Of a stretch of DNA of 64,000 nt, positions 1 through 64,000 are shown one piece after another. A program made the position numbers and the translations under genes. The notes beneath the pieces were generated by a model, which searched no databases, was not told the origin of the DNA, and saw only the letters and a program-made list of their open reading frames with translations. The DNA comes from Syntrophothermus lipocalidus DSM 12680. Lineage in GTDB: Bacteria; Bacillota; Syntrophomonadia; Syntrophomonadales; Syntrophothermaceae. Location of the stretch: the NCBI RefSeq assembly GCF_000092405.1, contig NC_014220.1, forward strand, positions 1,984,001 to 2,048,000, written 5' to 3'. The first letter of the stretch is position 1; the number at the start of each line of letters is the position of its first letter.

Positions 1-444
1 GAAGCTGACGTGGGCATTTTCCTGGAAAAAACGGACAAAACCAACGAAGCCACCGGCGACCGCATCCTTCTCTTGAGACTGGACGGTAGAGACATCCCGC
101 CGCTGACCGACTCACGCGGGAGAGTCACGGACAGGGCCATCGAGGTTTACGTCAACCAGGAAACCTTCAAGATGACGACCACCGGCTTTGTGGTGAGGGT
201 CGAGGATACCTCTACTCGCGGCAAAGTGCTGGAACTCATTAAGCAAAGCGGCGAGGGCGGCATAGCCTTCAAAGACATAGTCCAGGAACTGGGGGTGAGC
301 GACGAAACCGTCCGGCGCTACATTCGCGAGCTTCAGGACAGGAACATGCCCGTAACGGAGGAAGGCGGTAAGGGGCAGAAACCCAAAATCTACCGCTGGG
401 TCGGAAAGCAGGAGAAAGATACCGCGGCAACCGAAACTGCGTAA
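1..444 (+). CDS. RepA-like AAA ATPase, C-terminal part (cut by window edge)
   Basis: The reading frame is open from base 1, so the gene begins outside the window and the GTG at 10 is not its start. The visible part resembles the end of AAA_25/RepA-type ATPases: a beta-rich segment with the RDIPP motif, then at about residues 70-115 a winged-helix segment (GVSDETVRRYIREL) of the kind used for DNA binding. Such ATPases act in replication or mobilisation of plasmids and integrative elements. The iteron-like repeats directly downstream support a replication role. The ATP-binding core is not visible, so the family call is an inference. Confidence 0.5.
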   Translation, partial: EADVGIFLEKTDKTNEATGDRILLLRLDGRDIPPLTDSRGRVTDRAIEVYVNQETFKMTTTGFVVRVEDTSTRGKVLELIKQSGEGGIAFKDIVQELGVSDETVRRYIRELQDRNMPVTEEGGKGQKPKIYRWVGKQEKDTAATETA

Positions 445-470
445 GTCCAAACCCAAGTTGAGTAGGCACA

Positions 471-673
471 AAGTAGGTCCATAGGCCCAAGGTATATATA
501 TACCTTTGGGCCTTTGGGCCTACTTTTCTGTTTCCCGAAGGTCCAAATTTGGCCCAACGTTGGCCCAAACCTTGGCGCTACCTTTGGGTCTACTTTACAT
601 TTCGTTTCATCACGCTACTGATGAGAATACCCCCAACTCAGATCCGCACCTGCCCAAACCGTTGGGCCTACTT
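471..673. repeat. Iteron-like repeats and large inverted repeat, candidate origin
   Basis: The motif TTTGGGCCTACTT occurs at 513-525, with one or two changes at 583-595 and 661-673, and in reverse at 471-483. Bases 471-494 and 501-525 form a near-perfect inverted repeat around a TATATA centre. TTGGCCCAA is repeated directly at about 549-568. Such spaced repeats beside a Rep-like gene resemble an iteron origin or a Rep autoregulation site. The inverted repeat alone could also act as a terminator. Confidence 0.5.
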
Positions 674-733
674 GTTATCTTACTTTTCCTCGCTCACCTG
701 GTACCATTGGAATTGGAAAGGAGGTGATACTGG

Positions 734-1270
734 ATGGCCGCTGAGATTGTAGGTACCTTCAGTCCTGTTGAAAGGAGGCGCAGCATAGTGAACAGGGCGC
801 AGGAAAACCCTATCCATCCAGAAGATTGGACTTTCAAGGACAGCGTAGCGGCAATCTTCCAGCACGAAATCGACACGATTGATTCAGTTGTATCCTTTCA
901 TAATGAGGGTGTTTTCCGCATCGTCCTTACCGACCCGAAGAACTTGAATTTCGGTATGGGCGACGAGGAGGAACTGGTTACCGCTTACTTCACGCTCTGT
1001 CATTTAAAGGCCCGATTAGAAATCTTGAACGCCGCGCTACCTCTCGTAGACGATGAAGCTACCCGGGGTGCTGCTGCTGAAGAGATTAACTTTTGGAACC
1101 GGCTCGTTACACTATTATTGGAAAGGGTTCAAAGGAAAATTGTTGAGGCCGGTCCAGAAAAAATACCGGCTGCAACCGAATTTGAACTACAGCAGCAAAT
1201 TCAGCGCCTGTGCACGCTGCGCTTTACAGGAGAGTTGCAGGGTAGCTGGTTTGACGGGAGTGGCAACTGA
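734..1270 (+). CDS. Hypothetical protein, paralogue of the next gene
   Basis: This is a 178-residue soluble, acidic protein with no recognised domain. The ATG at 734 follows an AAGGAGGTGAT ribosome binding site. Its C-terminal half (about residues 90-145) matches the gene at 1303: both carry a YFTLCHLKARLEIL / YRYLHYLKAQLKLI helix, an acidic linker, then a W/L-rich helix ending LLERV / ALERV. The two genes are 32 bp apart and probably arose by tandem duplication. Predicted mostly helical; function unknown. Confidence 0.75.
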   Translation: MAAEIVGTFSPVERRRSIVNRAQENPIHPEDWTFKDSVAAIFQHEIDTIDSVVSFHNEGVFRIVLTDPKNLNFGMGDEEELVTAYFTLCHLKARLEILNAALPLVDDEATRGAAAEEINFWNRLVTLLLERVQRKIVEAGPEKIPAATEFELQQQIQRLCTLRFTGELQGSWFDGSGN

Positions 1271-1302
1271 CGACATTTAGCAGCTTAAATGGAGGTGAGA
1301 TT

Positions 1303-1647
1303 ATGGCCACCGAAAAAGCATGGGAGGCGGAACGGCCAATAGAGGAAGCCATGATGTTTTCCGTCCTCCTTAATGAGATTGATGAGTTCGAGTTTCAATT
1401 GGATGAGGAAGCCATAACGATGGCGTTTGCCGCCCAAAAGGGCAATGACGGCGGAGAACGCTTGGGAGACACTTACCGTTATCTTCATTACCTGAAGGCT
1501 CAGTTGAAACTCATAGACGTTGGATTGGGGATACTGGGAGAACCCCCAAACTTGGAGCTTTATAATGATGTAGCTAGCAGGCTTCGTTTATGGAGAACCA
1601 TCGTCAACGCTGCATTGGAACGAGTAAGTACGGTTATCGCTGATTAG
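1303..1647 (+). CDS. Hypothetical protein, shorter paralogue of the preceding gene
   Basis: This 114-residue acidic, helical protein starts at an ATG preceded by GGAGGTGAG. It shares the HYLKAQL segment and a C-terminal ALERV segment with the upstream protein but lacks that protein's N-terminal 60 residues. It is followed by a terminator, so the pair forms one short transcription unit. No known family is recognised. A structural or regulatory role in the mobile element is possible but unsupported. Confidence 0.75.
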   Translation: MATEKAWEAERPIEEAMMFSVLLNEIDEFEFQLDEEAITMAFAAQKGNDGGERLGDTYRYLHYLKAQLKLIDVGLGILGEPPNLELYNDVASRLRLWRTIVNAALERVSTVIAD

Positions 1648-1685
1648 GCCGGCAAACCTTTTCATGCGAAGAAGTCCTGTCAGTT

Positions 1686-1716
1686 AAGAGAGGCTCACCG
1701 GGGCCTCTTATTTTTG
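1686..1716 (+). terminator. Rho-independent terminator after the paralogue pair
   Basis: AAGAGAGGC and GCCTCTT pair around a short loop, and the stem is followed by ATTTTTG. It lies about 40 bp after the stop codon at 1647. Confidence 0.7.
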
Positions 1717-1750
1717 TGCCGACAATTTCCGACAAAAATTTTAGTGGCCA

Positions 1751-1790
1751 TCTTTTAAGTCCTTGGGAAGTACATTATAATTTTAACATA
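1751..1790 (+). promoter_or_regulatory. Promoter with TCTTTTAAGT box, shared with 9211-9250
   Basis: A TATAAT box (1775-1780) lies downstream of TCTTTTAAGT (1751-1760). The same two blocks occur at identical spacing upstream of the excisionase-like gene (9211-9250). No TTGACA-like -35 box is visible, which suggests an activator site or an alternative sigma factor. Confidence 0.55.
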
Positions 1791-1829
1791 ATTAGACAGA
1801 ATATTCCAACACAGGAAGGAGGTACTACC

Positions 1830-2075
1830 TTGACCAAACGAGAAACACTCAAAAGAGTGCGAGACATCATCCGATGTCTGGAACACCAACAAACGCTACC
1901 TACAGACACTTGTTCTGTGGTAGCTGCGAAGAAGCTGGAGATGCTCGTGAAAGAGGCTCCAGCTTCTCTCGTTTACGACCTTTCCTGCATTCACAGCCAG
2001 CTTCTGAACTCCGGAGACGACGTAGGCACTGTCCTGAACCGACTTAAGAGACTGCTCTATAGCGAAGGGAGGTGA
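1830..2075 (+). CDS. Small hypothetical protein
   Basis: The TTG at 1830 is chosen because AAGGAGGTACTACC precedes it directly. The frame is open back to 1716, but that stretch overlaps the terminator and promoter. The 81-residue protein is helical and rich in Leu, Arg and Lys, without a recognised domain. It begins a run of small genes, each with its own GGAGG site, typical of mobile-element cargo. Confidence 0.65.
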   Translation: MTKRETLKRVRDIIRCLEHQQTLPTDTCSVVAAKKLEMLVKEAPASLVYDLSCIHSQLLNSGDDVGTVLNRLKRLLYSEGR

Positions 2076-2080
2076 TTACC

Positions 2081-2256
2081 TTGACGGACAAAGAAATGGA
2101 GAGCTTGCTGCAAATGCTGCTGGAAGAAGAGCTGTCCGAAGGTACCCGGGTCAGGAGTTTTGAGGAAGCTGGAGTATTGACGCGTGACGCGCTGGTTTGG
2201 TAGTAAGGCTGCCAGACGGTAGCGAGTTCCAGATTACCATTGTCAGGTCGCGATAA
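2081..2256 (+). pseudogene. Small orphan gene with an apparent 2-bp frameshift
   Basis: A TTG at 2081 with GGAGGTGATTACC upstream opens a 40-codon frame ending at 2203. The continuation GLVVRLPDGSEFQITIVRSR is encoded in another frame up to 2256. Reading through gives RSFEEAGVLTRDA-GLVVR, which looks like one small protein of about 58 residues. The frames would join if one GC of the GCGC at about 2187-2190 were removed. This may be a real mutation, a sequencing error or programmed frameshifting. The stop lies just before the next ribosome binding site. Confidence 0.55.
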
Positions 2257-2270
2257 GGAGGTGATTTACT

Positions 2271-2615
2271 ATGGCAGCGAGAGCCAAGAGCGAGCCGGTT
2301 GAACCTAAGCAGTCTCTAATAATCCCGCCTGGCAACACTCCACCGGAGTTGCAGGCGTTGCGGTCGAAAAGAGATGCCTTCCGCGCCAACCTCCAGTACG
2401 CCATCAAGCAGGAGGAAGCCTATCGCGAGAAGTTTGATGACGGCGACGAGCTGGCGGAACTGAAGATGCTGGAGCAAAGGCTGAGAGTTGACTGGTACTC
2501 GAAAAAGATTGCCGAAGTAGAGCAGGAAATCCAGCGGTACTACCTAAAACGCAAAGCGGAGAAGAAAGAAACGGAACCTGAACAGGAAAAAGCCAAGAAG
2601 GAAGGCGCTGCGTAA
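2271..2615 (+). CDS. Hypothetical coiled-coil protein
   Basis: This 114-residue, highly charged protein starts at an ATG preceded by AAGGAGGTGATTTACT. After a Pro-rich N-terminus (about 1-30), residues 35-105 are predicted to be one long charged helix, probably a coiled coil, ending in a Lys/Glu-rich tail. The 3' end overlaps a terminator stem. No family recognised. Confidence 0.7.
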   Translation: MAARAKSEPVEPKQSLIIPPGNTPPELQALRSKRDAFRANLQYAIKQEEAYREKFDDGDELAELKMLEQRLRVDWYSKKIAEVEQEIQRYYLKRKAEKKETEPEQEKAKKEGAA

Positions 2616-2643
2616 AGAAAACGTGGCGCCTTCTGGTTTTTCT
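2601..2643 (+). terminator. Rho-independent terminator overlapping the stop codon
   Basis: GAAGGCGC (2601-2608) pairs with GCGCCTTC (2626-2633), followed by TGGTTTTTCTC. The left arm lies inside the last codons of the coiled-coil gene. Confidence 0.8.
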
Positions 2644-2746
2644 CTCCTGCAAACCAATTATACGGCTCTATGCCTTATGGAACTTTTCTCTTCAATACTT
2701 TTATATACTCCGGTACCAATTACCAATTTTCTTGGGAGGTGATACC

Positions 2747-2950
2747 ATGCTGAAAGTGCGTACCTGCAAGACCTGCCCTCTCTACAGTAGAGAGCTTTCC
2801 CGCTGCCGGATGGGATTCGTTAACCCTCCCACCAAAAGGGCTACCGCGGAAACGGTGGCTGCCTTCGGCAGCGACTACGTCTGCCATTACAACCGGTGGA
2901 AAAACGGGAACTCCTCCCTTTACCTACCTGCGGGAGTGATGAGCCAGTGA
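2747..2950 (+). CDS. Small cysteine-rich protein, possible metal binder
   Basis: The ATG at 2747 follows GGGAGGTGATACC. The 67-residue product has a CxxC pair (TCKTC), a third Cys eight residues later and a fourth near residue 46, a spacing compatible with a zinc or Fe-S site. No named family is recognised. Its stop codon region overlaps the GTG start of the next gene, which implies translational coupling. Confidence 0.65.
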   Translation: MLKVRTCKTCPLYSRELSRCRMGFVNPPTKRATAETVAAFGSDYVCHYNRWKNGNSSLYLPAGVMSQ

Positions 2951-3108
2951 CCAACCGGTGGGCGATATTCGGTACCAGATCCGACGGCACTTCCTTTCTG
3001 GCAGGCTGCCAGACTTACAAGACCAAAGAAGAAGCGGAGGAGCGGTTGCTTCTCCTGCGCCAGATTTTCAAAGCCAGAGGGGTTACCCTCTACATCAGGC
3101 CGTTCTAA
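2947..3108 (+). CDS. Small hypothetical protein, coupled to the upstream gene
   Basis: The GTG at 2947 overlaps the upstream stop (GTGA), giving a 53-residue protein; the frame is open further upstream but inside the preceding gene. It has an N-terminal WAIFGTRSDG segment, then a KTKEEAEERLLLLRQIF helix and a beta strand, an alpha/beta arrangement of very small proteins. Function unknown. Confidence 0.6.
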   Translation: MTNRWAIFGTRSDGTSFLAGCQTYKTKEEAEERLLLLRQIFKARGVTLYIRPF

Positions 3109-3123
3109 GGAGGTGAACTTACA

Positions 3124-3267
3124 ATGACCGGCTGGGAACTGCTGGAGGAATTTGAAGACTTCCTCGGGCGTGACGTTGACCCTGATAGTGAAGAATTTCA
3201 CGCTCTCCTGGATGCCCTCGGCTTTGAACCTGATGAAGTGCAAGACCTGGACGATGAAATTCTGTGA
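3124..3267 (+). CDS. Small acidic hypothetical protein
   Basis: A 47-residue frame starts at an ATG with AAGGAGGTGAACTTACA in front. The product is strongly acidic and helical (ELLEEFEDFLG, LLDALGFEPDEV). Both the ribosome binding site and the close spacing to neighbours support translation. Function unknown; acidic small proteins of this type are common in phages and plasmids. Confidence 0.6.
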   Translation: MTGWELLEEFEDFLGRDVDPDSEEFHALLDALGFEPDEVQDLDDEIL

Positions 3268-3359
3268 GAGGGAGGAATTACCTTTGTCAAGGGCGAAATT
3301 GTTACATGTTTCCTGTTGATGCGATGATATTCGACTTCTATTGCAATAGGAGGTTAAAA

Positions 3360-4622
3360 ATGAGGCGCTTGCTTTTCCTTGCTTTAACTGTGATGATTAC
3401 CGTGGCCGGTGGTTTTGCACTGCCGGCCTTCGCTCAGGAACAGCAGAAAATTCCCGTCCTGATTGACGGGCTGCCGGTTACCTTTGACGTGCAGCCGGTC
3501 ATCCAGAACGGGCGCACCCTGGTTCCCTTCCGAGCGATAGCGGAAGCGTTGAACGTAAAGGTTACCTGGGACGGCACTACTCAAACGATAAGTGCTACGG
3601 ACGGGAAAACCTCTATCCGGCTCCAGATTGGGAATAAGACCGCCTACCGCAATAACTCCCCTATCCTCCTAGACGTTCCTCCGCAAATTCTTAACGGCAG
3701 GACGATGATACCGTTGCGGTTCTTCAGCGAAGCCCTTAATTGTAAGGTGGATTGGGATAACTCGATTAACGGGGTCAGGATTACCTCCCCGCCCAAAGAG
3801 ATGGCGGTAATCGGGTTCTACGCCCTGGGCGACAGCAAGACCAGCAGTTGGACTAACCTCTTTAGGATGCCGTACCCGGAAACTGCCAGCGGAAACACCG
3901 ATGTAGTAGCTGAACTGGCGCTGGGCTGGTACAGTCTGGACAAAGGTGGCAACCTCCTGACCAAAAGCCGAACAGGCTGGCAAAGGCCGGATAGTTGGGA
4001 GAAGGTGCTGGAAGCAGCTAGGGAGTACAACCTGAAAACCGAAATGGTGGTCCACGTGACTGACGGTGACGGCACGATTTCGTCCCTGTTAACGGATGAT
4101 GCTGCCATGACCAGGGCGGTTAATGGTATAATGAGAGAAGCGGTACTATACCAAGGAGTAAACCTGGACTTTGAGGGTTTGGGCTACCGAGATGACGGTG
4201 AGCAGTTAAAGGTGGTGCAGGGCTCTTTTACCAGGTTCGTCCTGCTCTTAGCGGAACAGGTTAAGGCTGCTAACCTCACACTAACCCTCACCCTCCACGC
4301 CCCGAACAGCGCCTATCACGGTTACGATTACAAGGCGCTGGGAGAATTGGCTGACCGGATTATCATCATGGCCTACGACTACGGCTCCACGCCGGAGCCG
4401 GTAAGCCTTGTCACTCAAGCAGTGGAGATAGCTAGGGCTAATGTTCCATCGGAAAAGCTGGTACTCGGAATTTCTGCCCCCACGGAAACAGCGGAAAGCA
4501 TTCTAACGAAGGTAGGCATTGCCAAGCGGTACGGGCTTGACGGTATCGCCATTTGGCGGTTAGGTCTAGTGACCGGTGAGATGTGGGATGCGTTGAGGGC
4601 TACCGTAATACCACGGAGGTAA
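3360..4622 (+). CDS. Secreted GH18-family hydrolase with copper amine oxidase-N domain
   Basis: The ATG at 3360 follows AGGAGGTTAAAA and opens a signal peptide ending near PAFAQ, so the 420-residue product is exported. Residues about 28-140 contain two NGRTLVPFR / NGRTMIPLRFF motifs of the copper-amine-oxidase N-terminal (cell-surface stalk) domain. Residues about 145-415 resemble glycoside hydrolase 18 enzymes of the YaaH/SleL spore-cortex type, with the catalytic-strand motif VNLDFEG and a later MAYDYG motif. The likely substrate is peptidoglycan or another N-acetylglucosamine polymer. On the mobile element it may help cell-wall passage, but this is speculative. Confidence 0.8.
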   Translation: MRRLLFLALTVMITVAGGFALPAFAQEQQKIPVLIDGLPVTFDVQPVIQNGRTLVPFRAIAEALNVKVTWDGTTQTISATDGKTSIRLQIGNKTAYRNNSPILLDVPPQILNGRTMIPLRFFSEALNCKVDWDNSINGVRITSPPKEMAVIGFYALGDSKTSSWTNLFRMPYPETASGNTDVVAELALGWYSLDKGGNLLTKSRTGWQRPDSWEKVLEAAREYNLKTEMVVHVTDGDGTISSLLTDDAAMTRAVNGIMREAVLYQGVNLDFEGLGYRDDGEQLKVVQGSFTRFVLLLAEQVKAANLTLTLTLHAPNSAYHGYDYKALGELADRIIIMAYDYGSTPEPVSLVTQAVEIARANVPSEKLVLGISAPTETAESILTKVGIAKRYGLDGIAIWRLGLVTGEMWDALRATVIPRR

Positions 4623-4627
4623 TGGCA

Positions 4628-5263
4628 ATGAAACGCATTGTTTTGTTTACTGCTCTGACAATCGCCCTTGTTTCTATTACCGGTTATGGGTTTGCGAGTA
4701 GTCAAACCCGAGAAGGAACGTTACCCGATGGGAGCAAGGTTCGGGTAGACGCCACAGGCAGGCTTGTCACGGATAGGCACACTGAAGCAGTAGAGAAGGC
4801 AATCTCCAGCATCAAGCCCGAAGACTTCCAGAGCGTAAACAGTTTCGTCCGGCAGGCTCATTTCCAGCTAAACGACTTGGTTGCTTCCGGTCATTATAAA
4901 CGGTTTACGGATAATTCAACCTGGGCTTCAAACTCGAAAGAGTACCTGTGGGAGACCAGAGTAAAAGAGTACGTCAGTGGCGAAGGTGAGCTAAACCTAG
5001 TCACTCGTCCTCGGGAGGTAGCAGAAAAAGTTGGGTCAGAGGACTTAAAGGCTGACCTCGAAGCGTTTGCCCGAATGTTGGAGTTTGCCTATGAGAAGAA
5101 GGACGTTCAACTACTGATTCTAGCTCACCGCATAATCCATGACCTTGATTATTGGGTGTTCAATAACGAGACATTTGAGTCTCGGGATTACTGGGGAGCT
5201 ACAGTCACTCTGGAAGGCCAGGACGGAATCCTTACCAAAAAATATTTGAATAAGTTTGAGTGA
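4628..5263 (+). CDS. Exported protein of unknown function
   Basis: The start at 4628 (or the in-frame ATG at 4622) uses a GGAGG inside the end of the preceding gene, so the two are probably co-translated. The 211-residue product has a hydrophobic signal sequence ending near GYGFASS, then a soluble, mostly helical domain. The C-terminal part (about 140-210) contains a histidine-bearing helix and a WGATVTL strand. No known family is recognised. Confidence 0.7.
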   Translation: MKRIVLFTALTIALVSITGYGFASSQTREGTLPDGSKVRVDATGRLVTDRHTEAVEKAISSIKPEDFQSVNSFVRQAHFQLNDLVASGHYKRFTDNSTWASNSKEYLWETRVKEYVSGEGELNLVTRPREVAEKVGSEDLKADLEAFARMLEFAYEKKDVQLLILAHRIIHDLDYWVFNNETFESRDYWGATVTLEGQDGILTKKYLNKFE

Positions 5264-5318
5264 GTTTGAAGGAGTTTGCGCAGTTTTGTCGTAGTTTATT
5301 ATGTAGGTGGTGAGGAAA

Positions 5319-5576
5319 ATGTTACCTACTGAGGCCTCTTCTCCAAATACACTGGTTACTATTGGCGAGGCTAGTAAAATACTTGGTATTTCGACAGCAA
5401 CATTATATCGTTATGAAAAACAGAATCTGCTTGTACCTCTGCGAACTGCAGGTGGACACCGGCGCTACTCCTTAGACCAGCTAAACAGGTTTAAAGGGAA
5501 AATGGGGTCGGAAGATTTTATTCATAACCGGAATGAGCGAGTTGCCACCAAAGGAGGTAGTCGAGAGGATGTCTAA
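5319..5576 (+). CDS. MerR-type HTH protein coupled to DNA methyltransferase
   Basis: This 85-residue protein carries a MerR/excisionase winged helix-turn-helix at about residues 12-55 (IGEASKILGISTATLYRYE, then GGHRRYS). There is no effector domain. The ATG at 5319 is preceded by AGGTGGTGAGG; a GTG at 5307 is an alternative. Its last 8 bases overlap the start of the methyltransferase gene, so it may act as a controller of the restriction-modification genes, in the place of a classical C protein. That role is inferred from position only. Confidence 0.7.
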   Translation: MLPTEASSPNTLVTIGEASKILGISTATLYRYEKQNLLVPLRTAGGHRRYSLDQLNRFKGKMGSEDFIHNRNERVATKGGSREDV

Positions 5577-6735
5577 AAAACTTTACGCTATCTCGATATT
5601 CTCTGGCGCGGGTGGATTTGATTTGGGAATCGAGGCAGCAGGCTTCGAGACCCGACTCTGCACGGATATTGATTACCATAGTTGCAGGACGCTCCGCTCC
5701 AACAGGCGTTTAGGAAAAGAAACCGGCAAGCACTCCTTTTTGCAAAATGCGGTTGTTCTTCAGCGAGATATTAGAAAACTGAATACCAAAGATATTTTGA
5801 GAGCTGCGAGGTTAGACCGTGGCAAGGTATCTCTAGTAATTGGTGGGCCTCCGTGCCAGTCCTTCTCTGTTTTCGGGCGGCGTAAAGGAATGGACGACCC
5901 TCGCGGTACCCTTTTATGGGATTTCATAAGGGTTATCAGGGAGGTCCAGCCCGAAGTCTTTATTTTTGAAAATGTGGCCGGCTTGCTAACAATAGATGAC
6001 GGTAAGGTTTTTGAGCGATTCATGGAGGAGGTTGGCAAAAACGAATTTGGCACCCAAGATTATACCCTAACGCATTACTTGCTAGATACTGCCAATTATG
6101 GTGTGCCTCAGTTCCGCAGCCGTTTAATCGTATTCGGGTCAAGAAGCGGGATAAAAATTAGCAAGCCTCAGCCCACTCACTCTCCTGAGGCGAATGGCAA
6201 GTCAATTTCTTTATATCCAGAACTACTGCCTACACCCGTAGTTGCTCAAGTATTAAGAGGGCTTCCAGAACCGCCCTGTCCTCACATACCAAATCACGTT
6301 GGTAGAGTTCACAGCCAGAGGATTATTGACCGTTACTCTAGATTAGCCTTTGGAGAGAGAGACTCAAAAACTAGAATCAATAAATTGCACCCCTATAGGC
6401 CGAGTTATACAATTGTGGTTGGTTCCGATAAAGGCGGTGGCAAGGGGCACGTACACCCTTTTCAGCCTAGAGAGGTCACGCCAAGAGAATCTGCTCGTAT
6501 TCAAACATTCCCGGACTTTTGGGCTTTTTCAGGAACCAGCCGTCACCCCATAAGGCAAATCGGCAACTCCGTACCTCCAGTTTTTGGGGCTGTTCTTGGT
6601 GCGCAAGTTTTGCGGGAAGCCTTCAATTACGAAGCTCCCGACTACAGAGAGATTTTGGAGCGCCTCCAACTTGATTACCTATTAAGTGACGCGGAAAAAG
6701 ATTTCTCTGAGGGAAAAATAGCACTAGCCCGGTAA
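5569..6735 (+). CDS. DNA (cytosine-5-)-methyltransferase
   Basis: This type II modification enzyme transfers a methyl group from S-adenosylmethionine to cytosine C5. The ATG at 5569 is chosen over 5533 because an AGGAGG lies 11 bp upstream. The 388-residue protein has motif I (FSGAGGFDLG, residues 11-20), motif IV with the catalytic Cys (PPCQS, Cys96), motif VI (ENV, 134-136), motif VIII (QFRSR) and motif X (GNSVPP). It converges with the nuclease gene, overlapping it by 12 bp. Recognition sequence unknown. Confidence 0.93.
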   Translation: MSKKLYAISIFSGAGGFDLGIEAAGFETRLCTDIDYHSCRTLRSNRRLGKETGKHSFLQNAVVLQRDIRKLNTKDILRAARLDRGKVSLVIGGPPCQSFSVFGRRKGMDDPRGTLLWDFIRVIREVQPEVFIFENVAGLLTIDDGKVFERFMEEVGKNEFGTQDYTLTHYLLDTANYGVPQFRSRLIVFGSRSGIKISKPQPTHSPEANGKSISLYPELLPTPVVAQVLRGLPEPPCPHIPNHVGRVHSQRIIDRYSRLAFGERDSKTRINKLHPYRPSYTIVVGSDKGGGKGHVHPFQPREVTPRESARIQTFPDFWAFSGTSRHPIRQIGNSVPPVFGAVLGAQVLREAFNYEAPDYREILERLQLDYLLSDAEKDFSEGKIALAR

Positions 6736-8253
6736 AAATGGTTGAAAAGCTTCCCGGCATTCACTCGGGCACTGGATATTTACATCGTCGGTTAACCAGC
6801 AAACAAAAATCCCTCTATCTTTAACGAGATAGTCTACTAGCCACGGCTCGCTCGGTGGGCATTGCAACACTAGACACAGGAGAGCGTCGCTGTGACCCGA
6901 GCGGTACCTATATTCGTAGAGTTGAGATATACCCTTTCTAACCTGCGCGAGTTGATTGTTAGAGTTGCAGCTTTTCATTTCAAAGATATACTTTCTGTTG
7001 TTAATCTCTACAAACAGGTCAATGAATAAGTTTTCATGAGGGTCTCCCCCAGCTAGCCGGGACATCGCGGCGAATCTTTCAACCAATCTAGCGTGATCCC
7101 GATTTGCTTTTTCTCTTCTCAAACGGGCTATTTCCGGATTGCTTGCTTCGCGAGCACTTACCTGCTTGTGGGAAGGCCTGGAACTTTCATAACGGCTTAG
7201 AGGAGGGAAGGCAGCCGCAGGAAGTGCTTCTTCCCTCAGAAGAAGCATAACAGGGCTTGCAAAATCGCTCTCAAAGCTGCCAGTTACTAGAGTGAGTGAC
7301 CTGGCAGGAAGATTAGATGCGTCATAGTAACGGCCCCATTCGGGGCTCTTTATGATTGTTTCAACACACTCTCTCGTTTCGGGTGCCACGTTACACGCAT
7401 TAAGCGCTGAGAAGAAGGTATTCATATTTGCAATTTCTTTTACTGCTTGCAATTTATCGGCGGTGTCAATATTTAGGTTGAGCCCCCTTTCGGTTCTAGA
7501 TATAAGCCCGGTGTGGGTAAATATATGAAAGTTTCTCTTAAACTTTGTAAGCAGGCGGTTTTCAAAAAGCCATGGGGGGCAGTTTTTGGTTTGTACATCA
7601 TTAAGAACCTCGATGATTTGCTCATCCGATGGAGAGGGGTCTGTATTTGTGCGGGAATCATTTGCAAGAGCAAGTATTTCCGGGTACTCTAAGGTGGCGT
7701 CTTGCGGTTCAATATTCATAGCCGCTGACTTTGCCAACAAAGCTTTGCAAATCATGCGAAACGGGACTAATCTTATCCCGTGGCTGACCTCTCGTAGCGT
7801 GTCGGTAAGTATATTAGCTTGAACACGAACATTAAGTCTGCCTGTTGGTGTTTTTGTATAAACCGCCCCTGCCCCATTGGGATACTGGAAAAGCGACAGT
7901 TGTGCGCGACAAAAGGCTTCTACATCCGGCTCAGAAGTGCAGAGATATTGCCTTGCGGCACCGGAGAGGGCAATTACCCATTGGCCGTCGCAACGCTCTA
8001 TGTGGTAGATACCCAGATAGGTTCCGTAAGCACCAAACTCGTCCCTGAAGTTCGACGGGTCACGAAGCGCGTAGGGTGACCGGTCGCTTAAAGTTCGAAA
8101 TCGGTCCAAGAGGCGGTCACGGTCAAGTTCTTCTCCATCAAACTCGGCAAAGATATTAGCTATCTCGAGCAGGTAATCAGGCCAGTCCGGACTTGAACTC
8201 TCAATTTTATTTGCGAAGAACTTAGTCATTACCGGTTGTAAGGGTAGAGACAT
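6724..8253 (-). CDS. Putative PD-(D/E)XK restriction endonuclease
   Basis: The ATG complement at 8251-8253 is preceded by GGAGGGAAAATT on the minus strand; the frame is open further upstream but lacks a better site. The 509-residue protein has a C-terminal region (about 400-500) with FIDLFVEI, then FEMKS and QLYEYR, an arrangement fitting the PD-(D/E)XK nuclease core (D...ExK plus a Q/R helix). The N-terminal 380 residues are unrecognised and could hold the target recognition domain. Its place between a cytosine methyltransferase and a T:G glycosylase makes it the likely cognate restriction enzyme. Confidence 0.7.
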   Translation of the reverse strand: MSLPLQPVMTKFFANKIESSSPDWPDYLLEIANIFAEFDGEELDRDRLLDRFRTLSDRSPYALRDPSNFRDEFGAYGTYLGIYHIERCDGQWVIALSGAARQYLCTSEPDVEAFCRAQLSLFQYPNGAGAVYTKTPTGRLNVRVQANILTDTLREVSHGIRLVPFRMICKALLAKSAAMNIEPQDATLEYPEILALANDSRTNTDPSPSDEQIIEVLNDVQTKNCPPWLFENRLLTKFKRNFHIFTHTGLISRTERGLNLNIDTADKLQAVKEIANMNTFFSALNACNVAPETRECVETIIKSPEWGRYYDASNLPARSLTLVTGSFESDFASPVMLLLREEALPAAAFPPLSRYESSRPSHKQVSAREASNPEIARLRREKANRDHARLVERFAAMSRLAGGDPHENLFIDLFVEINNRKYIFEMKSCNSNNQLAQVRKGISQLYEYRYRSGHSDALLCLVLQCPPSEPWLVDYLVKDRGIFVCWLTDDVNIQCPSECREAFQPFLPG

Positions 8254-8286
8254 AATTTTCCCTCCAGCTTTTGGCAGGTGCTTAGT

Positions 8287-9045
8287 ATGAGTAATTCGAC
8301 AATTGACAGTAAAAACCCTCTTGAGCTGGCGAATGAAGGCGCTAGCTCGTCCAAAATACTGTTCTTTCAAGAGGGGCTACTGAAGTGGTTTGAAAAGAAC
8401 AGGCGTTCTTTTTTGTGGCGGGAAACTCATAATCCTTGGTATATCTTGTTGGCCGAAGTACTTCTGCAGAAAACTAACGCCAGAAAGGTCGAGAACATAT
8501 ACGCTGAGTTTATTAATCTCTACCCTACTCCGGCCAAGTTATTAAACGCTGGTCCCGAGCTACAGGAACTACTGAAACCCCTTGGGTTGTGGGCAGCAAA
8601 AAGCAAAATCCTGAGAAGCTTAGCTAAGTCAATCGTAGAAAATTTTAACGGTCTTGTTCCAGATTCCTTTGATAACTTGATTAGTCTGCCGGGCGTAGGC
8701 AGTTATATCGCTTCCGCAGTATTGTCTTTTGCTTATGAAAAGAGAACTCCCATCGTTGATACAAATGTGATAAGAATTCTCGAGCGTTACTTTGGAGTTT
8801 GCTCAACAAAGAATAATAACAAAGAGAGGGACCAACAAATCTGGCGTTTTGTAGAGGTGTTACTGCCAGAAAGTAACTGTGTTAAGAGGTTTAATCTGGC
8901 ATTAGTTGATTTTGGCGCGTTAGTATGCACGCACTACCACCCTCATTGTGACACGTGCTGCATTGCTCCTTATTGTAAATATTATTCTAGAGAGAGACCT
9001 TTTGAAATTCCTCCTCCTGATGCGGCATTAGCACCGTTAGAATAA
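8287..9045 (+). CDS. MIG-type T:G mismatch DNA glycosylase (HhH-GPD, 4Fe-4S)
   Basis: The 252-residue protein has the helix-hairpin-helix LPGVGSY (134-140), the catalytic Asp158 (VDTNV) and a C-x6-C-x2-C-x5-C iron-sulfur site (Cys214, 221, 224, 230). The residue after GVG-S is Tyr140. In known families this place is Lys in EndoIII, Ser in MutY and Tyr in the thymine-DNA glycosylase Mig of Methanothermobacter. It therefore probably removes T from T:G pairs made by deamination of 5-methylcytosine, a job matching the neighbouring methyltransferase. The ATG at 8287 follows GGCAGGTG; a GTG at 8278 is possible. Confidence 0.82.
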   Translation: MSNSTIDSKNPLELANEGASSSKILFFQEGLLKWFEKNRRSFLWRETHNPWYILLAEVLLQKTNARKVENIYAEFINLYPTPAKLLNAGPELQELLKPLGLWAAKSKILRSLAKSIVENFNGLVPDSFDNLISLPGVGSYIASAVLSFAYEKRTPIVDTNVIRILERYFGVCSTKNNNKERDQQIWRFVEVLLPESNCVKRFNLALVDFGALVCTHYHPHCDTCCIAPYCKYYSRERPFEIPPPDAALAPLE

Positions 9046-9054
9046 AAATGATTG

Positions 9055-9085
9055 CAGGGTACTAATCTTCGCACCCTGTTTTTTA
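9055..9085 (+). terminator. Rho-independent terminator after glycosylase gene
   Basis: CAGGGT (9055-9060) pairs with ACCCTG (9073-9078), followed by TTTTTTATTTTA. Confidence 0.8.
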
Positions 9086-9210
9086 TTTTAGGTATTTCAC
9101 TCACGTTCAAGTGGTATAACTTGTCCATGCCGTGAATATGATGGTAATAAATATGGTACTTCTTTGCCAAAATTGGCCGTTTCGAATCTTGTAGAAAATT
9201 TTGGAAGCCC

Positions 9211-9250
9211 TCTTTTAAGTTCCTAGCATACATCCTATAATAATAACATA
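9211..9250 (+). promoter_or_regulatory. Promoter with TCTTTTAAGT box upstream of xis/int
   Basis: TCTTTTAAGT (9211-9220) and TATAAT (9236-9241) have the same spacing as in the copy at 1751-1790; about 28 of 40 aligned positions agree. It lies directly before the ribosome binding site of the excisionase-like gene. Confidence 0.55.
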
Positions 9251-9264
9251 GGAGGTGAAATCTG

Positions 9265-9510
9265 GTGAACGAGCTATTTACTACCAATGAAACGGCTGAA
9301 ATTCTCGGAATATCGCCCGTTGCGGTAGCTAATCTCCTCCGAGACAAGAAACTGCCAGGCATCAAAAAACGAGGTGATGACGGGATTGACCGCTGGTTCA
9401 TCAGGCGGGAAGACGTTGCCCTCTACTGCGCCGGATTGGCTATTTTCAATATGCTCCAGCACAAAGCCAGAATTAGAGGGCAAGCTGTAGAGGAAGGTGT
9501 CCCACTGTGA
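9265..9510 (+). CDS. Excisionase-like HTH protein
   Basis: This 81-residue protein begins at a GTG with AGGAGGTGAAATCTG upstream. Residues about 4-55 form a MerR/excisionase-type winged helix (TNETAEILGISPVAVANLL, then WFIRREDV). It overlaps the serine recombinase gene by 4 bp (GTGA), which fits a recombination directionality factor or a regulator of excision. It could instead only regulate integrase expression. Confidence 0.75.
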   Translation: MNELFTTNETAEILGISPVAVANLLRDKKLPGIKKRGDDGIDRWFIRREDVALYCAGLAIFNMLQHKARIRGQAVEEGVPL

Positions 9511-11315
9511 GTAGAGCCGTTGGATATGTAAGGGTAAGCACAGAAGAACAGGCGCAACACGGCTACTCTCTTGAAGCTCAAGCAGAAGCTATCAGAAACT
9601 ATTGCAAAGCATTAGGATGGGAGCTTGTCAGGATTTATCGTGATGAAGGCTACAGCGCAAGCTCATTGGATAGACCCGACCTTCAGCAATTAATCCAAGA
9701 TATTCCTTTGCATTCATTCGATACTGTCGTATTCTGGAAGCTTGACAGGTTAACTCGAAGCGCGAAAGATACCATATATTTGCTTGAAGACGTTTTTGAG
9801 AAAAACAACATAACCTATGTCAGTATACAGGAACCATTCGTCAATACTAAAGACCCAACAGCAAAGATGTTTACGACTATTATATCTGCTTTTGCTCAAC
9901 ACGAAAGAGAAATGATTACCGAGAGGATGAGAATGGGAAAATACCAAAAAGCAAGGATGGGGCAGTTCCCTGGCGGTCATGTACTATACGGTTATAGCAA
10001 GAATCCTGTTACCGGTGAGTTCGAGGTTAACGAGGAAGAAGCAAGGATTGTTAAGCTTATTTACCACTGGTACGTGTATGGTGATGAAAGCGGCCAACCG
10101 CTGGGGATGGAAACTATAGCGGATAAATTAACGCAAATGGGTATCCTCCCGCCCTCTGCTGTCCGTGGGGTTCGGGTAGGGGTCAGAGGCAAAAGAGGTC
10201 AAAAAGGAGAGGTTATCAAGCACTGGTCTAACGCCACAGTAAGGCAGATACTCACCCACCAAGCCTACATCGGAAAAAATTTCTTCGGTCGCGACGGGAA
10301 AAATGCAGAACCTGAATATACTAAAGATGACTGGATTCCCATTCCTTTCCCCCAGCTTATTGATGACCATTTATACCAGTTAGCGCAAGAGCGCAGGAAG
10401 CGTGCTAAGTTCTGGCAACGCACTCACGAGATGCCGCTGCTGGTTGGCATTATTCACTGCGGGATATGCGGATTACAGTTTAGGGGAGCCTATGACCACG
10501 GTACTAAACCGGTCTACTCCTGTTACGGCAGACTTAAACGCTACCACAGAGATGGAAGTCCCATGTGCGGTTCTCCAAGGTTGCCAGCTAATTTGCTAGA
10601 TGAGCAGGTTACTCAAAAGGTACTGGAAGCCTTGCGGGAACCTGCGAAAATGAAAGAGGCTATCGAAGCTCACTTAGAGAGCTGGGAGAGAAGGAAGCGG
10701 GAACTTGAACTGCTGGTAGGGCCTTCTACCCGGCAGGTTAAACAACTGCAGGACGAGTTGGGGAATTTGAATTACCTTTTCCGCAAGGGCAGAATTCCAG
10801 TAGGCGAGTACGAAAAGGAAGCCTCCGCTTTAGAAAAGCAGATAGCTGACCTGCGGGAGCAGCACAAGCACCAATCGGAAGAACTCCGGCGCTTGCAAAA
10901 ACTGGAGCAGGACCTGGACTTCATCAGGCGGGCACTGGAGAAAGGCTACTGGCAGGTAGGGTACCAAGCTATACAGCAAGAGGTACAGATGACTTGGGAC
11001 GCTGCCGCAACGATAGACGCTGCCACAGGCCAACTGGTAAATACTAAACCTCGGCAGGAAAAGAAAATCCAGGTTGACTTCAGCCAAGCCGTTGAAGGAG
11101 GTGACGCGAGGGACGAACTATTTAACCTGGCAATGCACGGTAGCGGAAAAGTTATGCTGAGACAGCTATTTGACCGGCTCCATATTACCGTCCACGTTTA
11201 CCACGACCGAGTTGAGGTAAGAGGGCTGGTACCAGTCGGGAATATCAACATTAGTTCGTTTCGTCGATATAGAGGTTTCCGTCTGTATCGAGGCTGGCGT
11301 ACAAGATGTCCTTAG
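9507..11315 (+). CDS. Large serine recombinase (integrase)
   Basis: This 602-residue enzyme cuts and rejoins DNA at attachment sites. The N-terminal resolvase domain (1-150) has YVRVST with the catalytic Ser, the YSLEAQ segment, DRLTR and the AQHEREM helix. A recombinase domain follows (about 165-290), then a zinc ribbon (CGICG ... C ... C, 310-350) and a coiled coil (about 390-450). The start GTG overlaps the upstream stop. The last 22 codons lie inside the 3' end of the oppositely oriented DUF421 gene, so the C-terminus may derive from the insertion site. Confidence 0.92.
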   Translation: MSRAVGYVRVSTEEQAQHGYSLEAQAEAIRNYCKALGWELVRIYRDEGYSASSLDRPDLQQLIQDIPLHSFDTVVFWKLDRLTRSAKDTIYLLEDVFEKNNITYVSIQEPFVNTKDPTAKMFTTIISAFAQHEREMITERMRMGKYQKARMGQFPGGHVLYGYSKNPVTGEFEVNEEEARIVKLIYHWYVYGDESGQPLGMETIADKLTQMGILPPSAVRGVRVGVRGKRGQKGEVIKHWSNATVRQILTHQAYIGKNFFGRDGKNAEPEYTKDDWIPIPFPQLIDDHLYQLAQERRKRAKFWQRTHEMPLLVGIIHCGICGLQFRGAYDHGTKPVYSCYGRLKRYHRDGSPMCGSPRLPANLLDEQVTQKVLEALREPAKMKEAIEAHLESWERRKRELELLVGPSTRQVKQLQDELGNLNYLFRKGRIPVGEYEKEASALEKQIADLREQHKHQSEELRRLQKLEQDLDFIRRALEKGYWQVGYQAIQQEVQMTWDAAATIDAATGQLVNTKPRQEKKIQVDFSQAVEGGDARDELFNLAMHGSGKVMLRQLFDRLHITVHVYHDRVEVRGLVPVGNINISSFRRYRGFRLYRGWRTRCP

Positions 11316-11931
11316 GGCTGTTGTACCCCCGCTTTTTCAATTCCTGGATAAGCCACTGCTCGTCCAGGTTGTTCTGCTTCAGGTTCTGGTACACGACCTC
11401 GCCATCGACGATGATCTCGGAAGGAATCCCCTCATACCTGGTCGGCATGTTCAAGTCGCCGGGAGTAACGGGGCGTTTCTGAGACTTGACCAAAACCGAA
11501 AGGTTGCCGTCGTTTTCGGCAACTGCGAACTCGACGTCGGCGATGTTGAAAACGTTTTTCTCACGAAGCTGCATCATGAGGTTCTCCATGTCATACCTGA
11601 GTTTGGCCATGTTGTGCTCGAGAATCTTGCCGTTGTGGATGAGGATGGTCGGTTCCCCTTCGATGAGCTTGCGCATGGGACGGCTCTTAACCGTAAGCAC
11701 CCCTGTGAAATAGTTTAGAGCAACGAATACCGTCAGTACCCACAAGAAGATGCCGGTGTTAGTCCCCCGGTCTAGCGCGATAGCAGCGGCAATGGAACCG
11801 AAGGTAATGCCGGTCACGTACTCGTAGAAGGTCATTTGGCTGATCTGCTGTTTCCCTAAAATCCGCGTGTACACCAGTATCCCGAAAAACGCCACCGCCG
11901 TTTTTAGGAAGCTCTCAAACAACTGGGCCAA
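11251..11931 (-). CDS. DUF421 (YetF-type) membrane protein
   Basis: The TTG at 11931 is chosen because AAGGAGTG lies 10 bp upstream; the longer frame to 12003 is made of repeat DNA. The 226-residue protein has three N-terminal membrane segments (about residues 8-90), including ILGKQQISQMTFYEYVTGITFGS, typical of the family. A cytoplasmic YetF domain follows, with GEPTILIHNGKI and LRYDMENLMMQLREK. The physiological role of the family is poorly known. The serine recombinase of the adjacent element overlaps the last codons, so the 3' end may be the attB site. Confidence 0.88.
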   Translation of the reverse strand: MAQLFESFLKTAVAFFGILVYTRILGKQQISQMTFYEYVTGITFGSIAAAIALDRGTNTGIFLWVLTVFVALNYFTGVLTVKSRPMRKLIEGEPTILIHNGKILEHNMAKLRYDMENLMMQLREKNVFNIADVEFAVAENDGNLSVLVKSQKRPVTPGDLNMPTRYEGIPSEIIVDGEVVYQNLKQNNLDEQWLIQELKKRGYNSPKDILYASLDTDGNLYIDETN

Positions 11932-11967
11932 CTCCGATTCACTCCTTCTCTCGAAGTCCCCCTCCCC

Positions 11968-12257
11968 AGCCACAGATTTACACAGATGTTCACAGATGAA
12001 CACTGATATTGAATTGACGCAGATTTAAGAGGATTTAAAATTTAGAATTGAGATTTGAGAGTTGAGAATTAAAGCTTGTGATTAAGAATCTGTGCTTAAA
12101 GATGGTACTGTATATCTACTGCTGCTGTTGCCATATCTTAATTACACTAATCATAATTTGCTATGATTTCAACTATTCATAATTTTAATCTGCGTTAATC
12201 TGCGTCAAAAACAAAAATCTGTGTAAATCTGTGCCCCATCTGTGTCCATCTGTGGCT
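11968..12257. repeat. Dispersed repeat, inverted pair 1
   Basis: The left arm (11968-12031) reads GCCACAGATTTACACAGATG and continues to GACGCAGATT. The right arm (12186-12257) is the complement type, AATCTGCGTTAATCTGCGTC ... CATCTGTGGCT. The AT-rich middle holds no gene. The right arm supplies the stop codon of the epimerase gene. Confidence 0.85.
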
Positions 12258-13371
12258 AATAATTGTGCAGAAAATCCCGCACTACCTTGGCGATGCGGGG
12301 AGCAGCCTGGCCGTCCCCGTAAGGGTTTACGGCCCGGGCCATCTTCTGGTACGCCTCCTCGTCGGTGAGTAACCTCTTGGCCTCTTCGTAAATGCGGCGG
12401 CGGTCGGTTCCTACCAGTTTTACCGTGCCGGCTTCGACCGCCTCCGGCCGCTCAGTTGTATCCCTCAGCACCAGGACCGGCTTGCCCAGGGACGGCGCTT
12501 CTTCCTGCAGTCCCCCGGAATCGGTCATGACCAGGTGGGATGCGGCCATCAGGTGGGCGAAGGGCTCGTAGTCCAAGGGCTCGATGAGGTAAACCCGCTC
12601 CCGCCCTTCAAGAACTTCTTCTACCACGTCCCGCACCACCGGGTTCTTGTGCACGGGAAAAACCACGTCCACGTCGTCGAACTCCTCCAGGATGTCGCAC
12701 AGAGCTTCGTAAATCTGGCGCATTTTCGTCCCCCAGTTCTCCCGCCTGTGGGTGGTGACCAGAATAATCCGCCGGGTGAAATCCAATTCCGCCAATTCCC
12801 CCGTAAAGCGGTAATCAGGCTTTACCGTCTGGTAGAGAGCGTCGATAACGGTATTACCTGTAACCCAGATCCGAAACGGCGCTACCCCTTCCGCCAGCAG
12901 GTTGGCCCGGGCAGTTTCGGTCGGGGCAAAGTGCAGGTCGGCTAAGCGCCCGGTCAAGGTCCGGTTCATTTCCTCCGGGAAGGGCGAGTACTTGCGCCGG
13001 GTCCTCAAGCCAGCCTCCACATGCCCTACCGCGATGCGAAGATAAAAAGCCGCCAGAGCAGCGGCAAAGGTAGTTGTGGTATCCCCGTGTACCAACACCA
13101 AGCGAGGCCGTTCCCGTTCGTATACGTCCCGCATCCCTTCCAATACCCGTGAGGTGATACCGAACAGGTCCTGGTTCTCCCGCATCAGGTTCAGGTCGTA
13201 ATCGGGAACGATGCCGAACAGGTCTAGGACCTGGTCCAGCATCTCCCGGTGCTGGGCCGTCACCGCTACTCTTACCTCCAGTTGCTCCATCTCCTGCAAA
13301 GCCTTGATCACCGGGGCCATCTTAATGGCCTCCGGCCTGGTTCCAAATACTACCATGACTTTGTTCCGCAA
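12256..13371 (-). CDS. wecB: UDP-N-acetylglucosamine 2-epimerase (non-hydrolysing)
   Basis: This enzyme interconverts UDP-GlcNAc and UDP-ManNAc for cell-surface polysaccharide synthesis. The 371-residue product has the N-terminal FGTRPEAIKMAPVI, the GDTTTT loop, HVEAGLRT, VTTHRREN and the C-terminal SGGLQEEAPSLGKPVL and ERPE motifs, and is of normal family length. TTG at 13371 follows AGGAGGG; the upstream extension to 13515 is repeat DNA. The TAG stop is formed at the junction with the repeat arm. The nearby sugar-nucleotide transferase (14425) suggests a polysaccharide function. Confidence 0.93.
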   Translation of the reverse strand: MRNKVMVVFGTRPEAIKMAPVIKALQEMEQLEVRVAVTAQHREMLDQVLDLFGIVPDYDLNLMRENQDLFGITSRVLEGMRDVYERERPRLVLVHGDTTTTFAAALAAFYLRIAVGHVEAGLRTRRKYSPFPEEMNRTLTGRLADLHFAPTETARANLLAEGVAPFRIWVTGNTVIDALYQTVKPDYRFTGELAELDFTRRIILVTTHRRENWGTKMRQIYEALCDILEEFDDVDVVFPVHKNPVVRDVVEEVLEGRERVYLIEPLDYEPFAHLMAASHLVMTDSGGLQEEAPSLGKPVLVLRDTTERPEAVEAGTVKLVGTDRRRIYEEAKRLLTDEEAYQKMARAVNPYGDGQAAPRIAKVVRDFLHNY

Positions 13372-13393
13372 TACAAACCCTCCTGTTAGTGTT

Positions 13394-13588
13394 AGCCACA
13401 GATAAACACAGATTATCACAGATTGACACTGCTTACGATTAGACGCAGAATGACGCAGATTTAATTGTACGCAATAATGTAATCGTACCCTGTGGGTGAA
13501 TGCTATGTTTTGCATTTTATTCTATAACCGTCTGTTGTCTGCGTTAATCAGCGTCAATTATAAAGAAATCTGTGCAAATCTGTGGCCC
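13394..13588. repeat. Dispersed repeat, inverted pair 2
   Basis: The left arm at 13394-13463 (AGCCACAGATAAACACAGAT ... GACGCAGATTTAA) and the right arm at 13535-13588 (CTGCGTTAATCAGCGTC ... AAATCTGTGGCCC) are in opposite orientation, with about 70 bp of AT-rich DNA between them. Confidence 0.85.
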
Positions 13589-13604
13589 GTTGTTCCGCGT
13601 CTTA

Positions 13605-14012
13605 TCATCTCTTCAATGTTGAAATCGGGGCGATGCCGGTGATCTTGAATACCAAGCAGTTTTTGAGCGGGAAATTCCCATACGGGGTAGCTTCCAGCCT
13701 GGCTTTGATACGTTCGTAATAAGGGCCCTCCGTCAGGTCCTCGGCGAGACGCACGTAGACCCGGATGCCGTCTTTTTTCCCCTGCTCGTCGGCAACCAGG
13801 ACCATGAAGACCCCTTTGCCCGTCTCCTTCAGGTTCGCGTATGTCTGCTCTGCCCCGAACCGGGCACACAGTATCGTCTCGTCGTCGACCATCTCCACCA
13901 CCGTAATGACCGCCACATTGACATTATACTCCTTATCGACCGTGCTCAGAGTCGTGGTCAACAGGTTCCGGTTTAAGAGTTCCCTCGCCTTCTCCAACAA
14001 ACTCCTCTCCAT
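13605..14012 (-). CDS. Pyridoxamine 5'-phosphate oxidase-like flavin-binding protein
   Basis: The ATG at 14012 follows GGGAGGTGGATGGC. The 135-residue protein has the split-barrel pattern of FMN-binding proteins: an N-terminal helix (LLEKARELLNRN), TTTLSTVD, then beta strands with MVDDETILCARFGAEQTYANLKETGKG. It lacks features that fix the substrate. It lies between two dispersed repeats and has no clear operon partner. Confidence 0.8.
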   Translation of the reverse strand: MERSLLEKARELLNRNLLTTTLSTVDKEYNVNVAVITVVEMVDDETILCARFGAEQTYANLKETGKGVFMVLVADEQGKKDGIRVYVRLAEDLTEGPYYERIKARLEATPYGNFPLKNCLVFKITGIAPISTLKR

Positions 14013-14036
14013 GCCATCCACCTCCCGATCTTGAAT

Positions 14037-14166
14037 CCACAGATACACATTAGATTGTCACTGATTTACACTGATTGATGAAAGTAATTGAGATGCACAA
14101 TAGCGTAGATACCTTTATAATGATAATCTGTGCTCATCTGTGCCTATCAGTGTCCATCTGTGGCTC
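14037..14166. repeat. Dispersed repeat, inverted pair 3
   Basis: The left arm (14037-14078, CCACAGATACACATTAGATT) and the right arm (14122-14166, ATAATCTGTGCTCATCTGTG ... GGCTCC) flank about 45 bp. This is one of the shortest paired copies. Confidence 0.8.
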
Positions 14167-14345
14167 CTATGGCCCCGTGGTTGCATATTCGCCACTTGCT
14201 AGGCGATTCCCTGCCCGCCGACCCGTCCAGCACCCTGTTGTCAACCTCGTGCACGGATAGAATCAAAACAGGCGTCCTACCATAAGATCACCAAACAAGC
14301 TGCGCTTAATGTACAGAGAAGAACGTGCAAGAAACATAAAACAAG

Positions 14346-14391
14346 GGCGGTTCTGGTTTTGCACATCGTGCCATGCAAAACCAGAACCGCC
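14346..14391 (-). terminator. 18-bp perfect hairpin, terminator of the sugar-nucleotide gene
   Basis: GGCGGTTCTGGTTTTGCA (14346-14363) and its exact complement (14374-14391) enclose a 10-nt loop. On the minus strand it is followed by CTTGTTTTATGTTTC, so it probably ends the transcript from 15471. Confidence 0.75.
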
Positions 14392-14424
14392 TCCGCTGCG
14401 CGCTCGTCATTCCGCTGCCTGGAT

Positions 14425-15471
14425 TCACCTTGGAGGCATGAGGCGGGCGTTCTCAGGAACAATTGTCCCCTCGTGCACTACGTAACGGCTCCCAATAACC
14501 GCACCTGGACTGACCGCGGCTCCGCGGCCGATGCGGCAGCGGCTGCCGATGACCGAGCCTCTGATAACTGCTTTCGCTTCTACCACCGTATCCTCCCAAA
14601 TCACAGCGTCCTCAAGCACCGCTCCGTCCCCAATGCGGCAGCCGGGCCCAATAACGACGCACCCTTTCAGCGTTACCCCGCGCCCGAGCTCCACCCTTTC
14701 GCCCACCAGAATATTCGTGACCCCCAGGGTACCTTGCAAAAGCTGCCCTTCTATGGGGCAATCCACCCTGCCTTCGAGCACATCCCTGTGGGCCTGGCGG
14801 TAGGCCTCGATGTCACCTACGTCGCACCAGTACCGGTCGATAGCGTGGCCGTAAAAAGGCGCCTTAATGCGCACCAGGTGGGGAAATACCTGGCGCCCGA
14901 AATCGTAAAACTCGCCCTCGGGTATGTAATCGAAAATTTCCCGTTCAAACACGTAGATCCCCGTGTTGACCAACCGGCTTAAGGCCTCTTCCCGGCGCGG
15001 CTTCTCCTGAAAACTCTGAATGAGGCCGTCCTCGCCCACGATGACGACCCCGTAGTGTTCCACCTCGTCCATCTCCCGCAGGGCAATGGTAGCAAGCGCG
15101 CCGTTCCTTTTGTGGGCTTCCACCAGGTCTGTCAGATTCACATCCGTCAGGGCATCACCGCTCATGACCACGAAAGTGTCGCCCAAAAACCACTCGCACC
15201 GGCGCACTCCTCCGGCGGTCCCCAGGAGTTCCTTCTCCTCCGAGTAGAGAAGGCTCACCCCGAACCTCGTCCCGTCACCGAAATGCTCCTTAATAACCGG
15301 CCCGTGGCAGTGCAGGTTGGCAATTATCTCCGTTATCCCGTGCTGGGCCAACAGCCCTATGATGTTTTCCATCACCGGCCGGTTGGCGACCGGCACCATC
15401 GGCTTCGGTAGCTCGGCCGTAAGCGGCATCAGCCGGGACCCAACCCCGGCTGCCATAATCATCGCCCGCAT
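14425..15471 (-). CDS. NDP-sugar pyrophosphorylase with left-handed beta-helix tail
   Basis: The enzyme couples a sugar 1-phosphate with NTP. The 348-residue protein starts MRAMIMAAGVGSRL, the nucleotide-binding loop, followed by PKPMVPVANRP and GDALTD (metal-binding Asp). After residue 240, hexapeptide repeats (VGERVELGRGVTLKGCVVIG and onward) form a left-handed beta helix. This layout fits mannose-1-phosphate guanylyltransferase or glucose-1-phosphate thymidylyltransferase relatives; the substrate is not decidable. A GTG at 15501 overlapping the upstream stop is an alternative start. Confidence 0.9.
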   Translation of the reverse strand: MRAMIMAAGVGSRLMPLTAELPKPMVPVANRPVMENIIGLLAQHGITEIIANLHCHGPVIKEHFGDGTRFGVSLLYSEEKELLGTAGGVRRCEWFLGDTFVVMSGDALTDVNLTDLVEAHKRNGALATIALREMDEVEHYGVVIVGEDGLIQSFQEKPRREEALSRLVNTGIYVFEREIFDYIPEGEFYDFGRQVFPHLVRIKAPFYGHAIDRYWCDVGDIEAYRQAHRDVLEGRVDCPIEGQLLQGTLGVTNILVGERVELGRGVTLKGCVVIGPGCRIGDGAVLEDAVIWEDTVVEAKAVIRGSVIGSRCRIGRGAAVSPGAVIGSRYVVHEGTIVPENARLMPPR

Positions 15472-15494
15472 ACCCGCCCTCGCTTTCACAGCTT

Positions 15495-15752
15495 TTACCA
15501 CTTTTCCAACTTCAAGCCTTCTATCGACTCACTGGGATCCACCTGCTCGCATCCTTCTTCAATTGCTCGTTCTATCTCACCAGCCTCGTCTGGGCTCAAA
15601 ATTCCCGCAAACCGTATAAGGTCATTCCCGGAGACCCCTTCTTGAGGAAACGAAGCCAACCTGCGAGCAAAATCAAGAACCAATCGCTGCATTTCGGGTG
15701 ACAGGCGAGCCAGCTCCCTCAAAATCTCGTCCGTAAGCGGCGCGGCATCCAT
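15495..15752 (-). CDS. Hypothetical small protein, antitoxin-like
   Basis: The ATG at 15752 lies after GGTGGGTGATTAAC. The 85-residue acidic protein has an N-terminal helix (LTDEILRELARLSPEMQRLVLDFARRL) and a C-terminal IERAIEEGCEQVDPSE segment. This pattern resembles short DUF2281/VapB-like antitoxin proteins, but no toxin gene is adjacent. It ends overlapping a possible start of the sugar-nucleotide gene. Confidence 0.65.
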   Translation of the reverse strand: MDAAPLTDEILRELARLSPEMQRLVLDFARRLASFPQEGVSGNDLIRFAGILSPDEAGEIERAIEEGCEQVDPSESIEGLKLEKW

Positions 15753-15818
15753 GTTAATCACCCACCGTTCTTCTTTCTCTCCCCCAGTATATCGCAACCC
15801 GTTCCTGGAGCAAACCGG

Positions 15819-16394
15819 CTAATTCACCATTCCATTTAGTAATATATCCATAGCCTGGCGGGCGAGGAGCGAGGGATCAGCTTCCTGGCCCTCCATAACG
15901 ATGGGCACGATGAGTGAGGTCATGGCCCCGATAAAAATGGAGGCGGCAATCGCGGCATCCACCGGGCGGAACTCGCCCCGTTCGATACCCTCCTCGAAAA
16001 GCGCCCGCATTCGTTCCAGCTTGGCTTTTCGCTGTTCGTATATCCAGAAGGCCAATTCCTGGTCATAGCCCACCCCGTCCGCGAAAGCCACCCGGGCGAA
16101 TCTCGCGTTTTGGGAAATGAAGTCCAGGTGAAGTTCTAAGAGGAGCCGCAACCGCTCGACTACCGTCTGCCCCTCTTCCCTGACTGACTGGAGACGCTCG
16201 TAATACCTCCCCAAAACCGCCCGGAACATCTCCTGGAACAGCTCGAGCTTGCTGGCAAAATACTCGTAGACCGTGCCCTTGCCGACTCCCGCTCGGGCCG
16301 CTATCTCCTCGATGCGAGCCTGATGGTAGCCCTTTTCGGCAAACACGGTCACCGCCGCCTCCAGTATCCTTTCCCGTTTGGTCCCTTCGCTCAC
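15819..16394 (-). CDS. TetR/AcrR-family transcriptional regulator
   Basis: GTG at 16394 is preceded by AGGAAGGTGGGGCGGA; the longer frame is repeat DNA. The 191-residue protein has an N-terminal HTH (residues 6-52: RERILEAAVTVFAEKGYHQARIEEIA, VGKGTVYEYF) and a helical ligand-binding domain. It lies at the 3' end of the efflux genes on the same strand, so it is the natural candidate repressor of the efflux promoter at 22.37 kb, which contains a palindrome in its spacer. Confidence 0.88.
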   Translation of the reverse strand: MSEGTKRERILEAAVTVFAEKGYHQARIEEIAARAGVGKGTVYEYFASKLELFQEMFRAVLGRYYERLQSVREEGQTVVERLRLLLELHLDFISQNARFARVAFADGVGYDQELAFWIYEQRKAKLERMRALFEEGIERGEFRPVDAAIAASIFIGAMTSLIVPIVMEGQEADPSLLARQAMDILLNGMVN

Positions 16395-16413
16395 TCCGCC
16401 CCACCTTCCTATA

Positions 16414-16656
16414 AGCCACTGATTGACACAGATGGGGCACAGATTAACACAGATGTAATCAATAATTAACATAATGATAATCATTTATAAATAACGTGAT
16501 ATTTCAGCGAGTAAATCGCGCCCAATTCGCGAATACGATGGATTGCGCCTCATTCTACATCTGCTGTCTGCGTTAATCAGCGTCAAACTAATAAAAATTA
16601 TCTGTGTAAATCCGTGAAAATCTGTGTTCATCTGTGGCTTGTGTTTATCTGTGGCT
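16414..16656. repeat. Dispersed repeat, inverted pair 4
   Basis: The left arm is 16414-16460 (AGCCACTGATTGACACAGAT) and the right arm 16564-16656 (CTGCGTTAATCAGCGTC ... CATCTGTGGCTTGTG). It separates the tetR gene from the RND gene and provides the RND stop codon. Confidence 0.85.
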
Positions 16657-19600
16657 CTTAATCCAGCCGCCGATCTTGCGCCCGTAGTCGTCGAATATCG
16701 TATATACTACCGGCACCAAGACCAGGGTAATCACCGTCGATGCCGTCAATCCCCCGATGACCACAGTCGCCAGGGGTGCCTCTAGTTCTCCCCCTTCACC
16801 CAAGCCCAAGGCCAGCGGGAAAAGGGCGATGATGGTACAGAGGGCCGTCATCAATACCGGGCGCAGTCTTACGGCCCCGGCTTCCTCTATGGCCTGGTTC
16901 CGCTCCATTCCCCGTTCCCGCAGGGTCTTGATATAGTCGACTAAAACGATGGCATTCGAGACCGCGATACCCACCAGCATGATGACCCCGATGAAGGCGA
17001 CCACGTTGAAGGTTCTGCCCGTAACCGCCAGCCCGAAAGCCCCGCCGATGAAACAGGTCGGCACCGAGAACATGATAACGAACGGGTCGAAGAAAGATTC
17101 GTACTGGATGGCCATGACCGCGTACACCAGGACCACCGCCAAAAGCAGGGCGTACAAAAGGCTCTGGAAGGACTCCACCATCTCCTTGTTTTCCCCCGTG
17201 TACTTGACGGTGTAACCCGTAGGCAGCACCAGTTCTTTATCCATACGTTTTTGGATGTCCCGTATCACGCTGTTGAGGTCGCGTCCGGAAATGTTGGCCG
17301 TTATCTGGGCAGTTCGTACCTGGTGGATCCTGGTAATGGTCATCGGCCCCCGCGCCAGTTCGAATTCGGCTACCTGGCTCAAAGGCACCTGGGCACCACT
17401 GGTTGTGGTTATCATAAGTGAACCCAGTTCCGACAAGTCATCCCGATCCGAGGGCTGGTAGCGGACGCGCACGTCGACTTCGTCCCCCTCTACCCGGTAG
17501 CGGGTGGCGACCGTGCCTTCGAAGGCCGCCTGCACCGTCTGCGCCACCTGGCCTGGCGTGATGCCGTAATAAGCAGCCTTGCGACGATCCACCTTGATCC
17601 TGACTTCGGGTTTGCCTTCCGTCAGATTCGATTGGACCTCCCGTGTACCTGCCACCGCGCGCACGATGTCAACCGCTTGGTCAGACAGCCCCTTGAGCAC
17701 CTCCAGGTCGTCACCCGAGATCTCAATATTCACCGGCGTAGAAGAAGTCATGCCGGTCATCATGGGGTCAACCTCGGTAACCGTGATCTTGGCCCCGGCA
17801 ATATCCCCTGTCTTCTTCCGGATTTCTTCTGCAATCTCGGCCGTAGAACGGCTGCGCTGGCTTTTCTTGCAGAGCATGACCTTCAAGGTAGAGGTGTCCG
17901 TGCTTGAGGCCCCGGTCATGTACATCATGCTGCCTTCTGAGCCGACACTGGTAAACACCGTGGTAACCTCGGGTATTGCTTTGACCAGTGCCTCGACCTT
18001 GGATGCTACTCGGTCAGTCTCTTGCAGCACTGTTCCTTTATCCATTTCTATGGTGATCCCTATCTGCCCGGCATCAGACTTGGGCAAAAACTCGGCTCCG
18101 ATGAGAGGCACCAGGGCTACGCTTGCTACCATCAGCACTGTTACGGTAACCACTATCAGCCGCCTGTGCCCTAAGGCCCAGCGGATGACCCGACGGTAGC
18201 GCTCGCCCAGGCTGTCGAGGAAAAGATAGAGCCGTGCCAGAACACGACGGGGGCCGGATAAACCTTCTTCCGTTTTCACCTCATGCACGATGTCCCCGGT
18301 CATCATCCGGCTGGAAAGGAGGGGAATGATAGTGAGGGCCACCACTAAGGAACTCAGTATCCCGAAAGATACAGTCATCGCCAGCGGTTTAAACAAAATG
18401 GCGGAGATGCCTTCCACGAACACCACCGGGAAAAACACGGCCACCGTAGTGAAAGTCGCGGCCATAACGGCGTTGCCGACTTCGGACGCCCCCTCCACGG
18501 CGGCCTGAACTGCAGGTTTGCCGGCCTGGCGGTGGCGGAATATGCTTTCCAGGACCACGATAGAGTCGTCCACGATGCGCCCGATGGCCAGAGCCACCCC
18601 GCCCATAGTCACCATGTTCATGGTCATTTTAGAAAAATACATCAAAAGGAAAGTGGCAACCACCGACAGCGGTATAGAAGTTGCGATGACCAGGGTGCTG
18701 GGCACGCTGCGCAGGAACACGTAAATGACTAGCATGGCCAGGAGCGCACCTTCCAGCATGGACCGCTTGATGGTACCCATCGATTGGTTTATGAAATCGG
18801 CCTGGTCGAAGACCACCCCGACCTCAATGCCGCCGGGAATGGTCTTGCTCAGCTCCTGCAAGGTCGCTCGAACCTTCTCCGACACCTTGACCGAGTTAGC
18901 ATCGGTCTGCTTCAGGATGTGGATGCCGATGCTGGGCTTTCCGTTTACCCGCGTGTACTGCTGGGCGTCTTTATAACCGTCGGTTATCTGGGCTACCTGG
19001 GAAAGCAGCACATTGGCTCCTGCAGGGGTAGTAACCGTCACGTTCTTGATGTCATCGATGTTTTCAAACTGCTGCAGGCTGCGGATGAAAAGCTGCCGGT
19101 CGCCGTGGTTTACAGTCCCTCCCGCCAGGTTGAAATTGTCAGCCCGCAGAACCTGGGTAATCTGGCTCATGGTCAAGCCGTAATTGGCGATCTTCACCGG
19201 GTCAACGTCCACTCTGACCTCACGGGTCACTCCACCGGTTAGGACCACCGAAGCTACCCCGTCGATCCGCTCCAGCTCCGGCTTAATCTTGTCTTCCACC
19301 AGGTCTTGCAATTGGGCAAGATCTGTACCGCCGGTAACCCCTATCTGGAGGACTGGCATCATGGTGGGGTCCATTTTCACCACCGTCGGTTTATCTACCC
19401 CGTCCGGCAGGTAGGTCTCGATCAAGGCCAGCTTTTCCCTCATGTTCAGGGTCGCAAAATCCATATCGGTGCCCCAGTTGAAGCGTACAATGACGATGGA
19501 CGAGCCCGGGGCCGACCAGGATTGTATCTCCTTCACGTTGCCCAGGGTACCCATGATGCTTTCGATAGGCCGCGACACCTGGGACTCCACCTCTTCCGGG

Positions 19601-19764
19601 CCGGCCCCGGAGTAGGTGGTTATGACTGCCGCCACCGGCAGTTTTATGTCAGGGTAGAGATCCACCGCCAGCCGGGAAAAAGCCACGATGCCGAGGACTA
19701 TCAGGACGCCCACCAAAATGGCCACCGTGACCGGGCGGTGAACTGCAAACCGCGAAAGCCTCAC
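16645..19764 (-). CDS. RND-family efflux pump permease (AcrB/HAE1 type)
   Basis: This inner-membrane proton-driven exporter is 1039 residues, normal for AcrB relatives. It has the N-terminal membrane helix after RFAVHRPVTVAILVG, PEEVESQVSRPIE, two periplasmic porter halves, GRIVDDSIVVLE in the fourth helix and a second membrane block near residues 860-1020. It overlaps the HlyD-type gene by 4 bp (ATGA), so both are translated together. The last residues (SHR, stop) are encoded by a dispersed repeat arm. Substrate unknown; a drug, solvent or lipid is possible. Confidence 0.95.
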   Translation of the reverse strand: MRLSRFAVHRPVTVAILVGVLIVLGIVAFSRLAVDLYPDIKLPVAAVITTYSGAGPEEVESQVSRPIESIMGTLGNVKEIQSWSAPGSSIVIVRFNWGTDMDFATLNMREKLALIETYLPDGVDKPTVVKMDPTMMPVLQIGVTGGTDLAQLQDLVEDKIKPELERIDGVASVVLTGGVTREVRVDVDPVKIANYGLTMSQITQVLRADNFNLAGGTVNHGDRQLFIRSLQQFENIDDIKNVTVTTPAGANVLLSQVAQITDGYKDAQQYTRVNGKPSIGIHILKQTDANSVKVSEKVRATLQELSKTIPGGIEVGVVFDQADFINQSMGTIKRSMLEGALLAMLVIYVFLRSVPSTLVIATSIPLSVVATFLLMYFSKMTMNMVTMGGVALAIGRIVDDSIVVLESIFRHRQAGKPAVQAAVEGASEVGNAVMAATFTTVAVFFPVVFVEGISAILFKPLAMTVSFGILSSLVVALTIIPLLSSRMMTGDIVHEVKTEEGLSGPRRVLARLYLFLDSLGERYRRVIRWALGHRRLIVVTVTVLMVASVALVPLIGAEFLPKSDAGQIGITIEMDKGTVLQETDRVASKVEALVKAIPEVTTVFTSVGSEGSMMYMTGASSTDTSTLKVMLCKKSQRSRSTAEIAEEIRKKTGDIAGAKITVTEVDPMMTGMTSSTPVNIEISGDDLEVLKGLSDQAVDIVRAVAGTREVQSNLTEGKPEVRIKVDRRKAAYYGITPGQVAQTVQAAFEGTVATRYRVEGDEVDVRVRYQPSDRDDLSELGSLMITTTSGAQVPLSQVAEFELARGPMTITRIHQVRTAQITANISGRDLNSVIRDIQKRMDKELVLPTGYTVKYTGENKEMVESFQSLLYALLLAVVLVYAVMAIQYESFFDPFVIMFSVPTCFIGGAFGLAVTGRTFNVVAFIGVIMLVGIAVSNAIVLVDYIKTLRERGMERNQAIEEAGAVRLRPVLMTALCTIIALFPLALGLGEGGELEAPLATVVIGGLTASTVITLVLVPVVYTIFDDYGRKIGGWIKSHR

Positions 19765-20921
19765 TTGTCAACGCCTCCTGCCACAACCTTTACCTTATCC
19801 CCGTCACGGATGAGGGTCGATCCCTTTACCACAACCGGCTCGCCAGCTTTGAGCCCTTCCGTAATCTCGGCCAGGTTCTCGTTCTCCACCCCTACGGTTA
19901 CGGGTCTCTCATGGGCCACGCTCTTCGAGTCCACCACGTACACCACCCGGCGGGCTCCCTTGGCCACGACTGCCTCCTGGGGAACCGCCACTACCTGGTG
20001 CCTGACCATGGTCGGCAGGTGCACCTCGGCAAACATCCCTGACTTTAGCATTCCTTTCGGGTTGTCGAGCAGGATCTTGACCGGGTATGTCTTCATGCGG
20101 CTGTCCGCCGTCGTAGCCACCGTGTCAACCGTTCCCGTGAACGGCTCCGGCGATGCCGCCTGCACGTAAACCTTAACCTGGGCTCCGGGCTTGACATAGC
20201 TTATCTCGGCTTCGGCCACGTTCACCTGGACCTCGAGCCGGGACGTGTTCGAGACGACCGTCACCGGGGTCTGGGCTGTCACGCTGTCTCCAGCGCTTAC
20301 ATTGACCGTTCCCACGGTACCGCCTACGGGAGACGGCACGTTGCAGTTGGCCAGGTTGCGGCGGGCGTTGTCCAGGTTAGCCTGGGCCCCAGCGATGCCG
20401 GCGTCGATCTGTTTCAAACCCGCCACCGCCGCTTCGTACTCGGTCTCAGCCCTTTCCAGGTCAGACTTGGACACAGCCCCCTGATCATACAAAAACCTGG
20501 TTCGATCCAGGGTCTGCTTCAGATTCGACAGCCGAACCTGGGCCCCTTCCCTCTGAGCCACGAGCCCTGCCAGCTGCGCCTCGTAGGCCCGGATCTGGTA
20601 CTCCAAGTCACCGGAATCAAGCCGGATCAGGGTCTGGCCCTGCGACACCCGGTCCCCCGGCTTGACCATGACTTCGACTACCTTCACTGCCCCGGCTGCC
20701 GCCGAGAGCTTGGGGTAGGCGACAGCTTCCTCTACTCCCCTCAAGGTTCCGCTGTATACCGCTATCTTCTCCACATCGGCCAGCCTGGCTTTTTCTACCT
20801 GAACCGGAATCTGGGCCGGCTCGACCGCCTCTTCTTTTTTATTGCCGCAGCCGGCTGCTCCTGTGCCTAAAAGAACCAGCACTACCAGCCCGGCCAAGAC
20901 CTTCCTAACCCTCTCCCACAA
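19761..20921 (-). CDS. Periplasmic adaptor (membrane fusion) lipoprotein of RND pump
   Basis: TTG at 20921 is favoured because AAGGAG lies 11 bp upstream; the GTG at 20933 directly abuts that site. The product begins with a signal sequence ending in a lipobox (TGAAGC), so it is probably a lipoprotein. It then shows the MFP order: barrel-sandwich strand, a long helical hairpin (about 100-190), a second biotinyl half with LANCNVPSPVGGTVG, and a beta-barrel domain. It joins the RND permease to the TolC-like protein. Confidence 0.93.
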   Translation of the reverse strand: MWERVRKVLAGLVVLVLLGTGAAGCGNKKEEAVEPAQIPVQVEKARLADVEKIAVYSGTLRGVEEAVAYPKLSAAAGAVKVVEVMVKPGDRVSQGQTLIRLDSGDLEYQIRAYEAQLAGLVAQREGAQVRLSNLKQTLDRTRFLYDQGAVSKSDLERAETEYEAAVAGLKQIDAGIAGAQANLDNARRNLANCNVPSPVGGTVGTVNVSAGDSVTAQTPVTVVSNTSRLEVQVNVAEAEISYVKPGAQVKVYVQAASPEPFTGTVDTVATTADSRMKTYPVKILLDNPKGMLKSGMFAEVHLPTMVRHQVVAVPQEAVVAKGARRVVYVVDSKSVAHERPVTVGVENENLAEITEGLKAGEPVVVKGSTLIRDGDKVKVVAGGVDK

Positions 20922-20956
20922 CCCCTTCTCCACTCCTTTCTAGAATAAACCCTAAT

Positions 20957-21178
20957 TAGCCACAGACGATCACATATTTGGAACCACAGATGGACACTGA
21001 TGGGCACTGATTAACACAGATAACGAGTGGGAAACTAATATAAAACCCGTAGGGATGTTTCGAATGTCTGGTGGAGCACTAACAGGCGATTTCCAGAGAA
21101 ATCAGAGGTTCTAATAATTTCACCAAATGTCATCAGTGAACATCTGTGTTAATCTGTGTGCATCTGTGGCTTGTGGCT
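20957..21178. repeat. Dispersed repeat, inverted pair 5
   Basis: The left arm is 20957-21023 and the right arm 21130-21178 (ATCAGTGAACATCTGTG ... GCATCTGTGGC). It lies between the adaptor and TolC genes and starts within 10 bp of the TolC stop codon. Confidence 0.85.
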
Positions 21179-22321
21179 CTAGTTACTGCTCAGGCTCGAC
21201 AGATACGCCCATGGTTTCTCGAAGGCCAGCTTCATGTAAGCGTGCTGGCAAGCCAGGTTGTAAGCGGTGTACTGAGCCTCGGCCAGCGACTTCTCGGCGG
21301 CCGCCACCTCGGCCGAAGTAGCAAGGCCCACCTCGTACTTGGCCTTCACCACCTTCAGGTTCTCCTGGGCCGCCCGCACCGCTTCCTGCGCCCCGGAGTA
21401 TGATTCCTCCAGGTTCTTCACCCCGTAATACAGCGACCTGGTAATCCGCTCGAACATCTCCTTGGTCGTCAGGGCATCCAGCTCCGCTTGTTCCACTTCG
21501 ATCTTGCGGGCCTGGTAAGGCCGGTACTCACCGGTGTACAGGGTCATGTCTTCCAGGTATTTCTTCATGGTCACGGTCTCCTGGGCCAGCCACACGGTCG
21601 GGCAGGATTCCAGGACCTTCTCCACCTCGTAGTCCAGGTTTGTGATCTCCAGGGCCTTGAAGTCCACCTTATCGGTGAGAACGGGGCGGTCTTCCGGCCA
21701 TAGGCCAACCAGCTGGTTCAAAAGGACATACCCCTTATCTAGGTCATTTTGTGCTGCGTTCAGGGTCGCCTGGGCCGCCTGGTACTGCGCCTCCGCCGCC
21801 GTCAGGGCCGCCTGGGTGCCCATCCCCACGTTGTACAGGGCTCGGGCCACCTGAAGCTGCTTGCGCGCGCTGTCCAGCGCAGCTTCTGCCGACTGCACCT
21901 TGTCCTGGGTAGCCAGAACGTCGAAGTATTTTTTGCAGGTATCTAGAGCCACCTTATCCTGTTCTGCCGTCAGCGATTTCTTGCTCATGCGCCAGGAAAG
22001 ATCAGCGCTGAGTAGCTGAGCCCAAGCCACCTCCACCAAGGCGTTCCCCGGGGGCTCGGTCGGAGTGTAGTCGAGCTGGTCTGAGCGGTAGTTCCTCCAC
22101 TCCTCCGTGCGGTCTACCTCTTTCTCCGCCTTCTTCACGCTCTCCGACTGCGTCAGAGCGAGCTCGATGGCCCGGTTCAGGCTGAGCTCGGGAGTTGCCG
22201 GCTCCTTGGCCTGCGCCACCTGCCAGCCTCCTTGCACGACCAGCAGGGCAAAAGCCAGCCCCAGGCTCAGGATCCCCTTGCCCACCCGTACCTTCCTCAA
22301 CAACTTTGACCAACGCTTCAT
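21179..22321 (-). CDS. TolC-family outer membrane efflux protein
   Basis: The ATG at 22321 follows GGGGAGGATACATACA. The 380-residue product has a signal peptide ending near WQVAQA and two TolC repeats rich in long coiled helices (about 90-200 and 270-370), for example LARALYNVGMGTQAALTAAEAQ-like and KYEVGLATSAEVAAAEKSLAEAQ. It is the first gene of the tolC-hlyD-RND set. TolC proteins form exit ducts across an outer membrane, so its presence in a Firmicute suggests a diderm envelope or an atypical role. Confidence 0.88.
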   Translation of the reverse strand: MKRWSKLLRKVRVGKGILSLGLAFALLVVQGGWQVAQAKEPATPELSLNRAIELALTQSESVKKAEKEVDRTEEWRNYRSDQLDYTPTEPPGNALVEVAWAQLLSADLSWRMSKKSLTAEQDKVALDTCKKYFDVLATQDKVQSAEAALDSARKQLQVARALYNVGMGTQAALTAAEAQYQAAQATLNAAQNDLDKGYVLLNQLVGLWPEDRPVLTDKVDFKALEITNLDYEVEKVLESCPTVWLAQETVTMKKYLEDMTLYTGEYRPYQARKIEVEQAELDALTTKEMFERITRSLYYGVKNLEESYSGAQEAVRAAQENLKVVKAKYEVGLATSAEVAAAEKSLAEAQYTAYNLACQHAYMKLAFEKPWAYLSSLSSN

Positions 22322-22366
22322 TGTATGTATCCTCCCCTGTCCGAAATACAGTCCTCTCTACCGTTC

Positions 22367-22395
22367 AGTATACTCCCGACCGACCGACCGGTCAA
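22367..22395 (-). promoter_or_regulatory. Efflux operon promoter with operator in the spacer
   Basis: On the minus strand, TTGACC (-35, complement of 22390-22395) and TATACT (-10, complement of 22367-22372) are 17 bp apart. The spacer reads GGTCGGTCGGTCGGGAG and includes the palindrome GACCGGTC (22386-22393), a likely TetR operator. Confidence 0.75.
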
Positions 22396-22412
22396 CCGGG
22401 TATTGACGATAA

Positions 22413-22433
22413 TAGACGCAGATTAACGTAGAT
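22413..22433. repeat. Dispersed repeat, single short arm
   Basis: GACGCAGATTAACGTAGATG is one unit of the dispersed family without a visible partner, just upstream of the efflux promoter. Confidence 0.6.
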
Positions 22434-22508
22434 GAGCAATAATGTACCACGTGAGATGAATGAACACTAATGTACTGGGTTATGCAGTGAAACCACCGCA
22501 CAATTAGT

Positions 22509-22534
22509 GAAAAAACCCGGAACAAATCCGGGTT
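22509..22534 (-). terminator. Rho-independent terminator of darG
   Basis: On the minus strand AACCCGG and CCGGGTT pair around seven bases and are followed by TTTTTTCAC. Confidence 0.85.
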
Positions 22535-22574
22535 CGAACGTAACCAAATGCCTGTATGTTGCTCAACCGCATCA

Positions 22575-23687
22575 TCATTCACCATAGAGCCGCAAGTTCA
22601 TACTCGCCCTGACCTGAGCCCATCCAAGGGCTGCTAGATTTCGTATAGCAACCGCTACCTCGTTTTCGTCTAGAGGGGGCCTCCGGCGCTGTTTCCAGAG
22701 CATCACCTCATTCAAAACATCGCGTTCAGTGGGTTTTTCCCCCGTACGCTCCATAAGCTCGCTGTTTACATAAAGTACCGTGGCCACTATTTCGGCTTGA
22801 TTGGTCTTCATCCTCATGAAAAGGCTGACAATCCGATCTATGACACCACCCCATTGTTCTATTTGAGCCTGATACTTAGTTCTGACGTCCTTGTAGGCCG
22901 GGCCTACCCTCACTTCAATCATGCGTCCCAGCGGCTTTTCACAAATAAGCCCCATATTAACCAACCTGGTCATCAGTGCTTTCAGCCCAGGTGAAAAAGG
23001 TCCATAACTGCTGCGCCCAAACTGCAAACCGGTTGGTATTCCTTCCCGGGTCGAAACATATACTATTTTTTGAAATGTAACACGCCCTATTGGCCAGTGA
23101 TAAGGCTCTTCCTCCAGTCGCTTCAGAATTTCGACCAATACCAGCCACGCTGGGTTGAACTCCATCGTTTCCTCAGACCGATTCCTGCCGCGAGTTGGAC
23201 TCGACAAACTGCCCAAGAAATCGGCATCAAGTTGCCAATCAGGGGTGCCCGCCGGTACGTAAAGCTCAACTGGAATATCCATCCTGCTCAGAGCGCCATA
23301 CAGTATAGGCCCCATGACCCGCCACTCAAGCCCACCCTGCCCACATCCAAGAGGTGGCACTGCTAACGAAGTAATACCCCACTCCCTGTAGTGTTGTACA
23401 AGATAATCGAGCCCCTTGGTGATATCCTTCACCCTCGAAAGAGAGCGCCAGTGGCGTTTCGTCGGAAAGTTAAGAACCCAAGGAGGTACTAAAGACTTGT
23501 ATAGATATGGGTAGCCCACGCGAACCTCATTGCGGGCACATCTTGCTTGGTAGTCTGCAAACATTTCGGGAAAACGTTTCTTGAACTCCAACGCTATGCC
23601 TTTGCCCATTACTCCAACACAGTTGACCGTATTGACCAACGTCTGCGCTTGGGACTCAAATATATCGCCCACAACTACCTTAACCAT
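22575..23687 (-). CDS. darG: DarG-type macrodomain antitoxin
   Basis: DarG removes ADP-ribose from DNA and neutralises DarT. The 370-residue protein has an N-terminal macrodomain (about 1-155) with NTVNCVGVMGKGIALEFKKRFP and PPLGCGQGGLEW, which form the ADP-ribose pocket. A C-terminal domain (about 175-370) matches the extra DarG domain that binds the toxin. It lies 11 bp downstream of the DarT gene on the same strand and ends at a terminator. Expected length for DarG is about 350 residues. Confidence 0.9.
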   Translation of the reverse strand: MVKVVVGDIFESQAQTLVNTVNCVGVMGKGIALEFKKRFPEMFADYQARCARNEVRVGYPYLYKSLVPPWVLNFPTKRHWRSLSRVKDITKGLDYLVQHYREWGITSLAVPPLGCGQGGLEWRVMGPILYGALSRMDIPVELYVPAGTPDWQLDADFLGSLSSPTRGRNRSEETMEFNPAWLVLVEILKRLEEEPYHWPIGRVTFQKIVYVSTREGIPTGLQFGRSSYGPFSPGLKALMTRLVNMGLICEKPLGRMIEVRVGPAYKDVRTKYQAQIEQWGGVIDRIVSLFMRMKTNQAEIVATVLYVNSELMERTGEKPTERDVLNEVMLWKQRRRPPLDENEVAVAIRNLAALGWAQVRASMNLRLYGE

Positions 23688-23698
23688 ATAGAATCCTC

Positions 23699-24295
23699 CT
23701 ACAGGAAAAACATATGGGGGTACACTTCAATCTCCAGTTTGCCATCCCCAGCTAAACAGTGGAGCCTACTCATGCTTTCAGCACACGATACGTAAACGCC
23801 TTTGAAGAAGGAAGTTGGAACATGGTGCGGTACAAGTACCTCTGCACACTTAATCGATTTGTGTTTGAACGTTTCTATCTCATCGTTGTGAACCCATGAC
23901 TGGGCACAAACGAGCTCGAGGTCGACATGCTTAAGGCCTACAGGCGACGGGTAAAAACATGCCCAATCACTCGAAGCATTGCGGTCAGTAACGATAGTCC
24001 CTGGTATATTTAAAACCCCGACGTCGATCCGCAGTACGCATAGCTCTTTGTGCCGGCCTCGCAGCTTGTACATCATGGGATTGCGTGCGCATAGATAAAG
24101 GTTGACGTAGTCGTGGAGCAAAAGCCCACCTGGAACCCTCTTCCCCGCACGCCGTTCCTGTATCACCTGCATCGCAACTGAATTATGCCGAGTCCTTGAT
24201 GCTCTCCTATTTGACAATAAGCCAAACCGCATGATTGATTTCATATTTTCAATATGGGTTATATAATGTAGTTCGGTAAGCTCTTCCGGTTTCAT
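23699..24295 (-). CDS. darT: DarT-type DNA ADP-ribosyltransferase toxin
   Basis: DarT attaches ADP-ribose from NAD+ to thymidine in single-stranded DNA. The 198-residue protein shows the family pattern: an N-terminal HYITHIENM strand-helix, FGLLSNRRA, the YVNLYLCARNPMMY segment and the catalytic Glu152 in AEVLVPHHVP. The start is uncertain. The frame is open upstream with TTG at 24376 and beyond, but that upstream stretch looks like a remnant of another gene. It forms a two-gene toxin-antitoxin unit with the macrodomain gene. Confidence 0.85.
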   Translation of the reverse strand: MKPEELTELHYITHIENMKSIMRFGLLSNRRASRTRHNSVAMQVIQERRAGKRVPGGLLLHDYVNLYLCARNPMMYKLRGRHKELCVLRIDVGVLNIPGTIVTDRNASSDWACFYPSPVGLKHVDLELVCAQSWVHNDEIETFKHKSIKCAEVLVPHHVPTSFFKGVYVSCAESMSRLHCLAGDGKLEIEVYPHMFFL

Positions 24296-24458
24296 ATCTT
24301 CTTTGACCTCGGCTACCGGGATTACGGTGGGAAGCATATCTCGTATCGGCGGGACGTCCAGTCCTATCGCTTTCAAAGCCTCATCCCTGAAGGCTTCGCC
24401 CGTGGCTTTTAAGACTACGTCATTCGCCTGGCGGCTTATACTCGGCTCCAGTTATCAT
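24296..24458 (-). pseudogene. Remnant of an Rpn/transposase-associated nuclease N-terminus
   Basis: The frame upstream of DarT reads NDVVLKATGEAF ... LKAIGLDVP ... MLPTVIPVAEV, which resembles the first 50 residues of Rpn/PDDEXK_2 proteins. A start ATG with GGGAGGG (24458) opens MITGAEYKPPGE in another frame, so one frameshift near 24423 separates the two pieces. The remnant runs in frame into the DarT sequence. The resemblance is from memory of family patterns and is moderate. Confidence 0.4.
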
Positions 24459-24521
24459 CCCTCCCTGGTTATATTATAGCTCCCGCCCCCACTTGCGTCC
24501 ACCCAGGAGGTTAGCAGGACG

Positions 24522-24718
24522 ATTTGTCATTTCAACATTCAGCTGACCCCGGAAGACGTCGGCAGGTGGACGGCAGAAGTTCCTGCGCTTCCCGGATGTG
24601 TCACCTGGGGAGCACTAAAGAGGAAGCTTTAGAACGAATTAAAGAGGCAATAGAGCTTTACTTGGAAGTCATGGCCCAAGAAGGTAAGCCGATACCAACC
24701 GACCGCCCTTTTCAGTGA
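24522..24718 (+). pseudogene. HicB-like antitoxin gene broken by a 1-bp deletion
   Basis: Bases 24522-24632 encode HFNIQLTPEDVGRWTAEVPALPGCVTWG, the beta strands of HicB, and then stop. The following helix STKEEALERIKEAIELYLEVM lies one base out of frame and ends at 24718. Adding one A in GGGGAGCACT at about 24607-24616 would restore a single HicB protein of about 65 residues. No normal ATG/GTG start is seen in the first frame, and no hicA partner is adjacent. Confidence 0.7.
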
Positions 24719-25110
24719 GTAATGATAATCAACTCCTCCATTGGATAATGCCTGCGATTGGCCGTTACCAGGGCCAGGTTGTTGAGTACGGCTACCGCTG
24801 CGATGAGGGTATCCGGCAAGCTCAGAGTAACACCTGCCCTTGCGTAAGTGTAGCGCCAGCGCCCGGCTAAGCGCGACGCTTCATAATCTATGGAATAGAA
24901 TTTGAGGCTGGACAAGAAGCGTTCTACTCCCGGCAGTTCTTTTTCTTTGGCACCCGCAAAAACCTCGGCTACGGTTATTGGGCAGGCGGCTAAGTGAGCC
25001 TTTTCTGAGAGGACTTGCAAGAGAGCATGGGTTTGTCTGTCGCCCCGCAAAAAATCAATCAGCGCAGTCGTGTCAAGGAGGAATGCCTCTACTCCTCGTT
25101 TACTTTTCAC
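24712..25110 (-). CDS. vapC: VapC-type PIN-domain ribonuclease toxin
   Basis: PIN-domain toxins cut specific RNAs. The 132-residue protein has the acidic metal-binding residues in order: LLDTTALIDFLRG near residue 12, ITVAEVFAG near 45, and LSLPDTLIAA near 100. The start overlaps the end of the upstream antitoxin gene by 11 bp, the usual vapBC arrangement. Length fits VapC (about 130). Confidence 0.88.
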   Translation of the reverse strand: MKSKRGVEAFLLDTTALIDFLRGDRQTHALLQVLSEKAHLAACPITVAEVFAGAKEKELPGVERFLSSLKFYSIDYEASRLAGRWRYTYARAGVTLSLPDTLIAAVAVLNNLALVTANRRHYPMEELIIITH

Positions 25111-25384
25111 GCTCTGACCACCCGGACACCCTCTTGTCGGCTTCTTGCCGCAGGTTTCTCACCCATTTTTCAGTGCTCTCCCGGTCCCTAAATTCGGGGT
25201 ATTCATCGGGTTTGAACAAACCATGAGCTTCTTTAAGAGCCTCTGCCTGCTTCAGGCGTAAGAGTGCTTCTTCGGTAGCCCTGATGATGAACTCGCTCTG
25301 TTTACCCTGTCGAACATACTTGCCTAAGTCACGGACAAGGGATTCGGGGAACCTAATAGCCTTTAGGCGCGTTTTTTCACGCAT
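25100..25384 (-). CDS. vapB: Ribbon-helix-helix antitoxin of the PIN toxin
   Basis: The ATG at 25384 follows CCAGGAGGTTTTAG; the longer frame is rejected for lack of a site. The 94-residue protein has an N-terminal RHH pattern (KAIRFPESLVRDLGKYV ... SEFIIRATEEAL) and a charged C-terminal tail that should wrap the toxin. A perfect inverted repeat upstream (25405-25425) is a likely autoregulatory operator. Confidence 0.82.
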   Translation of the reverse strand: MREKTRLKAIRFPESLVRDLGKYVRQGKQSEFIIRATEEALLRLKQAEALKEAHGLFKPDEYPEFRDRESTEKWVRNLRQEADKRVSGWSEREK

Positions 25385-25404
25385 TCTAAAACCTCCTGGG
25401 TACT

Positions 25405-25425
25405 TGTTATACAATAAGTATAACA
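25405..25425. promoter_or_regulatory. Probable VapB operator
   Basis: TGTTATAC-AATAA-GTATAACA is a perfect inverted repeat with 8-bp arms, 20 bp upstream of the antitoxin start. Confidence 0.65.
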
Positions 25426-25454
25426 TGTATGGGGTTGTTTACTATTAGTTTTAA

Positions 25455-25478
25455 AAATCTGCGTAAATCTGCGTCTAA
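25455..25478. repeat. Dispersed repeat, single short arm
   Basis: AATCTGCGTAAATCTGCGTC is a two-unit copy without a visible partner, between the vapBC operator and the S-layer-like gene terminator. Confidence 0.65.
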
Positions 25479-25483
25479 GGATA

Positions 25484-25524
25484 AAAGAAGGCCCGGATCG
25501 TGAGATCCGAGCCTTTCTTTTTGC
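25484..25524 (-). terminator. Terminator of the S-layer-like gene
   Basis: GAAGGCCCGGATC and GATCCGAGCCTTTC pair around GTGA. T-runs follow on both strands, so it may work in both directions. Confidence 0.8.
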
Positions 25525-25547
25525 CTGTTAGGCCTGTGGAGTCACTC

Positions 25548-27794
25548 CTAATACTCGATGCTGATGGCCTGAGTTGCGGCGTCATAGGTTACTTTGGCGC
25601 CGAAGGCTTCGAGTACAGGCCGGATGGGCAGCATGGTGTAGCCGTCCTTGGCCTCAGGAGCAACGTCCATGGTGGATACCTGTACGCCGTTCACATACAG
25701 GGCCTGGCTGCCGAGCTTGACCTGAACGATGGTGTTATCCTTCTTCAGGGTCGCAGTCTTGGTAGCGCTGTCCCACCAGATGTTGGCGTCATCGATGCCG
25801 ATAGCGTTGCCGCAGAACCTGAGCGGCAGGTAGGTCCGCCCGTTCTTAGCATACGGAGCAACCGGCATGGTGACGGTCGAGCCATTCAGGGTGTAGCTGG
25901 CCTGACCCAGAGTGAACACCGCATTGCCCTTGGTCACACCAGGAGCCGGGGTAACCACCTTAGCTACAGCTACCTTAGTTACCCAATGCTTGTTCGAGAA
26001 CCACTCGACGCCCGCAGGCGCGGCCTGATCGTTCTCAACCAGCGCTGTGCCACCAATTTCCATCACAATGTCCCCTTCGGGTACGGTGCGGTCAACAATG
26101 AGTTTCATGTCACTAATCTCAACTTTGCTGGCCTTACCACTAACACTATCAACTTTAATTGTGACTGTTCTGGCATCATTGTCATAGCTTACGGTACCTA
26201 GGTCAATGTCGCCTTCGATAACCTTAACCTTGGGAGCATCGGCAAAGCGTACGCCAGGAGGAGCTTTGATGACGATTTCCCCGCTCCTGGTAGCGTCATT
26301 ACCAATGGTGATTGAGTAAGGACTCGCCGTGTACGCAGTGCATGTATCAACTGATTTCTTAATAGCTTCAGCTTTGGCTTCGGTAAGAGTTAGAGCAACA
26401 GCTACCTGTGCAGACTGACCAATAACGACGTTAGGAACTTTGTCAACCGATGCGGTGACGGGAGCGACGGCTACACCTATCTTAGCTTCACCAGTGGCTC
26501 CAGCCGAACCTCCGATTTTAACTATGACGTCGCCTGAAAAGTCTGCTGCAGCGGTGATGCTTCCGCCCTTAAATACGATTTCAGGACTCTTGGTCCCACT
26601 GGACGCAACGTTAACTGATACCTTACACATACGTTTGTCATTTCCTACCAGACTGAATGTGCCTACGGCAAAATTGCCATAGTTCTTCGAGTCACTGGCA
26701 GAAAACGAAGGCAGGGTATTCCATTTGCACCCGTCGGGCAAAGTAAAGGTTATGGTCTTGTTCTGTGACAAACTATTGGGCAAAGATTCTTTAATGAGTA
26801 TCTTGCCCAGTTCCTGGTCATACTGACCAGCTTGAATCGTCTTTTCCGACTTGGCAGAAACCTCAACACTGTAGTTCCCGTAAGTGGCAGCTTTGATTTC
26901 CGTATTCGTTACCGTACTTTCACCGCTGATAGTAACCATGACATCTCCGGGAGTGGCGGTAGACTCATCTATGGTAACAGGTACAGCCACATCAACTATG
27001 ATCTTTTCTACGGTACTTGCTTTGCCTGATGCTAGAGTAACTTTAACATCCCTGCCGTCGGTACCGGTGGAGGAAAAATCACCAGCAACAAGGGCAGTTC
27101 CCGGACTCACGCCGTATTTACCGGAAATCACCGTAAATGTCGGGGAACCAACGGTGAATCCGTTCGGGAATTTGAATTTAATGGTATTAGCTTTATCTTT
27201 CAATGCGCCAGCAGCATTTTCCTTAACCCTGAACGTAACGGTGCCCCCGTTATCACCAAGAGCGGGAACGCTGACCATCGAAACCGTGACATTTCCCCCG
27301 GTCGCCTGAGCAACCACTAACTCGCCGGCAACAAACTGCCCAGTTGTAGAGCTGAAGCGTACCTTAACATCTCCAGCAGCACAATCTTTAGCGTCTACGG
27401 TCAATTGTAAAGTACCCTGATATTTGCCGTTTAATGGTGTTACATTCAATGATAACTTGTAGGTGTTTAAGCTTCCCCCTACTGCAGTACAACTACCAGT
27501 GGCGCTCCCTTCTATGTCGCTATAAACTGCGGACTTGATATCAAGGAGCTGGCCATTGGAGTCCACCACTTCGATTAGAGCGGTAGAGGTTCCGCTCACG
27601 GCAGGGTCAAACTTGTAGTGTACTGTGGCTACAGTCAGATTACTCGCATTGGCATTTGCTGGATCGAACTCTGGAATAGCAGTAGCTATGCTGTAAGTAG
27701 TACCGGCACTTGCTGTCCCAATTCCAACGAACAAAGTTGCCAGCATGGTGAGTACGAGTAATAGAGCTAGTTTGCTGTTTCTTGCTTTACGCAA
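25548..27794 (-). CDS. Large secreted surface protein with copper amine oxidase-N domain
   Basis: TTG at 27794 follows GAAGGAGGGAAAATAA. The 748-residue product has a signal peptide ending near GTASA. Residues about 35-620 are Val/Thr/Ser-rich and beta-predicted, with repeated patterns such as GEIVIKAPPGVRF and GKILIKESLPNS that suggest tandem Ig-like modules. Residues about 630-748 form the copper-amine-oxidase-N (stalk) domain with NGRTYLPLRF and DGYTMLPIRPVLEA motifs. Composition and domain order fit an S-layer or abundant envelope protein. A hairpin (GAGGCggaAGCCTC, near 27834-27847) lies in the leader. Confidence 0.78.
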   Translation of the reverse strand: MRKARNSKLALLLVLTMLATLFVGIGTASAGTTYSIATAIPEFDPANANASNLTVATVHYKFDPAVSGTSTALIEVVDSNGQLLDIKSAVYSDIEGSATGSCTAVGGSLNTYKLSLNVTPLNGKYQGTLQLTVDAKDCAAGDVKVRFSSTTGQFVAGELVVAQATGGNVTVSMVSVPALGDNGGTVTFRVKENAAGALKDKANTIKFKFPNGFTVGSPTFTVISGKYGVSPGTALVAGDFSSTGTDGRDVKVTLASGKASTVEKIIVDVAVPVTIDESTATPGDVMVTISGESTVTNTEIKAATYGNYSVEVSAKSEKTIQAGQYDQELGKILIKESLPNSLSQNKTITFTLPDGCKWNTLPSFSASDSKNYGNFAVGTFSLVGNDKRMCKVSVNVASSGTKSPEIVFKGGSITAAADFSGDVIVKIGGSAGATGEAKIGVAVAPVTASVDKVPNVVIGQSAQVAVALTLTEAKAEAIKKSVDTCTAYTASPYSITIGNDATRSGEIVIKAPPGVRFADAPKVKVIEGDIDLGTVSYDNDARTVTIKVDSVSGKASKVEISDMKLIVDRTVPEGDIVMEIGGTALVENDQAAPAGVEWFSNKHWVTKVAVAKVVTPAPGVTKGNAVFTLGQASYTLNGSTVTMPVAPYAKNGRTYLPLRFCGNAIGIDDANIWWDSATKTATLKKDNTIVQVKLGSQALYVNGVQVSTMDVAPEAKDGYTMLPIRPVLEAFGAKVTYDAATQAISIEY

Positions 27795-28045
27795 TTATTT
27801 TCCCTCCTTCTTTTATGTTGCTAGGTGGTCTTGAGGCGGAAGCCTCCATTAGAGAGGTGATCATCGAGCGTTAACCCGATACGAGCCGCTTTTTCTTGTC
27901 CATCCCTCCCTTTCTAGCGTGCAGCCGTTCGCGTGTGCTGGTGTGACTGGGCTGTGATGCGCAGAGTGTGGCTGTCTGTATTAGTTAGACACGGAAGGGG
28001 GTGAAAAAGTTCCCGGGGCCGGAGGGAAATTTTTGGGGTATAATT
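27795..28045. other. Intergenic leader between divergent surface-protein and sigma loci
   Basis: No gene is seen. The stretch holds the ribosome binding site and a GAGGC/GCCTC hairpin of the minus-strand surface-protein gene and a second GGGAGGG at 27902-27908. It probably contains a long 5' leader and its promoter. Confidence 0.4.
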
Positions 28046-28292
28046 AGCCACAGATGCACACAGATTTTGCACTGATGAACACAGATTTTCTTTATCATTG
28101 TATTAGGGGCCTTGGTGTTGGCGGTTGGCGCTTCCCATCGACTCCAAGGCTGCTCCGTGGCAGGAAGGGTCTCGTTATCTCTGCTTTTATCAAACAGGGT
28201 CATTCCATTCATCTGTGGTCATCTGTGGTCATCTGTGGTCATCTGTGGTCATCTGTGGTCATCTGTGATAATCTGTGTTTATCAGTGGCTCA
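28046..28292. repeat. Dispersed repeat, inverted pair 6, with tandem 10-bp units
   Basis: The left arm is 28046-28090 (AGCCACAGATGCACACAGAT) and the right arm 28209-28292. The right arm contains five consecutive copies of CATCTGTGGT (about 28210-28260), a local tandem expansion. Confidence 0.85.
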
Positions 28293-28371
28293 AGTTGAGG
28301 GAACTTTTTGTGAAATATCTGTGTCTAAATACATAGCCGGGTCTTTCCCGGCGTGTCAGGAGTGTCTGACG

Positions 28372-28953
28372 TTGGGTAAATACAATAACGAAGCTAAGGA
28401 CCTGGTGAAAAAGGCGCAAGCTGGAGACCTGCGAGCGTTCGAGAAGCTGGTCATTTCTTACCAGGATAAGGTGTTCAGCCAGTGCTACCGGCTCACCGGG
28501 AACTACGACGATGCCCAGGACCTGGCCCAGGAGGTTTTCGTCCGGGCCTACCGGGGGATAGGGTCTTTCAGGAGCGACGCGGACCTCGGCACCTGGCTGT
28601 ATAGGATAGCGGTCAACCAGTATCTGAACTCCCGGCGTCGGGAGAAGGATAATGTAATCTCCCTGGATGAACCGGTGGATACCGGCGACGGTGAGGTGGC
28701 TCGCCAGGTAGCAGCGGCCGCGGAGGACCCCCTCGAGGAAGTGGAGAGGGGGGAACTCCGGGAACTGGTCCTGGCAGGGCTGGCCCGGCTTCCGGCGGAG
28801 TTCCGGGCGGCGTTGACGCTGCGGGAGTTCGAGGGCTTAAGCTACGAGGAGATAGCCGAGGTGATGAACTGCTCGGTGGGTACCGTGAGGTCCCGGCTCA
28901 ACCGGGCAAGAAAGGCTTTGCGGGACTTTCTAGGGCCACAGATAAAGGATTAG
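28372..28953 (+). CDS. ECF-type RNA polymerase sigma factor (SigW-like)
   Basis: The TTG at 28372 follows CAGGAGTG; upstream codons are repeat-derived. The 193-residue protein has region 2 (residues about 15-85: FEKLVISYQDKVFSQCYRLT, DDAQDLAQEVFVRAY) and region 4 (about 130-185: LPAEFRAALTLREFEGLSYEEIAEVM, TVRSRLNRARKAL). The last residues (PQIKD) come from repeat DNA. The cognate anti-sigma gene is 550 bp downstream, separated by the GxxExxY element. ECF factors of this type usually answer envelope stress. Confidence 0.9.
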   Translation: MGKYNNEAKDLVKKAQAGDLRAFEKLVISYQDKVFSQCYRLTGNYDDAQDLAQEVFVRAYRGIGSFRSDADLGTWLYRIAVNQYLNSRRREKDNVISLDEPVDTGDGEVARQVAAAAEDPLEEVERGELRELVLAGLARLPAEFRAALTLREFEGLSYEEIAEVMNCSVGTVRSRLNRARKALRDFLGPQIKD

Positions 28954-29490
28954 ACGCAGATTAATGGCCACAGATGAACACTGATTAGCACAGATTTACA
29001 CAGATGTCTTATGGAATACTTATGTGAAGACATTACGCGAAAAATAATAGGGTGTGCTTATAAAGTACATAATACGTTGGGTTCAGGGTTTTTGGAAAAG
29101 GTCTATGAAAACGCGCTTAAGATAGAACTGGAACGTAATGGCCTGGTAGTAGAGCAGCAGAAACAGATTCAAGTGCAGTACGAAGGCGTGGTAGTCGGGT
29201 ATTATGTACCAGACCTTTTGGTAGACAGTTCGGTTGTCATAGAAATCAAAGCAGCAGACAATATAGACCCGGTTTTTGAAGCCCAGTTACTAAACTACTT
29301 GAAGGCCACTGGCTTGCGAATAGGACTCCTTAATTAACTTCGCTCCTAAAGTGACTATCAAGCGCCGGGTTTTATAGTATCGCTGCTGTTACTCTTAAGG
29401 ATATCACTGTTAATGGGAAGAGATCTGTGTTCATCCGTGGTTATAAGTCTGTGTTAATCTGTGGCTACAAATCAGTGTGCATCTGTGGCT
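28934..29490. mobile_element. GxxExxY element bounded by inverted dispersed repeats
   Basis: Left-type arms (28934-29006, GGCCACAGATAAAGG ... CACAGATTTACACAGATG) and right-type arms (29421-29490, CTGTGTTCATCCGTGG ... CATCTGTGGCT) bracket a single gene encoding a GxxExxY protein. The element separates a sigma gene from its anti-sigma gene, which normally are adjacent. Mobility is inferred from this layout, not shown. Confidence 0.6.
29011..29337 (+). CDS. GxxExxY protein (PD-(D/E)XK-like)
   Basis: The 108-residue product has IIGCAYKVHNTLGSGFLEKVYENAL, which contains the family signature GxxExxY (GFLEKVY), and YVPDLLVDSSVVIEIKA, a D...ExK-like pattern suggesting a nuclease fold. The ATG at 29011 directly follows the repeat arm. 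Typical members are about 125 residues; this one ends at LRIGLLN, so the last strand may be shortened. The family function is unknown to me. Confidence 0.82.
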   Translation: MEYLCEDITRKIIGCAYKVHNTLGSGFLEKVYENALKIELERNGLVVEQQKQIQVQYEGVVVGYYVPDLLVDSSVVIEIKAADNIDPVFEAQLLNYLKATGLRIGLLN

Positions 29491-29505
29491 AAAGAAGGGA
29501 TTTTT

Positions 29506-30549
29506 ATGAACTGTGTCGATGCGAGACAATTGTTTTCGCCCTGGTTGGACGGGGAGCTGGATGAGGCTTCTGCCGTGGCCCTGCGCCTGCACCTGGAAGG
29601 GTGTGGGGAATGCAGTCGGGAACTGGCCTTGTGGGAGGACATGTCTCAGGCCTTGAGGCAGGCCCGGCCCGATGTCGTTGCTCCGTCCGGTTTTGCCGAG
29701 GGTGTAATGGCCCGGCTCAGGGATGAAGCGGCGGCTGGGGAGCCTCGGAAGGCGAAGGTCAGATTCGCCGGCTTCAGGCGCTGGCGCGAGTTCCTGGCAG
29801 TGGCGGCGGCAGCGGCGGTGCTCGTTTTCGGCTGGTGGGCGGTAAAGCCTGATGTCCCGCATCGTCCCGGTGAAGTTGCCCATGAGACGGAGAAACCCCC
29901 GGCAGAAGTTAAGACGGCGGATTCGAGCGGTTCAGATGGATCGGGATCGGTTCAGCAGTCGGGCAATGCGTCAGAGCCTTCTGTCAAGCCGGGGAGCAGC
30001 GCACTTGGCCCGGAGAACGGAGCAGCGTCCCAAGAAGGACAGACAGCCGTCGTAAATCCTGGGCAAACAAGTGCTCCGGTCAAGCCATCGGGAACAACCA
30101 CCCAGGCACGGGTGTTTCTCAATAAGGAACGCAAGATAACCAGCACCCTGGTCCGCTTGTCGGTTGCGGATCTCGGTACGGCCCAGTCGCAGGCCGAGAA
30201 TATAGCTTCCCGCTTCGGAATCAAACCGGAGCTGGTGGCCCAGCAGTCGGCCGGGAGCGAGAAATGGATCGTGTACCGGATGCTGGTGGATCCGGCTCAG
30301 GCGGAAGCTTTGGAAGACGCGGTTATGGGACTGGGTAAGGTGGTCGACTACCAGGAAGAGACCCGGGACGTGACCCAGGAGTTCGCCCGGACCTTGGAGC
30401 AGTACCGGGGCTTGGTAGCCCAGCTCGCCGCGACCGAAGATGCCTCGCAGAAGAGGGAGCTTGAAGCGAAGATTGAGGACCTGGAGGAGCAATTGGTTTC
30501 CTGGGATAACGCCTCCAGCCATCGCGTCATAGTTCTGTGGCTGCAATAA
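29506..30549 (+). CDS. Anti-sigma factor with zinc-finger and DUF4349-like domain
   Basis: The 347-residue protein begins with a ZAS/zf-HC2 anti-sigma domain (residues 1-45: LFSPWLDGELDE, LHLEGCGEC with the HxxxCxxC zinc motif). A membrane helix follows (about 95-115, AVAAAAAVLVFGWWAV), then a Ser/Pro/Gln-rich linker and a C-terminal domain (about 205-345) with a coiled coil and RVIVLWLQ, like DUF4349. It should hold the ECF sigma factor at the membrane. ATG at 29506 is preceded by AAAGAAGGGA. Confidence 0.85.
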   Translation: MNCVDARQLFSPWLDGELDEASAVALRLHLEGCGECSRELALWEDMSQALRQARPDVVAPSGFAEGVMARLRDEAAAGEPRKAKVRFAGFRRWREFLAVAAAAAVLVFGWWAVKPDVPHRPGEVAHETEKPPAEVKTADSSGSDGSGSVQQSGNASEPSVKPGSSALGPENGAASQEGQTAVVNPGQTSAPVKPSGTTTQARVFLNKERKITSTLVRLSVADLGTAQSQAENIASRFGIKPELVAQQSAGSEKWIVYRMLVDPAQAEALEDAVMGLGKVVDYQEETRDVTQEFARTLEQYRGLVAQLAATEDASQKRELEAKIEDLEEQLVSWDNASSHRVIVLWLQ

Positions 30550-30575
30550 CGCCCGCGAAGGGCGTTTTTTTATGA
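30549..30575 (+). terminator. Terminator after the anti-sigma gene
   Basis: ACGCCC and GGGCGT pair around GCGAA, followed by TTTTTTTATG. Confidence 0.85.
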
Positions 30576-30699
30576 TCTCCCTATAATATCTTCCTAACTA
30601 ATACAAGCCTCTCGCCCTCTTGATTGGGTCGCGCAAATATTTTTTGCGCGGCACCATAGAGCACTCTTTTGATGAGAGTACCATTCCCCGGAGTTTCGA

Positions 30700-30728
30700 T
30701 TGTCACGTATTTTTGTACGTGTTACAAT
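30700..30728 (+). promoter_or_regulatory. hicAB promoter with palindromic operator
   Basis: TTGTCA (30700-30705) and TACAAT (30723-30728) are 17 bp apart. The spacer holds CACGTA (30704-30709) and TACGTG (30716-30721), an inverted repeat that fits HicB autorepression. Confidence 0.65.
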
Positions 30729-30748
30729 TAGCTTACGAGGTGAAGCGT

Positions 30749-30832
30749 GTGAAGACATACTCGTCAAGGGAACTGATCCGCTTGATACAGCAAGCCGGTT
30801 GGATGATGGTAGCGGGCTTAGACGAGTCATAA
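30749..30832 (+). pseudogene. hicA: Truncated hicA toxin gene
   Basis: GTG at 30749 with ACGAGGTGA upstream opens KTYSSRELIRLIQQAGWMMV, the first helix and strand of the HicA mRNA-interferase fold. The frame stops at codon 28, before the catalytic SHHxF region. The antitoxin gene starts 31 bp later, and the region between shows no HicA-like codons, so most of the toxin has been deleted. Confidence 0.75.
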
Positions 30833-30863
30833 CACGCAATAATTAGAAAAGGGGGACTCAACC

Positions 30864-31277
30864 ATGGGTAAGGACAAATATGTATATCCTGCCATCTTTG
30901 ACTATGCAAATGACGGCATATCAGTAGAATTTCCCGACTTGCCCGGATGTTACACGTGCGGCGATACTGACGAAGAAGCCCTGTATATGGCAAAAGAAGC
31001 GTTAGCCCTTCACCTTTATGGGTTGGAGGAAGACGGTTGCGCCATACCCGATCCCAGCCCCGCAAACACGATAAAAGCGGAGCCCAACCAGGTGGTGGTT
31101 CTTGTTGAAGCTTGGATGCCGCCTTTCCGTGACGAAATGAAGCACCGATCTGTCAAGAAAACATTGACCATACCCAAGTGGCTTGACGACCTGGCTCGGG
31201 AACATAACGTGAATTTTTCGCACTTACTGCAAAATGCCTTGAAAGAGTATTTGGGTCTTAACGAAAAACAGCCGTGA
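30864..31277 (+). CDS. hicB: HicB-family antitoxin
   Basis: The 137-residue protein has the N-terminal HicB strands and helix (YPAIFDYANDGISVEFPDLPGCYTCGDTDEEAL) and a C-terminal RHH DNA-binding segment (TLTIPKWLDDLAREHNVNFSHLLQNALKEYL). ATG at 30864 follows AAAGGGGGACTCAACC. Its toxin is truncated, so today it may act as a stand-alone repressor or protect against related toxins. Confidence 0.88.
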   Translation: MGKDKYVYPAIFDYANDGISVEFPDLPGCYTCGDTDEEALYMAKEALALHLYGLEEDGCAIPDPSPANTIKAEPNQVVVLVEAWMPPFRDEMKHRSVKKTLTIPKWLDDLAREHNVNFSHLLQNALKEYLGLNEKQP

Positions 31278-31298
31278 ATAACCGGCATGGGAAATAGG

Positions 31299-31664
31299 CT
31301 ACTCGTTGATGCGTCGAAAAAGTAAACCTGAAGGACTACTCTTCTGGCCCATATGTATCTTTTCAAAGTCGTAGACGTGAGGGGACAAATCCTTCAGTCC
31401 TGCCATCACCGCCAGTTTGCCCTCCGAACTCAATCCTTCCAGGGTCTCCAACTTTACCGCAATGAACTGGCTACCGCCGTTTTCTTCTGCGAATACCGCT
31501 TTCATGGCGGCGAGGTATAGGTCTATTCTCTTTTGTTCTGTTTGAGTAAGCGCCTGCCCGGGGGACTCTTCTACATCTTCAGAGGAGCTGACCGTCGTGC
31601 AGCCACCCGAGAATAGTAGAAAGACTGAGAAGAGGGATATCAAAAGGAGAATACTCCTTTTCAT
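31299..31664 (-). CDS. Putative lipoprotein
   Basis: The 121-residue product starts MKRSILLLISLFSVFLLFSGGC, a lipoprotein signal with a lipobox ending at Cys22. The mature part is short, acidic at first and then mixed, with LTQTEQKRIDLYLAAMKAVFAEENGG and KLAVMAGLKDLSPHVYDF. No domain is recognised. It converges on hicB with a 21-bp gap. Confidence 0.75.
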   Translation of the reverse strand: MKRSILLLISLFSVFLLFSGGCTTVSSSEDVEESPGQALTQTEQKRIDLYLAAMKAVFAEENGGSQFIAVKLETLEGLSSEGKLAVMAGLKDLSPHVYDFEKIHMGQKSSPSGLLFRRINE

Positions 31665-32008
31665 GTTCCGGTATCTGCCTCCTGTACTCCGTTGGTATTT
31701 CTTTCTAGTACGCGGTTTGATGATGAAACTTTCACCTCCCGTCGCTAACGCCTTTGGTTACTTTCATCATAACTAACGGAGTTGGTTATTGTCAGTGGTC
31801 GTACAAAAATTTCTCTCGATTTACGTTAGTTATCTATCGCCCGGCATTAGTTTTGGATACAATAGCAATAGGACTATCTCAGGCTGAAGTGGGAGAGGGA
31901 GAAGCGGAAGCGGGAAAGGGAGAAGGGTAGGGACTCTAATACCTGAAGAACAGGCATTAGGTATCGGTTGTGGTATAGATAATTGAAGCCTCCAGGGAGT
32001 GGTATTGG
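31665..32008. other. Intergenic, with purine-rich tandem GAAGxGGGA repeats
   Basis: The region holds the upstream sequences of two divergent genes. At about 31886-31927 it has imperfect purine repeats (GAAGTGGGAGAGGGAGAAGCGGAAGC type). No gene is seen. Confidence 0.4.
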
Positions 32009-32770
32009 GTGAAAGAACGAAGGTACAAGAAGCCTCCGATTATTGAGGCAGTGTGTCAGATCAAGTTTGATGATACTTTTTCTTGGGACCATACTATACC
32101 AGGGATGCTTTATGAAAGATTATCAAAAAGCTATCCAAAGAAGAGCCGAAGATCAATTCAAGAAGCGCGCATTAATCAAGAAGGCAATGAGATTAAACAG
32201 GATATTTACATTATCGATGGCTCCCTTTTTATGAGTGACGACAACAGAGATACCGTTTTCATAGCTCCGGGAGTTTTAGCCGTAAGCCGGCTAGCGCCTT
32301 ACCATTCGTGGCAACAGTTCAAACCTAAAATTGCAAACACCATTTCTGAATTGACCGAAATAATTTCAGAAACGCCCCGAGTTCAGAACATCATTCTTCA
32401 GTATATTAACCACATCAAGATACCACAGGAGAATGTTGAATTAGATGAGTATTTTGCTTTTAGACCGTACGTGGGGCCAGACTTACCTCAAAAACTTCTT
32501 TCATTTTTCTTGGGTTGCCTCTTCGACGCATCAGACAATTGTCAACTAAGGGTCGAATTGGCACCACCGCCTCCAGGTCAAGCAGAAGACCAAACCCTGA
32601 AGCATGTCGTTCTTCGGCTGGTACTGTCATGCCAATCACTGAATCCCGTTTTATTCTCCAAAGAAGATATCTTGGGGTGGATCGACACTGCCCATTGCCG
32701 TGTGGTTGAAACCTTCGAAGGTTGTATTACAGATTCTCTTCGTGCTATTTTTGAGGAGGAAAAGCCATGA
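32009..32770 (+). CDS. TIGR04255-family protein
   Basis: The 253-residue protein starts at GTG 32009 and opens with RRYKKPPIIEAVCQIKFD, the conserved N-terminus of the TIGR04255 family (often xPPIxEAVxxIxF). Family members are of unknown function and occur patchily near mobile or toxin-like genes. It overlaps the next gene by 4 bp and heads a three-gene operon with a HEPN protein. Confidence 0.75.
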   Translation: MKERRYKKPPIIEAVCQIKFDDTFSWDHTIPGMLYERLSKSYPKKSRRSIQEARINQEGNEIKQDIYIIDGSLFMSDDNRDTVFIAPGVLAVSRLAPYHSWQQFKPKIANTISELTEIISETPRVQNIILQYINHIKIPQENVELDEYFAFRPYVGPDLPQKLLSFFLGCLFDASDNCQLRVELAPPPPGQAEDQTLKHVVLRLVLSCQSLNPVLFSKEDILGWIDTAHCRVVETFEGCITDSLRAIFEEEKP

Positions 32771-33303
32771 ATATTTCAGCGACTGTTGATTATTATTCTT
32801 CATCCTCCATAGAGCGATTCAGGTATCTTTCTGGTTCACCTTTGGATGGTGCTGTCCCAAGAAAACCGACGACGAAAGCCGAACTGATTTCCAATGTAGT
32901 CGGACTTATCAGTCAAGTCCTGCCCAATTGGGGACCTGAAGTGGCCGCTAGCACAGAAGCGAGGGTTAACAAAATGATAGAGGAAATGGTTCGGTTAGGT
33001 GTTAAAATAGCAAATGCTGAGGATTTCCGCGAATATCTCTTAAGCCATCCAGGCATAATCGAGTACCTAGCGGGTGCGGTACGAGAAACGTGCCGAAGAT
33101 TTCCTCGCCCAGAAAACCGCGTAACCGTTGCTGTTGAACGTGATTACGAGGATCCTGACTTCAAGTACATTGTCATAAATTTGCTTACTGACATGTATGG
33201 AGAACCTCTAGTTGAAATAATTGACGCAATAGAAAGCAAATACTTGCCTCCGCCCGGTGAAGAAGGGCAGTTTTTCATATTACCACAATTCGAGAGGCGA
33301 TAA
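32767..33303 (+). CDS. Hypothetical protein of the TIGR04255/HEPN operon
   Basis: The 178-residue protein starts at ATG 32767 inside the end of the previous gene and ends 7 bp before the HEPN gene. The N-terminal 35 residues are Ser-rich and probably disordered. Residues about 40-115 are helical, and about 115-165 look alpha/beta with RVTVAVERDYEDPDFKYIVINLL. It matches no family I know; context suggests an antitoxin or adaptor. Confidence 0.75.
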   Translation: MNISATVDYYSSSSIERFRYLSGSPLDGAVPRKPTTKAELISNVVGLISQVLPNWGPEVAASTEARVNKMIEEMVRLGVKIANAEDFREYLLSHPGIIEYLAGAVRETCRRFPRPENRVTVAVERDYEDPDFKYIVINLLTDMYGEPLVEIIDAIESKYLPPPGEEGQFFILPQFERR

Positions 33304-33310
33304 ATTTGAG

Positions 33311-33694
33311 ATGTTTGACTGGGGAGAGTACCTCGTTTTAGCTCAATACTTGGCAAACTTTGATGATAGGGATGTTTCAGTATCCAGGGAAGCAATAACT
33401 CGAACAGCTATAAGCAGGGCCTATTATGCCATTTTTGGGCTCGCCCAAGATTATGCAAAGCAATATCTCGGCTTTACTCCTTATGCCAAGAAACGGAATA
33501 GTCCTCACAGAGACTTAATTGACTTTTATAAACGTATTAACAAGCCCCAGTTTAGGATTATGGCAAATGACATAAGACGACTTCGTGATTGGCGTAATAA
33601 ATGTGATTATGAGGCCAATGCTAAGATCTGTTTGGAAGATGTCGAGACAGCCTTGACTATTGCGCAAAAAATATTGAACAGATTTTCTTCCTAA
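33311..33694 (+). CDS. HEPN-domain protein
   Basis: ATG at 33311 gives a 127-residue helical protein with RTAISRAYYAIFGLAQDYAK (first HEPN helices) and LRDWRNKCDYE near the C-terminus. The latter resembles the Rx4-6H/D site of HEPN ribonucleases, with Asp-Tyr in place of the His. HEPN proteins are frequent RNase toxins. It is the third gene of a tight operon and is followed by a terminator. Confidence 0.75.
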   Translation: MFDWGEYLVLAQYLANFDDRDVSVSREAITRTAISRAYYAIFGLAQDYAKQYLGFTPYAKKRNSPHRDLIDFYKRINKPQFRIMANDIRRLRDWRNKCDYEANAKICLEDVETALTIAQKILNRFSS

Positions 33695-33736
33695 GAGTTG
33701 ACAACCCAGAGACATATTCGAAGCCAACAAAAGTAA

Positions 33737-33772
33737 CCTGCTGCTCAAACCGGAATGTGGCAGGTTTTATCA
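33737..33772 (+). terminator. Terminator of the HEPN operon
   Basis: AACCTGC and GCAGGTT pair around a 16-17 base loop and are followed by TTATCAT; the T-run is weak. Confidence 0.55.
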
Positions 33773-33829
33773 TAATTAAGGCAGGCGACATTTTTCGACA
33801 CTTTCTTCGAGGGCAAGCAGGTGTTCATT

Positions 33830-34330
33830 ATGAAACGAAATTACATAAGTCAGGCCGTTCAGTATCTAGTCGGCGAACAGGAAACCAATGACCCGTATCG
33901 CCTGGCCCGACAGCTGGGTATCCAGGTGGACGAACACCCATTCCGGGGTCGAATCCGGGGCATGGTGCTTAACATCGCCGGGCAGGTAACTGTCATTCTC
34001 AATGCTAATCTTCCCGGCTGGCTGAAACGGGTTGTACTGGCGCATGAATTAGGACATCTGGTCCTGTCACCGAAAGGCTATGGATACTTCTGGCTTGCAG
34101 AACATACTTTGATGGAATCGAAGACCGAATACGAAGCACATCGGTTTGCGGCAGAACTATTGAGTTGGGACGAAACACCTGAAGAAGACGAAACCCTGGA
34201 ACAATTTGCGGCCAGGGTGGGTGTGCCGGTGGAGATGATGAGGTATCGGGGGCCATATGAGAATGACTTGGCTTACCAGGTTGATGCAAAAGGTAATTGC
34301 CCTAAAACGAATAGAAGTTGTCGATGCTAA
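33830..34330 (+). CDS. ImmA/IrrE-family metallopeptidase
   Basis: The 166-residue protein has the zinc-protease motif HELGH within VVLAHELGHLVL and a downstream EYEAHRFAAELL helix with the third ligand, the ImmA/IrrE pattern. Such proteases cleave the repressor that controls an integrative element or phage. No cognate cI-like repressor is visible beside it. The integrase gene downstream supports an element-control role. GTG 33821 is an alternative start. Confidence 0.85.
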   Translation: MKRNYISQAVQYLVGEQETNDPYRLARQLGIQVDEHPFRGRIRGMVLNIAGQVTVILNANLPGWLKRVVLAHELGHLVLSPKGYGYFWLAEHTLMESKTEYEAHRFAAELLSWDETPEEDETLEQFAARVGVPVEMMRYRGPYENDLAYQVDAKGNCPKTNRSCRC

Positions 34331-34925
34331 TACCTCAATTGACTGGGCGGAAAAACAGGAATGGCGCGATTGGGGACCGCCTCTTGATTTGGTGCGAGGC
34401 GAATCATATCGGCAAAAAGCTCTTCAACAGTTGGCTGGCAAGCCCCGGGTCAACGGCTACCTTGGCCCAGTTCTTGACGTAGACAGAAAGATTTTAGCCC
34501 AATACGAGGTGTCCTGGCCCCCTTATGAGGGTGAAGGAGTACAGGATAACCCAAGCACGAAGATATACACCAATCTGGATTTCCCCCCACGAAAGGTTCC
34601 TGAGCCACCTGGATACTATTTGGGGAAATACTATACAAAGTACGTCGACACAGTAAAAGAACTCAAGCGTACCCGTGAATATGAAAAAGCTGAGCAGTTA
34701 TTACTTGCGCTTGTGGATGCAGTGGAAGCCGAAAGTAAGGCTAAAAATTGGGTTGTTGCACCATGGTATTATGAACAGTTGGCCATAATCTACCGCAAGC
34801 AAAAACAACTGGATAAAGAGATTGCCATATTACAACGCTATGCAGCGCAACAACTGGACACGTCATCTATTAATGCTAACCCTCTTCTAATACGTCTTCA
34901 AAACCTACAGGCTAACAGCCAATAA
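34284..34925 (+). CDS. Hypothetical protein with TPR-like C-terminus
   Basis: The start is unclear; ATG 34284 or 34257 both overlap the protease gene in another frame. The product of about 213 residues has a Trp/Pro-rich N-terminal half and a helical C-terminal region (about 120-205: TREYEKAEQLLLALVDAVEAESK, YYEQLAIIYRKQKQLDKEIAIL) that resembles two tetratricopeptide repeats. It sits between the ImmA-like protease and the integrase; function unknown. Confidence 0.65.
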   Translation: MQKVIALKRIEVVDANTSIDWAEKQEWRDWGPPLDLVRGESYRQKALQQLAGKPRVNGYLGPVLDVDRKILAQYEVSWPPYEGEGVQDNPSTKIYTNLDFPPRKVPEPPGYYLGKYYTKYVDTVKELKRTREYEKAEQLLLALVDAVEAESKAKNWVVAPWYYEQLAIIYRKQKQLDKEIAILQRYAAQQLDTSSINANPLLIRLQNLQANSQ

Positions 34926-34958
34926 AGGCAGACTCTCTAGAGAGGAGGCGAAAACCGC

Positions 34959-36008
34959 GTGAAAAAACGTCCTGACGGCCGCTACCAGGCCAAAGTTACT
35001 TTGCCCGGCGGCAAAGTCAAGTTTGTATATGGCCGCACCATCCGAGAGGTCAACGAAGCAAAGGAAACCTTAAAAATGCAGTATGCTTTGGGGGTCATCC
35101 CAGATAACAAAATCACGGTCCAGGAGTGGGCTGAAAAGTGGTGGAGAACTGTCAAAGAGGGCAAAACAGGGAACAGTTCTCAGGAAGGATACCTGCTGGC
35201 GATGAACAAATACATATTCCCCGCTCTGGGGAATATGAAGCTCAAAGATGTGAGGCCCATCCATGTCCAGAACCTCATCAATCAAATGGGCGAACAAGGC
35301 AAATCAAAGAGCCTTCAGCGGCAGGTCCTGGTGGCCCTAAACGGGATGTTCAAGTACGCGGTCCGCAACGGGCTGATAAGTGGTAACCCGGCCCAGTACA
35401 CGGAATACTATGAGGTGCCGGCGAACGAACGGCAAGCTTTGACGCCTGCACAGGTAGCAGAGCTCCTGCAAGCCTGTAAGGGCACCCGGGCGGAACTCGC
35501 CACCCACTTAGCCTTGTACTGTGGCTTGCGCCGTGGTGAAATGGTTGCCTTGAAGTGGTCCGACCTAGATGAGAATACGCGGACCATCCACGTGAAAAAG
35601 GCGGTAGAGTTCGTCAACAATCAACCTAAAGAGAAATCTCCAAAAAGCAAAGCGGAGGAAAGGATTATTCCTATTCCCCCGCATCTTTGGGACATGCTCC
35701 AGTCTCAACCTAAGAAGTCCATGTTTGTTATTCCCTCCGACCAGGGCACACAGATGACCAAAACGGCAGTCAGGAGACTACTTGAGCCAGTCCAAAAGAA
35801 GGTCAGTTTCTACTTTACCTGGCACATGCTGCGGCACACTTATGCCACCGCACTTGATAAACTAGGCATACCCCCAAAAACCTGCCAGTATCTCCTTGGT
35901 CATGCCGACATCTCCACAACCAAAAACATTTATACCCATATCCAAGATGAGCATATTGCCCAGGCCGCACGTCAGATTCAGAATATTTACCACCTGAGCA
36001 AGTCATAA
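34959..36008 (+). CDS. Tyrosine recombinase (phage-type integrase)
   Basis: The GTG at 34959 follows GAGAGGAGGCGAAAACCGC. The 349-residue protein has an N-terminal AP2-like arm-binding part (1-45), a core-binding SAM-like domain (about 50-150) and the catalytic domain with CGLRRGE (Arg), HMLRHTYAT (His, Arg), LLGHADIS (His) and IYTH (Tyr). Its 3' end faces tRNA-Lys, 160 bp away, a usual integration target. No other end of the element is recognised. Confidence 0.93.
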   Translation: MKKRPDGRYQAKVTLPGGKVKFVYGRTIREVNEAKETLKMQYALGVIPDNKITVQEWAEKWWRTVKEGKTGNSSQEGYLLAMNKYIFPALGNMKLKDVRPIHVQNLINQMGEQGKSKSLQRQVLVALNGMFKYAVRNGLISGNPAQYTEYYEVPANERQALTPAQVAELLQACKGTRAELATHLALYCGLRRGEMVALKWSDLDENTRTIHVKKAVEFVNNQPKEKSPKSKAEERIIPIPPHLWDMLQSQPKKSMFVIPSDQGTQMTKTAVRRLLEPVQKKVSFYFTWHMLRHTYATALDKLGIPPKTCQYLLGHADISTTKNIYTHIQDEHIAQAARQIQNIYHLSKS

Positions 36009-36015
36009 AATCAAA

Positions 36016-36223
36016 TCAGGTGCTCCTAATCAGGTGCTCTTTCGAACGGTTGTTCTGACTACTTTTTGACTACCTGACTACCGATAAAGTGCGATATTTT
36101 GCGATAAAAACTGGTAAATTTGAAACATTAAAAAACCCCTCCAACCTCGGAGGGGCCTTGATTTTTCCTGGTGGGCCATCGGCGACTCGAACGCCGGACA
36201 CCCTGATTAAAAGTCAGGTGCTC
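36016..36223. repeat. TCAGGTGCTC triplicate, possible attachment-site repeats
   Basis: TCAGGTGCTC occurs at 36016-36025, 36030-36039 and 36214-36223. The third copy is inside tRNA-Lys (anticodon stem and D-side). Copies two and three share an eleventh base. The first two lie within 35 bp of the integrase stop codon. Confidence 0.45.
36130..36166 (-). terminator. Terminator of the tRNA operon (bidirectional)
   Basis: CCCCTCC and GGAGGGG pair; on the minus strand a run TTTTTTAATG follows, placing it after tRNA-Lys. Confidence 0.85.
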
Positions 36224-36244
36224 TGCCTACTGAGCTAATGGCCC
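36169..36244 (-). tRNA. tRNA-Lys (TTT)
   Basis: The 76-nt minus-strand sequence starts GGGCCATTAGCTCAG, has the anticodon loop CTTTTAA (anticodon TTT), the T-loop GTTCGAGTC and ends with an encoded CCA pairing GGGCCAT/ATGGCCC. It is the probable attachment target of the neighbouring integrase. Confidence 0.95.
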
Positions 36245-36257
36245 GCTTGAATTTGAG

Positions 36258-36332
36258 TGGCTGGGGTGGCTGGATTCGAACCAACGAATGCCAGAGTCAA
36301 AGTCTGGTGCCTTACCACTTGGCTACACCCCA
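36258..36332 (-). tRNA. tRNA-Gln (TTG)
   Basis: The 75-nt minus-strand sequence begins TGGGGTGTAGCCAAG, has anticodon loop CTTTGAC (anticodon TTG), T-loop GTTCGAATC and an encoded CCA end. It is 13 bp upstream of tRNA-Lys in the same transcript. Confidence 0.95.
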
Positions 36333-36506
36333 GTGTTTCTGACGATAGTAAATATATAAGAATTCGGGGCAGATGTCAAGGAGATACCGCCCGAAACCTG
36401 TTTTAAAAAGCATCGATTATGTGTTATAAAGTAAAAAGACCGGGGCAGTGCCAGACACTGGTTTTTGAAGCAGTTTTTTAACCTTCTGCGGTTGATTGAA
36501 CGTCAC

Positions 36507-36557
36507 CCACAGACAGCATCTGTGTTACACTGGAAAAATCAGTGTTCATCTGTGGCT
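36507..36557. repeat. Dispersed repeat, compact copy
   Basis: CCACAGACAGCATCTGTG and CAGTGTTCATCTGTGGC are opposed within about 50 bp, the shortest copy of the family. It ends 23 bp before the first possible start of the ParA gene. Confidence 0.75.
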
Positions 36558-36598
36558 AGAAATCAAAAGGGCTGGGGAAGATGAGGGGGAAAAGAGGA

Positions 36599-37519
36599 AT
36601 GAAAACCGTGGCTTTAGTTAACTTTAAGGGCGGGGTAGGGAAAACTACCTTGGCCGCTAACCTGGGTGCCGGGTGCGTTGCCGCCGGCAAGAAGGTCCTC
36701 CTGATCGACCTCGACCCCCAGGCCAACCTCACTTTTTCTTTCTTCAGCGTCCCTTTCTGGGACAGAAACCTCCGGGAAAAAAGGACGATTAAGCGCTGGT
36801 ACGACGAGTTTATTAAATCAGGCAGAGAGCTGCCCCTGGACGAGATATGGGCGGAGCCGGAACGCGAAATTATCAGCAACACCGGGTTTTTGAAGCTGGT
36901 TCCCTCTCATCTCACCTTGTTCGAGATCGACATAGAATTGGGAGGAGCCCTGGCCGGGGCATCGGAACGCCAGAGCCAGGCCAATTTCCTGCGGGTGCTT
37001 TCCCGGCTCAGACGGGCACTGGAGCAGATCCCGCCCTGGCGCTTCGACGTGGCCATCATCGACTGTCCCCCGGCCTTTAACATCATCACCCAGACCGCGG
37101 TTGCAGCGTGCGATTACTACATCATCCCGACCAAGCCTGACTACCTCTCAACCTTGGGGATGGAGACTCTACTTGGCCACGTACAGTTCCTGGTAAACCG
37201 TTACAACCTGTACGCAGAAAAAAGCGATGGTGCTTACCAGCCGATTAATCCCATTTTGGCTGGAGTCGTGTACACTATGGTCAGCTTCCGCTCCAAAGAA
37301 CCGTACTCCGCGCAGCGCACTTACATGAACCGGGTAGAAAAAGAGCTCGGTCTACCGGCTTTCAAAAGCTACGTCCGAGAGAATAAGACGATGTACGCCG
37401 ATGCCCCTGAGTACGGCATCCCCGTAATTCTGGGCAAAACCGCCAACCCCACCCAGCGCGAGATTAAAGAGGAATTGGAAGCGTTAGTAGCTGAGTTTAT
37501 GGAAAAGTGCGGGATTTAG
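36599..37519 (+). CDS. ParA-family ATPase
   Basis: The 306-residue protein has the deviant Walker A motif FKGGVGKTT near the N-terminus, LIDLDPQANLT (A'), and VAIIDCPPAF (Walker B). An insertion of about 60 residues follows the A' motif, unlike short chromosomal Soj proteins. ParA ATPases position plasmids, chromosomes or protein complexes. No parB-like gene is next to it; the small gene at 37766 is the only partner. ATG 36581 is an alternative start. Confidence 0.88.
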   Translation: MKTVALVNFKGGVGKTTLAANLGAGCVAAGKKVLLIDLDPQANLTFSFFSVPFWDRNLREKRTIKRWYDEFIKSGRELPLDEIWAEPEREIISNTGFLKLVPSHLTLFEIDIELGGALAGASERQSQANFLRVLSRLRRALEQIPPWRFDVAIIDCPPAFNIITQTAVAACDYYIIPTKPDYLSTLGMETLLGHVQFLVNRYNLYAEKSDGAYQPINPILAGVVYTMVSFRSKEPYSAQRTYMNRVEKELGLPAFKSYVRENKTMYADAPEYGIPVILGKTANPTQREIKEELEALVAEFMEKCGI

Positions 37520-37744
37520 AGCCACAGATTAACACAGATAAGCACAGATTAACACAGATTATCATCGGATTACCGTAGATGGTCACAGATTATTATAGAT
37601 TGTCGCAGATATTACACATCCCCACGACACTTGAAAGTGTCACCAGTGGCGAATGAAAACCGGGCCGTTGTAATATATGATGGAAAATTCTTGGTTATAA
37701 GACCATCTGTGTTCATCAGTGACCATCTGTGTCCATCTGTGGCT
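37520..37744. repeat. Dispersed repeat, inverted pair 7
   Basis: The left arm is 37520-37612 (GAGCCACAGATTAACACAGAT, several units) and the right arm 37702-37744 (CATCTGTGTTCATCAGTGACC ... CATCTGTGGC). It begins directly after the ParA stop codon (GGATTTAG AGCCACAG) and separates ParA from its downstream gene. Confidence 0.85.
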
Positions 37745-37765
37745 ATCTTCGGGGCAGGTGATGAG

Positions 37766-38188
37766 ATGAAGAAAGAGGAACTTATTAAAGCTCTCAGCTT
37801 CTTGAGCGACATCCTGTCGCAGATGACCGACGAAGAATTCCGGGCCTTAGTCCAGGGAAAACTGCGCTGGGTCCTCGAGGAGAAGGAAAAGCCAAAGGAA
37901 AAAGCGGAAAAACCGGCCGCTGCCGAGGGGAAACCGGGCTTTGCCGACATCGAAGCTTTCTTAGCCACCGTCCGGGATGAGGCCGAGGCCCGTGCTTTTC
38001 TGGCCGCTCACCCGTCGACCAAAACCAATGCCAATCTTTTGGCCCTGGGCCGGGCCTTAAAAGCGCCGGTTAAAAGCAGGCAGCGCAAAGACGAGCTCAT
38101 CCAGGCTATCGTGCGCCACACCGTGGGGCGAAGGCTGCAGAGCGAGGCTATATCGCGCGTCACCGCCCACGAAGGCCACAATTCTTAG
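37766..38188 (+). CDS. Hypothetical protein downstream of ParA
   Basis: The ATG at 37766 follows GGGGCAGGTGATGAG. The 140-residue protein has an N-terminal helix (EELIKALSFLSDILSQM), a Lys/Glu/Ala-rich linker and a C-terminal helical domain (KSRQRKDELIQAIVRHTVGRRL) that may bind DNA. By position it could be the ParA partner, but no ParB motif is visible. Confidence 0.7.
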   Translation: MKKEELIKALSFLSDILSQMTDEEFRALVQGKLRWVLEEKEKPKEKAEKPAAAEGKPGFADIEAFLATVRDEAEARAFLAAHPSTKTNANLLALGRALKAPVKSRQRKDELIQAIVRHTVGRRLQSEAISRVTAHEGHNS

Positions 38189-38232
38189 ACGCTGGTTAAC
38201 ATGGATCGCCATGACTTGCGCTGAAGGAGTGA

Positions 38233-38592
38233 TTGCACCTGGACGTAGCGACTACGGGAAAAGAGAGAGAGAACCATGCCAACCTGCTCCGCCTGGAAGT
38301 CGAGCGCTTGACGCTCGAACTTCGCAGGCTCGGTGCCAGTAAGATACTGCTCTTCGGTTCCATGGCTCGCGGTCGCCTGGACCTTTTCACCGATATCGAT
38401 CTCCTCGTTGTCATGCACAGCAATTTGCCGTTCGTCGAACGGTGCGGCTGGGTCTACCAAAAGCTCATGCCCCGGGTTGATGCCGATATCATAGTCTATA
38501 CCGAGCAGGAGTTTGAATCATTAAAAGACAGCCCCTTTTTAAAAAAAGCTCTCGCTGAGGGAGTGGTGTTGTATGAGGCGAACCCCGCTTGA
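38233..38592 (+). CDS. MNT-type nucleotidyltransferase antitoxin (MntA-like)
   Basis: TTG at 38233 follows GAAGGAGTGA. The 119-residue protein contains [19 protein letters not shown], the GSx10DxD motif of minimal nucleotidyltransferases, and a third acidic residue in VDADIIVY. In HEPN/MNT pairs this enzyme AMPylates and silences the HEPN toxin. It overlaps the HEPN gene by 20 bp. Confidence 0.88.
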
Positions 38593-38983
38593 GGAAGGAT
38601 TAAGATGGTTGGAACAGGCCAACGAAGATCTTAAGTGGGTACAGTTGCTTGCGCGCGAGGGCGGGTATCATCTTGCCTGTTTTCTCTCGCAGCAAGTGGT
38701 CGAAAAGGCCTTAAAAGCGTTCCTTTATGCGCAAGGAGAAGAATTAGTAGTGGGACACTCGGTCGATTCCCTGCTTGCTCGCGCTAGTAAATACGAACCC
38801 CGGTTTGAAAAGAAGCGTTCCGTGTGGTCTTGTCTTGACGGCTATTACATTGCCACCCGTTATCCTAACGGTCTGCCGGACAGCATTCCAGCACGCGTCT
38901 TCAACGCGAGACTGGCACAGGATGCTGTGGAGCTGGCACAAGATGCCGTCGCCTTCGTAGCCGGATTGTTGATCGTTCCCTAG
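38573..38983 (+). CDS. HEPN-domain ribonuclease toxin (HepT-like)
   Basis: The 136-residue protein has [41 protein letters not shown] and [16 protein letters not shown], the pattern of PF05168 HEPN proteins. It overlaps the nucleotidyltransferase gene, forming a HEPN/MNT toxin-antitoxin pair. The toxin is expected to cut RNA or tRNA until AMPylated by its partner. Confidence 0.87.
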
Positions 38984-39098
38984 TCGTGGCCCTTGTGCGT
39001 GCCACGGGGGGCCTGCTTCGAAAATAAAATGTGTTCCAGATTTAAGCAGTGATGCCGACAAGTGTCCTCACGGGCTGCGTGCAATATCATATAAAGTA

Positions 39099-40814
39099 TC
39101 ACACCCAGCAGCAGTTTCGATGCGCTTCAGGCGGTTCCTCAGGTTCGCCTGCCCCCACCGTCACGGGAGCTGGTTTCGCGCCCTCCCGGAAGACCGTGAC
39201 CCCCTTGAGTCCGAGTTCCCACGCTAAGCGGAAGGTATGGTCAACGTCGGCTGGTGTGGCTTCGCGAGGCAAGTTGACCGTTTTGCTGACCGCGTTGTCC
39301 ACGTGCTTCTGTACCGCGGCCTGCATCAGCAGGTGGTCTTCCGGGGCGATCTCCCGGGCCCCTTTGAAAACCCGGGCCATATCGGCGGGAATACCGTCAA
39401 CCCCCTGGCAACTCCCCCGCCGGGCTACCTCAGACCGGACCGTTTCCGGTATGCCATGCCTCTCGCATTCCTGCAAGAACAGGGGAGAGAACACTTCTAT
39501 CTTGCCGGCGGCACTGGTGGACTTGGTGTAGGCCACAGCGAAAATCGGCTCTATGCCGTACCCCTCGCAAGCAGCGATGAGCGTGACTGACCCAGTAGGA
39601 GCCACACTCAGGAGAGCGGCGTTGCGCCGGGGGTCATCCGGGTAGTAGACGCTTCTTCCCCACCAGGGAAAAGCCCCCTTTTCCCGCGCCAGCTCGCGAG
39701 AAGCTTCCTCAGCCGCTGCTTTGATGATGGCCGCAGCCCGGTCCGCCCAAGCCCGCCCCTCTTCCGAATCATAGGCCAGGCCCGACTTGATTAAAGCATC
39801 AGCCAGCCCGGTAAAGCCAACGCCGATTCTGCGAGTAGCCCTCGTGGTCTGGGCTATGAACGTCAACGGGTACTGTCCCACGTCGATCAGGTTGTCCAAA
39901 AACCTAACCGCTATCCCGACCGTCTCCGCCAGTTGCACTTCTTTCAGGTTCCCCGCGGCATCAACCATAGGCGCCAGGTTTATGCTTCCTAAAATGCAGG
40001 ATTCCCCGGCAAGAAGTGGGACTTCGCCACAGGGATTGGTAGCGGCGATTACTGTTCCTCTAATGGGATTAGACCTCTGAAGAGCATCAAGGAAAACCAG
40101 CCCCGGTTCTCCGCAAGCGTGGGAGGCCTCGACGATGGCTTCCCACACTTCGGCCGCTGGTAATTCCGCGATCGCCTGACCGTTGAAAACTAGCCGCCAG
40201 GTGCCGTTCTCGCGCACGGCCTCCATGAAAGCGTCGCCAACCCCTACCGACAGGTTAAAGTTCGCCAGCCCCCCTGCCAGTTTTGCCCGGATGAATTCGA
40301 GGATCTCGGGGTGGTCAGCGTTCAGAATCCCCATGCAGGCTCCTCGCCGCACCCCACCCTGCACGATAATCCCGGCCGCGTGGTCGTACAGCCGCAAGAG
40401 CTCCACCACCCCGAAGGCTTGGCCCTGGCTGGAGCGGACCGGAAACCCGCGGGGCCGGATGGCCGAGAAATTGTAACCCACCCCTCCGCCCGATTTGAAC
40501 ACGAGGGCGGTATCTTTCAGGGTCTCGAATACAGATTCCAGGGAATCCTCAAGGGGTAGGACAAAACAGGCTGCCGGTTGCCAAGGGCGGTCGGGCTTGC
40601 CCACGTTGGCCCAGATTGGGGTTGACGGCACAAAAAAGAGCTCCCCTATGATACGGGCAAACCTTTCCTCCCACTGGCTCGGTTCCTTTTCGGCCGTCGC
40701 TACAGTCCGGGCCAGGCGTCCTACTGCTTGGTCAAAGGTTTCGGCCACTGTTCCCTTCTCGTCCCGGATGGCGTACCTGGCCTCGAACAGTTTCTGCCCG
40801 TCCGCTGACAGCAC
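39099..40814 (-). CDS. nrdJ: Adenosylcobalamin-dependent ribonucleotide reductase (class II)
   Basis: The enzyme reduces ribonucleotides to deoxyribonucleotides without oxygen. The 571-residue protein has PSTPIWANVG, the first active-site Cys in PAACFVLPLEDS, KSGGGVGYNFS, the radical-site motif NPCGE, and a C-terminal redox pair NCC. Its length fits short class II enzymes. GTG at 40814 is preceded by GAGGCGG. No cobalamin riboswitch is recognised upstream. Confidence 0.93.
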   Translation of the reverse strand: MLSADGQKLFEARYAIRDEKGTVAETFDQAVGRLARTVATAEKEPSQWEERFARIIGELFFVPSTPIWANVGKPDRPWQPAACFVLPLEDSLESVFETLKDTALVFKSGGGVGYNFSAIRPRGFPVRSSQGQAFGVVELLRLYDHAAGIIVQGGVRRGACMGILNADHPEILEFIRAKLAGGLANFNLSVGVGDAFMEAVRENGTWRLVFNGQAIAELPAAEVWEAIVEASHACGEPGLVFLDALQRSNPIRGTVIAATNPCGEVPLLAGESCILGSINLAPMVDAAGNLKEVQLAETVGIAVRFLDNLIDVGQYPLTFIAQTTRATRRIGVGFTGLADALIKSGLAYDSEEGRAWADRAAAIIKAAAEEASRELAREKGAFPWWGRSVYYPDDPRRNAALLSVAPTGSVTLIAACEGYGIEPIFAVAYTKSTSAAGKIEVFSPLFLQECERHGIPETVRSEVARRGSCQGVDGIPADMARVFKGAREIAPEDHLLMQAAVQKHVDNAVSKTVNLPREATPADVDHTFRLAWELGLKGVTVFREGAKPAPVTVGAGEPEEPPEAHRNCCWV

Positions 40815-41319
40815 CCCGCCTCACGTCCTTTTCCAAATAGCCTGGGTTCAACACCATGCAACCACTAACAAACAAGGCCTAGATAGGTAACCACAGAAAT
40901 CCCAAGTTTATCTTTCATGGAAAAGTTCCCTCACCAAAACATCCTTGGGAACCTTGATGTGATTAGCTACGTCAGTAACTATCGACGAGAGAGTCCCCAC
41001 TTTCAATGGATTATGTACAAAACTCTACTCTTTCCAACCGGAAACTCTACGCTGGTTTACATTCAATATACCATAACGTTGATCTCCCATTCAATTGTGC
41101 CCCGAAACGCGCTTTTTCTTGGGTTCTCACCGCTTTTTTCTGACCTGAGCGTTACGCTGCCGGATCAGGCTGCTTACACTTCCCTCGTGGCAGTACTGCA
41201 AAAGGTCTTCGCCCCCATGAAGTCAAGCCGGCACTCAGCCGGAGTCGAAAGGAAACGAAACCCCCAACAACTGCGGGTTTCTCCCAGCCACAGGCTGAGT
41301 GCCGGGTTGTTGATCTTCC
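40815..41319. repeat. Non-coding region with a 13-bp long-range inverted repeat
   Basis: CCGGCACTCAGCC (41228-41240) and GGCTGAGTGCCGG (41293-41305) are perfect complements 52 bp apart. They enclose AAACCCCCAACAACTGCGGGTTT, itself a small hairpin. The structure lies just after the stop codon of the minus-strand CoA-transferase gene and may end that operon. The rest of the region shows no supported gene. Confidence 0.55.
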
Positions 41320-42504
41320 CTAAAACTGCACGACGCCCGAGTTCTTGAGATTCGATATCTCTTCGGAGGTGTAGCCCAGTTCCTCAAGCAGCTCGCAGGT
41401 ATGTTCGCCTACCTCGGGAAAGTCGAGCCTGACCCGCCCCGGGGTATGTGAGAGCTTCACGGGGATACCCGGTACAAACATGGCCTTTCCGGTGCCGAGA
41501 AAATCGTCTATCATTATGACCATCTCCCGCTCCATGACCTGCGGGTGCTTTGCCATTTCTTCCAGGCTCAAAACGGGAGTAAAGCATATGTCGCTGTCGG
41601 CAAAAAACTCGACCCACTCGTCGCGGGTCATATCTCTAAATACCTCGCCTATGGCATTGATCATTTCTTCCTGTTTGTCCTGAACCCACTGTAACGGGAT
41701 GAAGTCGAGCCTGCCTATCTTGGCGCAGAATCCCTGCCAGAATTTATCTTCAATGGCCCCCAAGGAAACGTACTTGCCGTCCTTGGTTTCGTAGATATTG
41801 TAACAAGCATAACCCCCGGTGAGAAGCTCTGCTCCCCTTCGCGGTTCCTGCCCGGCGCCGGACCATTCTCCAAGGGTGTAGGCCAGCATGTTGATGGCCC
41901 CATCCATCATCGCCACATCACAGAACTGGCCTTCCCCGCTCTTCTCCCGGCCGAGGAGAGCTAACAGAATGGCGTTTACAGCCCCGTGGGTTCCTCCCGC
42001 GATGTCGGCGATCTGCGCGGCGGACATGGCGGGCTTACCCTCTTTGGTTCCGGTTAGGCCGGTAACCCCGGCCAGGCTGAGATAGTTCAGGTCGTGCCCG
42101 CCCGCCATTTTTAGCGGGCCGGTCTGCCCGTATCCGGTTATGGCGCAGTAGATCAGCCGCGAGTTGATTCCTCTAAGTTGCTGGTAGCCCAGTCCCAGCT
42201 TATCCATAACCCCGGGCCGAAACTGTTCCAGAAGCACGTCGGCAGTCGCTACCAGTTTGCGGAAGACGGCTTTCCCTTTTTCTGTTTTCAGATTCAGGGC
42301 TATGCTCTTCTTGTTGCGGTTTACAGCGTAAAACCGCGCGCTCTGTTTTCCCATCTTCGGGGGTACCCAGCGCCCCCACTCCCCTGTAAGCTCTTCCACC
42401 TTGATAACCTCGGCCCCAAAATCGGCTAAGAATTGGGAACAAAGCGGGCCGGGAAGATACATGGAGAGGTCGAGCACCCTGATTCCTTGCAGAGGCAAGC
42501 CCAT
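41320..42504 (-). CDS. Family III (CaiB/BaiF) CoA-transferase
   Basis: The 394-residue protein begins GIRVLDLSMYLPGPLCSQFLADFGAEVIKVE and has NRNKKSIALNLKTEKGK, VLLEQFRPGVMDKLGLGY and the GGTHGAVNAILLALLGREKSGEGQ region with the catalytic Asp in CDVAMMDGA, all typical of the family. Members transfer CoA between acyl groups or act as acyl-CoA racemases. ATG 42504 follows AGGAGGTGGAAAA. It is the last gene of a CoA-transferase operon. Confidence 0.92.
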   Translation of the reverse strand: MGLPLQGIRVLDLSMYLPGPLCSQFLADFGAEVIKVEELTGEWGRWVPPKMGKQSARFYAVNRNKKSIALNLKTEKGKAVFRKLVATADVLLEQFRPGVMDKLGLGYQQLRGINSRLIYCAITGYGQTGPLKMAGGHDLNYLSLAGVTGLTGTKEGKPAMSAAQIADIAGGTHGAVNAILLALLGREKSGEGQFCDVAMMDGAINMLAYTLGEWSGAGQEPRRGAELLTGGYACYNIYETKDGKYVSLGAIEDKFWQGFCAKIGRLDFIPLQWVQDKQEEMINAIGEVFRDMTRDEWVEFFADSDICFTPVLSLEEMAKHPQVMEREMVIMIDDFLGTGKAMFVPGIPVKLSHTPGRVRLDFPEVGEHTCELLEELGYTSEEISNLKNSGVVQF

Positions 42505-42567
42505 TTTTCCACCTCCTGTCTGCACTACTGTACAGCCCTGGTTCCCTGAGCGTTGAACCGGACCAGC

Positions 42568-43371
42568 CTACCTGGTCCGGTAAATGTTCAGGGGGTCAGC
42601 TTCTTCCCGCAGCACTCTCAGCTCTTCGACTAATATAGGTTCCGCCTCAGTGGCCCGGGAAACATCGATGTCAAATCCGGTGTTTTCCTTAATCTGTTGC
42701 ACCGTGACCCCGGGGAAGTACTGATCCACGTACATGATTTTGGTTTCGTCGTCGTATCGCATGATACCCAGGGTGGAAATAAAGCAGCTAGGCCCTCCGG
42801 GCAAGCCCAACTCTTCCCTCCTCACCCAGGTGCCTTCTGGCCACTTCTTTACCATCCATCCCGGAGTAGTCAAGTAATCTACCTTTTCTACTACCCGACG
42901 CTTCTGGTGGTGCATGGTGGTGATGGTGGTTTTGGCGAATCCCCCGATGTCGACCGCTCCTGCCGTTCCCGCCAGCCGTTTGGCCGGTTTGTTGTAATCG
43001 CTGCCTATGAACGTGGAATTTACGTTGCCGTATTTGTCGATTTGAGCCCCGCCGATAAAGCCGAAGTCGATTTCCCCCCTGACCAACGGGAATAACCCTT
43101 CGGGATCTCCCATCTGCCAGGAAGACCCGTAGGTCAGCCGGCTGTCCATGATAGAAATGGGAATTTCGATGGGATTAGCATCCGCTTGGCCGGTTTCTAC
43201 TATCATTATCATGTTCGGACAGTACAGCTTTTTGGCTACCTGGGTTGCCAGAAGTGGTAAACCGATACCTATCAACCCCATTTTCCCATCAAAATTTTTC
43301 AGCTCCCTGGCCGAGTAAATTACCATGGCCTCTGCCGGTGTATAATCTCCAGGTCGCACAAACTGAGCCAT
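42568..43371 (-). CDS. CoA-transferase beta subunit (GctB/glutaconate type)
   Basis: The 267-residue protein has DGKMGLIGIGLPLLATQVAKK and MIMIVETG, where the Glu is the probable catalytic carboxylate of family I CoA-transferases, followed by GGAQIDKYGNVNSTFIG. ATG 43371 overlaps the stop codon of the upstream alpha subunit (TAATG), with GGAGGG in front. It activates a carboxylic acid by exchange with an acyl-CoA together with an alpha subunit. Confidence 0.92.
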   Translation of the reverse strand: MAQFVRPGDYTPAEAMVIYSARELKNFDGKMGLIGIGLPLLATQVAKKLYCPNMIMIVETGQADANPIEIPISIMDSRLTYGSSWQMGDPEGLFPLVRGEIDFGFIGGAQIDKYGNVNSTFIGSDYNKPAKRLAGTAGAVDIGGFAKTTITTMHHQKRRVVEKVDYLTTPGWMVKKWPEGTWVRREELGLPGGPSCFISTLGIMRYDDETKIMYVDQYFPGVTVQQIKENTGFDIDVSRATEAEPILVEELRVLREEADPLNIYRTR

Positions 43372-44342
43372 TACTTTATCCCTCCTCTCATTCTCGGGCG
43401 GTACCCAAAAGGAGGTATGGCCCGGAGTTTTTCTAACCGAGCTGCCCCCAGCTTGTTTAGATAGCCGAGATGATCCTTGACACTGAATATCCACTCATCA
43501 GCCCATTCTTCGAACCCTTGCTGGGTGCGAGCTTTTTTGGCGTACTCCGTCAAAAAGGGAATGTCCATGTCGTAGTAGTTATAAACCTGGCCGGGATGAG
43601 CTCCCCAGGGTACTTCTACCACCATGTCGACACTGGTAGCAGGTATCTGGTTACGGTTCGGATCCCGGCGCAGGTATTCTTCCGGCACCACCTGTTCCGC
43701 CGTAATTATCACCTTTTTAGCCGCATGGACCGCAAAGTGATCAAAGACTAGGCTCCCGTCAATCCTTGCCGTCCCTTCTTCTCCTGCCTGCTGCACGTGG
43801 GCGATGAAAACGTCCGCCTTTAGGGCCGGGTGAAGCTGCACCACCCCTTCCCCGAAAAATGGGTCCTCCATCAGCACGTACTTTTGGGCGGGGAGAACTT
43901 CTTTGTTCCGTGCCAGTTCCCTGATCTTAGCCACGTTGTCGTATGCGGGATTCAGCACGTCAGTACCTAAACAAAGTTTCGTCGCGATAAAGGGCGCTCC
44001 TGCCATGGCTGCCAGGGCTTCAAGACACACCTCCGTGTGCCCTATGTCATCTATGATGATGCGGCCTTCCTCAGACATCCGCTGAATACAGGGGGAGATA
44101 CCAAAAGCCCCGATAGAACTGTACGTACCCCGATAAGCAACAGCGCACCCGCCGCCCACCAGTATGTCCTCGGAAAGAGAGCACTCGGCTAGAATTATCA
44201 GGCCCCTTTTTCCTTGGCGTACCAGCTCGTAAGCAGCGGCAACCGGACGGCGATCCTCCACCACGCCTCCCATGACTATGCAGTCACCGTCTTTCACTTC
44301 CTGCATGGCCTCCTGCAGGCTCACTACCTTGCTCTTTTTCAT
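43371..44342 (-). CDS. CoA-transferase alpha subunit (GctA-type), copy 2
   Basis: The 323-residue protein starts MKKSKVVSLQEAMQEVKDGD after AAAGGAGGTCCATC. It shows GGVVEDRRPVAAAYELVRQ, the glycine-rich GGGCAVAYRGTYSSIG and the EGTARIDGSLVFDHFAVHAAK segment, and is closely similar to the next gene along its whole length. It directly precedes the beta subunit and is probably its primary partner. Confidence 0.92.
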   Translation of the reverse strand: MKKSKVVSLQEAMQEVKDGDCIVMGGVVEDRRPVAAAYELVRQGKRGLIILAECSLSEDILVGGGCAVAYRGTYSSIGAFGISPCIQRMSEEGRIIIDDIGHTEVCLEALAAMAGAPFIATKLCLGTDVLNPAYDNVAKIRELARNKEVLPAQKYVLMEDPFFGEGVVQLHPALKADVFIAHVQQAGEEGTARIDGSLVFDHFAVHAAKKVIITAEQVVPEEYLRRDPNRNQIPATSVDMVVEVPWGAHPGQVYNYYDMDIPFLTEYAKKARTQQGFEEWADEWIFSVKDHLGYLNKLGAARLEKLRAIPPFGYRPRMRGGIK

Positions 44343-44358
44343 GATGGACCTCCTTTCC

Positions 44359-45459
44359 TCAAGTTGGGTTGTGCTTCCTTCTATCCGGTCCCACCCCCTC
44401 CCCTGCCGAACGGCCCACTTGAGCAGGGTCATCCTGCTCGTTATACGTCGCTTCGCCAGGCCAATACGCCTCACGAATACCCCTATTCTCGCCGGCCTCA
44501 TGCGCTCTGCGCGGACGGTAGCCGAAGGGAGGAACGCTGCGCAGTTTTTCCAGCCTGGCAGCTCCCAGCTTATCCAGGTAGGCTTCACGAGACGGCAGGC
44601 TTACCACCCATTCGTCCAGCCAGTTCTTGAACCCTTCCTCCGTGCGGGCCCGCACTGAGTAGTCACGGATGTAAGGCATATCCACGTCATAGAACCCTGG
44701 AACCTGGCTCGGATGTCCGCCCCACGGCACCTCTACTACGCGGTCCACGCTGGTTGCCGGAATCTGGTTACGGTTAGGATCCCGCCGCAGGTACTCCTCA
44801 GGTACCACCCGTTCCGCCGTAATGATTACCTTTCGTGCCGCGTGTACGGCGTAGTGGTCAAAAGCCAGGCTGCCCTGTATCCTTGCAGTACCCTCTTCCC
44901 CTGCTTCCTGTACATGGATAACCGCTACATCTATTCGCATGGCTGGCTGCAGTTTCACCGTCCCCTGCCCGTAAAAGGGATCCTCCACGAGAACGAACTT
45001 TTTGCGCGGAATCGTTTCTGGGTTTCGGGCCAGGTTTCTTATGCAGGCAGTACGGTCGTACGAAGGGTTGAGGACATCGCTGCCCAGGGTGACCCGGGTG
45101 GCGACGAAGAGGCTTCCCGCCATAGCAGCCATGGCCCCCAGGATGATATCGATATGGCCGATCTCATCGGGGATAAGCTCCTCGTGCTCGATTTTTCGTT
45201 GTGTGGCAGGCGACAACCCGAAACTGGCCATACCGGTGTAACACCCCCGCCAGGCAGCCACGCAGCCAGCCCCGACCAGGATGTCCTCTGCCAGCGAACA
45301 CTCGGCCAAGAGGATTAGCCCTCTTTTTTTCTGCCTGACCATCTCGTAAACTGCAGCCATGGGCCGGCGGCAGTCGATGAGTCCGCCCAGAAAAACCACG
45401 TCCCCGTCCTGTATTTCTTGTACTGCTTCTTTCAGAGAAACTACCTTGCTGGAAGCCAA
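44359..45459 (-). CDS. CoA-transferase alpha subunit (GctA-type), copy 1
   Basis: TTG at 45459 follows GAAGGGAGGGAAGGAC. The 366-residue protein matches copy 2 (for example SSKVVSLKEAVQEIQDGD and AEEYLRRDPNRNQIPATSVD-like stretches) but has about 45 extra residues after PPFGYRPR that look unstructured and may result from loss of the original stop. It is the first gene after a -24/-12 promoter. Two alpha genes share one beta gene. Confidence 0.9.
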   Translation of the reverse strand: MASSKVVSLKEAVQEIQDGDVVFLGGLIDCRRPMAAVYEMVRQKKRGLILLAECSLAEDILVGAGCVAAWRGCYTGMASFGLSPATQRKIEHEELIPDEIGHIDIILGAMAAMAGSLFVATRVTLGSDVLNPSYDRTACIRNLARNPETIPRKKFVLVEDPFYGQGTVKLQPAMRIDVAVIHVQEAGEEGTARIQGSLAFDHYAVHAARKVIITAERVVPEEYLRRDPNRNQIPATSVDRVVEVPWGGHPSQVPGFYDVDMPYIRDYSVRARTEEGFKNWLDEWVVSLPSREAYLDKLGAARLEKLRSVPPFGYRPRRAHEAGENRGIREAYWPGEATYNEQDDPAQVGRSAGEGVGPDRRKHNPT

Positions 45460-45546
45460 GTCCTTCCCTCCCTTCTCGCCAGCGACCTCGAACCACCACG
45501 CTATAGAGGCCTTGTGGAAACTTTGCCGCATCGGTTTGCTGGTTTT

Positions 45547-45561
45547 GCAAGTACCATGCCA
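45547..45561 (-). promoter_or_regulatory. Sigma-54 promoter of the CoA-transferase operon
   Basis: On the minus strand TGGCAT-GGTAC-TTGC matches the -24/-12 consensus TGGCAC-N5-TTGC with one change. It lies about 90 bp upstream of the TTG start at 45459. Confidence 0.75.
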
Positions 45562-45689
45562 GCAGCGCTCATTTCCGACGCACTCCCTTCTGTCCTCTCT
45601 GCAGATGACCTGTTTATTTCCCATGTGTTACGCCAAAATCGGCATTGCTTCCAATTTATAAGCATAAAGACCTTTTCCTTGCCCGAAAG

Positions 45690-45705
45690 ACGTACAGTTG
45701 TACGT
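45690..45705. promoter_or_regulatory. Palindrome, candidate activator binding site
   Basis: ACGTACA-GT-TGTACGT has perfect 7-bp arms. It lies between the two divergent sigma-54 promoters, where an enhancer-binding protein would be expected to bind. Confidence 0.55.
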
Positions 45706-45933
45706 TTTGCACAAGTGACAACCATTTGCAAAATTTCCTTGCCCGCGCTTTTTCTGCAGAATCTCAAAACCTTGTCAATTTTGCCAAGTCTCGCATTTCA
45801 GGGCTCCTAGGGGAGAATTCGGCAAACCAAGAGTTCTCAGTAAAGAATTTTTGCCAAACTCTGACTACGGTCGAGGAAGAACAAGAGCAGCCGTACTGCG
45901 TCAAACCGGGCTTTCAGACCATCCTCACCCCAG

Positions 45934-45948
45934 TGGCACGCTTTTTGC
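45934..45948 (+). promoter_or_regulatory. Sigma-54 promoter of the beta-oxidation operon
   Basis: TGGCAC-GCTTT-TTGC is an exact -24/-12 consensus match. Transcription would start at about 45960, ahead of the thiolase gene. Confidence 0.85.
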
Positions 45949-46039
45949 GATGCGATTGACTTACAAAGCGTCTGAAAGGAGGGATGCCAGTCCAGAAAAC
46001 GGGTTTGGGCAGAGCCTTATCAAGCCGAAAGGAGTGTCA

Positions 46040-47233
46040 TTGCCAGTGGTGAGAGAGGTAGTAATAGTGGGGGCAGCCAGGACTCCCATAGGGGACTTCA
46101 TGGGCAGCCTTAAAGATGTACCGCTTATTCGGCTAGCAGCGATAGCCGGAAAGGCGGCCCTAGACAGAACCGGCATTAGTCCTGACACGGTAGACCAGGT
46201 ACTGCTGGGCCATTGTCTGCAGGGAGGGGCCAAGGGCAATCCTGCCCGCCAGGTCCAGGGCCTAATCGGGGTTCCCTGGGAGGCCTATGCGGCCACCATC
46301 AACCAGCAGTGCAGCTCTTCGCTCCGGGCGCTGGAGATTGGCTGCCAGGAGATCATGCTGGGCAAAAACGATGTGGTTCTAGCTGCCGGGGTAGAAAGCC
46401 CGAGCCAGGCTCCATACTATCTTTTCAAAGCCCGCCAGGGATACCGCCTGTTCCACGCTGACGATGGGCCGTTCGATTCTTTGATATGGGACGGGCTGAA
46501 CTGCGCCATCATGGGCTATCACATGGGAATCACCGCCGAGACCCTAGCCGAAGAGTACAAGATATCCCGCGAGGAACAGGACGAACTGGCCTATACCAGC
46601 CATACCCGGGCAGCAGCCGCCATCAAGGAGGGGAAATTCAAAGACGAAATCGCTCCGGTAGAAATCAAAGCCCGCAAGGGAACGGTCGTAGTCGATACCG
46701 ACGAGCATCCCCGGGCTGATGTCACCGTTGAAGCCTTGAGCAAACTGCCGCCTGTTTTCAAAAAAGACGGAACCGTGACCGCGGGTAACTCCTCGGGCCT
46801 AAACGACGGTGCGGCAGCGGTAGTCCTGATGAACCGGAACAAAGCCGAAGTGTTGGGTGTAAAGCCCTTGGCCAGGGTAATCAGCACGGCGTCCTGCGGT
46901 GTTCACCCCCGGATAATGGGCATCGGACCGGTGTTCGCAATTCCCAAGGCCCTGAAGTATGCCGGCCTTGAGATGAAGGACGTGGACTACTTCGAGATCA
47001 ACGAAGCCTTCGCCGCCCAGTGGCTGGCCTGCAACCGCGAGCTGAAAATCGACATGAGCAGGGTCAATGCGAACGGTTCGGGCATCGGTTTGGGTCACCC
47101 CACCGGTTCTACAGGGGTGCGGCTGGTGGTTACGATGCTGTATGAAATGCGCCGCAGAGGTGCCAAAATCGGGTGTGCTTCGCTGTGCGCCGGAGGTGGC
47201 CCGGCAATTGCGGCAGTCATCGAAATGCTGTGA
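46040..47233 (+). CDS. Acetyl-CoA acyltransferase (thiolase), copy 1
   Basis: The enzyme cleaves 3-ketoacyl-CoA with CoA in the last beta-oxidation step. TTG 46040 with AAAGGAG is chosen because the upstream frame lies at or before the sigma-54 transcription start. The 397-residue protein has the acyl-binding Cys in NQQCSSSLRA, NEAFAAQ, the active-site His in GLGHPTGSTGVR, and the second Cys in CAGGGPA. First gene of a five-gene operon. Confidence 0.93.
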   Translation: MPVVREVVIVGAARTPIGDFMGSLKDVPLIRLAAIAGKAALDRTGISPDTVDQVLLGHCLQGGAKGNPARQVQGLIGVPWEAYAATINQQCSSSLRALEIGCQEIMLGKNDVVLAAGVESPSQAPYYLFKARQGYRLFHADDGPFDSLIWDGLNCAIMGYHMGITAETLAEEYKISREEQDELAYTSHTRAAAAIKEGKFKDEIAPVEIKARKGTVVVDTDEHPRADVTVEALSKLPPVFKKDGTVTAGNSSGLNDGAAAVVLMNRNKAEVLGVKPLARVISTASCGVHPRIMGIGPVFAIPKALKYAGLEMKDVDYFEINEAFAAQWLACNRELKIDMSRVNANGSGIGLGHPTGSTGVRLVVTMLYEMRRRGAKIGCASLCAGGGPAIAAVIEML

Positions 47234-47262
47234 TCGCCGGGGACTAAGGAGGTGGATAGGTG

Positions 47263-48405
47263 ATGGAAAGAATTCTCCCTTTTACCCCGGAGCACGAGAT
47301 GCTGCGGCGTGCCTTTTCCGATTTCCTCGATAACGAGGTCGTCCCTTATTACAACGAGTGGGAAGAAAAAGGCATTGTCCCGCGTGAAGTCTATAAGAAA
47401 ATGGGGGACTACGGTTTCTTGTGCCCCTGGGTGGATGAAAAATACGGTGGGGCGGGGGCCGACTTTCTGGCTTCGGTGGTGATCAACGAAGAAATAGGCA
47501 GTAAAGGAGTCATCAGCTTTTTCTCATTCTTGCACAGCGATATCGTCGCCCCGTACATCGCCAGTTACGGAACAGAGGACCAGAAAGCCCGCTGGCTGCC
47601 AAAATGCGTCAGCGGCGACATCATACTGGCCATTGCCATGACTGAACCGGGTGCCGGTTCGGACCTGGCGGCAATGAGAACCCGGGCCGTCAAGGATGGA
47701 GACCACTATATTTTAAACGGTTCTAAAACCTTCATTTCTAACGGGATTCTGGCCGATCTGGTGGTGGTAGCTGCCAAGACGGATCCCGCAGCCGGAGCCA
47801 AGGGGGTAAGCCTCTTTTTGGTGGAAAGAGATACCCCCGGGTTTATCCGAAGCAGGCAAATACCCAAAATAGGCCTGCACGCCCAGGATACAGCCGAACT
47901 CTTTTTTGAAGACTGCCGGGTACCCGCCAGCAACCTCTTGGGGAAAGAAGGGAACGGGTTCATCTACCTAATGCAGAAGCTGCAGCAGGAACGCCTGCTG
48001 GCCGCTATCGTCAACGTCACCCTGGCCGAAAGGTGCTTAAAACTGACCCTCGACTACGTAAAGCAAAGGCATCTTTTCGGAAAGCCTCTCAGTTCCTTTC
48101 AAAACACCCAGTTCGTTTTGGCGGAAATAGCAACCGAGATCCAGCTCGCCCGGGGCTTCGTCGATACCCTGGTGTTACACCACATGGCGGGTAAGGACGT
48201 GGTTCAGGAGGTGAGCATGGCAAAGTATTGGGTATGCGAAATGTCCCATCGGGTTGCCAACCGCTGTGTTCAATTGTTCGGGGGGTATGGCTATTGCACG
48301 GAGTACGAAATTTCTCGCCTGTGGGCCGATACCCGCGTCCAGAGCATTTACGCAGGTACTTCGGAAGTCATGAAGTTGATAATCGCCCGGGGATTGGGGC
48401 TGTGA
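47263..48405 (+). CDS. Acyl-CoA dehydrogenase
   Basis: This flavoenzyme oxidises acyl-CoA to enoyl-CoA and passes electrons to ETF. The 380-residue protein has AMTEPGAGSDLAAMRT (FAD/substrate loop), the LFGKPLSSFQ segment and GGYGYCTEYEISRLWADTR ... IYAGTSEVMK. The catalytic-Glu place of medium-chain enzymes (IYEGT) is Ala here. A Glu in QQERLL of helix G matches the isovaleryl/long-chain type instead. ATG 47263 follows AAGGAGGTGGATAG. Confidence 0.93.
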   Translation: MERILPFTPEHEMLRRAFSDFLDNEVVPYYNEWEEKGIVPREVYKKMGDYGFLCPWVDEKYGGAGADFLASVVINEEIGSKGVISFFSFLHSDIVAPYIASYGTEDQKARWLPKCVSGDIILAIAMTEPGAGSDLAAMRTRAVKDGDHYILNGSKTFISNGILADLVVVAAKTDPAAGAKGVSLFLVERDTPGFIRSRQIPKIGLHAQDTAELFFEDCRVPASNLLGKEGNGFIYLMQKLQQERLLAAIVNVTLAERCLKLTLDYVKQRHLFGKPLSSFQNTQFVLAEIATEIQLARGFVDTLVLHHMAGKDVVQEVSMAKYWVCEMSHRVANRCVQLFGGYGYCTEYEISRLWADTRVQSIYAGTSEVMKLIIARGLGL

Positions 48406-48513
48406 AGGAACCAGCCACAGGTTAGCACCGGTATTATTTTTCGATTTGCCTACTGGGACACGTCCGAGTGTCATCGGGTTCTGTGATGGAAATTGGGAAG
48501 GAGGAATTAGATT

Positions 48514-49284
48514 ATGGAACTAGCGAACCGGAGTGCTATCATTACCGGAGGTGCTTCGGGCTTGGGCGAAGCTACCGCCATCAGGTTTGTTAAAAACGGA
48601 GCTAACGTGGTGATATTCGACCTCAACGAACAAAAAGGCCTGGCCCTGGCCGAACGCCTGGGAGAACACGCAGCTTTCATAAAGACGAACATCGCTAAAC
48701 CGGATGACGTGCAGAAAGCCGTGGAGTTCACCATACAAAAGTTCGGAAAAGTCGACATTCTCGTGAACTGCGCTGCGTTTGCCGCAGCTATGAAGACCAC
48801 TGACAAGAAGAAAGGGCCCCATGATCTTGATCTCTTCAGAAGAACCATCGAAGTGAACGTAGTCGGAACCTTCGATGTAATCCGAACCGTAGCCACCCGC
48901 ATGCTCGAGAACCCTCCCAATGAAGAGGGAGAAAGGGGAGTAATAATCAACACGGCGTCGGTAGCCGCCTTTGAGGGACAGATAGGCCAGGTGGCTTACG
49001 CGGCATCCAAGGCAGCTACGGTAGGGATGACGTTGCCCATAGCCCGCGATTTGTCCGAGCACGGGATAAGGGTATGTACCGTGGCTCCGGGGATTTTCGA
49101 TACCCCGATGCTGGGTCAGCTCCCGGATAAAGTGCGGGAAGCCCTTGGCAAAATGATTCCATTTCCCTCTCGCCTGGGGAAACCGGATGAGTATGCGCGC
49201 CTGGCCCAGCACATAGTTGAAAATCCGATGCTGAACGGCGAGGTAATCCGCTTAGACGGAGCCCTGAGGATGCAGCCCAAATAG
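48514..49284 (+). CDS. SDR-family 3-hydroxyacyl-CoA dehydrogenase
   Basis: The 256-residue protein has the NAD-binding GGASGLGEA, the NCAAFA segment, Ser in INTASVAAFEG and the catalytic YAASK. It is similar to type II 3-hydroxyacyl-CoA dehydrogenases (HSD10-like), including TDKKKGPHDLDLFRRTIEVNVVGTF. It would oxidise 3-hydroxyacyl-CoA to 3-ketoacyl-CoA, filling the third beta-oxidation step in place of the usual FadB-type enzyme. ATG follows GAAGGAGGAATTAGATT. Confidence 0.9.
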   Translation: MELANRSAIITGGASGLGEATAIRFVKNGANVVIFDLNEQKGLALAERLGEHAAFIKTNIAKPDDVQKAVEFTIQKFGKVDILVNCAAFAAAMKTTDKKKGPHDLDLFRRTIEVNVVGTFDVIRTVATRMLENPPNEEGERGVIINTASVAAFEGQIGQVAYAASKAATVGMTLPIARDLSEHGIRVCTVAPGIFDTPMLGQLPDKVREALGKMIPFPSRLGKPDEYARLAQHIVENPMLNGEVIRLDGALRMQPK

Positions 49285-49312
49285 CTTGCAGAAGAAGAAA
49301 GGGGGGTAATCC

Positions 49313-50530
49313 ATGCCTGACAACGAAGTGGTGATAATCGCTTCGGCGCGCACGCCTTTTGACCGCTTTGGCGGCGTAACTAAAAATGTTCCCAGCGCCG
49401 TGCTGGCAGAGTGGACGATAACCGAACTGTTGAAACGGTCCGGACTGGAACCCCAGATGATCGACGAGGTCAACCTGGGGCAGTGCCTGCTTCTGGAAGC
49501 CGGAACCCAGACCGACATCATCGCCCGCCAGGCTTTGATAAGAGCTGGCTTGCCGCAAGAAACCCTATCTATGAGCATCGACCGGGCTTGCTGCTCATCC
49601 ACGACCGCCTTGCAGGAGTCATGGAAGAACCTGATGATAGGCGAGGCCGAGATCAGCATGGCCATAGGGGTCGAAAACATGAGCCGAGTCCCATATTACT
49701 TGCCTCCCGAGTACCGGTGGGAAGGCCCCCGTCTGGGGAACGCCAAGCTGGTGGATATCCTTTTTCAACTGGGTTACGCGGGCTTTGGGGTTCTGGCAGT
49801 CGACGCGGGGGAAGTGGCCGTCGAATACGGCGTAACCCGCGAGATGCAGGACGAATGGGCCTTACGCAGCCACAAGCTGTATGCCCAAGCCGAAGCCCGG
49901 GGAATATTCAAAGAGGAGATATTTTCAATTCAAATACCCCAGGGTAAGAAAAAACCGCCGGTAATACTGGATCGGGACACCCAGCCCCGCCCGGATACCA
50001 CTTTAGAGGAACTCGCCAAACTGCCAACGGTGTATGGGAGCCCTACCGTCACTCCCGGTAACGCTCCGGGAATGAATACGGGCGCTGCCGGTGTGGTCGT
50101 GACTACCAGAAAAAAAGCTCAAGAACTGGGGTTAAAGCCTCTAGCAACCCTGCTGCGGGTGGTGAGCATCGCCCGCCCGGCCCGAGAAATCGCCATCGCT
50201 CCCGCTCCTGCTATTCAGAAGGGTTTGGCCGCGACTGGCCTGACGTTAGATGACATCAAACTCATAGAAATCAATGAGGCTTTTGCAGCCATGCCCCTGG
50301 TTTCCACCAAGATCCTGGGTGATTTCGATGAAGCTAAGGTAAAAAAGCTTCGCGACATTACTAATGTCAACGGCGGGGCGATAGCCATCGGTCACCCGGT
50401 AGGAGCGAGCGGTCTCCGGATAACCCTAACCTTAGTGAACGAGCTTCGCCGCCGGGGAGGTGGATACGGGGTCGCTGCCATCTGCGGAGGGCTGGCCCAG
50501 GGGGACTGCGCGGTTGTGAAAGTGGATTGA
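49313..50530 (+). CDS. Acetyl-CoA acyltransferase (thiolase), copy 2
   Basis: The 405-residue thiolase has the active Cys in DRACCSSTTALQE, NEAFAAMP, the His in AIGHPVGASGLR and a C-terminal AICGGLAQGD, where Cys lies in ICGG rather than CAGGG. It differs clearly from copy 1, so the two may favour different chain lengths or branched 3-ketoacyl-CoAs. ATG follows AAAGGGGGGTAATCC, 28 bp after the SDR gene. Confidence 0.92.
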   Translation: MPDNEVVIIASARTPFDRFGGVTKNVPSAVLAEWTITELLKRSGLEPQMIDEVNLGQCLLLEAGTQTDIIARQALIRAGLPQETLSMSIDRACCSSTTALQESWKNLMIGEAEISMAIGVENMSRVPYYLPPEYRWEGPRLGNAKLVDILFQLGYAGFGVLAVDAGEVAVEYGVTREMQDEWALRSHKLYAQAEARGIFKEEIFSIQIPQGKKKPPVILDRDTQPRPDTTLEELAKLPTVYGSPTVTPGNAPGMNTGAAGVVVTTRKKAQELGLKPLATLLRVVSIARPAREIAIAPAPAIQKGLAATGLTLDDIKLIEINEAFAAMPLVSTKILGDFDEAKVKKLRDITNVNGGAIAIGHPVGASGLRITLTLVNELRRRGGGYGVAAICGGLAQGDCAVVKVD

Positions 50531-50550
50531 AATGAGGGGGAGAGGTCGGC

Positions 50551-51330
50551 ATGGAATTTAAGACTTTGCTTTTCGAGAAAGACGCAGGTATCGGGATCCT
50601 TACCTTGAACCGCCCCAAACAACTGAATGCCATAAATGGTGAAATGTTAACCGAGCTGTCGAATGCTATGGACAATATAGCGGCGGACGACGAAGTAAAA
50701 GTGCTCATAATAACGGGCGGGGAAAAAGTCTTTGCCGCCGGTGGGGACATAGCGTTCATGTCGGGGGCCGATTCGCTCACCGCCGAATCGTTTATCGCCC
50801 TTTGTCACCAAGCTTTTGACAAAGTTGCTAATCTGGAAAAACCGGTTATAGCGGCTATAGCAGGAATGGCTCTGGGCGGTGGGTGCGAACTTTCGCTGTG
50901 CTGTGACATCCGCATTTGTTCCGAAAATGCCACGTTCGCCCAGCCCGAGATCAACCTGGGCATCATTCCGGGAGCGGGCGGAACCCAACGGCTTGCCCGC
51001 CTGATTGGCCCGGGGTGGTGTAAGTATTTGACGATGCTGGGAGATCCAATTGATGCAGACACCGCGTTACGTCTTGGCCTCGTCGCCAAAGTGGTTCCTC
51101 CGGATCAGCTGATGACCGAAGCCAAAAAAATAGCAGCCAAACTCGCGGCCAAACCTCCGGGGGCCCTGCGTGTTCTCAAAAAAGCTATCAACTACGGTAT
51201 GAACGTGGATCTCGCATCAGGGCTTGCTTTCGAACAGAAAGTATTCGCCCTCTTGTTCTCTACCCAAGACCAGAAAGAAGGGATGAAAGCTTTTATGGAG
51301 AAACGGAAACCCGTTTATAAAGGGCGTTAA
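50551..51330 (+). CDS. Enoyl-CoA hydratase (crotonase family)
   Basis: The enzyme adds water to enoyl-CoA. The 259-residue protein has FAAGGDIAFMSG (oxyanion-hole region), GMALGGGCELSLCCDIRI with the first catalytic Glu expected in GGGCEL, and PEINLGIIPGAGGTQRLARLIG with the second Glu region. Last gene of the beta-oxidation operon, ending before a strong terminator. Confidence 0.93.
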   Translation: MEFKTLLFEKDAGIGILTLNRPKQLNAINGEMLTELSNAMDNIAADDEVKVLIITGGEKVFAAGGDIAFMSGADSLTAESFIALCHQAFDKVANLEKPVIAAIAGMALGGGCELSLCCDIRICSENATFAQPEINLGIIPGAGGTQRLARLIGPGWCKYLTMLGDPIDADTALRLGLVAKVVPPDQLMTEAKKIAAKLAAKPPGALRVLKKAINYGMNVDLASGLAFEQKVFALLFSTQDQKEGMKAFMEKRKPVYKGR

Positions 51331-51427
51331 ACCCTAAGGTCAAGGTTTTGGCATCCTATGGAAACTGGGGTCGTGTACCCCGAGGGGGTATTTCGAAGGG
51401 GACTGTAAAAAAGGCCTGAGAAAATGC

Positions 51428-51463
51428 AAGCTGCCAGTTTCACTTGGCTGAAACTGGCAGCTT
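51428..51463. terminator. 15-bp perfect hairpin between convergent operons
   Basis: AAGCTGCCAGTTTCA (51428-51442) and TGAAACTGGCAGCTT (51449-51463) are exact complements with a 6-base loop. It lies between the convergent hydratase and activator genes; the following T-run is weak. Confidence 0.7.
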
Positions 51464-51509
51464 AAAGTTCCTCTTTGGCTTTGCCGCCGACATTTTGAAC
51501 CCTCTTCGA

Positions 51510-52907
51510 TTAGACCCCAGCACCTTTGCCGATCCCAAGCCCGTACCGTTTTATCTTGCGGTAAAGTGAAGAAACATCGATATCCAGGCGAATGGCAGCC
51601 TCCATCTTATTGTAGTCGGTCTCTTCCAAGACACGGGCGATTACCTGTCGTTCGAACTCCTCGGTCAGGGCCTTCAGCCCTTTCCCAAATGAAACCGCAG
51701 ACGCATTTGCCCTGTCGTTCATCAGCACTAAGTACTCAGGGGTTATGGTTTTGGACCCGCTCATCTCTGCAAGAATCAACGCCCTTTCCAAAACATTTTC
51801 CAGCTCACGCACGTTACCCGGCCAGCTGTACTTCATAATCCTTTCCATAGCCGGCGCGGATACCCCCATCACCGACGTTTTTAACTTTTTGTTCAGTTTA
51901 CACAGTAGATACTTAACTAACAGAGGGATATCTCCAGACCGGTGGCGCAAGGCCGGCATGTGGATCCTTACAACATTTAGCCGGTAGTAAAGGTCTTCGC
52001 GGAACCTCCCCTGTTCGACCATTTCTTCGAGGTTGCGATTGGTAGCAGCTATGACCCTCACGTTCACCCGTATCGGTTTGTTGTCTCCCAGCCTTTCCAT
52101 CTCTTTTTCCTGCAACACCCTCAGCAGTTTCCCCTGCATAGCCAAGGACATGTCCCCTACTTCATCCAGAAAAACGGTGCCGCCATTAGCTACCTCAAAC
52201 TTGCCGGGCTTGCCTCCTTTTTTGGCCCCGGTATAAGCCCCTTCTCCATAACCAAATAACTCCGCTTCCAGCAGGTTGTCAGGTATGGCTGCGCAGTTTA
52301 CCTTCACGAAAGGAAATCTGGCGCGGCTTGATGCGCTATGAATCGAGTGAGCCAGCAACTCTTTTCCGGTTCCGCTTTCTCCGGTAATCAGCACCGTGGT
52401 ATCCGGATGGTTTGCTACCTGACAAGCCAGTTTCTTGACCTTCTGCAAAGCCTGTGACTCACCGATGATGGCGTCAAACGTATACTTCGATGCGTACAAA
52501 CTGGTTATTTCCTTCTTATACACGTTTAATTCGTTAACCAGGTTTTCCATTAAGGTCTTGCCGTCCCAAACATCGAGAAATATGCTGTAGGCCAGGCACC
52601 CGACTAGTTCGCCTTTTTTAAACAACGGTATGCTGGAAGCGACTCCTTCGTACCCGTTGATCGGCCAGTAGTAACCGATTATAGCTTTGCCGGTCTTGAG
52701 AACTTCTAAAGTGCGGCTGTTAGGCGTGATCTCACTGACATGCTTGCCCAATGTCTCTTTTTCGGTGCGTTTTAGCATCTTCAGATAGGTCCTGTTGACA
52801 AACACCACGTAGCCTTGTTTGTCGACTATCATTGCGGCTATGTAAGGGACCGTCATAATAGCATCCATGAGAAGTTGTTGTCCATCCAATAGCCATCCCC
52901 CCGCCAT
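51510..52907 (-). CDS. PAS-AAA-Fis sigma-54 dependent activator
   Basis: The 465-residue protein has a PAS domain (about 15-110: VPYIAAMIVDKQGYVVFVNRTYLKML), the AAA+ domain with Walker A GESGTGKE, GEGAYTGA (variant of the GAFTGA loop contacting sigma-54), VFLDEVGDM (Walker B) and an arginine-finger region, then a Fis-type HTH (about 415-460: YNKMEAAIRLDIDVSSLYRKIKRYG). ATG 52907 follows GGGAGGGGTTAAT. It is the natural activator for the two -24/-12 promoters nearby; the PAS domain may sense a fatty acid or redox state. Confidence 0.92.
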   Translation of the reverse strand: MAGGWLLDGQQLLMDAIMTVPYIAAMIVDKQGYVVFVNRTYLKMLKRTEKETLGKHVSEITPNSRTLEVLKTGKAIIGYYWPINGYEGVASSIPLFKKGELVGCLAYSIFLDVWDGKTLMENLVNELNVYKKEITSLYASKYTFDAIIGESQALQKVKKLACQVANHPDTTVLITGESGTGKELLAHSIHSASSRARFPFVKVNCAAIPDNLLEAELFGYGEGAYTGAKKGGKPGKFEVANGGTVFLDEVGDMSLAMQGKLLRVLQEKEMERLGDNKPIRVNVRVIAATNRNLEEMVEQGRFREDLYYRLNVVRIHMPALRHRSGDIPLLVKYLLCKLNKKLKTSVMGVSAPAMERIMKYSWPGNVRELENVLERALILAEMSGSKTITPEYLVLMNDRANASAVSFGKGLKALTEEFERQVIARVLEETDYNKMEAAIRLDIDVSSLYRKIKRYGLGIGKGAGV

Positions 52908-53144
52908 ATTAACCCCTCCCTCTGGCAACCCGCTCCTAGCGCTGGTAAGCAAATGTATTTCACGTTTGCTGCATATATTCATTTAAATAGATAGAACATT
53001 TAAATAGATAGAAGTACCTTTCTGCTTCTTTCAAACAGTTCTATACGTCCATTATAGGGAACAACGACCTCACGCAGGCAACTAAATAGCACCAATTTCG
53101 CAACATTTTTTCCAATAATATGCTATGCGCTTGGAATAGAATTT

Positions 53145-53432
53145 TTGCAAGAAGCAGTTATCAGCGGTTTTGCGCTGGGAGCCAGTTTGGAGCTCGCTCT
53201 TTGTGCTGACATAAGGGTTATGGAGGAGACGGCCCGGGTTGGTGCTACGGGTGTCAATCTAGGACTCCTGTTTTCTACCCAACGTTTGCCGCGCTCGATA
53301 GGGCTTTCCCGAGCAGGCGAAATACTCATGACCGGGCGCCATATCAATGCAAAGGAAGCGGAACGAATAGGTTTGGTCCATCACATTTCTCCAGACGGAT
53401 ATGGACTGCAAGAAGCATTGAAAATAAAATAA
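53145..53432 (+). pseudogene. Fragment of an enoyl-CoA hydratase gene
   Basis: The frame encodes ISGFALGASLELALCADIRV, then GVNLGLLFSTQRLPRSIG and ILMTGRHINAKEAERIGLVHHI, the central part of a crotonase. About 85 residues at the N-terminus and 85 at the C-terminus of the normal 260-residue enzyme are missing, and the GGxE motif is altered to GASLE. No ribosome binding site is clear. Confidence 0.8.
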
Positions 53433-53474
53433 TGGCCGAGCTGAACCGTGATGTTAAAACCGAGTGCTGTACAA

Positions 53475-53511
53475 TGGGATACCGGTTATTACACGCTTCA
53501 CCGGTATCCCA
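53475..53511. terminator. 12-bp perfect inverted repeat after the radical SAM gene
   Basis: TGGGATACCGGT (53475-53486) and ACCGGTATCCCA (53500-53511) pair around 13 bases. It lies downstream of the minus-strand radical SAM gene, without a T-run, so termination is possible but not certain. Confidence 0.5.
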
Positions 53512-53559
53512 CAGCTTTCAGTCCCACCAATGGAACTAAACAGTAAATCCTCCCCTTTT

Positions 53560-54915
53560 TTATCGGTCAATGTTTCTCCTTGTTTGTTCCCAAATCCTGT
53601 CGGCCTTCCTGCCCCACTCGGCAGCGTAGGCTTCTAAGCTCGTGGCAAATTTTTCGGCATCAAGCGAAACCGTCTGGGTGCAACGGGCCTCGCTCTCCTT
53701 GACGCAGGCCGCCAACCCCCGCGGATTGTCTATAAGGGGGCAGGGACGCAGGTGGTTCTCGTTGAACGGTTGCCGCTCTTGATAAGCCAGAAAAAGCGGA
53801 TTACCGAGCGCTTCTTTTAGGCTCGTGTCCTTGATGTTGACGCAAGAATAGTGGACAAAAGCACACGGCTCTACATCGCCGGCCGCGTTGATATGGAAAT
53901 AGCGCCGTCCCCCCGCGATGCACCCGCCGGTGAGTTCCCCGTCGTTCCAGAAGTCGGCAACAAGGATAGGCTTGGTGGCCCTAATCTCTCGGATGCGCTT
54001 ACAAACATACGCCCTCTGCTCAGGAGTGGCCATAAATTCCAAATCAGACTCAGAACCTACCGGAACATAGGTGAAAAGCCATCCGAAACGGAAACCCTTG
54101 TCGACGAGCATGTCGATGTATTCGTCGGAGGTGATTTCTTCGACGTTGTGGCGGTGGTAAGTGGTTGAGAAACCGTAAATAAGCCCATATTTATGCAGGA
54201 TATCGGCAGCCCGCATGACTTTGGCGAAGGTCCCTTTACCGCGGCGCATGTCGGTGGATTCCTCGAAACCGTCGATGCTGATCGCGAATATTATGTTGGC
54301 TGCGTCTGCGCATTCTTCGGCAAACTTTTCATCAATCAGAGTCCCGTTGGTGAAGATGTGGAAAACGCTGTCGGGATGTTTTTTTGCCAGCTTTAAAATG
54401 TCGTCTTTCCTGAGGAGCGGTTCGCCGCCGGAGAAAAGGTAGAAAAATATGTTGAGTTCTTCGCCTTCCTTGACTATTCGGTCCATCAGTTCAAAAGTGA
54501 GGTCGTTTTTCTTGGCATATTCGCCCGCCCAGCAACCTTTGCAGCGTAGGTTGCAGCGGTCGGTAGGGTCCATGAGAATAGCCCACGGTACGGCATAACC
54601 CAGCTTTTCCGCTAATTCGTATTGTTTGGGGATGCCGAGCAGCACCGAGTTGATGATGAAATTGACGGCCAGACGTTCGCGGACTTTCGGATGGGTTTCT
54701 CTCAAAGTCCTGACAAGCAGCTTGTGCCAGTGAGAATCTCTGTCGGAAAGGTGTTTACCGGCAGATGCAATCTGTTCTTTATGGTTTTGGCGTATAGCCA
54801 GCTTACTGGCGATATTTAGAAGTTTTTCAATGTTGTTTTCCGGGTCTTTGGCTAGGTAATTCGCCGCTTCCGTTATCACGGCTTCTCCGACCATCTTTTT
54901 GGCGTACTCAAACAC
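53560..54915 (-). CDS. Radical SAM protein with C-terminal cysteine-rich (SPASM-like) region
   Basis: GTG 54915 follows AAAGGAGTGACTGAA. The 451-residue protein has a helical N-terminal 110 residues, then the 4Fe-4S motif CNLRCKGC in PTDRCNLRCKGCWAGEY, SGGEPLLR and a TIM-barrel core. The C-terminal part has CIAGGRRYFHINAAGDVEPCAFVHYSC and later Cys residues, as in proteins with extra clusters. Substrate unknown; related proteins modify peptides or lipids. Confidence 0.85.
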   Translation of the reverse strand: MFEYAKKMVGEAVITEAANYLAKDPENNIEKLLNIASKLAIRQNHKEQIASAGKHLSDRDSHWHKLLVRTLRETHPKVRERLAVNFIINSVLLGIPKQYELAEKLGYAVPWAILMDPTDRCNLRCKGCWAGEYAKKNDLTFELMDRIVKEGEELNIFFYLFSGGEPLLRKDDILKLAKKHPDSVFHIFTNGTLIDEKFAEECADAANIIFAISIDGFEESTDMRRGKGTFAKVMRAADILHKYGLIYGFSTTYHRHNVEEITSDEYIDMLVDKGFRFGWLFTYVPVGSESDLEFMATPEQRAYVCKRIREIRATKPILVADFWNDGELTGGCIAGGRRYFHINAAGDVEPCAFVHYSCVNIKDTSLKEALGNPLFLAYQERQPFNENHLRPCPLIDNPRGLAACVKESEARCTQTVSLDAEKFATSLEAYAAEWGRKADRIWEQTRRNIDR

Positions 54916-55133
54916 TTTTCAGTCACTCCTTTCTGCCCCTATTTTTTAAATCAAGGATGGGATGGTGCCAACCACGTCCGGGAATCTTAAGAATAAGAGC
55001 AAATAAAGATAACGTTTTCTCACCTCCTGTTCAGGGAAAGTCTCCCCAAAATCCCCAAAATCATCTTAAAAAAATTACCCCTTACCCCAATATCAACATT
55101 ATCCCCAAATTCCACAAATAACTCGCAAAAAAA
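54916..55133. other. Intergenic, A/C-rich spacer
   Basis: No gene is seen. It contains runs such as TCCCCAAAATCCCCAAAATC and the ribosome binding site of the radical SAM gene on the minus strand. Confidence 0.3.
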
Positions 55134-55832
55134 TTATGTCGCTTTTGCCAATGTCTCACTCAAAAAGTTCATCAGCAGCGCCTGCTCAGATTGGCTCAGC
55201 ATTGCCAGATTCTTCTGGAACCCCGACAGGCAGTCAACCATATGAGAAAGCCTCTGAACCCGGGAAGCTGTTTTTGCCATGCTGCCAATTGCAGCACCAA
55301 CAAACATGGCCAGCCCTATTTTCCCTTCGGATACTTCCAAAGCCACGTTTTTGAGCAGAGAAATGCTGGTTTTGCTCAAGGTTTGCAACTGCAAAATCAA
55401 GATGGTGATTACGTATGCGCAGAACACTAAGGGATTTTCGGCGCTGGACAATTCAGTCCTCATTTGTTCCACAAGTTCCTCGGGAGCGTTCTTGGTGGTT
55501 TTGTCGTAGAAGGACATTAATCTTTCTTTGAGCAACTGAAACTCCTTGACGGGTGCCATGTCTTCCAACGTTTTTCCCGACAATACGAGATTAACCAGTT
55601 GAGTAGGCGCAAACATTACCCGTGCCCGCCCAGGATACTTTTTCTCTTGGTCGACCTCGTACTGGCTGGTCAGGAATCCTTTTCTTTCCAGTGTTTTCAG
55701 CATTTCATAAGCGCTCCATTTGCTTATTCCCAGCAATTCAGCCACACGAGCGTAGTGCACGGGCAGGCTCGTAGCTTCGTAGACCTGTTTGATGATTCGC
55801 AAGAAGTCCATCTGCCGCCTGGTAACAGCCAT
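55134..55832 (-). CDS. Winged-helix transcriptional regulator
   Basis: The 232-residue protein has an N-terminal winged helix (about 5-65: RRQMDFLRIIKQVYEATSLPVHYARVAELLGISKWSAYEMLKTLERKGFL), similar to LexA/MarR-type domains. The C-terminal 150 residues are helical with a hydrophobic stretch (PLVFCAYVITILILQL) and FVGAAIGSMAKTAS, perhaps a ligand-binding or membrane-associated part. It precedes the radical SAM gene on the same strand, 218 bp upstream, and may regulate it. Confidence 0.72.
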   Translation of the reverse strand: MAVTRRQMDFLRIIKQVYEATSLPVHYARVAELLGISKWSAYEMLKTLERKGFLTSQYEVDQEKKYPGRARVMFAPTQLVNLVLSGKTLEDMAPVKEFQLLKERLMSFYDKTTKNAPEELVEQMRTELSSAENPLVFCAYVITILILQLQTLSKTSISLLKNVALEVSEGKIGLAMFVGAAIGSMAKTASRVQRLSHMVDCLSGFQKNLAMLSQSEQALLMNFLSETLAKAT

Positions 55833-56164
55833 TTAAACCTCTCCTCAAATATAAACCCCAATTTCCCAAAAATCCTGTCATAACAAATTTTAGCCCTGTT
55901 CACAGCTACTGTCAAGAAAACTCGTTTAAGCTATCGCGTTTCGCCCGCAAAAGTGTAAAATCGTGGTAGGTAAATTGAGACAGGAAGTAGCAGAAGGGAC
56001 CTCGCAGGTTGCCTCTATAGGGTAATCAAATCCCAACACGAATGTCAACAAAGGAGGGTGAGGGCGAGGTCTCATGTTAATGGTTCGACACATTGTGGAA
56101 ATGATCCTGCATGTGGTGAGGTGCGATTGCAGAAGACGTTAGAGGAATAAGGCGGTGGAAAAGC
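55833..56164. other. Intergenic region without a supported gene
   Basis: It contains a possible 22-codon frame at 56074-56142 (MLMVRHIVEM ...) with a weak GAGGT site and a GGAGGGTGAGGG purine stretch at about 56051. Nothing further is recognised. Confidence 0.3.
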
Positions 56165-56341
56165 ATGATGAAGGCGACAGAAATACCGGGTTTGTCAAAC
56201 CCTTCTTTACAGCTGGCAAAAGCCACGAATGTTTATCATGTCACTTACTCACCCGATTTCGAGATTGCCTGTCTTTATTTCTGGGGCTGCAACCTGCGCT
56301 GCCGGGCTTGCCTGTTGAAAAAGGTGGTTAGGGTCTTCTGA
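56165..56341 (+). pseudogene. Truncated radical SAM activating-enzyme-like gene
   Basis: This 58-codon frame (ATG 56165) reads YSPDFEIACLYFWGCNLRCRACLL and stops soon after. CNLRCRAC is a complete CxxxCxxC cluster motif of radical SAM enzymes, but the barrel that should follow is absent. The remaining DNA to 56410 shows no continuation, so this is a decayed or deleted gene. Confidence 0.7.
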
Positions 56342-56410
56342 CTGGACTCAGGTTTTGTCTTTGTCAAGGTTTTTACAAACCGTTCGGCTATCACGAAAGG
56401 AGGATGTGAA

Positions 56411-56833
56411 GTGGCAACAATGAATCTGGGTGATGAAGCGAGTCAGGACCAGGTGAAAGAAAAAATTACAGCCGATCCTTTTGCTCGCCACCTGGACATG
56501 CGCTTTTTAGAAGTCAGACCAGGGTATGCGGTGGTAGAAATGGCGGTGTCGGACTCGCTGTGTAATTTCCTCGGTGGAGCGCATGGAGCGGCCATCTTTG
56601 CCGTGGCCGATGCAGCCTTTGGTGCTGCCAGCAATGCAGGGGGAACAACTGCTGTCGCGCTGAGCGTAACAATTACCTATGTCCAGGCACCCCCGCCCGG
56701 AGCAGTCCTTACCGCCGAGGCCGTGGAAGAGACTAAGGGGAGGCGGACCCGGCTTTACCGGGTAAAAGTACGCGACGAAAAGAATAATCTGATCGCCGTT
56801 TTTGAGGGCCTGGTTTACCGCAAGGGAGAATAA
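56411..56833 (+). CDS. PaaI-type hotdog thioesterase, copy 1
   Basis: GTG 56411 follows GAAAGGAGGATGTGAA. The 140-residue protein has FARHLDMRFLEVRPGYAVVEM, then NFLGGAHGAAIFAVADAAFG with the family's active-site helix and SVTITYVQAPPPGAVLTAEA. Enzymes of this type hydrolyse acyl- or phenylacyl-CoA. A related but distinct gene lies at 58645. It may serve the fatty acid cluster 5 kb upstream. Confidence 0.9.
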   Translation: MATMNLGDEASQDQVKEKITADPFARHLDMRFLEVRPGYAVVEMAVSDSLCNFLGGAHGAAIFAVADAAFGAASNAGGTTAVALSVTITYVQAPPPGAVLTAEAVEETKGRRTRLYRVKVRDEKNNLIAVFEGLVYRKGE

Positions 56834-57091
56834 CGGTCCCCGGCCGTTTCTTCCAGGCAGCGTTCAATGATAAGCTTACAGAGCCTGTTCTTTTTTTAAC
56901 CTTCCAAAACCCACATTTCGCCCCCTCTGCAGGGTCAGTTAAAGAAATTCAAATATGGCTGATCGGTCAACATAATGGCAAGAGATTTTTCAGCGGCAAC
57001 CACGGGGACGGTTCCTGCGGTTGACTTTGATTTGGATGCTAAGAGCTGGCGCGGTTTAGAGATGTTCGACAGTCGGGTGCCGCCCGCCAAA
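56834..57091. other. Intergenic, possibly the decayed 3' part of hicA
   Basis: No intact gene. On the minus strand GTVPVVAAEKSLA can be read at about 56970-57010, faintly like the end of a HicA protein, but the match is too weak to annotate. Confidence 0.25.
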
Positions 57092-57202
57092 TCAAAAAAT
57101 AAACCAGAAAAACCATCCCAGCGGTTTGGGATTCACCACAAAGCCAGCCCTCTTTAACGCACTAACCACTTCTTTACCCGTGACCCTGGGTAGCCTGCTC
57201 AT
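57092..57202 (-). pseudogene. hicA: Truncated hicA toxin gene (second locus)
   Basis: ATG 57202 overlaps the stop of the upstream hicB (ATGA). The frame reads SRLPRVTGKEVVSALKRAGFVV, a typical HicA N-terminus, then NPKPLGWFFWFIF and stops after 36 residues, losing the catalytic His region. Confidence 0.75.
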
Positions 57203-57429
57203 GAGGCTATCTCTACCTGCACTTCGGCTATTTCAACGTCTTTAGTGGGCAGGGGTAAACCTTCCTGGGCTAAAGCTTCAAGGTGTCCCGCTATAGCCTC
57301 TTTGGCCCTCTCCAGGGCTTCCTCAACGATATTCCCTTGGGTGAAACATCCAGGCAGGGCGGGAACGGAAACAACATATCCCTTGCCTTCCTCATCCCAC
57401 TCCAGAATAACTTTGTAACGGTAGAGCAT
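57199..57429 (-). CDS. hicB: HicB-family antitoxin (second locus)
   Basis: The 76-residue protein has YKVILEWDEEGKGYVVSVPALPGCFTQGNIVEEALERAKEAIAGHLEAL, the full minimal HicB fold, and a short C-terminal tail without a DNA-binding domain. ATG 57429 follows GGGAGGTGTAGCAAT. Its toxin gene is truncated, so the pair is inactive. Confidence 0.87.
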   Translation of the reverse strand: MLYRYKVILEWDEEGKGYVVSVPALPGCFTQGNIVEEALERAKEAIAGHLEALAQEGLPLPTKDVEIAEVQVEIAS

Positions 57430-57618
57430 ATTGCTACACCTCCCAAAGACGCATTTCAGCCTTTAAATAGTATGCCTTGGCGAAGTAAGTCTTAGCTTTT
57501 CTATAGGCAAATTCCTGCTTAAGCGAGAGAGTTTTCTATAATAGAGACTTTTGCATAATCCGAAAAAACCAGACTCAAACAAACCGAGAACAACCGCTAC
57601 CGGCAAAATCGTTGCCAG

Positions 57619-57822
57619 TTATCGTAGGAAGAAACAGTAGACTCCGTCCCAGTCAAACTCGGCTTTGGGCTGTTTGGCGTTGCGCCGGTTAAGCGGGATA
57701 ATAGCTTGGGCATGGTATTTTCTGTCTTGTTGTTTTCGGATGTTTTCACCTAAAGAATTCGGCAAAACGGGGGGGTGAAGTCCTTTTTTATCTACGATAT
57801 ATCCCCGATTTTTAAGGAGCGG
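57619..57822 (-). pseudogene. DDE transposase fragment (IS1182/IS5-like)
   Basis: The open frame reads LKNRGYIVDKKGLHPPVLPN ... KYHAQAIIPLNRRNAKQP ... EFDWDGVYC and then stops. The AIIPLNRRNAK and FDWDG motifs are typical of the middle of DDE transposases. Both ends are missing, and no terminal repeats are recognised. Confidence 0.65.
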
Positions 57823-57842
57823 TCAGTTTGCAAAAGTCTCGC

Positions 57843-57902
57843 TTGCTTGTCAAAAACATTAGAGTTATAATTTGTAACAAGATTAGGAACGAACGTTCAT
57901 TC
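57843..57902 (+). promoter_or_regulatory. tetR promoter with FadR-like operator
   Basis: TATAAT at 57866-57871 lies 17 bp after a weak -35 (TTGCTT, 57843-57848). GAACGAACGTTCATTC (57887-57902) follows, a near-palindrome resembling the TGAATGA...TCATTCA operator of Bacillus FadR. Confidence 0.55.
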
Positions 57903-57909
57903 AGAAGGG

Positions 57910-58590
57910 ATGAGGTACTTGAACTTGTTACAGGATACAAAACGCTTGAATCTGCAGGCAAAAATGATGGAAAAAAGAAAAAGGTTGCTGAAAAGTGCGC
58001 TTGAACTTTTTGCAGAAAAAGGATATTCCAATACCTCAGTACGATCTATCATCGACAGGTCCGGTCTCGGCACCGGTACGTTCTATAAATACTTCAACAG
58101 TAAAGAAGAAATCTTAAAAGCACTTTTAGAGGAATTCTTAAGCCAGATAATTTCCAGCATAAAGAACTATTACACCCAGGAAAAAAATCTTTACGTTCGC
58201 TTCATCGAAACAAAGAGAGTGACCATGGAAGTGTTTGCTCAAAATGAAAAACTGTCGGAGATATATTGCCGAGCAGCGGGAACAAGCGACGTTATTGACC
58301 AGTGCCTAAAAGAGTTTGATGACAAGCTTATTGAATTCTCTATCAAAAACATAGACTACGGTATACGGCATGGAATTTTTCGCAATCTGCCAGTAGCTCC
58401 TATCGCCCATGCCATTCTAGCAGTCGAAAAATACCTGCTCTATAAATGGATAATATTAAAGGCTATATCTAAAGAAGAAATGCTAGAAATGGTCGTGTCT
58501 TTCCACAAATCCCTAGCCATTGGGTTGGTTAAGATAGAAGCACTCGACGAGTACGTAGCACAGCAAATCAACGTCGAGGATAAAACCTAA
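57910..58590 (+). CDS. TetR-family regulator, possibly FadR-like
   Basis: The product of up to 226 residues has an N-terminal HTH (about 20-66: KRKRLLKSALELFAEKGYSNTSVRSIIDRSGLGTGTFYKYFNSKEE) and a helical effector domain. The start is uncertain: ATG 57910, TTG 57919 and ATG 57964 are all possible. The palindrome just upstream suggests autorepression, and its likeness to a FadR box plus the thioesterase gene downstream suggest control of acyl-CoA metabolism. Confidence 0.85.
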   Translation: MRYLNLLQDTKRLNLQAKMMEKRKRLLKSALELFAEKGYSNTSVRSIIDRSGLGTGTFYKYFNSKEEILKALLEEFLSQIISSIKNYYTQEKNLYVRFIETKRVTMEVFAQNEKLSEIYCRAAGTSDVIDQCLKEFDDKLIEFSIKNIDYGIRHGIFRNLPVAPIAHAILAVEKYLLYKWIILKAISKEEMLEMVVSFHKSLAIGLVKIEALDEYVAQQINVEDKT

Positions 58591-58644
58591 AGTAAACTCC
58601 TAAGAGGACAAAACTGGTGGGTAAATGAAAGGGGGTGATCCTTA

Positions 58645-59133
58645 ATGGCGCGAAAGCTCAATCCCGAACACGTACAGGCAGTTATCGATTTGATAAACAC
58701 GGGGCCTTACTTTCAACTGCTTTCCATGGTAGTTCGCGATATCGGTCCCGGCTATTCATTAGTGGAAACAACGATGGAAAAAAAGCATCTTAATCCGTTC
58801 GGAGGTATTCACGGCGGCGTCTATTCTTCGTTGATTGACACTGCGGCCTACTGGGCAGTGTATTGCGAGCTAGATGAAAATATAGGGTTAATTTCGCTCG
58901 ATCTGAACGTTGACAATTTGGCCCCAGTTAAAGAAGGAAAGCTTATTGTCAAGGGTCGCCGCATAAAAATCGGAAGAAATGTGTGCTTGGCCGAAGCAAT
59001 GGTTACCAATGAAGAAGGGAAGCCGCTCGCCCATGGTACTTCCAAGCAAATGATAACCCGCGGCTTGCAAACGATAGAGCAGGCAGTAATCGCAATGGGC
59101 GGTAAACCGCTGCCTCCTAAGTTTATCGAGTGA
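58645..59133 (+). CDS. PaaI-type hotdog thioesterase, copy 2
   Basis: ATG 58645 follows AAAGGGGGTGATCCTTA, 54 bp after the TetR gene, so both are probably co-transcribed. The 162-residue protein has NTGPYFQLLSMVVRDIGPGYSLVE, then NPFGGIHGGVYSSLIDTAAYWA, the active-site helix, and LISLDLNVDNLAPVKEGKLIVKG. It would hydrolyse acyl-CoA esters; the exact substrate is unknown. Confidence 0.9.
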   Translation: MARKLNPEHVQAVIDLINTGPYFQLLSMVVRDIGPGYSLVETTMEKKHLNPFGGIHGGVYSSLIDTAAYWAVYCELDENIGLISLDLNVDNLAPVKEGKLIVKGRRIKIGRNVCLAEAMVTNEEGKPLAHGTSKQMITRGLQTIEQAVIAMGGKPLPPKFIE

Positions 59134-59687
59134 TACCTTTGCACAGTCCGATATCATCTGAAAACAAAAAATGGGAGCAGCACCGCACCCTGGCTAATGG
59201 ATATCAGATGCCTATTCATATCCCCGGCACAGAGAATCAAATCCGGCTCGATCTTCTTCCTCATTCTTGAGTTATACGGTTATGGACGAAGAGCAGTGAC
59301 GTAAGAATCAAACCAGTTCTAACTATTGGCATCGACATTTACGCAATTTCGAAAACGTAATGTACAACACCTATTGGTCACCTATATCACCCTTCCACAA
59401 ATATTCGAGCACAAGGCGTCGCCTCCAGGGTTCTACCGCGGGTTTTTTAGTTTAAAGTTATCTTTAGTACATCCCACATATCACCCTACAAGTATACCCA
59501 AGCGGTAGCTGACATCGGTAAAGGTCATGTCCCAAATTTTGAGTAAAAACTTCCCGGTCAAATGGCATGTAGCCGTGAGTTAAGATACTTGCCGCAAGGT
59601 GGAGATGGTAGGTGCCTGAGCTTTTATCCCAGGTAATATTGCACGTCTACGTGCCTATGGTCTTTCCAACCCATTTGTTATCAATTT
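59134..59687. other. Intergenic region without a supported gene
   Basis: Frames here are short and lack ribosome binding sites or recognisable motifs. The stretch could be decayed mobile DNA, but nothing supports a specific call. Confidence 0.3.
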
Positions 59688-59876
59688 TCAAGTAGCAGCG
59701 TTCCAATCAATCTTATTAACGTTTCTCAATATATATGGTAACAGCTTGTTTAGGAATTGATTCGGTTCTGCTGTTTTAAACAAATCGATCGCATACCTCA
59801 CAACATGCAGGAAGCCTGAAGGCGGCATATACTCGCTCAAATAAAGCCGGTACTGCCGTGAATAAAGAATTCGCAC
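59688..59876 (-). CDS. Possible small protein downstream of fapA
   Basis: A 62-codon frame starts with GTG 59876, 4 bp after the FapA stop codon. The product (LYLSEYMPPSGFLHVVRYAIDLFKTAEPNQFL ...) is helical and has no known domain. It lacks a clear ribosome binding site, but tight spacing allows translational coupling. Confidence 0.35.
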   Translation of the reverse strand: MRILYSRQYRLYLSEYMPPSGFLHVVRYAIDLFKTAEPNQFLNKLLPYILRNVNKIDWNAAT

Positions 59877-59880
59877 GGTT

Positions 59881-61890
59881 TCACCTCATCCTTATCCTTC
59901 GGTCTTTATCCATCCAAACCACCAAAGATCTTCGGGGCTCATCTATTCTCACCGAACGTCTTCCTATCCCGATGAGAGTACTGCCTAAGATGCGTTCACA
60001 AACTACCCGGCGGTCTTCGCGCACATCCACTTTGGTCAAAGCCCCCGCCTCGGATCCCAGCTCCTTTATGTAAACCTCGTTGGCAGCAATTATCTGGCCT
60101 CCCCTGAACACGCCGGGTTCTCCCTTCACAGTAACCCGGTCGCCCGAGGAAAGCAAGGTGTTGAAACAGCCTTGTCCGTCAACAGTTATGGACCCTGTAG
60201 CATAAACCTCGCTGTTGACAGCATACCGTAAATAAACCTCCGATTTTCTTTTCATCCGATCCTCTACGTTCGATATCCACTCCTTTAAATCCACAACCAA
60301 CTGACGCACCTGGTCTGCCTCACCGCTGACCAGACTGGAAAGGGGGTGAAGGACGAAGTCTCCTATGGATTGAAACAGTTTGACCTCGCCTGCTTCTAAA
60401 TGTAGCCCCTTCTGCTCGCATATTTCAAGAACTTCTTTCGCCATACGAGGAAGCTCACGCAGTTTCCTTTCAATCAGTACCTCGACTATCCTTCCTGCCT
60501 GAACCGGTTCTTCTCCACGCCACTGGAGTCTCAAGTTTACCTGTTCCACCGCGTCGCTCAGTATTTCCAGGTCGTGAAGTATCTGCTTAGCAAGGGGTAA
60601 CACCTTGCCTAACTCGGCTGATTCACCCCCTGCCCGTACCCGCGAGTTCAGTACTGAATTCAGGCTAATCACTCCGTCTCCAGCTATCACGCAAGCTTTC
60701 TCTACTATGCCTGAGATCATGACCATGCCTTCAGCTCTGACAGTCATTCCAGGTGCAACGCCCCCCTGAATGAAGACATCACCTGAAAATTTGATGTTAC
60801 CCGTACTGAGGTCAACATCACCTTCAATTACCAGCTGAGGCAAAACTTCTACCAAACTTCCTGTCACCTTCGGCCTGCCGCTTATCGTCGCAATCAAACG
60901 ATCATCGACCTGCCTGACTCCTTGTCCAACATTAAACTGAACCGGCTTGGCTACCCCGCAGGGTATCTCTTTTCCCGTTACCGTCATCCCCGGCTGCCCT
61001 TGAACTGGATCAATGATTCTGGCAATAACCTCGCCCACCTCTACCAACTCAAAGGCGGCCAGCTCTCGGAAATCAATTTTTATCTTTTTGTTCCTCTCAC
61101 TGGCTGCTTTCACACGCCGCTTAAACACCAGGTCCAGATACCCGTTCTTCCCAGGTACAGCCGGCTTGCCAAAAGCCACTGCCACGCGAATTCCACTGTG
61201 CCGGAGGACTGCCTGCTCGACCTTCTCCTCATCAAGACCATATACTACCCCTTTTTCACGCAGAGCCTCCAACGCTTCAGTCACAGACAAGGGAGGCAAA
61301 GGCTCCACAAACTCGTCTACAGCAAGTTCGAGCTCAGTGACCGGTTCGGAGTCGCGAAGCCTCTTAACTATCTTCACTGGAGGATAGACAGTAAGGTAGG
61401 CACAAAAACCGTCCTTGGAGACCTCAACCTCGAACAGCTTTTGTTCCTCTGTGGCCACCACTTCGCATTCGATACTATCCCTGTCAGTCACCACTGTTCG
61501 CTTGGTACAGTTAATACCATTTACCTTGAGCCTCATCCCCGGGCAAGGAACTACAACAGGAAAGCGCCCATTGCCTGTTGGTGGAATTACGATTATGCAT
61601 CCATCCTTGACACCTACCAGGCCATCATGGTCCTCGGTTACTTCTTCAGCCGCCTCAAGTATCAACCGGTTTAGCTGTCCATCGCCTTTATCTTCTCTCA
61701 CACTGCCGCTCCTGGGGTCAATTAAAGTCACCTTAATAACGGCTCGAGTGCGACCAAGCCCCAAAAACCCTCGTCTGTCTTTTTTGACCACCTCAATGTT
61801 CATGTTTTCTCGGGAAACCTTCAGAGTCTCTTCCGCCTTCGCGATGGCTTCGCTGACGCTCGACCCTTCAAACCGATACGTTCTTCTCAT
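59881..61890 (-). CDS. fapA: FapA/DUF342-family protein with Jag-like N-terminal domain
   Basis: ATG 61890 follows AGGAGGACGTGGG; the longer frame lacks a site. The 669-residue protein starts with a Jag-N-like domain (1-55: YRFEGSSVSEAIAKAEETLKVSRENMNIEVVKKDRRGFLGLGRTRAVIKV). The DUF342 region follows, with NGYLDLVF, PVQGQPGMTVTGKEIP and GRPKVTGSLVEVLPQLVIEGDVDLSTGNIKFSGDVFIQGGV, a polymer-forming beta-helix core. A coiled coil (about 480-600) precedes the last beta strands. FapA relatives affect flagellar assembly or polar localisation. Confidence 0.85.
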   Translation of the reverse strand: MRRTYRFEGSSVSEAIAKAEETLKVSRENMNIEVVKKDRRGFLGLGRTRAVIKVTLIDPRSGSVREDKGDGQLNRLILEAAEEVTEDHDGLVGVKDGCIIVIPPTGNGRFPVVVPCPGMRLKVNGINCTKRTVVTDRDSIECEVVATEEQKLFEVEVSKDGFCAYLTVYPPVKIVKRLRDSEPVTELELAVDEFVEPLPPLSVTEALEALREKGVVYGLDEEKVEQAVLRHSGIRVAVAFGKPAVPGKNGYLDLVFKRRVKAASERNKKIKIDFRELAAFELVEVGEVIARIIDPVQGQPGMTVTGKEIPCGVAKPVQFNVGQGVRQVDDRLIATISGRPKVTGSLVEVLPQLVIEGDVDLSTGNIKFSGDVFIQGGVAPGMTVRAEGMVMISGIVEKACVIAGDGVISLNSVLNSRVRAGGESAELGKVLPLAKQILHDLEILSDAVEQVNLRLQWRGEEPVQAGRIVEVLIERKLRELPRMAKEVLEICEQKGLHLEAGEVKLFQSIGDFVLHPLSSLVSGEADQVRQLVVDLKEWISNVEDRMKRKSEVYLRYAVNSEVYATGSITVDGQGCFNTLLSSGDRVTVKGEPGVFRGGQIIAANEVYIKELGSEAGALTKVDVREDRRVVCERILGSTLIGIGRRSVRIDEPRRSLVVWMDKDRRIRMR

Positions 61891-62548
61891 CCCACGTCCT
61901 CCTAGGCTGGTCATTAGGCCGCTAGAAGAATTCTCGCTGCAAGCAATGCCATTTTTTCCGGACCACGACTCTCTAATTTCTTGCCAAATACGCCGTATAT
62001 GTTCTTTCGAGCAGATCCTCAACGTAGTTCAATGTTTCCCTGCTTTTTATCACCCGTAATCAATAATTAATTCCATCAAATCCTCTTTGACTTAAGAGCC
62101 AAAATTAGCGAATCAAGCAGTGTCAAGACACTGCAGGTTAACGTAGGCCTGAACGATAGCTCAACCGCAATCACCAGAACGGTTTATGCCGATTTTATGC
62201 TTTCCAAAACCCTGGGTCAGGATTGTAGTACGACCTCGAAGCACAGGCATATTTTCGAGCGTCTCAATACTTGACAAACAAGTTTTTCTGAGCCAACGTT
62301 TCCTTGCTCACCTTGATCGGAGTGTCACCATCGGTCCGCTGCGTCAGATGTTCCTGTCTGATATTCACACCGTTAGCTTCCAAAGAACTTTAACACGGAA
62401 TGTGTTCCAAAAAACAATTACCCGTCCACGGACCGTATTATGGACGAGGGAATTAATTAAGTGATCTCCACGGGTTTGTTCTCTCTAGGGTATACAAGAG
62501 TTTTCGGATTTTGAGCAACTTTCCTTCCAAGATTTCGAATCCGAACCA
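61891..62548. other. Intergenic region upstream of fapA
   Basis: No gene is supported. It contains a palindrome CAGTGTCAAGACACTG near 62118-62133 and a sequence repeated at 63958. Codon patterns between 62190 and 62460 show no known motif. Confidence 0.3.
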
Positions 62549-62690
62549 CTAGAGCTTTTGGGCAATGTCGCCCAGCTATTCGGCCAGTGAACCTACTTCT
62601 TCTACGGCAGCTGATAGTGCTTCCCCGGCTGCCGCATGTTCATCGGTGCCCTTGACCATGTTGACGACAAAACTTATCAATACCTTCCAG
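62549..62690 (-). pseudogene. C-terminal fragment of a methyl-accepting chemotaxis protein
   Basis: The minus-strand frame reads VVNMVKGTDEHAAAGEALSAAVEEVGSLAE, a TAG, then LGDIAQKL and a second stop. This resembles the last heptads of a chemotaxis receptor (SA..EE...LAE.L). The internal stop may be a CAG to TAG change. The upstream receptor is absent. Confidence 0.45.
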
Positions 62691-63291
62691 CGAGAAATTT
62701 CACCAGCCTCTCAACCATCTGCGCGTCAGACTGAGAGCCAGAGTTCTCCTGCAACTCCTTCAACGCCTGTCTCAGACCGCTCGGTCGAGAACGATAAGGA
62801 CGATAACTGACCATGGCATCCAACGCGTCGGCTACAACAACAATCTTTGCAGCCAAGGGAATCTCAGAACCAGAAATACCATAAAGATATCCTTTCCCGT
62901 CCGGACGTTCGTGGTGGTACTCGATAGCATCCAAAACCGTCTGTTTTTCAGTATCTGATATGTTTTTCATAATACAGAGAGCAATTTCCCTGCCACAACG
63001 TGGATGCTCCCGCACGATGGCCAGTTCCGCCGAAGTCAACGCCGTCTTCTTGTGTAAGGTAGTCTTGGGTATGGTGATTTTGCCCAGGTTATGTACCAGA
63101 GCTCCCAAATAAATGTACTGATTAGACACTGAGTCAAGTCCCACCAAACGTCCCAGCAAGAATGCGATTTGAGCTACTTTCTGACAGTGCAAGTAAGTGC
63201 CCGGGTCATACTGCCAAAGTATGTTCTGGCACTTGCGAATCCCAACCAGGAATCTGGCCAAAATCCCGCCAGATATCCTCACATGTGACAT
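62677..63291 (-). CDS. HD-GYP-like domain protein with altered HD motif
   Basis: The 204-residue protein follows the HD-GYP order: an N-terminal YLHCQKVAQIAFLLGRLVG helix, ALVHNLGKITIP, REHPRCGREI, IEYHHERPDGKGYLYGISG and KIVVVADALDAMVSYRPYR. The second metal-binding motif reads HN instead of HD, so cyclic-di-GMP phosphodiesterase activity may be lost or changed. There is no receiver or sensor domain. Start ATG 63291 has only a weak ribosome binding site. Confidence 0.8.
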   Translation of the reverse strand: MSHVRISGGILARFLVGIRKCQNILWQYDPGTYLHCQKVAQIAFLLGRLVGLDSVSNQYIYLGALVHNLGKITIPKTTLHKKTALTSAELAIVREHPRCGREIALCIMKNISDTEKQTVLDAIEYHHERPDGKGYLYGISGSEIPLAAKIVVVADALDAMVSYRPYRSRPSGLRQALKELQENSGSQSDAQMVERLVKFLAGRY

Positions 63292-64000
63292 AGAGCCATC
63301 ATTCCCTTCATCTCTCGGGTGGAATGTTGAGGCCGGTCAAAACGCAACACTTGTGTTAGTTTACATAAAGCAAGACCCGGGCAGAGATCGACGATATCCC
63401 TGACCGGGCCTGTACCAACTCTTAGATTATTGTCGTTATCGTGATCATGTAAAAAACACGCAGCATAACATGCTATTACTGCGCAAACTGACAGATCGAA
63501 TACACGTTTTATGAAGCCGTTGGTTGGTTGGTTGGTTGGCTGCAAATATCATGCCAATTTATCCTTTCCCTGTTTTTTTATTTCTTCCATCCCTTGCTTA
63601 CAAATACGTCTAATACTGAACCGTCTGATTCGAACTTAGTCATTACCATGAAACGACGATTCCAGAATCGAAATCTCACACTAAACTTCTTTTTTGTGCC
63701 CGGACTGCCAATTTATCCCTGCATATTCCGGCTTCAGATTCGAATCATCGCTTTCACTGCCGGAATGACATCAGAAGTCTTTCCGCAATTAATCTACATA
63801 CTTGTTCCAGCTTCCGGTCTTATGACTTTAAGATACCTTCTTTTAAAACGTTTGTTCTGATTGATGCCAAGTACAACTAGGACTTCTTTCCCTTTTTCAC
63901 AGTATATATTGATACATTCTGCCGATATTTGTCAAGAGAACATATACATAGGATGGCGTCAAGACACTGTAGGATGCCTTAGGCCAATAACAGGAGCGCA
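63292..64000. other. Right-edge region without a supported gene
   Basis: It contains a GTTG tandem run (63519-63539, GTTGGTTGGTTGGTTGGTTG) and AT-rich DNA. A 110-codon plus-strand frame at 63528 looks non-coding (low complexity, no ribosome binding site). Confidence 0.35.

Follow-up and report, generated by a model that had tools for sequence, protein, structure and literature searches.

The genes for an ECF sigma factor and an anti-sigma factor in Syntrophothermus lipocalidus are separated by an insert that we read, at a probability of about 0.7, as a decayed minimal mobile element, composed of a GxxExxY nuclease gene set within arrays of a lineage-specific short unit, with the nuclease most likely driving its movement. 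The locus lies in the window, the 64,000-nucleotide stretch of DNA analysed here, whose genome comprises 2,405,559 bp in one contig. GxxExxY is an annotated protein family of unknown role, and short-repeat families without a known agent are common in bacterial genomes.

The interrupted locus and its repeats in S. lipocalidus

The ECF sigma factor gene (28372–28953, plus strand, TTG start, with Sigma70_r2 and Sigma70_r4 matches) is followed by 552 bp before the start of the anti-sigma factor gene (29506–30549, plus strand, with zf-HC2 and anti-sigma family matches). The corresponding gap in two relatives, G001 and G003, measures roughly 55–80 bp and has no GxxExxY gene in it, in agreement with the earlier note, which had proposed an insert of about 550 bp splitting the pair. 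The left arm of the insert (28937–29007, plus strand) is made up of the units CCACAGAT, ACGCAGAT, CCACAGAT, ACACTGAT, GCACAGAT and ACACAGAT, mostly at 10-nt spacing, with a main stretch at 28966–29005 and further units from 28937. The first units of this arm coincide with the final codons of the sigma gene, and the last six residues of the sigma protein (..GPQIKD) are therefore encoded by the repeat; the sigma proteins of the two relatives, with which this tail was compared, have longer and unrelated tails. The right arm (29421–29492, minus strand) consists of the inverted units ATCTGTG, ATCCGTGG, TCTGTG, ATCTGTGG, ATCAGTG and ATCTGTGG. The unit in both arms is 10 nt long, CACAGATnnn or CACTGATnnn, and the two arrays are inverted. 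Family matches and arm coordinates thus agree with the description of the insert as a GxxExxY gene with a D...ExK pattern between opposed repeat arms; the inverted arrays stand as first described, but there are more units on both sides, the first of them inside the sigma gene.

The GxxExxY gene between the arms (29011–29337, plus strand; PD-(D/E)XK superfamily, PDDEXK_3/TIGR04256) encodes 108 residues and matches TIGR04256 (E = 2e-38) and PF13366 (E = 4e-38) above the curated cut-offs, at 131 bits versus 35 and 131 versus 22, respectively. The D, ExK and GxxExxY motifs are intact. The reading frame ends after ..GLLN, some 15 codons short of full length. The remainder of the protein, INFAPKVTIKRRVL*, lies in another frame (29333–29377, plus strand), an apparent frameshift towards the end of the gene. 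The conserved C-terminal NFG..KR tail is therefore absent from the open reading frame, and with it the residues F and R, which are 99–100% conserved across the family. With these last codons displaced to another frame, the window copy appears decayed and is probably dead.

Only two GxxExxY matches occur in the whole genome, both between repeat arms. The second (genome positions 1902306–1902458, minus strand) retains both arms but is missing much of the gene, and its end is 93.5% identical to the left-arm end of the window copy over 62 nt; it shows directly how internal deletion produces a non-autonomous element. The pattern YRCWGATNNNYRCWGAT, a pair of units, has 258 occurrences in the 2.41-Mb genome, far above chance, versus 1 for the reversed control. 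Within approximately 200 kb, 34 left and right arms were joined into inverted pairs of 77–495 bp, many of them starting TAGCCACAGAT-like and finishing ATCTGTGGCTA-like. Open reading frames of at least 60 codons lie inside 4 of the 34, one being the GxxExxY gene, and no gene family other than GxxExxY was found within the arms of the gene-free pairs in this set of 34. Such pairs are present in the window at 11971–12254, 13397–13584, 14038–14162, 16417–16636, 20985–21168 and 37523–37741, and also at 28049–28287, directly upstream of the sigma gene, where the right arm is expanded to eight units. The proposal that gene-free pairs are non-autonomous forms of the element is borne out by the internally deleted and arms-only derivatives found here and in other genomes.

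Several further features of the repeats were observed. In the pair just before the sigma gene, the right arm contains six near-identical head-to-tail copies of TCATCTGTGG (28204–28294), which suggests a recent expansion of single units within the arm. Units of a second family, TCTGCGTTAATCAGCGTC (CGCTGAT/CGCAGAT), at 12189–12224, 13538–13573, 16567–16602 and 25458–25493, adjoin CACAGAT arrays or sit outside them, as if two element lineages were nested. Genome positions 52886–53022 and 749178–749314 share 100% identity across 137 bp or more, repeat pair included, and are probably a piece of a longer recent duplication. Downstream of the anti-sigma gene, at 30740–31277, a HicB-like reading frame (30864–31277) follows a short remnant resembling the start of a HicA toxin (approximately 30750–30832), both read by eye, and is probably an orphan antitoxin.

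Arms, empty sites and derivatives across bacteria

A protein-level search recovered a set of 80 GxxExxY loci in which close relatives of the window protein are over-represented; they come from Acidobacteriota, Deltaproteobacteria, Bacteroidota, Planctomycetota, Cyanobacteria, Chloroflexota, Bacillota, Proteobacteria and other groups. The 220 nt upstream of each gene were locally aligned to the reverse complement of the 220 nt downstream, with neighbouring open reading frames on the same contigs as controls. Scores of at least 14 were obtained at 56 of 79 GxxExxY loci versus 4 of 186 neighbours (Fisher p ~1e-33), and scores of at least 18 at 41 of 79 versus 1 of 186, so that the flanking repeats predicted for other genomes are present at most loci. 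The arms share an architecture of units every 9–10 nt, mirrored across the gene and commonly with AACC at the outer edge, and the flanks are most strongly autocorrelated at lags 9, 10 and 20. The unit itself differs among loci (CRCNGAT, CACGAAT, ACAGGAT, CRCNGAG, CACNAAG, CGGAT, GGTGAT and others), known classes being recognised at 84 of 113 loci versus 7 of 113 control positions about 1 kb away. Some loci, such as L149, L158, L160 and L163, have no clear arms.

Within a sample of one phylum, a PF13366 match is found in 30 of 398 genomes, a patchy distribution, and most full-length loci, but not all, have arms, with other units. Three genomes (G001, G018 and G292) contain the repeats without a GxxExxY match, which calls for a different agent or an earlier loss in their case. 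Genomes with at least five matches to the repeat pattern contain PF13366 in 4 of 7 cases versus 26 of 391 others (p = 0.0008), one fixed pattern being a poor test of co-occurrence because the unit changes between lineages. The elements are placed in short gaps just after stop codons, often between co-directional operon genes: at 35 loci with scorable neighbours the median distance from the preceding stop codon to the arms is 8 nt, 31 have an upstream gene running in the same direction as GxxExxY, and at 11 the stop codon of that gene lies inside the arm, as in the window copy. A conserved gene neighbourhood around the loci is absent. GxxExxY had no match in 50,697 phage records, one in 2.9 million viral contigs, and was present in 8 plasmid records; given this near-absence from phages and rarity on plasmids, neither of them is its main carrier.

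Sites with and without the element were compared among 47 Geothrix genomes, in which ftsA and ftsZ were named by our own reading of translated ends. A GxxExxY element with CACCACGGAGACACGGAG-like ends occupies the ftsA/ftsZ gap in G401, where it is approximately 461 bp long, and in G423, G437 and G436, whereas the gap in aligned relatives without it is roughly 15–30 bp. At the same site G422 contains an internally deleted copy and G412 the arms without the gene. The element is also found at another, unlinked gene junction in G412 and G449 (83% and 76% identical, respectively), where the similarity stops at the arms and the reading frame is intact. A second intergenic site (L118/L077; L300–L331) holds a different element, with GGTGAT units, in G401, G402 and G433 and an internally deleted copy of it in G447; in ten aligned relatives the two genes are separated by just a dozen nucleotides or so, and five others have different gene-free sequences with short-unit repeats. 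Comparison of G402 with G409 at this site showed flanks 96.4% and 94.2% identical enclosing 572 bp versus 22 bp. Most Geothrix species are without elements at both sites, and few carry them. A GxxExxY insertion of approximately 730 bp in G305 is likewise absent from its congener G365.

The empty alleles contain no repeats at all, rather than a gene-free pair. Neither a firm target-site duplication nor a defined cut site emerged from the compared pairs, G402 giving one 7-mer at chance level and the flanks of the other pairs being too diverged; for G346, a search of the genus gave no relatives for comparison. Mobility of the element is well supported, and the empty site looked for by the earlier note is found in the two relatives of S. 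lipocalidus as well as in Geothrix and G365. Its wider claim, that GxxExxY is the coding part of a mobile element ended by these repeats, holds in general form, given the flanks across phyla and the empty sites. CACAGAT, however, is only one unit of many, each GxxExxY lineage having its own, and the copy in the window looks inactive. The second Geothrix gap, of about a dozen nucleotides, holds either a GxxExxY element or at least four different gene-free repeat sequences, depending on species, and is an apparent insertion hot spot.

The GxxExxY protein and its possible role in movement

Residues of the motifs G..LE..Y, D, E.K and Q...Y are invariant across 56 aligned members of the family. The series E-D-ExK-QxxxY is the signature of RecB/Cas4/lambda-exonuclease type nucleases. 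An AlphaFold model of the GxxExxY protein (pLDDT 96.5) gave, as best Foldseek matches, LHK-Exo (3syy), Cas4 SSO0001 (4ic1, TM 0.64), lambda exonuclease (3slp) and AddAB, and the features that define RecB/Cas4-like QxxxY nucleases (E, D, ExK, QxxxY and the core fold) are all found in the family. On motifs and modelled fold, the protein is a minimal RecB/Cas4-type nuclease of predicted activity. No separate DNA-binding or integrase domain is recognisable in it, and the PDB contained no useful sequence relative. The element has PDDEXK_3 as its sole gene, with no DDE, HUH, tyrosine or serine recombinase or known transposase family. PADLOC gave weak matches only, to Cas4 and AbiEii, and a defence role was set aside on that account.

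The unit varies together with the protein. Nine genomes carry 1–7 GxxExxY genes each, and paralogues within one genome differ in their units, as in a genome with ACAAAG, CGGAT and CACAGAG and another with CACGGAG, GGTGAT and GCGGAG. Protein identity correlates with the sharing of arm 7-mers across 108 loci (Mantel r = 0.26, p = 0.001), a modest correlation in which host relatedness is controlled only coarsely; mean 7-mer overlap rises from 0.003 at 30–35% identity to 0.22 above 70%, and control positions never exceed 0.003. The nearest protein from another phylum shares the unit class in 60 of 84 cases, versus a permutation mean of 45 and maximum of 58, the phyla having been labelled manually on the basis of record titles. 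Since the unit tracks protein similarity across phyla and differs between paralogues, there is evidence, short of proof, that each GxxExxY protein may recognise its own unit.

The element would be one stand-alone RecB/Cas4-type nuclease gene between inverted arrays of a 9–10-bp unit, a spacing that puts successive units roughly one helical turn apart. The nuclease would most likely recognise its own unit array, pair the two ends and cut both; aided by host replication or repair, the DNA enclosed by the arms could then be copied or moved to a new site. DNA of any kind between cognate arms could be served in trans, and internally deleted, gene-free pairs would therefore accumulate and outnumber the gene. 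Nuclease-driven movement, with its binding, cleavage, synapsis, strand-transfer chemistry and mobilisation in trans, is what we infer from sequence and model. The odds are about even that GxxExxY elements constitute a new autonomous class of mobile DNA in many phyla, in which a Cas4-like nuclease of approximately 125 residues would read helically phased 9–10-bp arrays and move itself and its gene-free derivatives in trans, without transposase, integrase or reverse transcriptase; the arrangement of a gene with non-autonomous inverted-repeat elements is already known in kind.

The excess of repeats over the gene, their occurrence in genomes without a GxxExxY match, and a nuclease without known transposase signature would also suit ordinary miniature elements moved by an unrelated host transposase, with GxxExxY as a passenger or helper. 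We regard this as unlikely: GxxExxY is the one gene found repeatedly between such arms in unrelated phyla, and a unit that changes with the protein, separate for each paralogue, is unexpected of a passenger. Spread of a homing type, in which the nuclease cuts gene-free pairs and its gene is copied in through the shared arms, the pairs themselves spreading otherwise, seems improbable, because alleles empty of any repeats, instead of a gene-free pair, and the same element at an unlinked site both run against it. Gene-free pairs with matching arms are nevertheless plentiful targets, and one Geothrix site occurs with and without the gene in the same architecture (G401 versus G412), so that homing-type copying is a possible extra route into gene-free pairs.

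The fold shared with Cas4, lambda exonuclease and AddAB, proteins of immunity or repair, together with the weak PADLOC matches to Cas4, could instead point to a host repair, recombination or defence gene, with the repeats as its regulatory or binding sites and the present pattern a product of loss. The patchy distribution within the sampled phylum, the different insertion sites, the decay products and the lack of a conserved neighbourhood make this very hard to accept, as do the empty sites and the unrelated gene-free elements at the second Geothrix site.

Relation to known systems

The closest system in arrangement, although its enzyme is unrelated, is that of the RAYT (TnpA-REP) genes and REPINs, RAYTs being HUH/Y1 transposases that act on REP hairpins (PMC3116915, PMC8266576). 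Both systems combine one gene within inverted short repeats with many gene-free pairs scattered between genes, and in both a repeat family is paired with a protein lineage. GxxExxY differs in being a PD-(D/E)XK nuclease with no HUH/Y1 gene, in having ends that are arrays of 9–10-bp units, and in that one genome may hold several lineages, at sites differing between species. Insertion sequences with their MITEs resemble the GxxExxY elements in terminal inverted repeats, a single gene, derivatives by internal deletion and presence or absence at a site, but the ends of the latter are tandem short units of variable number, and neither a firm target duplication nor a DDE, HUH, tyrosine or serine recombinase was seen in them. 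The RecB/Cas4/lambda-exonuclease nucleases share the fold and the E..D..ExK..QxxxY series, whereas GxxExxY is shorter (approximately 125 residues), is without extra domains and is tied to inverted repeat arrays, not to cas or phage recombination genes.

Geobacter genomes contain multicopy nucleotide sequences, described in the available text of two papers as abundant intergenic families of palindromic and direct repeats (PMC2996986, PMC2700814). These occur in a group in which GxxExxY elements are frequent, and are possible counterparts of the GxxExxY arms; unlike for the GxxExxY elements, no moving gene is named in that text. In the literature searched, three papers name GxxExxY, PF13366 or TIGR04256, one of them in passing beside a CRISPR reverse transcriptase. 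Our search, whose partial coverage makes an earlier mention possible, found no publication linking GxxExxY with repeats, no occurrence of the exact repeat strings and nothing relevant on a Cas4-like nuclease with terminal repeats. The element is apparently very widespread in bacteria and undescribed, with gene-free remnants common in many genomes.

If GxxExxY elements do form a new class of autonomous mobile DNA, they would account for a substantial fraction of the bacterial short interspersed repeats that lack an explanation (such as ..ATCTGTGttc.., ..CTTCGTGtc.., ..CTCTGCGtc.. and ..AATCCTGTt..). The proposed link between nuclease and repeats would also explain insertions that come between closely coupled partner genes, as at sigma/anti-sigma and ftsA/ftsZ, and would show how a mobile element can make use of an enzyme of the Cas4/lambda-exonuclease type. 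Matching every unit to the nuclease that goes with it would make recognition, cleavage and movement directly assayable.

Two further layouts were observed around GxxExxY genes. The genes of Geobacter sp. AOG1 (L119, pairs at 2826–2947 and 3368–3485) and G305 (L153) have, in place of single arms, a complete gene-free pair on each side, those of AOG1 being approximately 81% alike, a layout resembling that of RAYT genes between REPINs. The Syntrophomonas loci L078 and L156 have several tandem copies of the GxxExxY 3′ end plus arm, with GTCAGCG units, around the gene, which is a different, tandem mode of spread.
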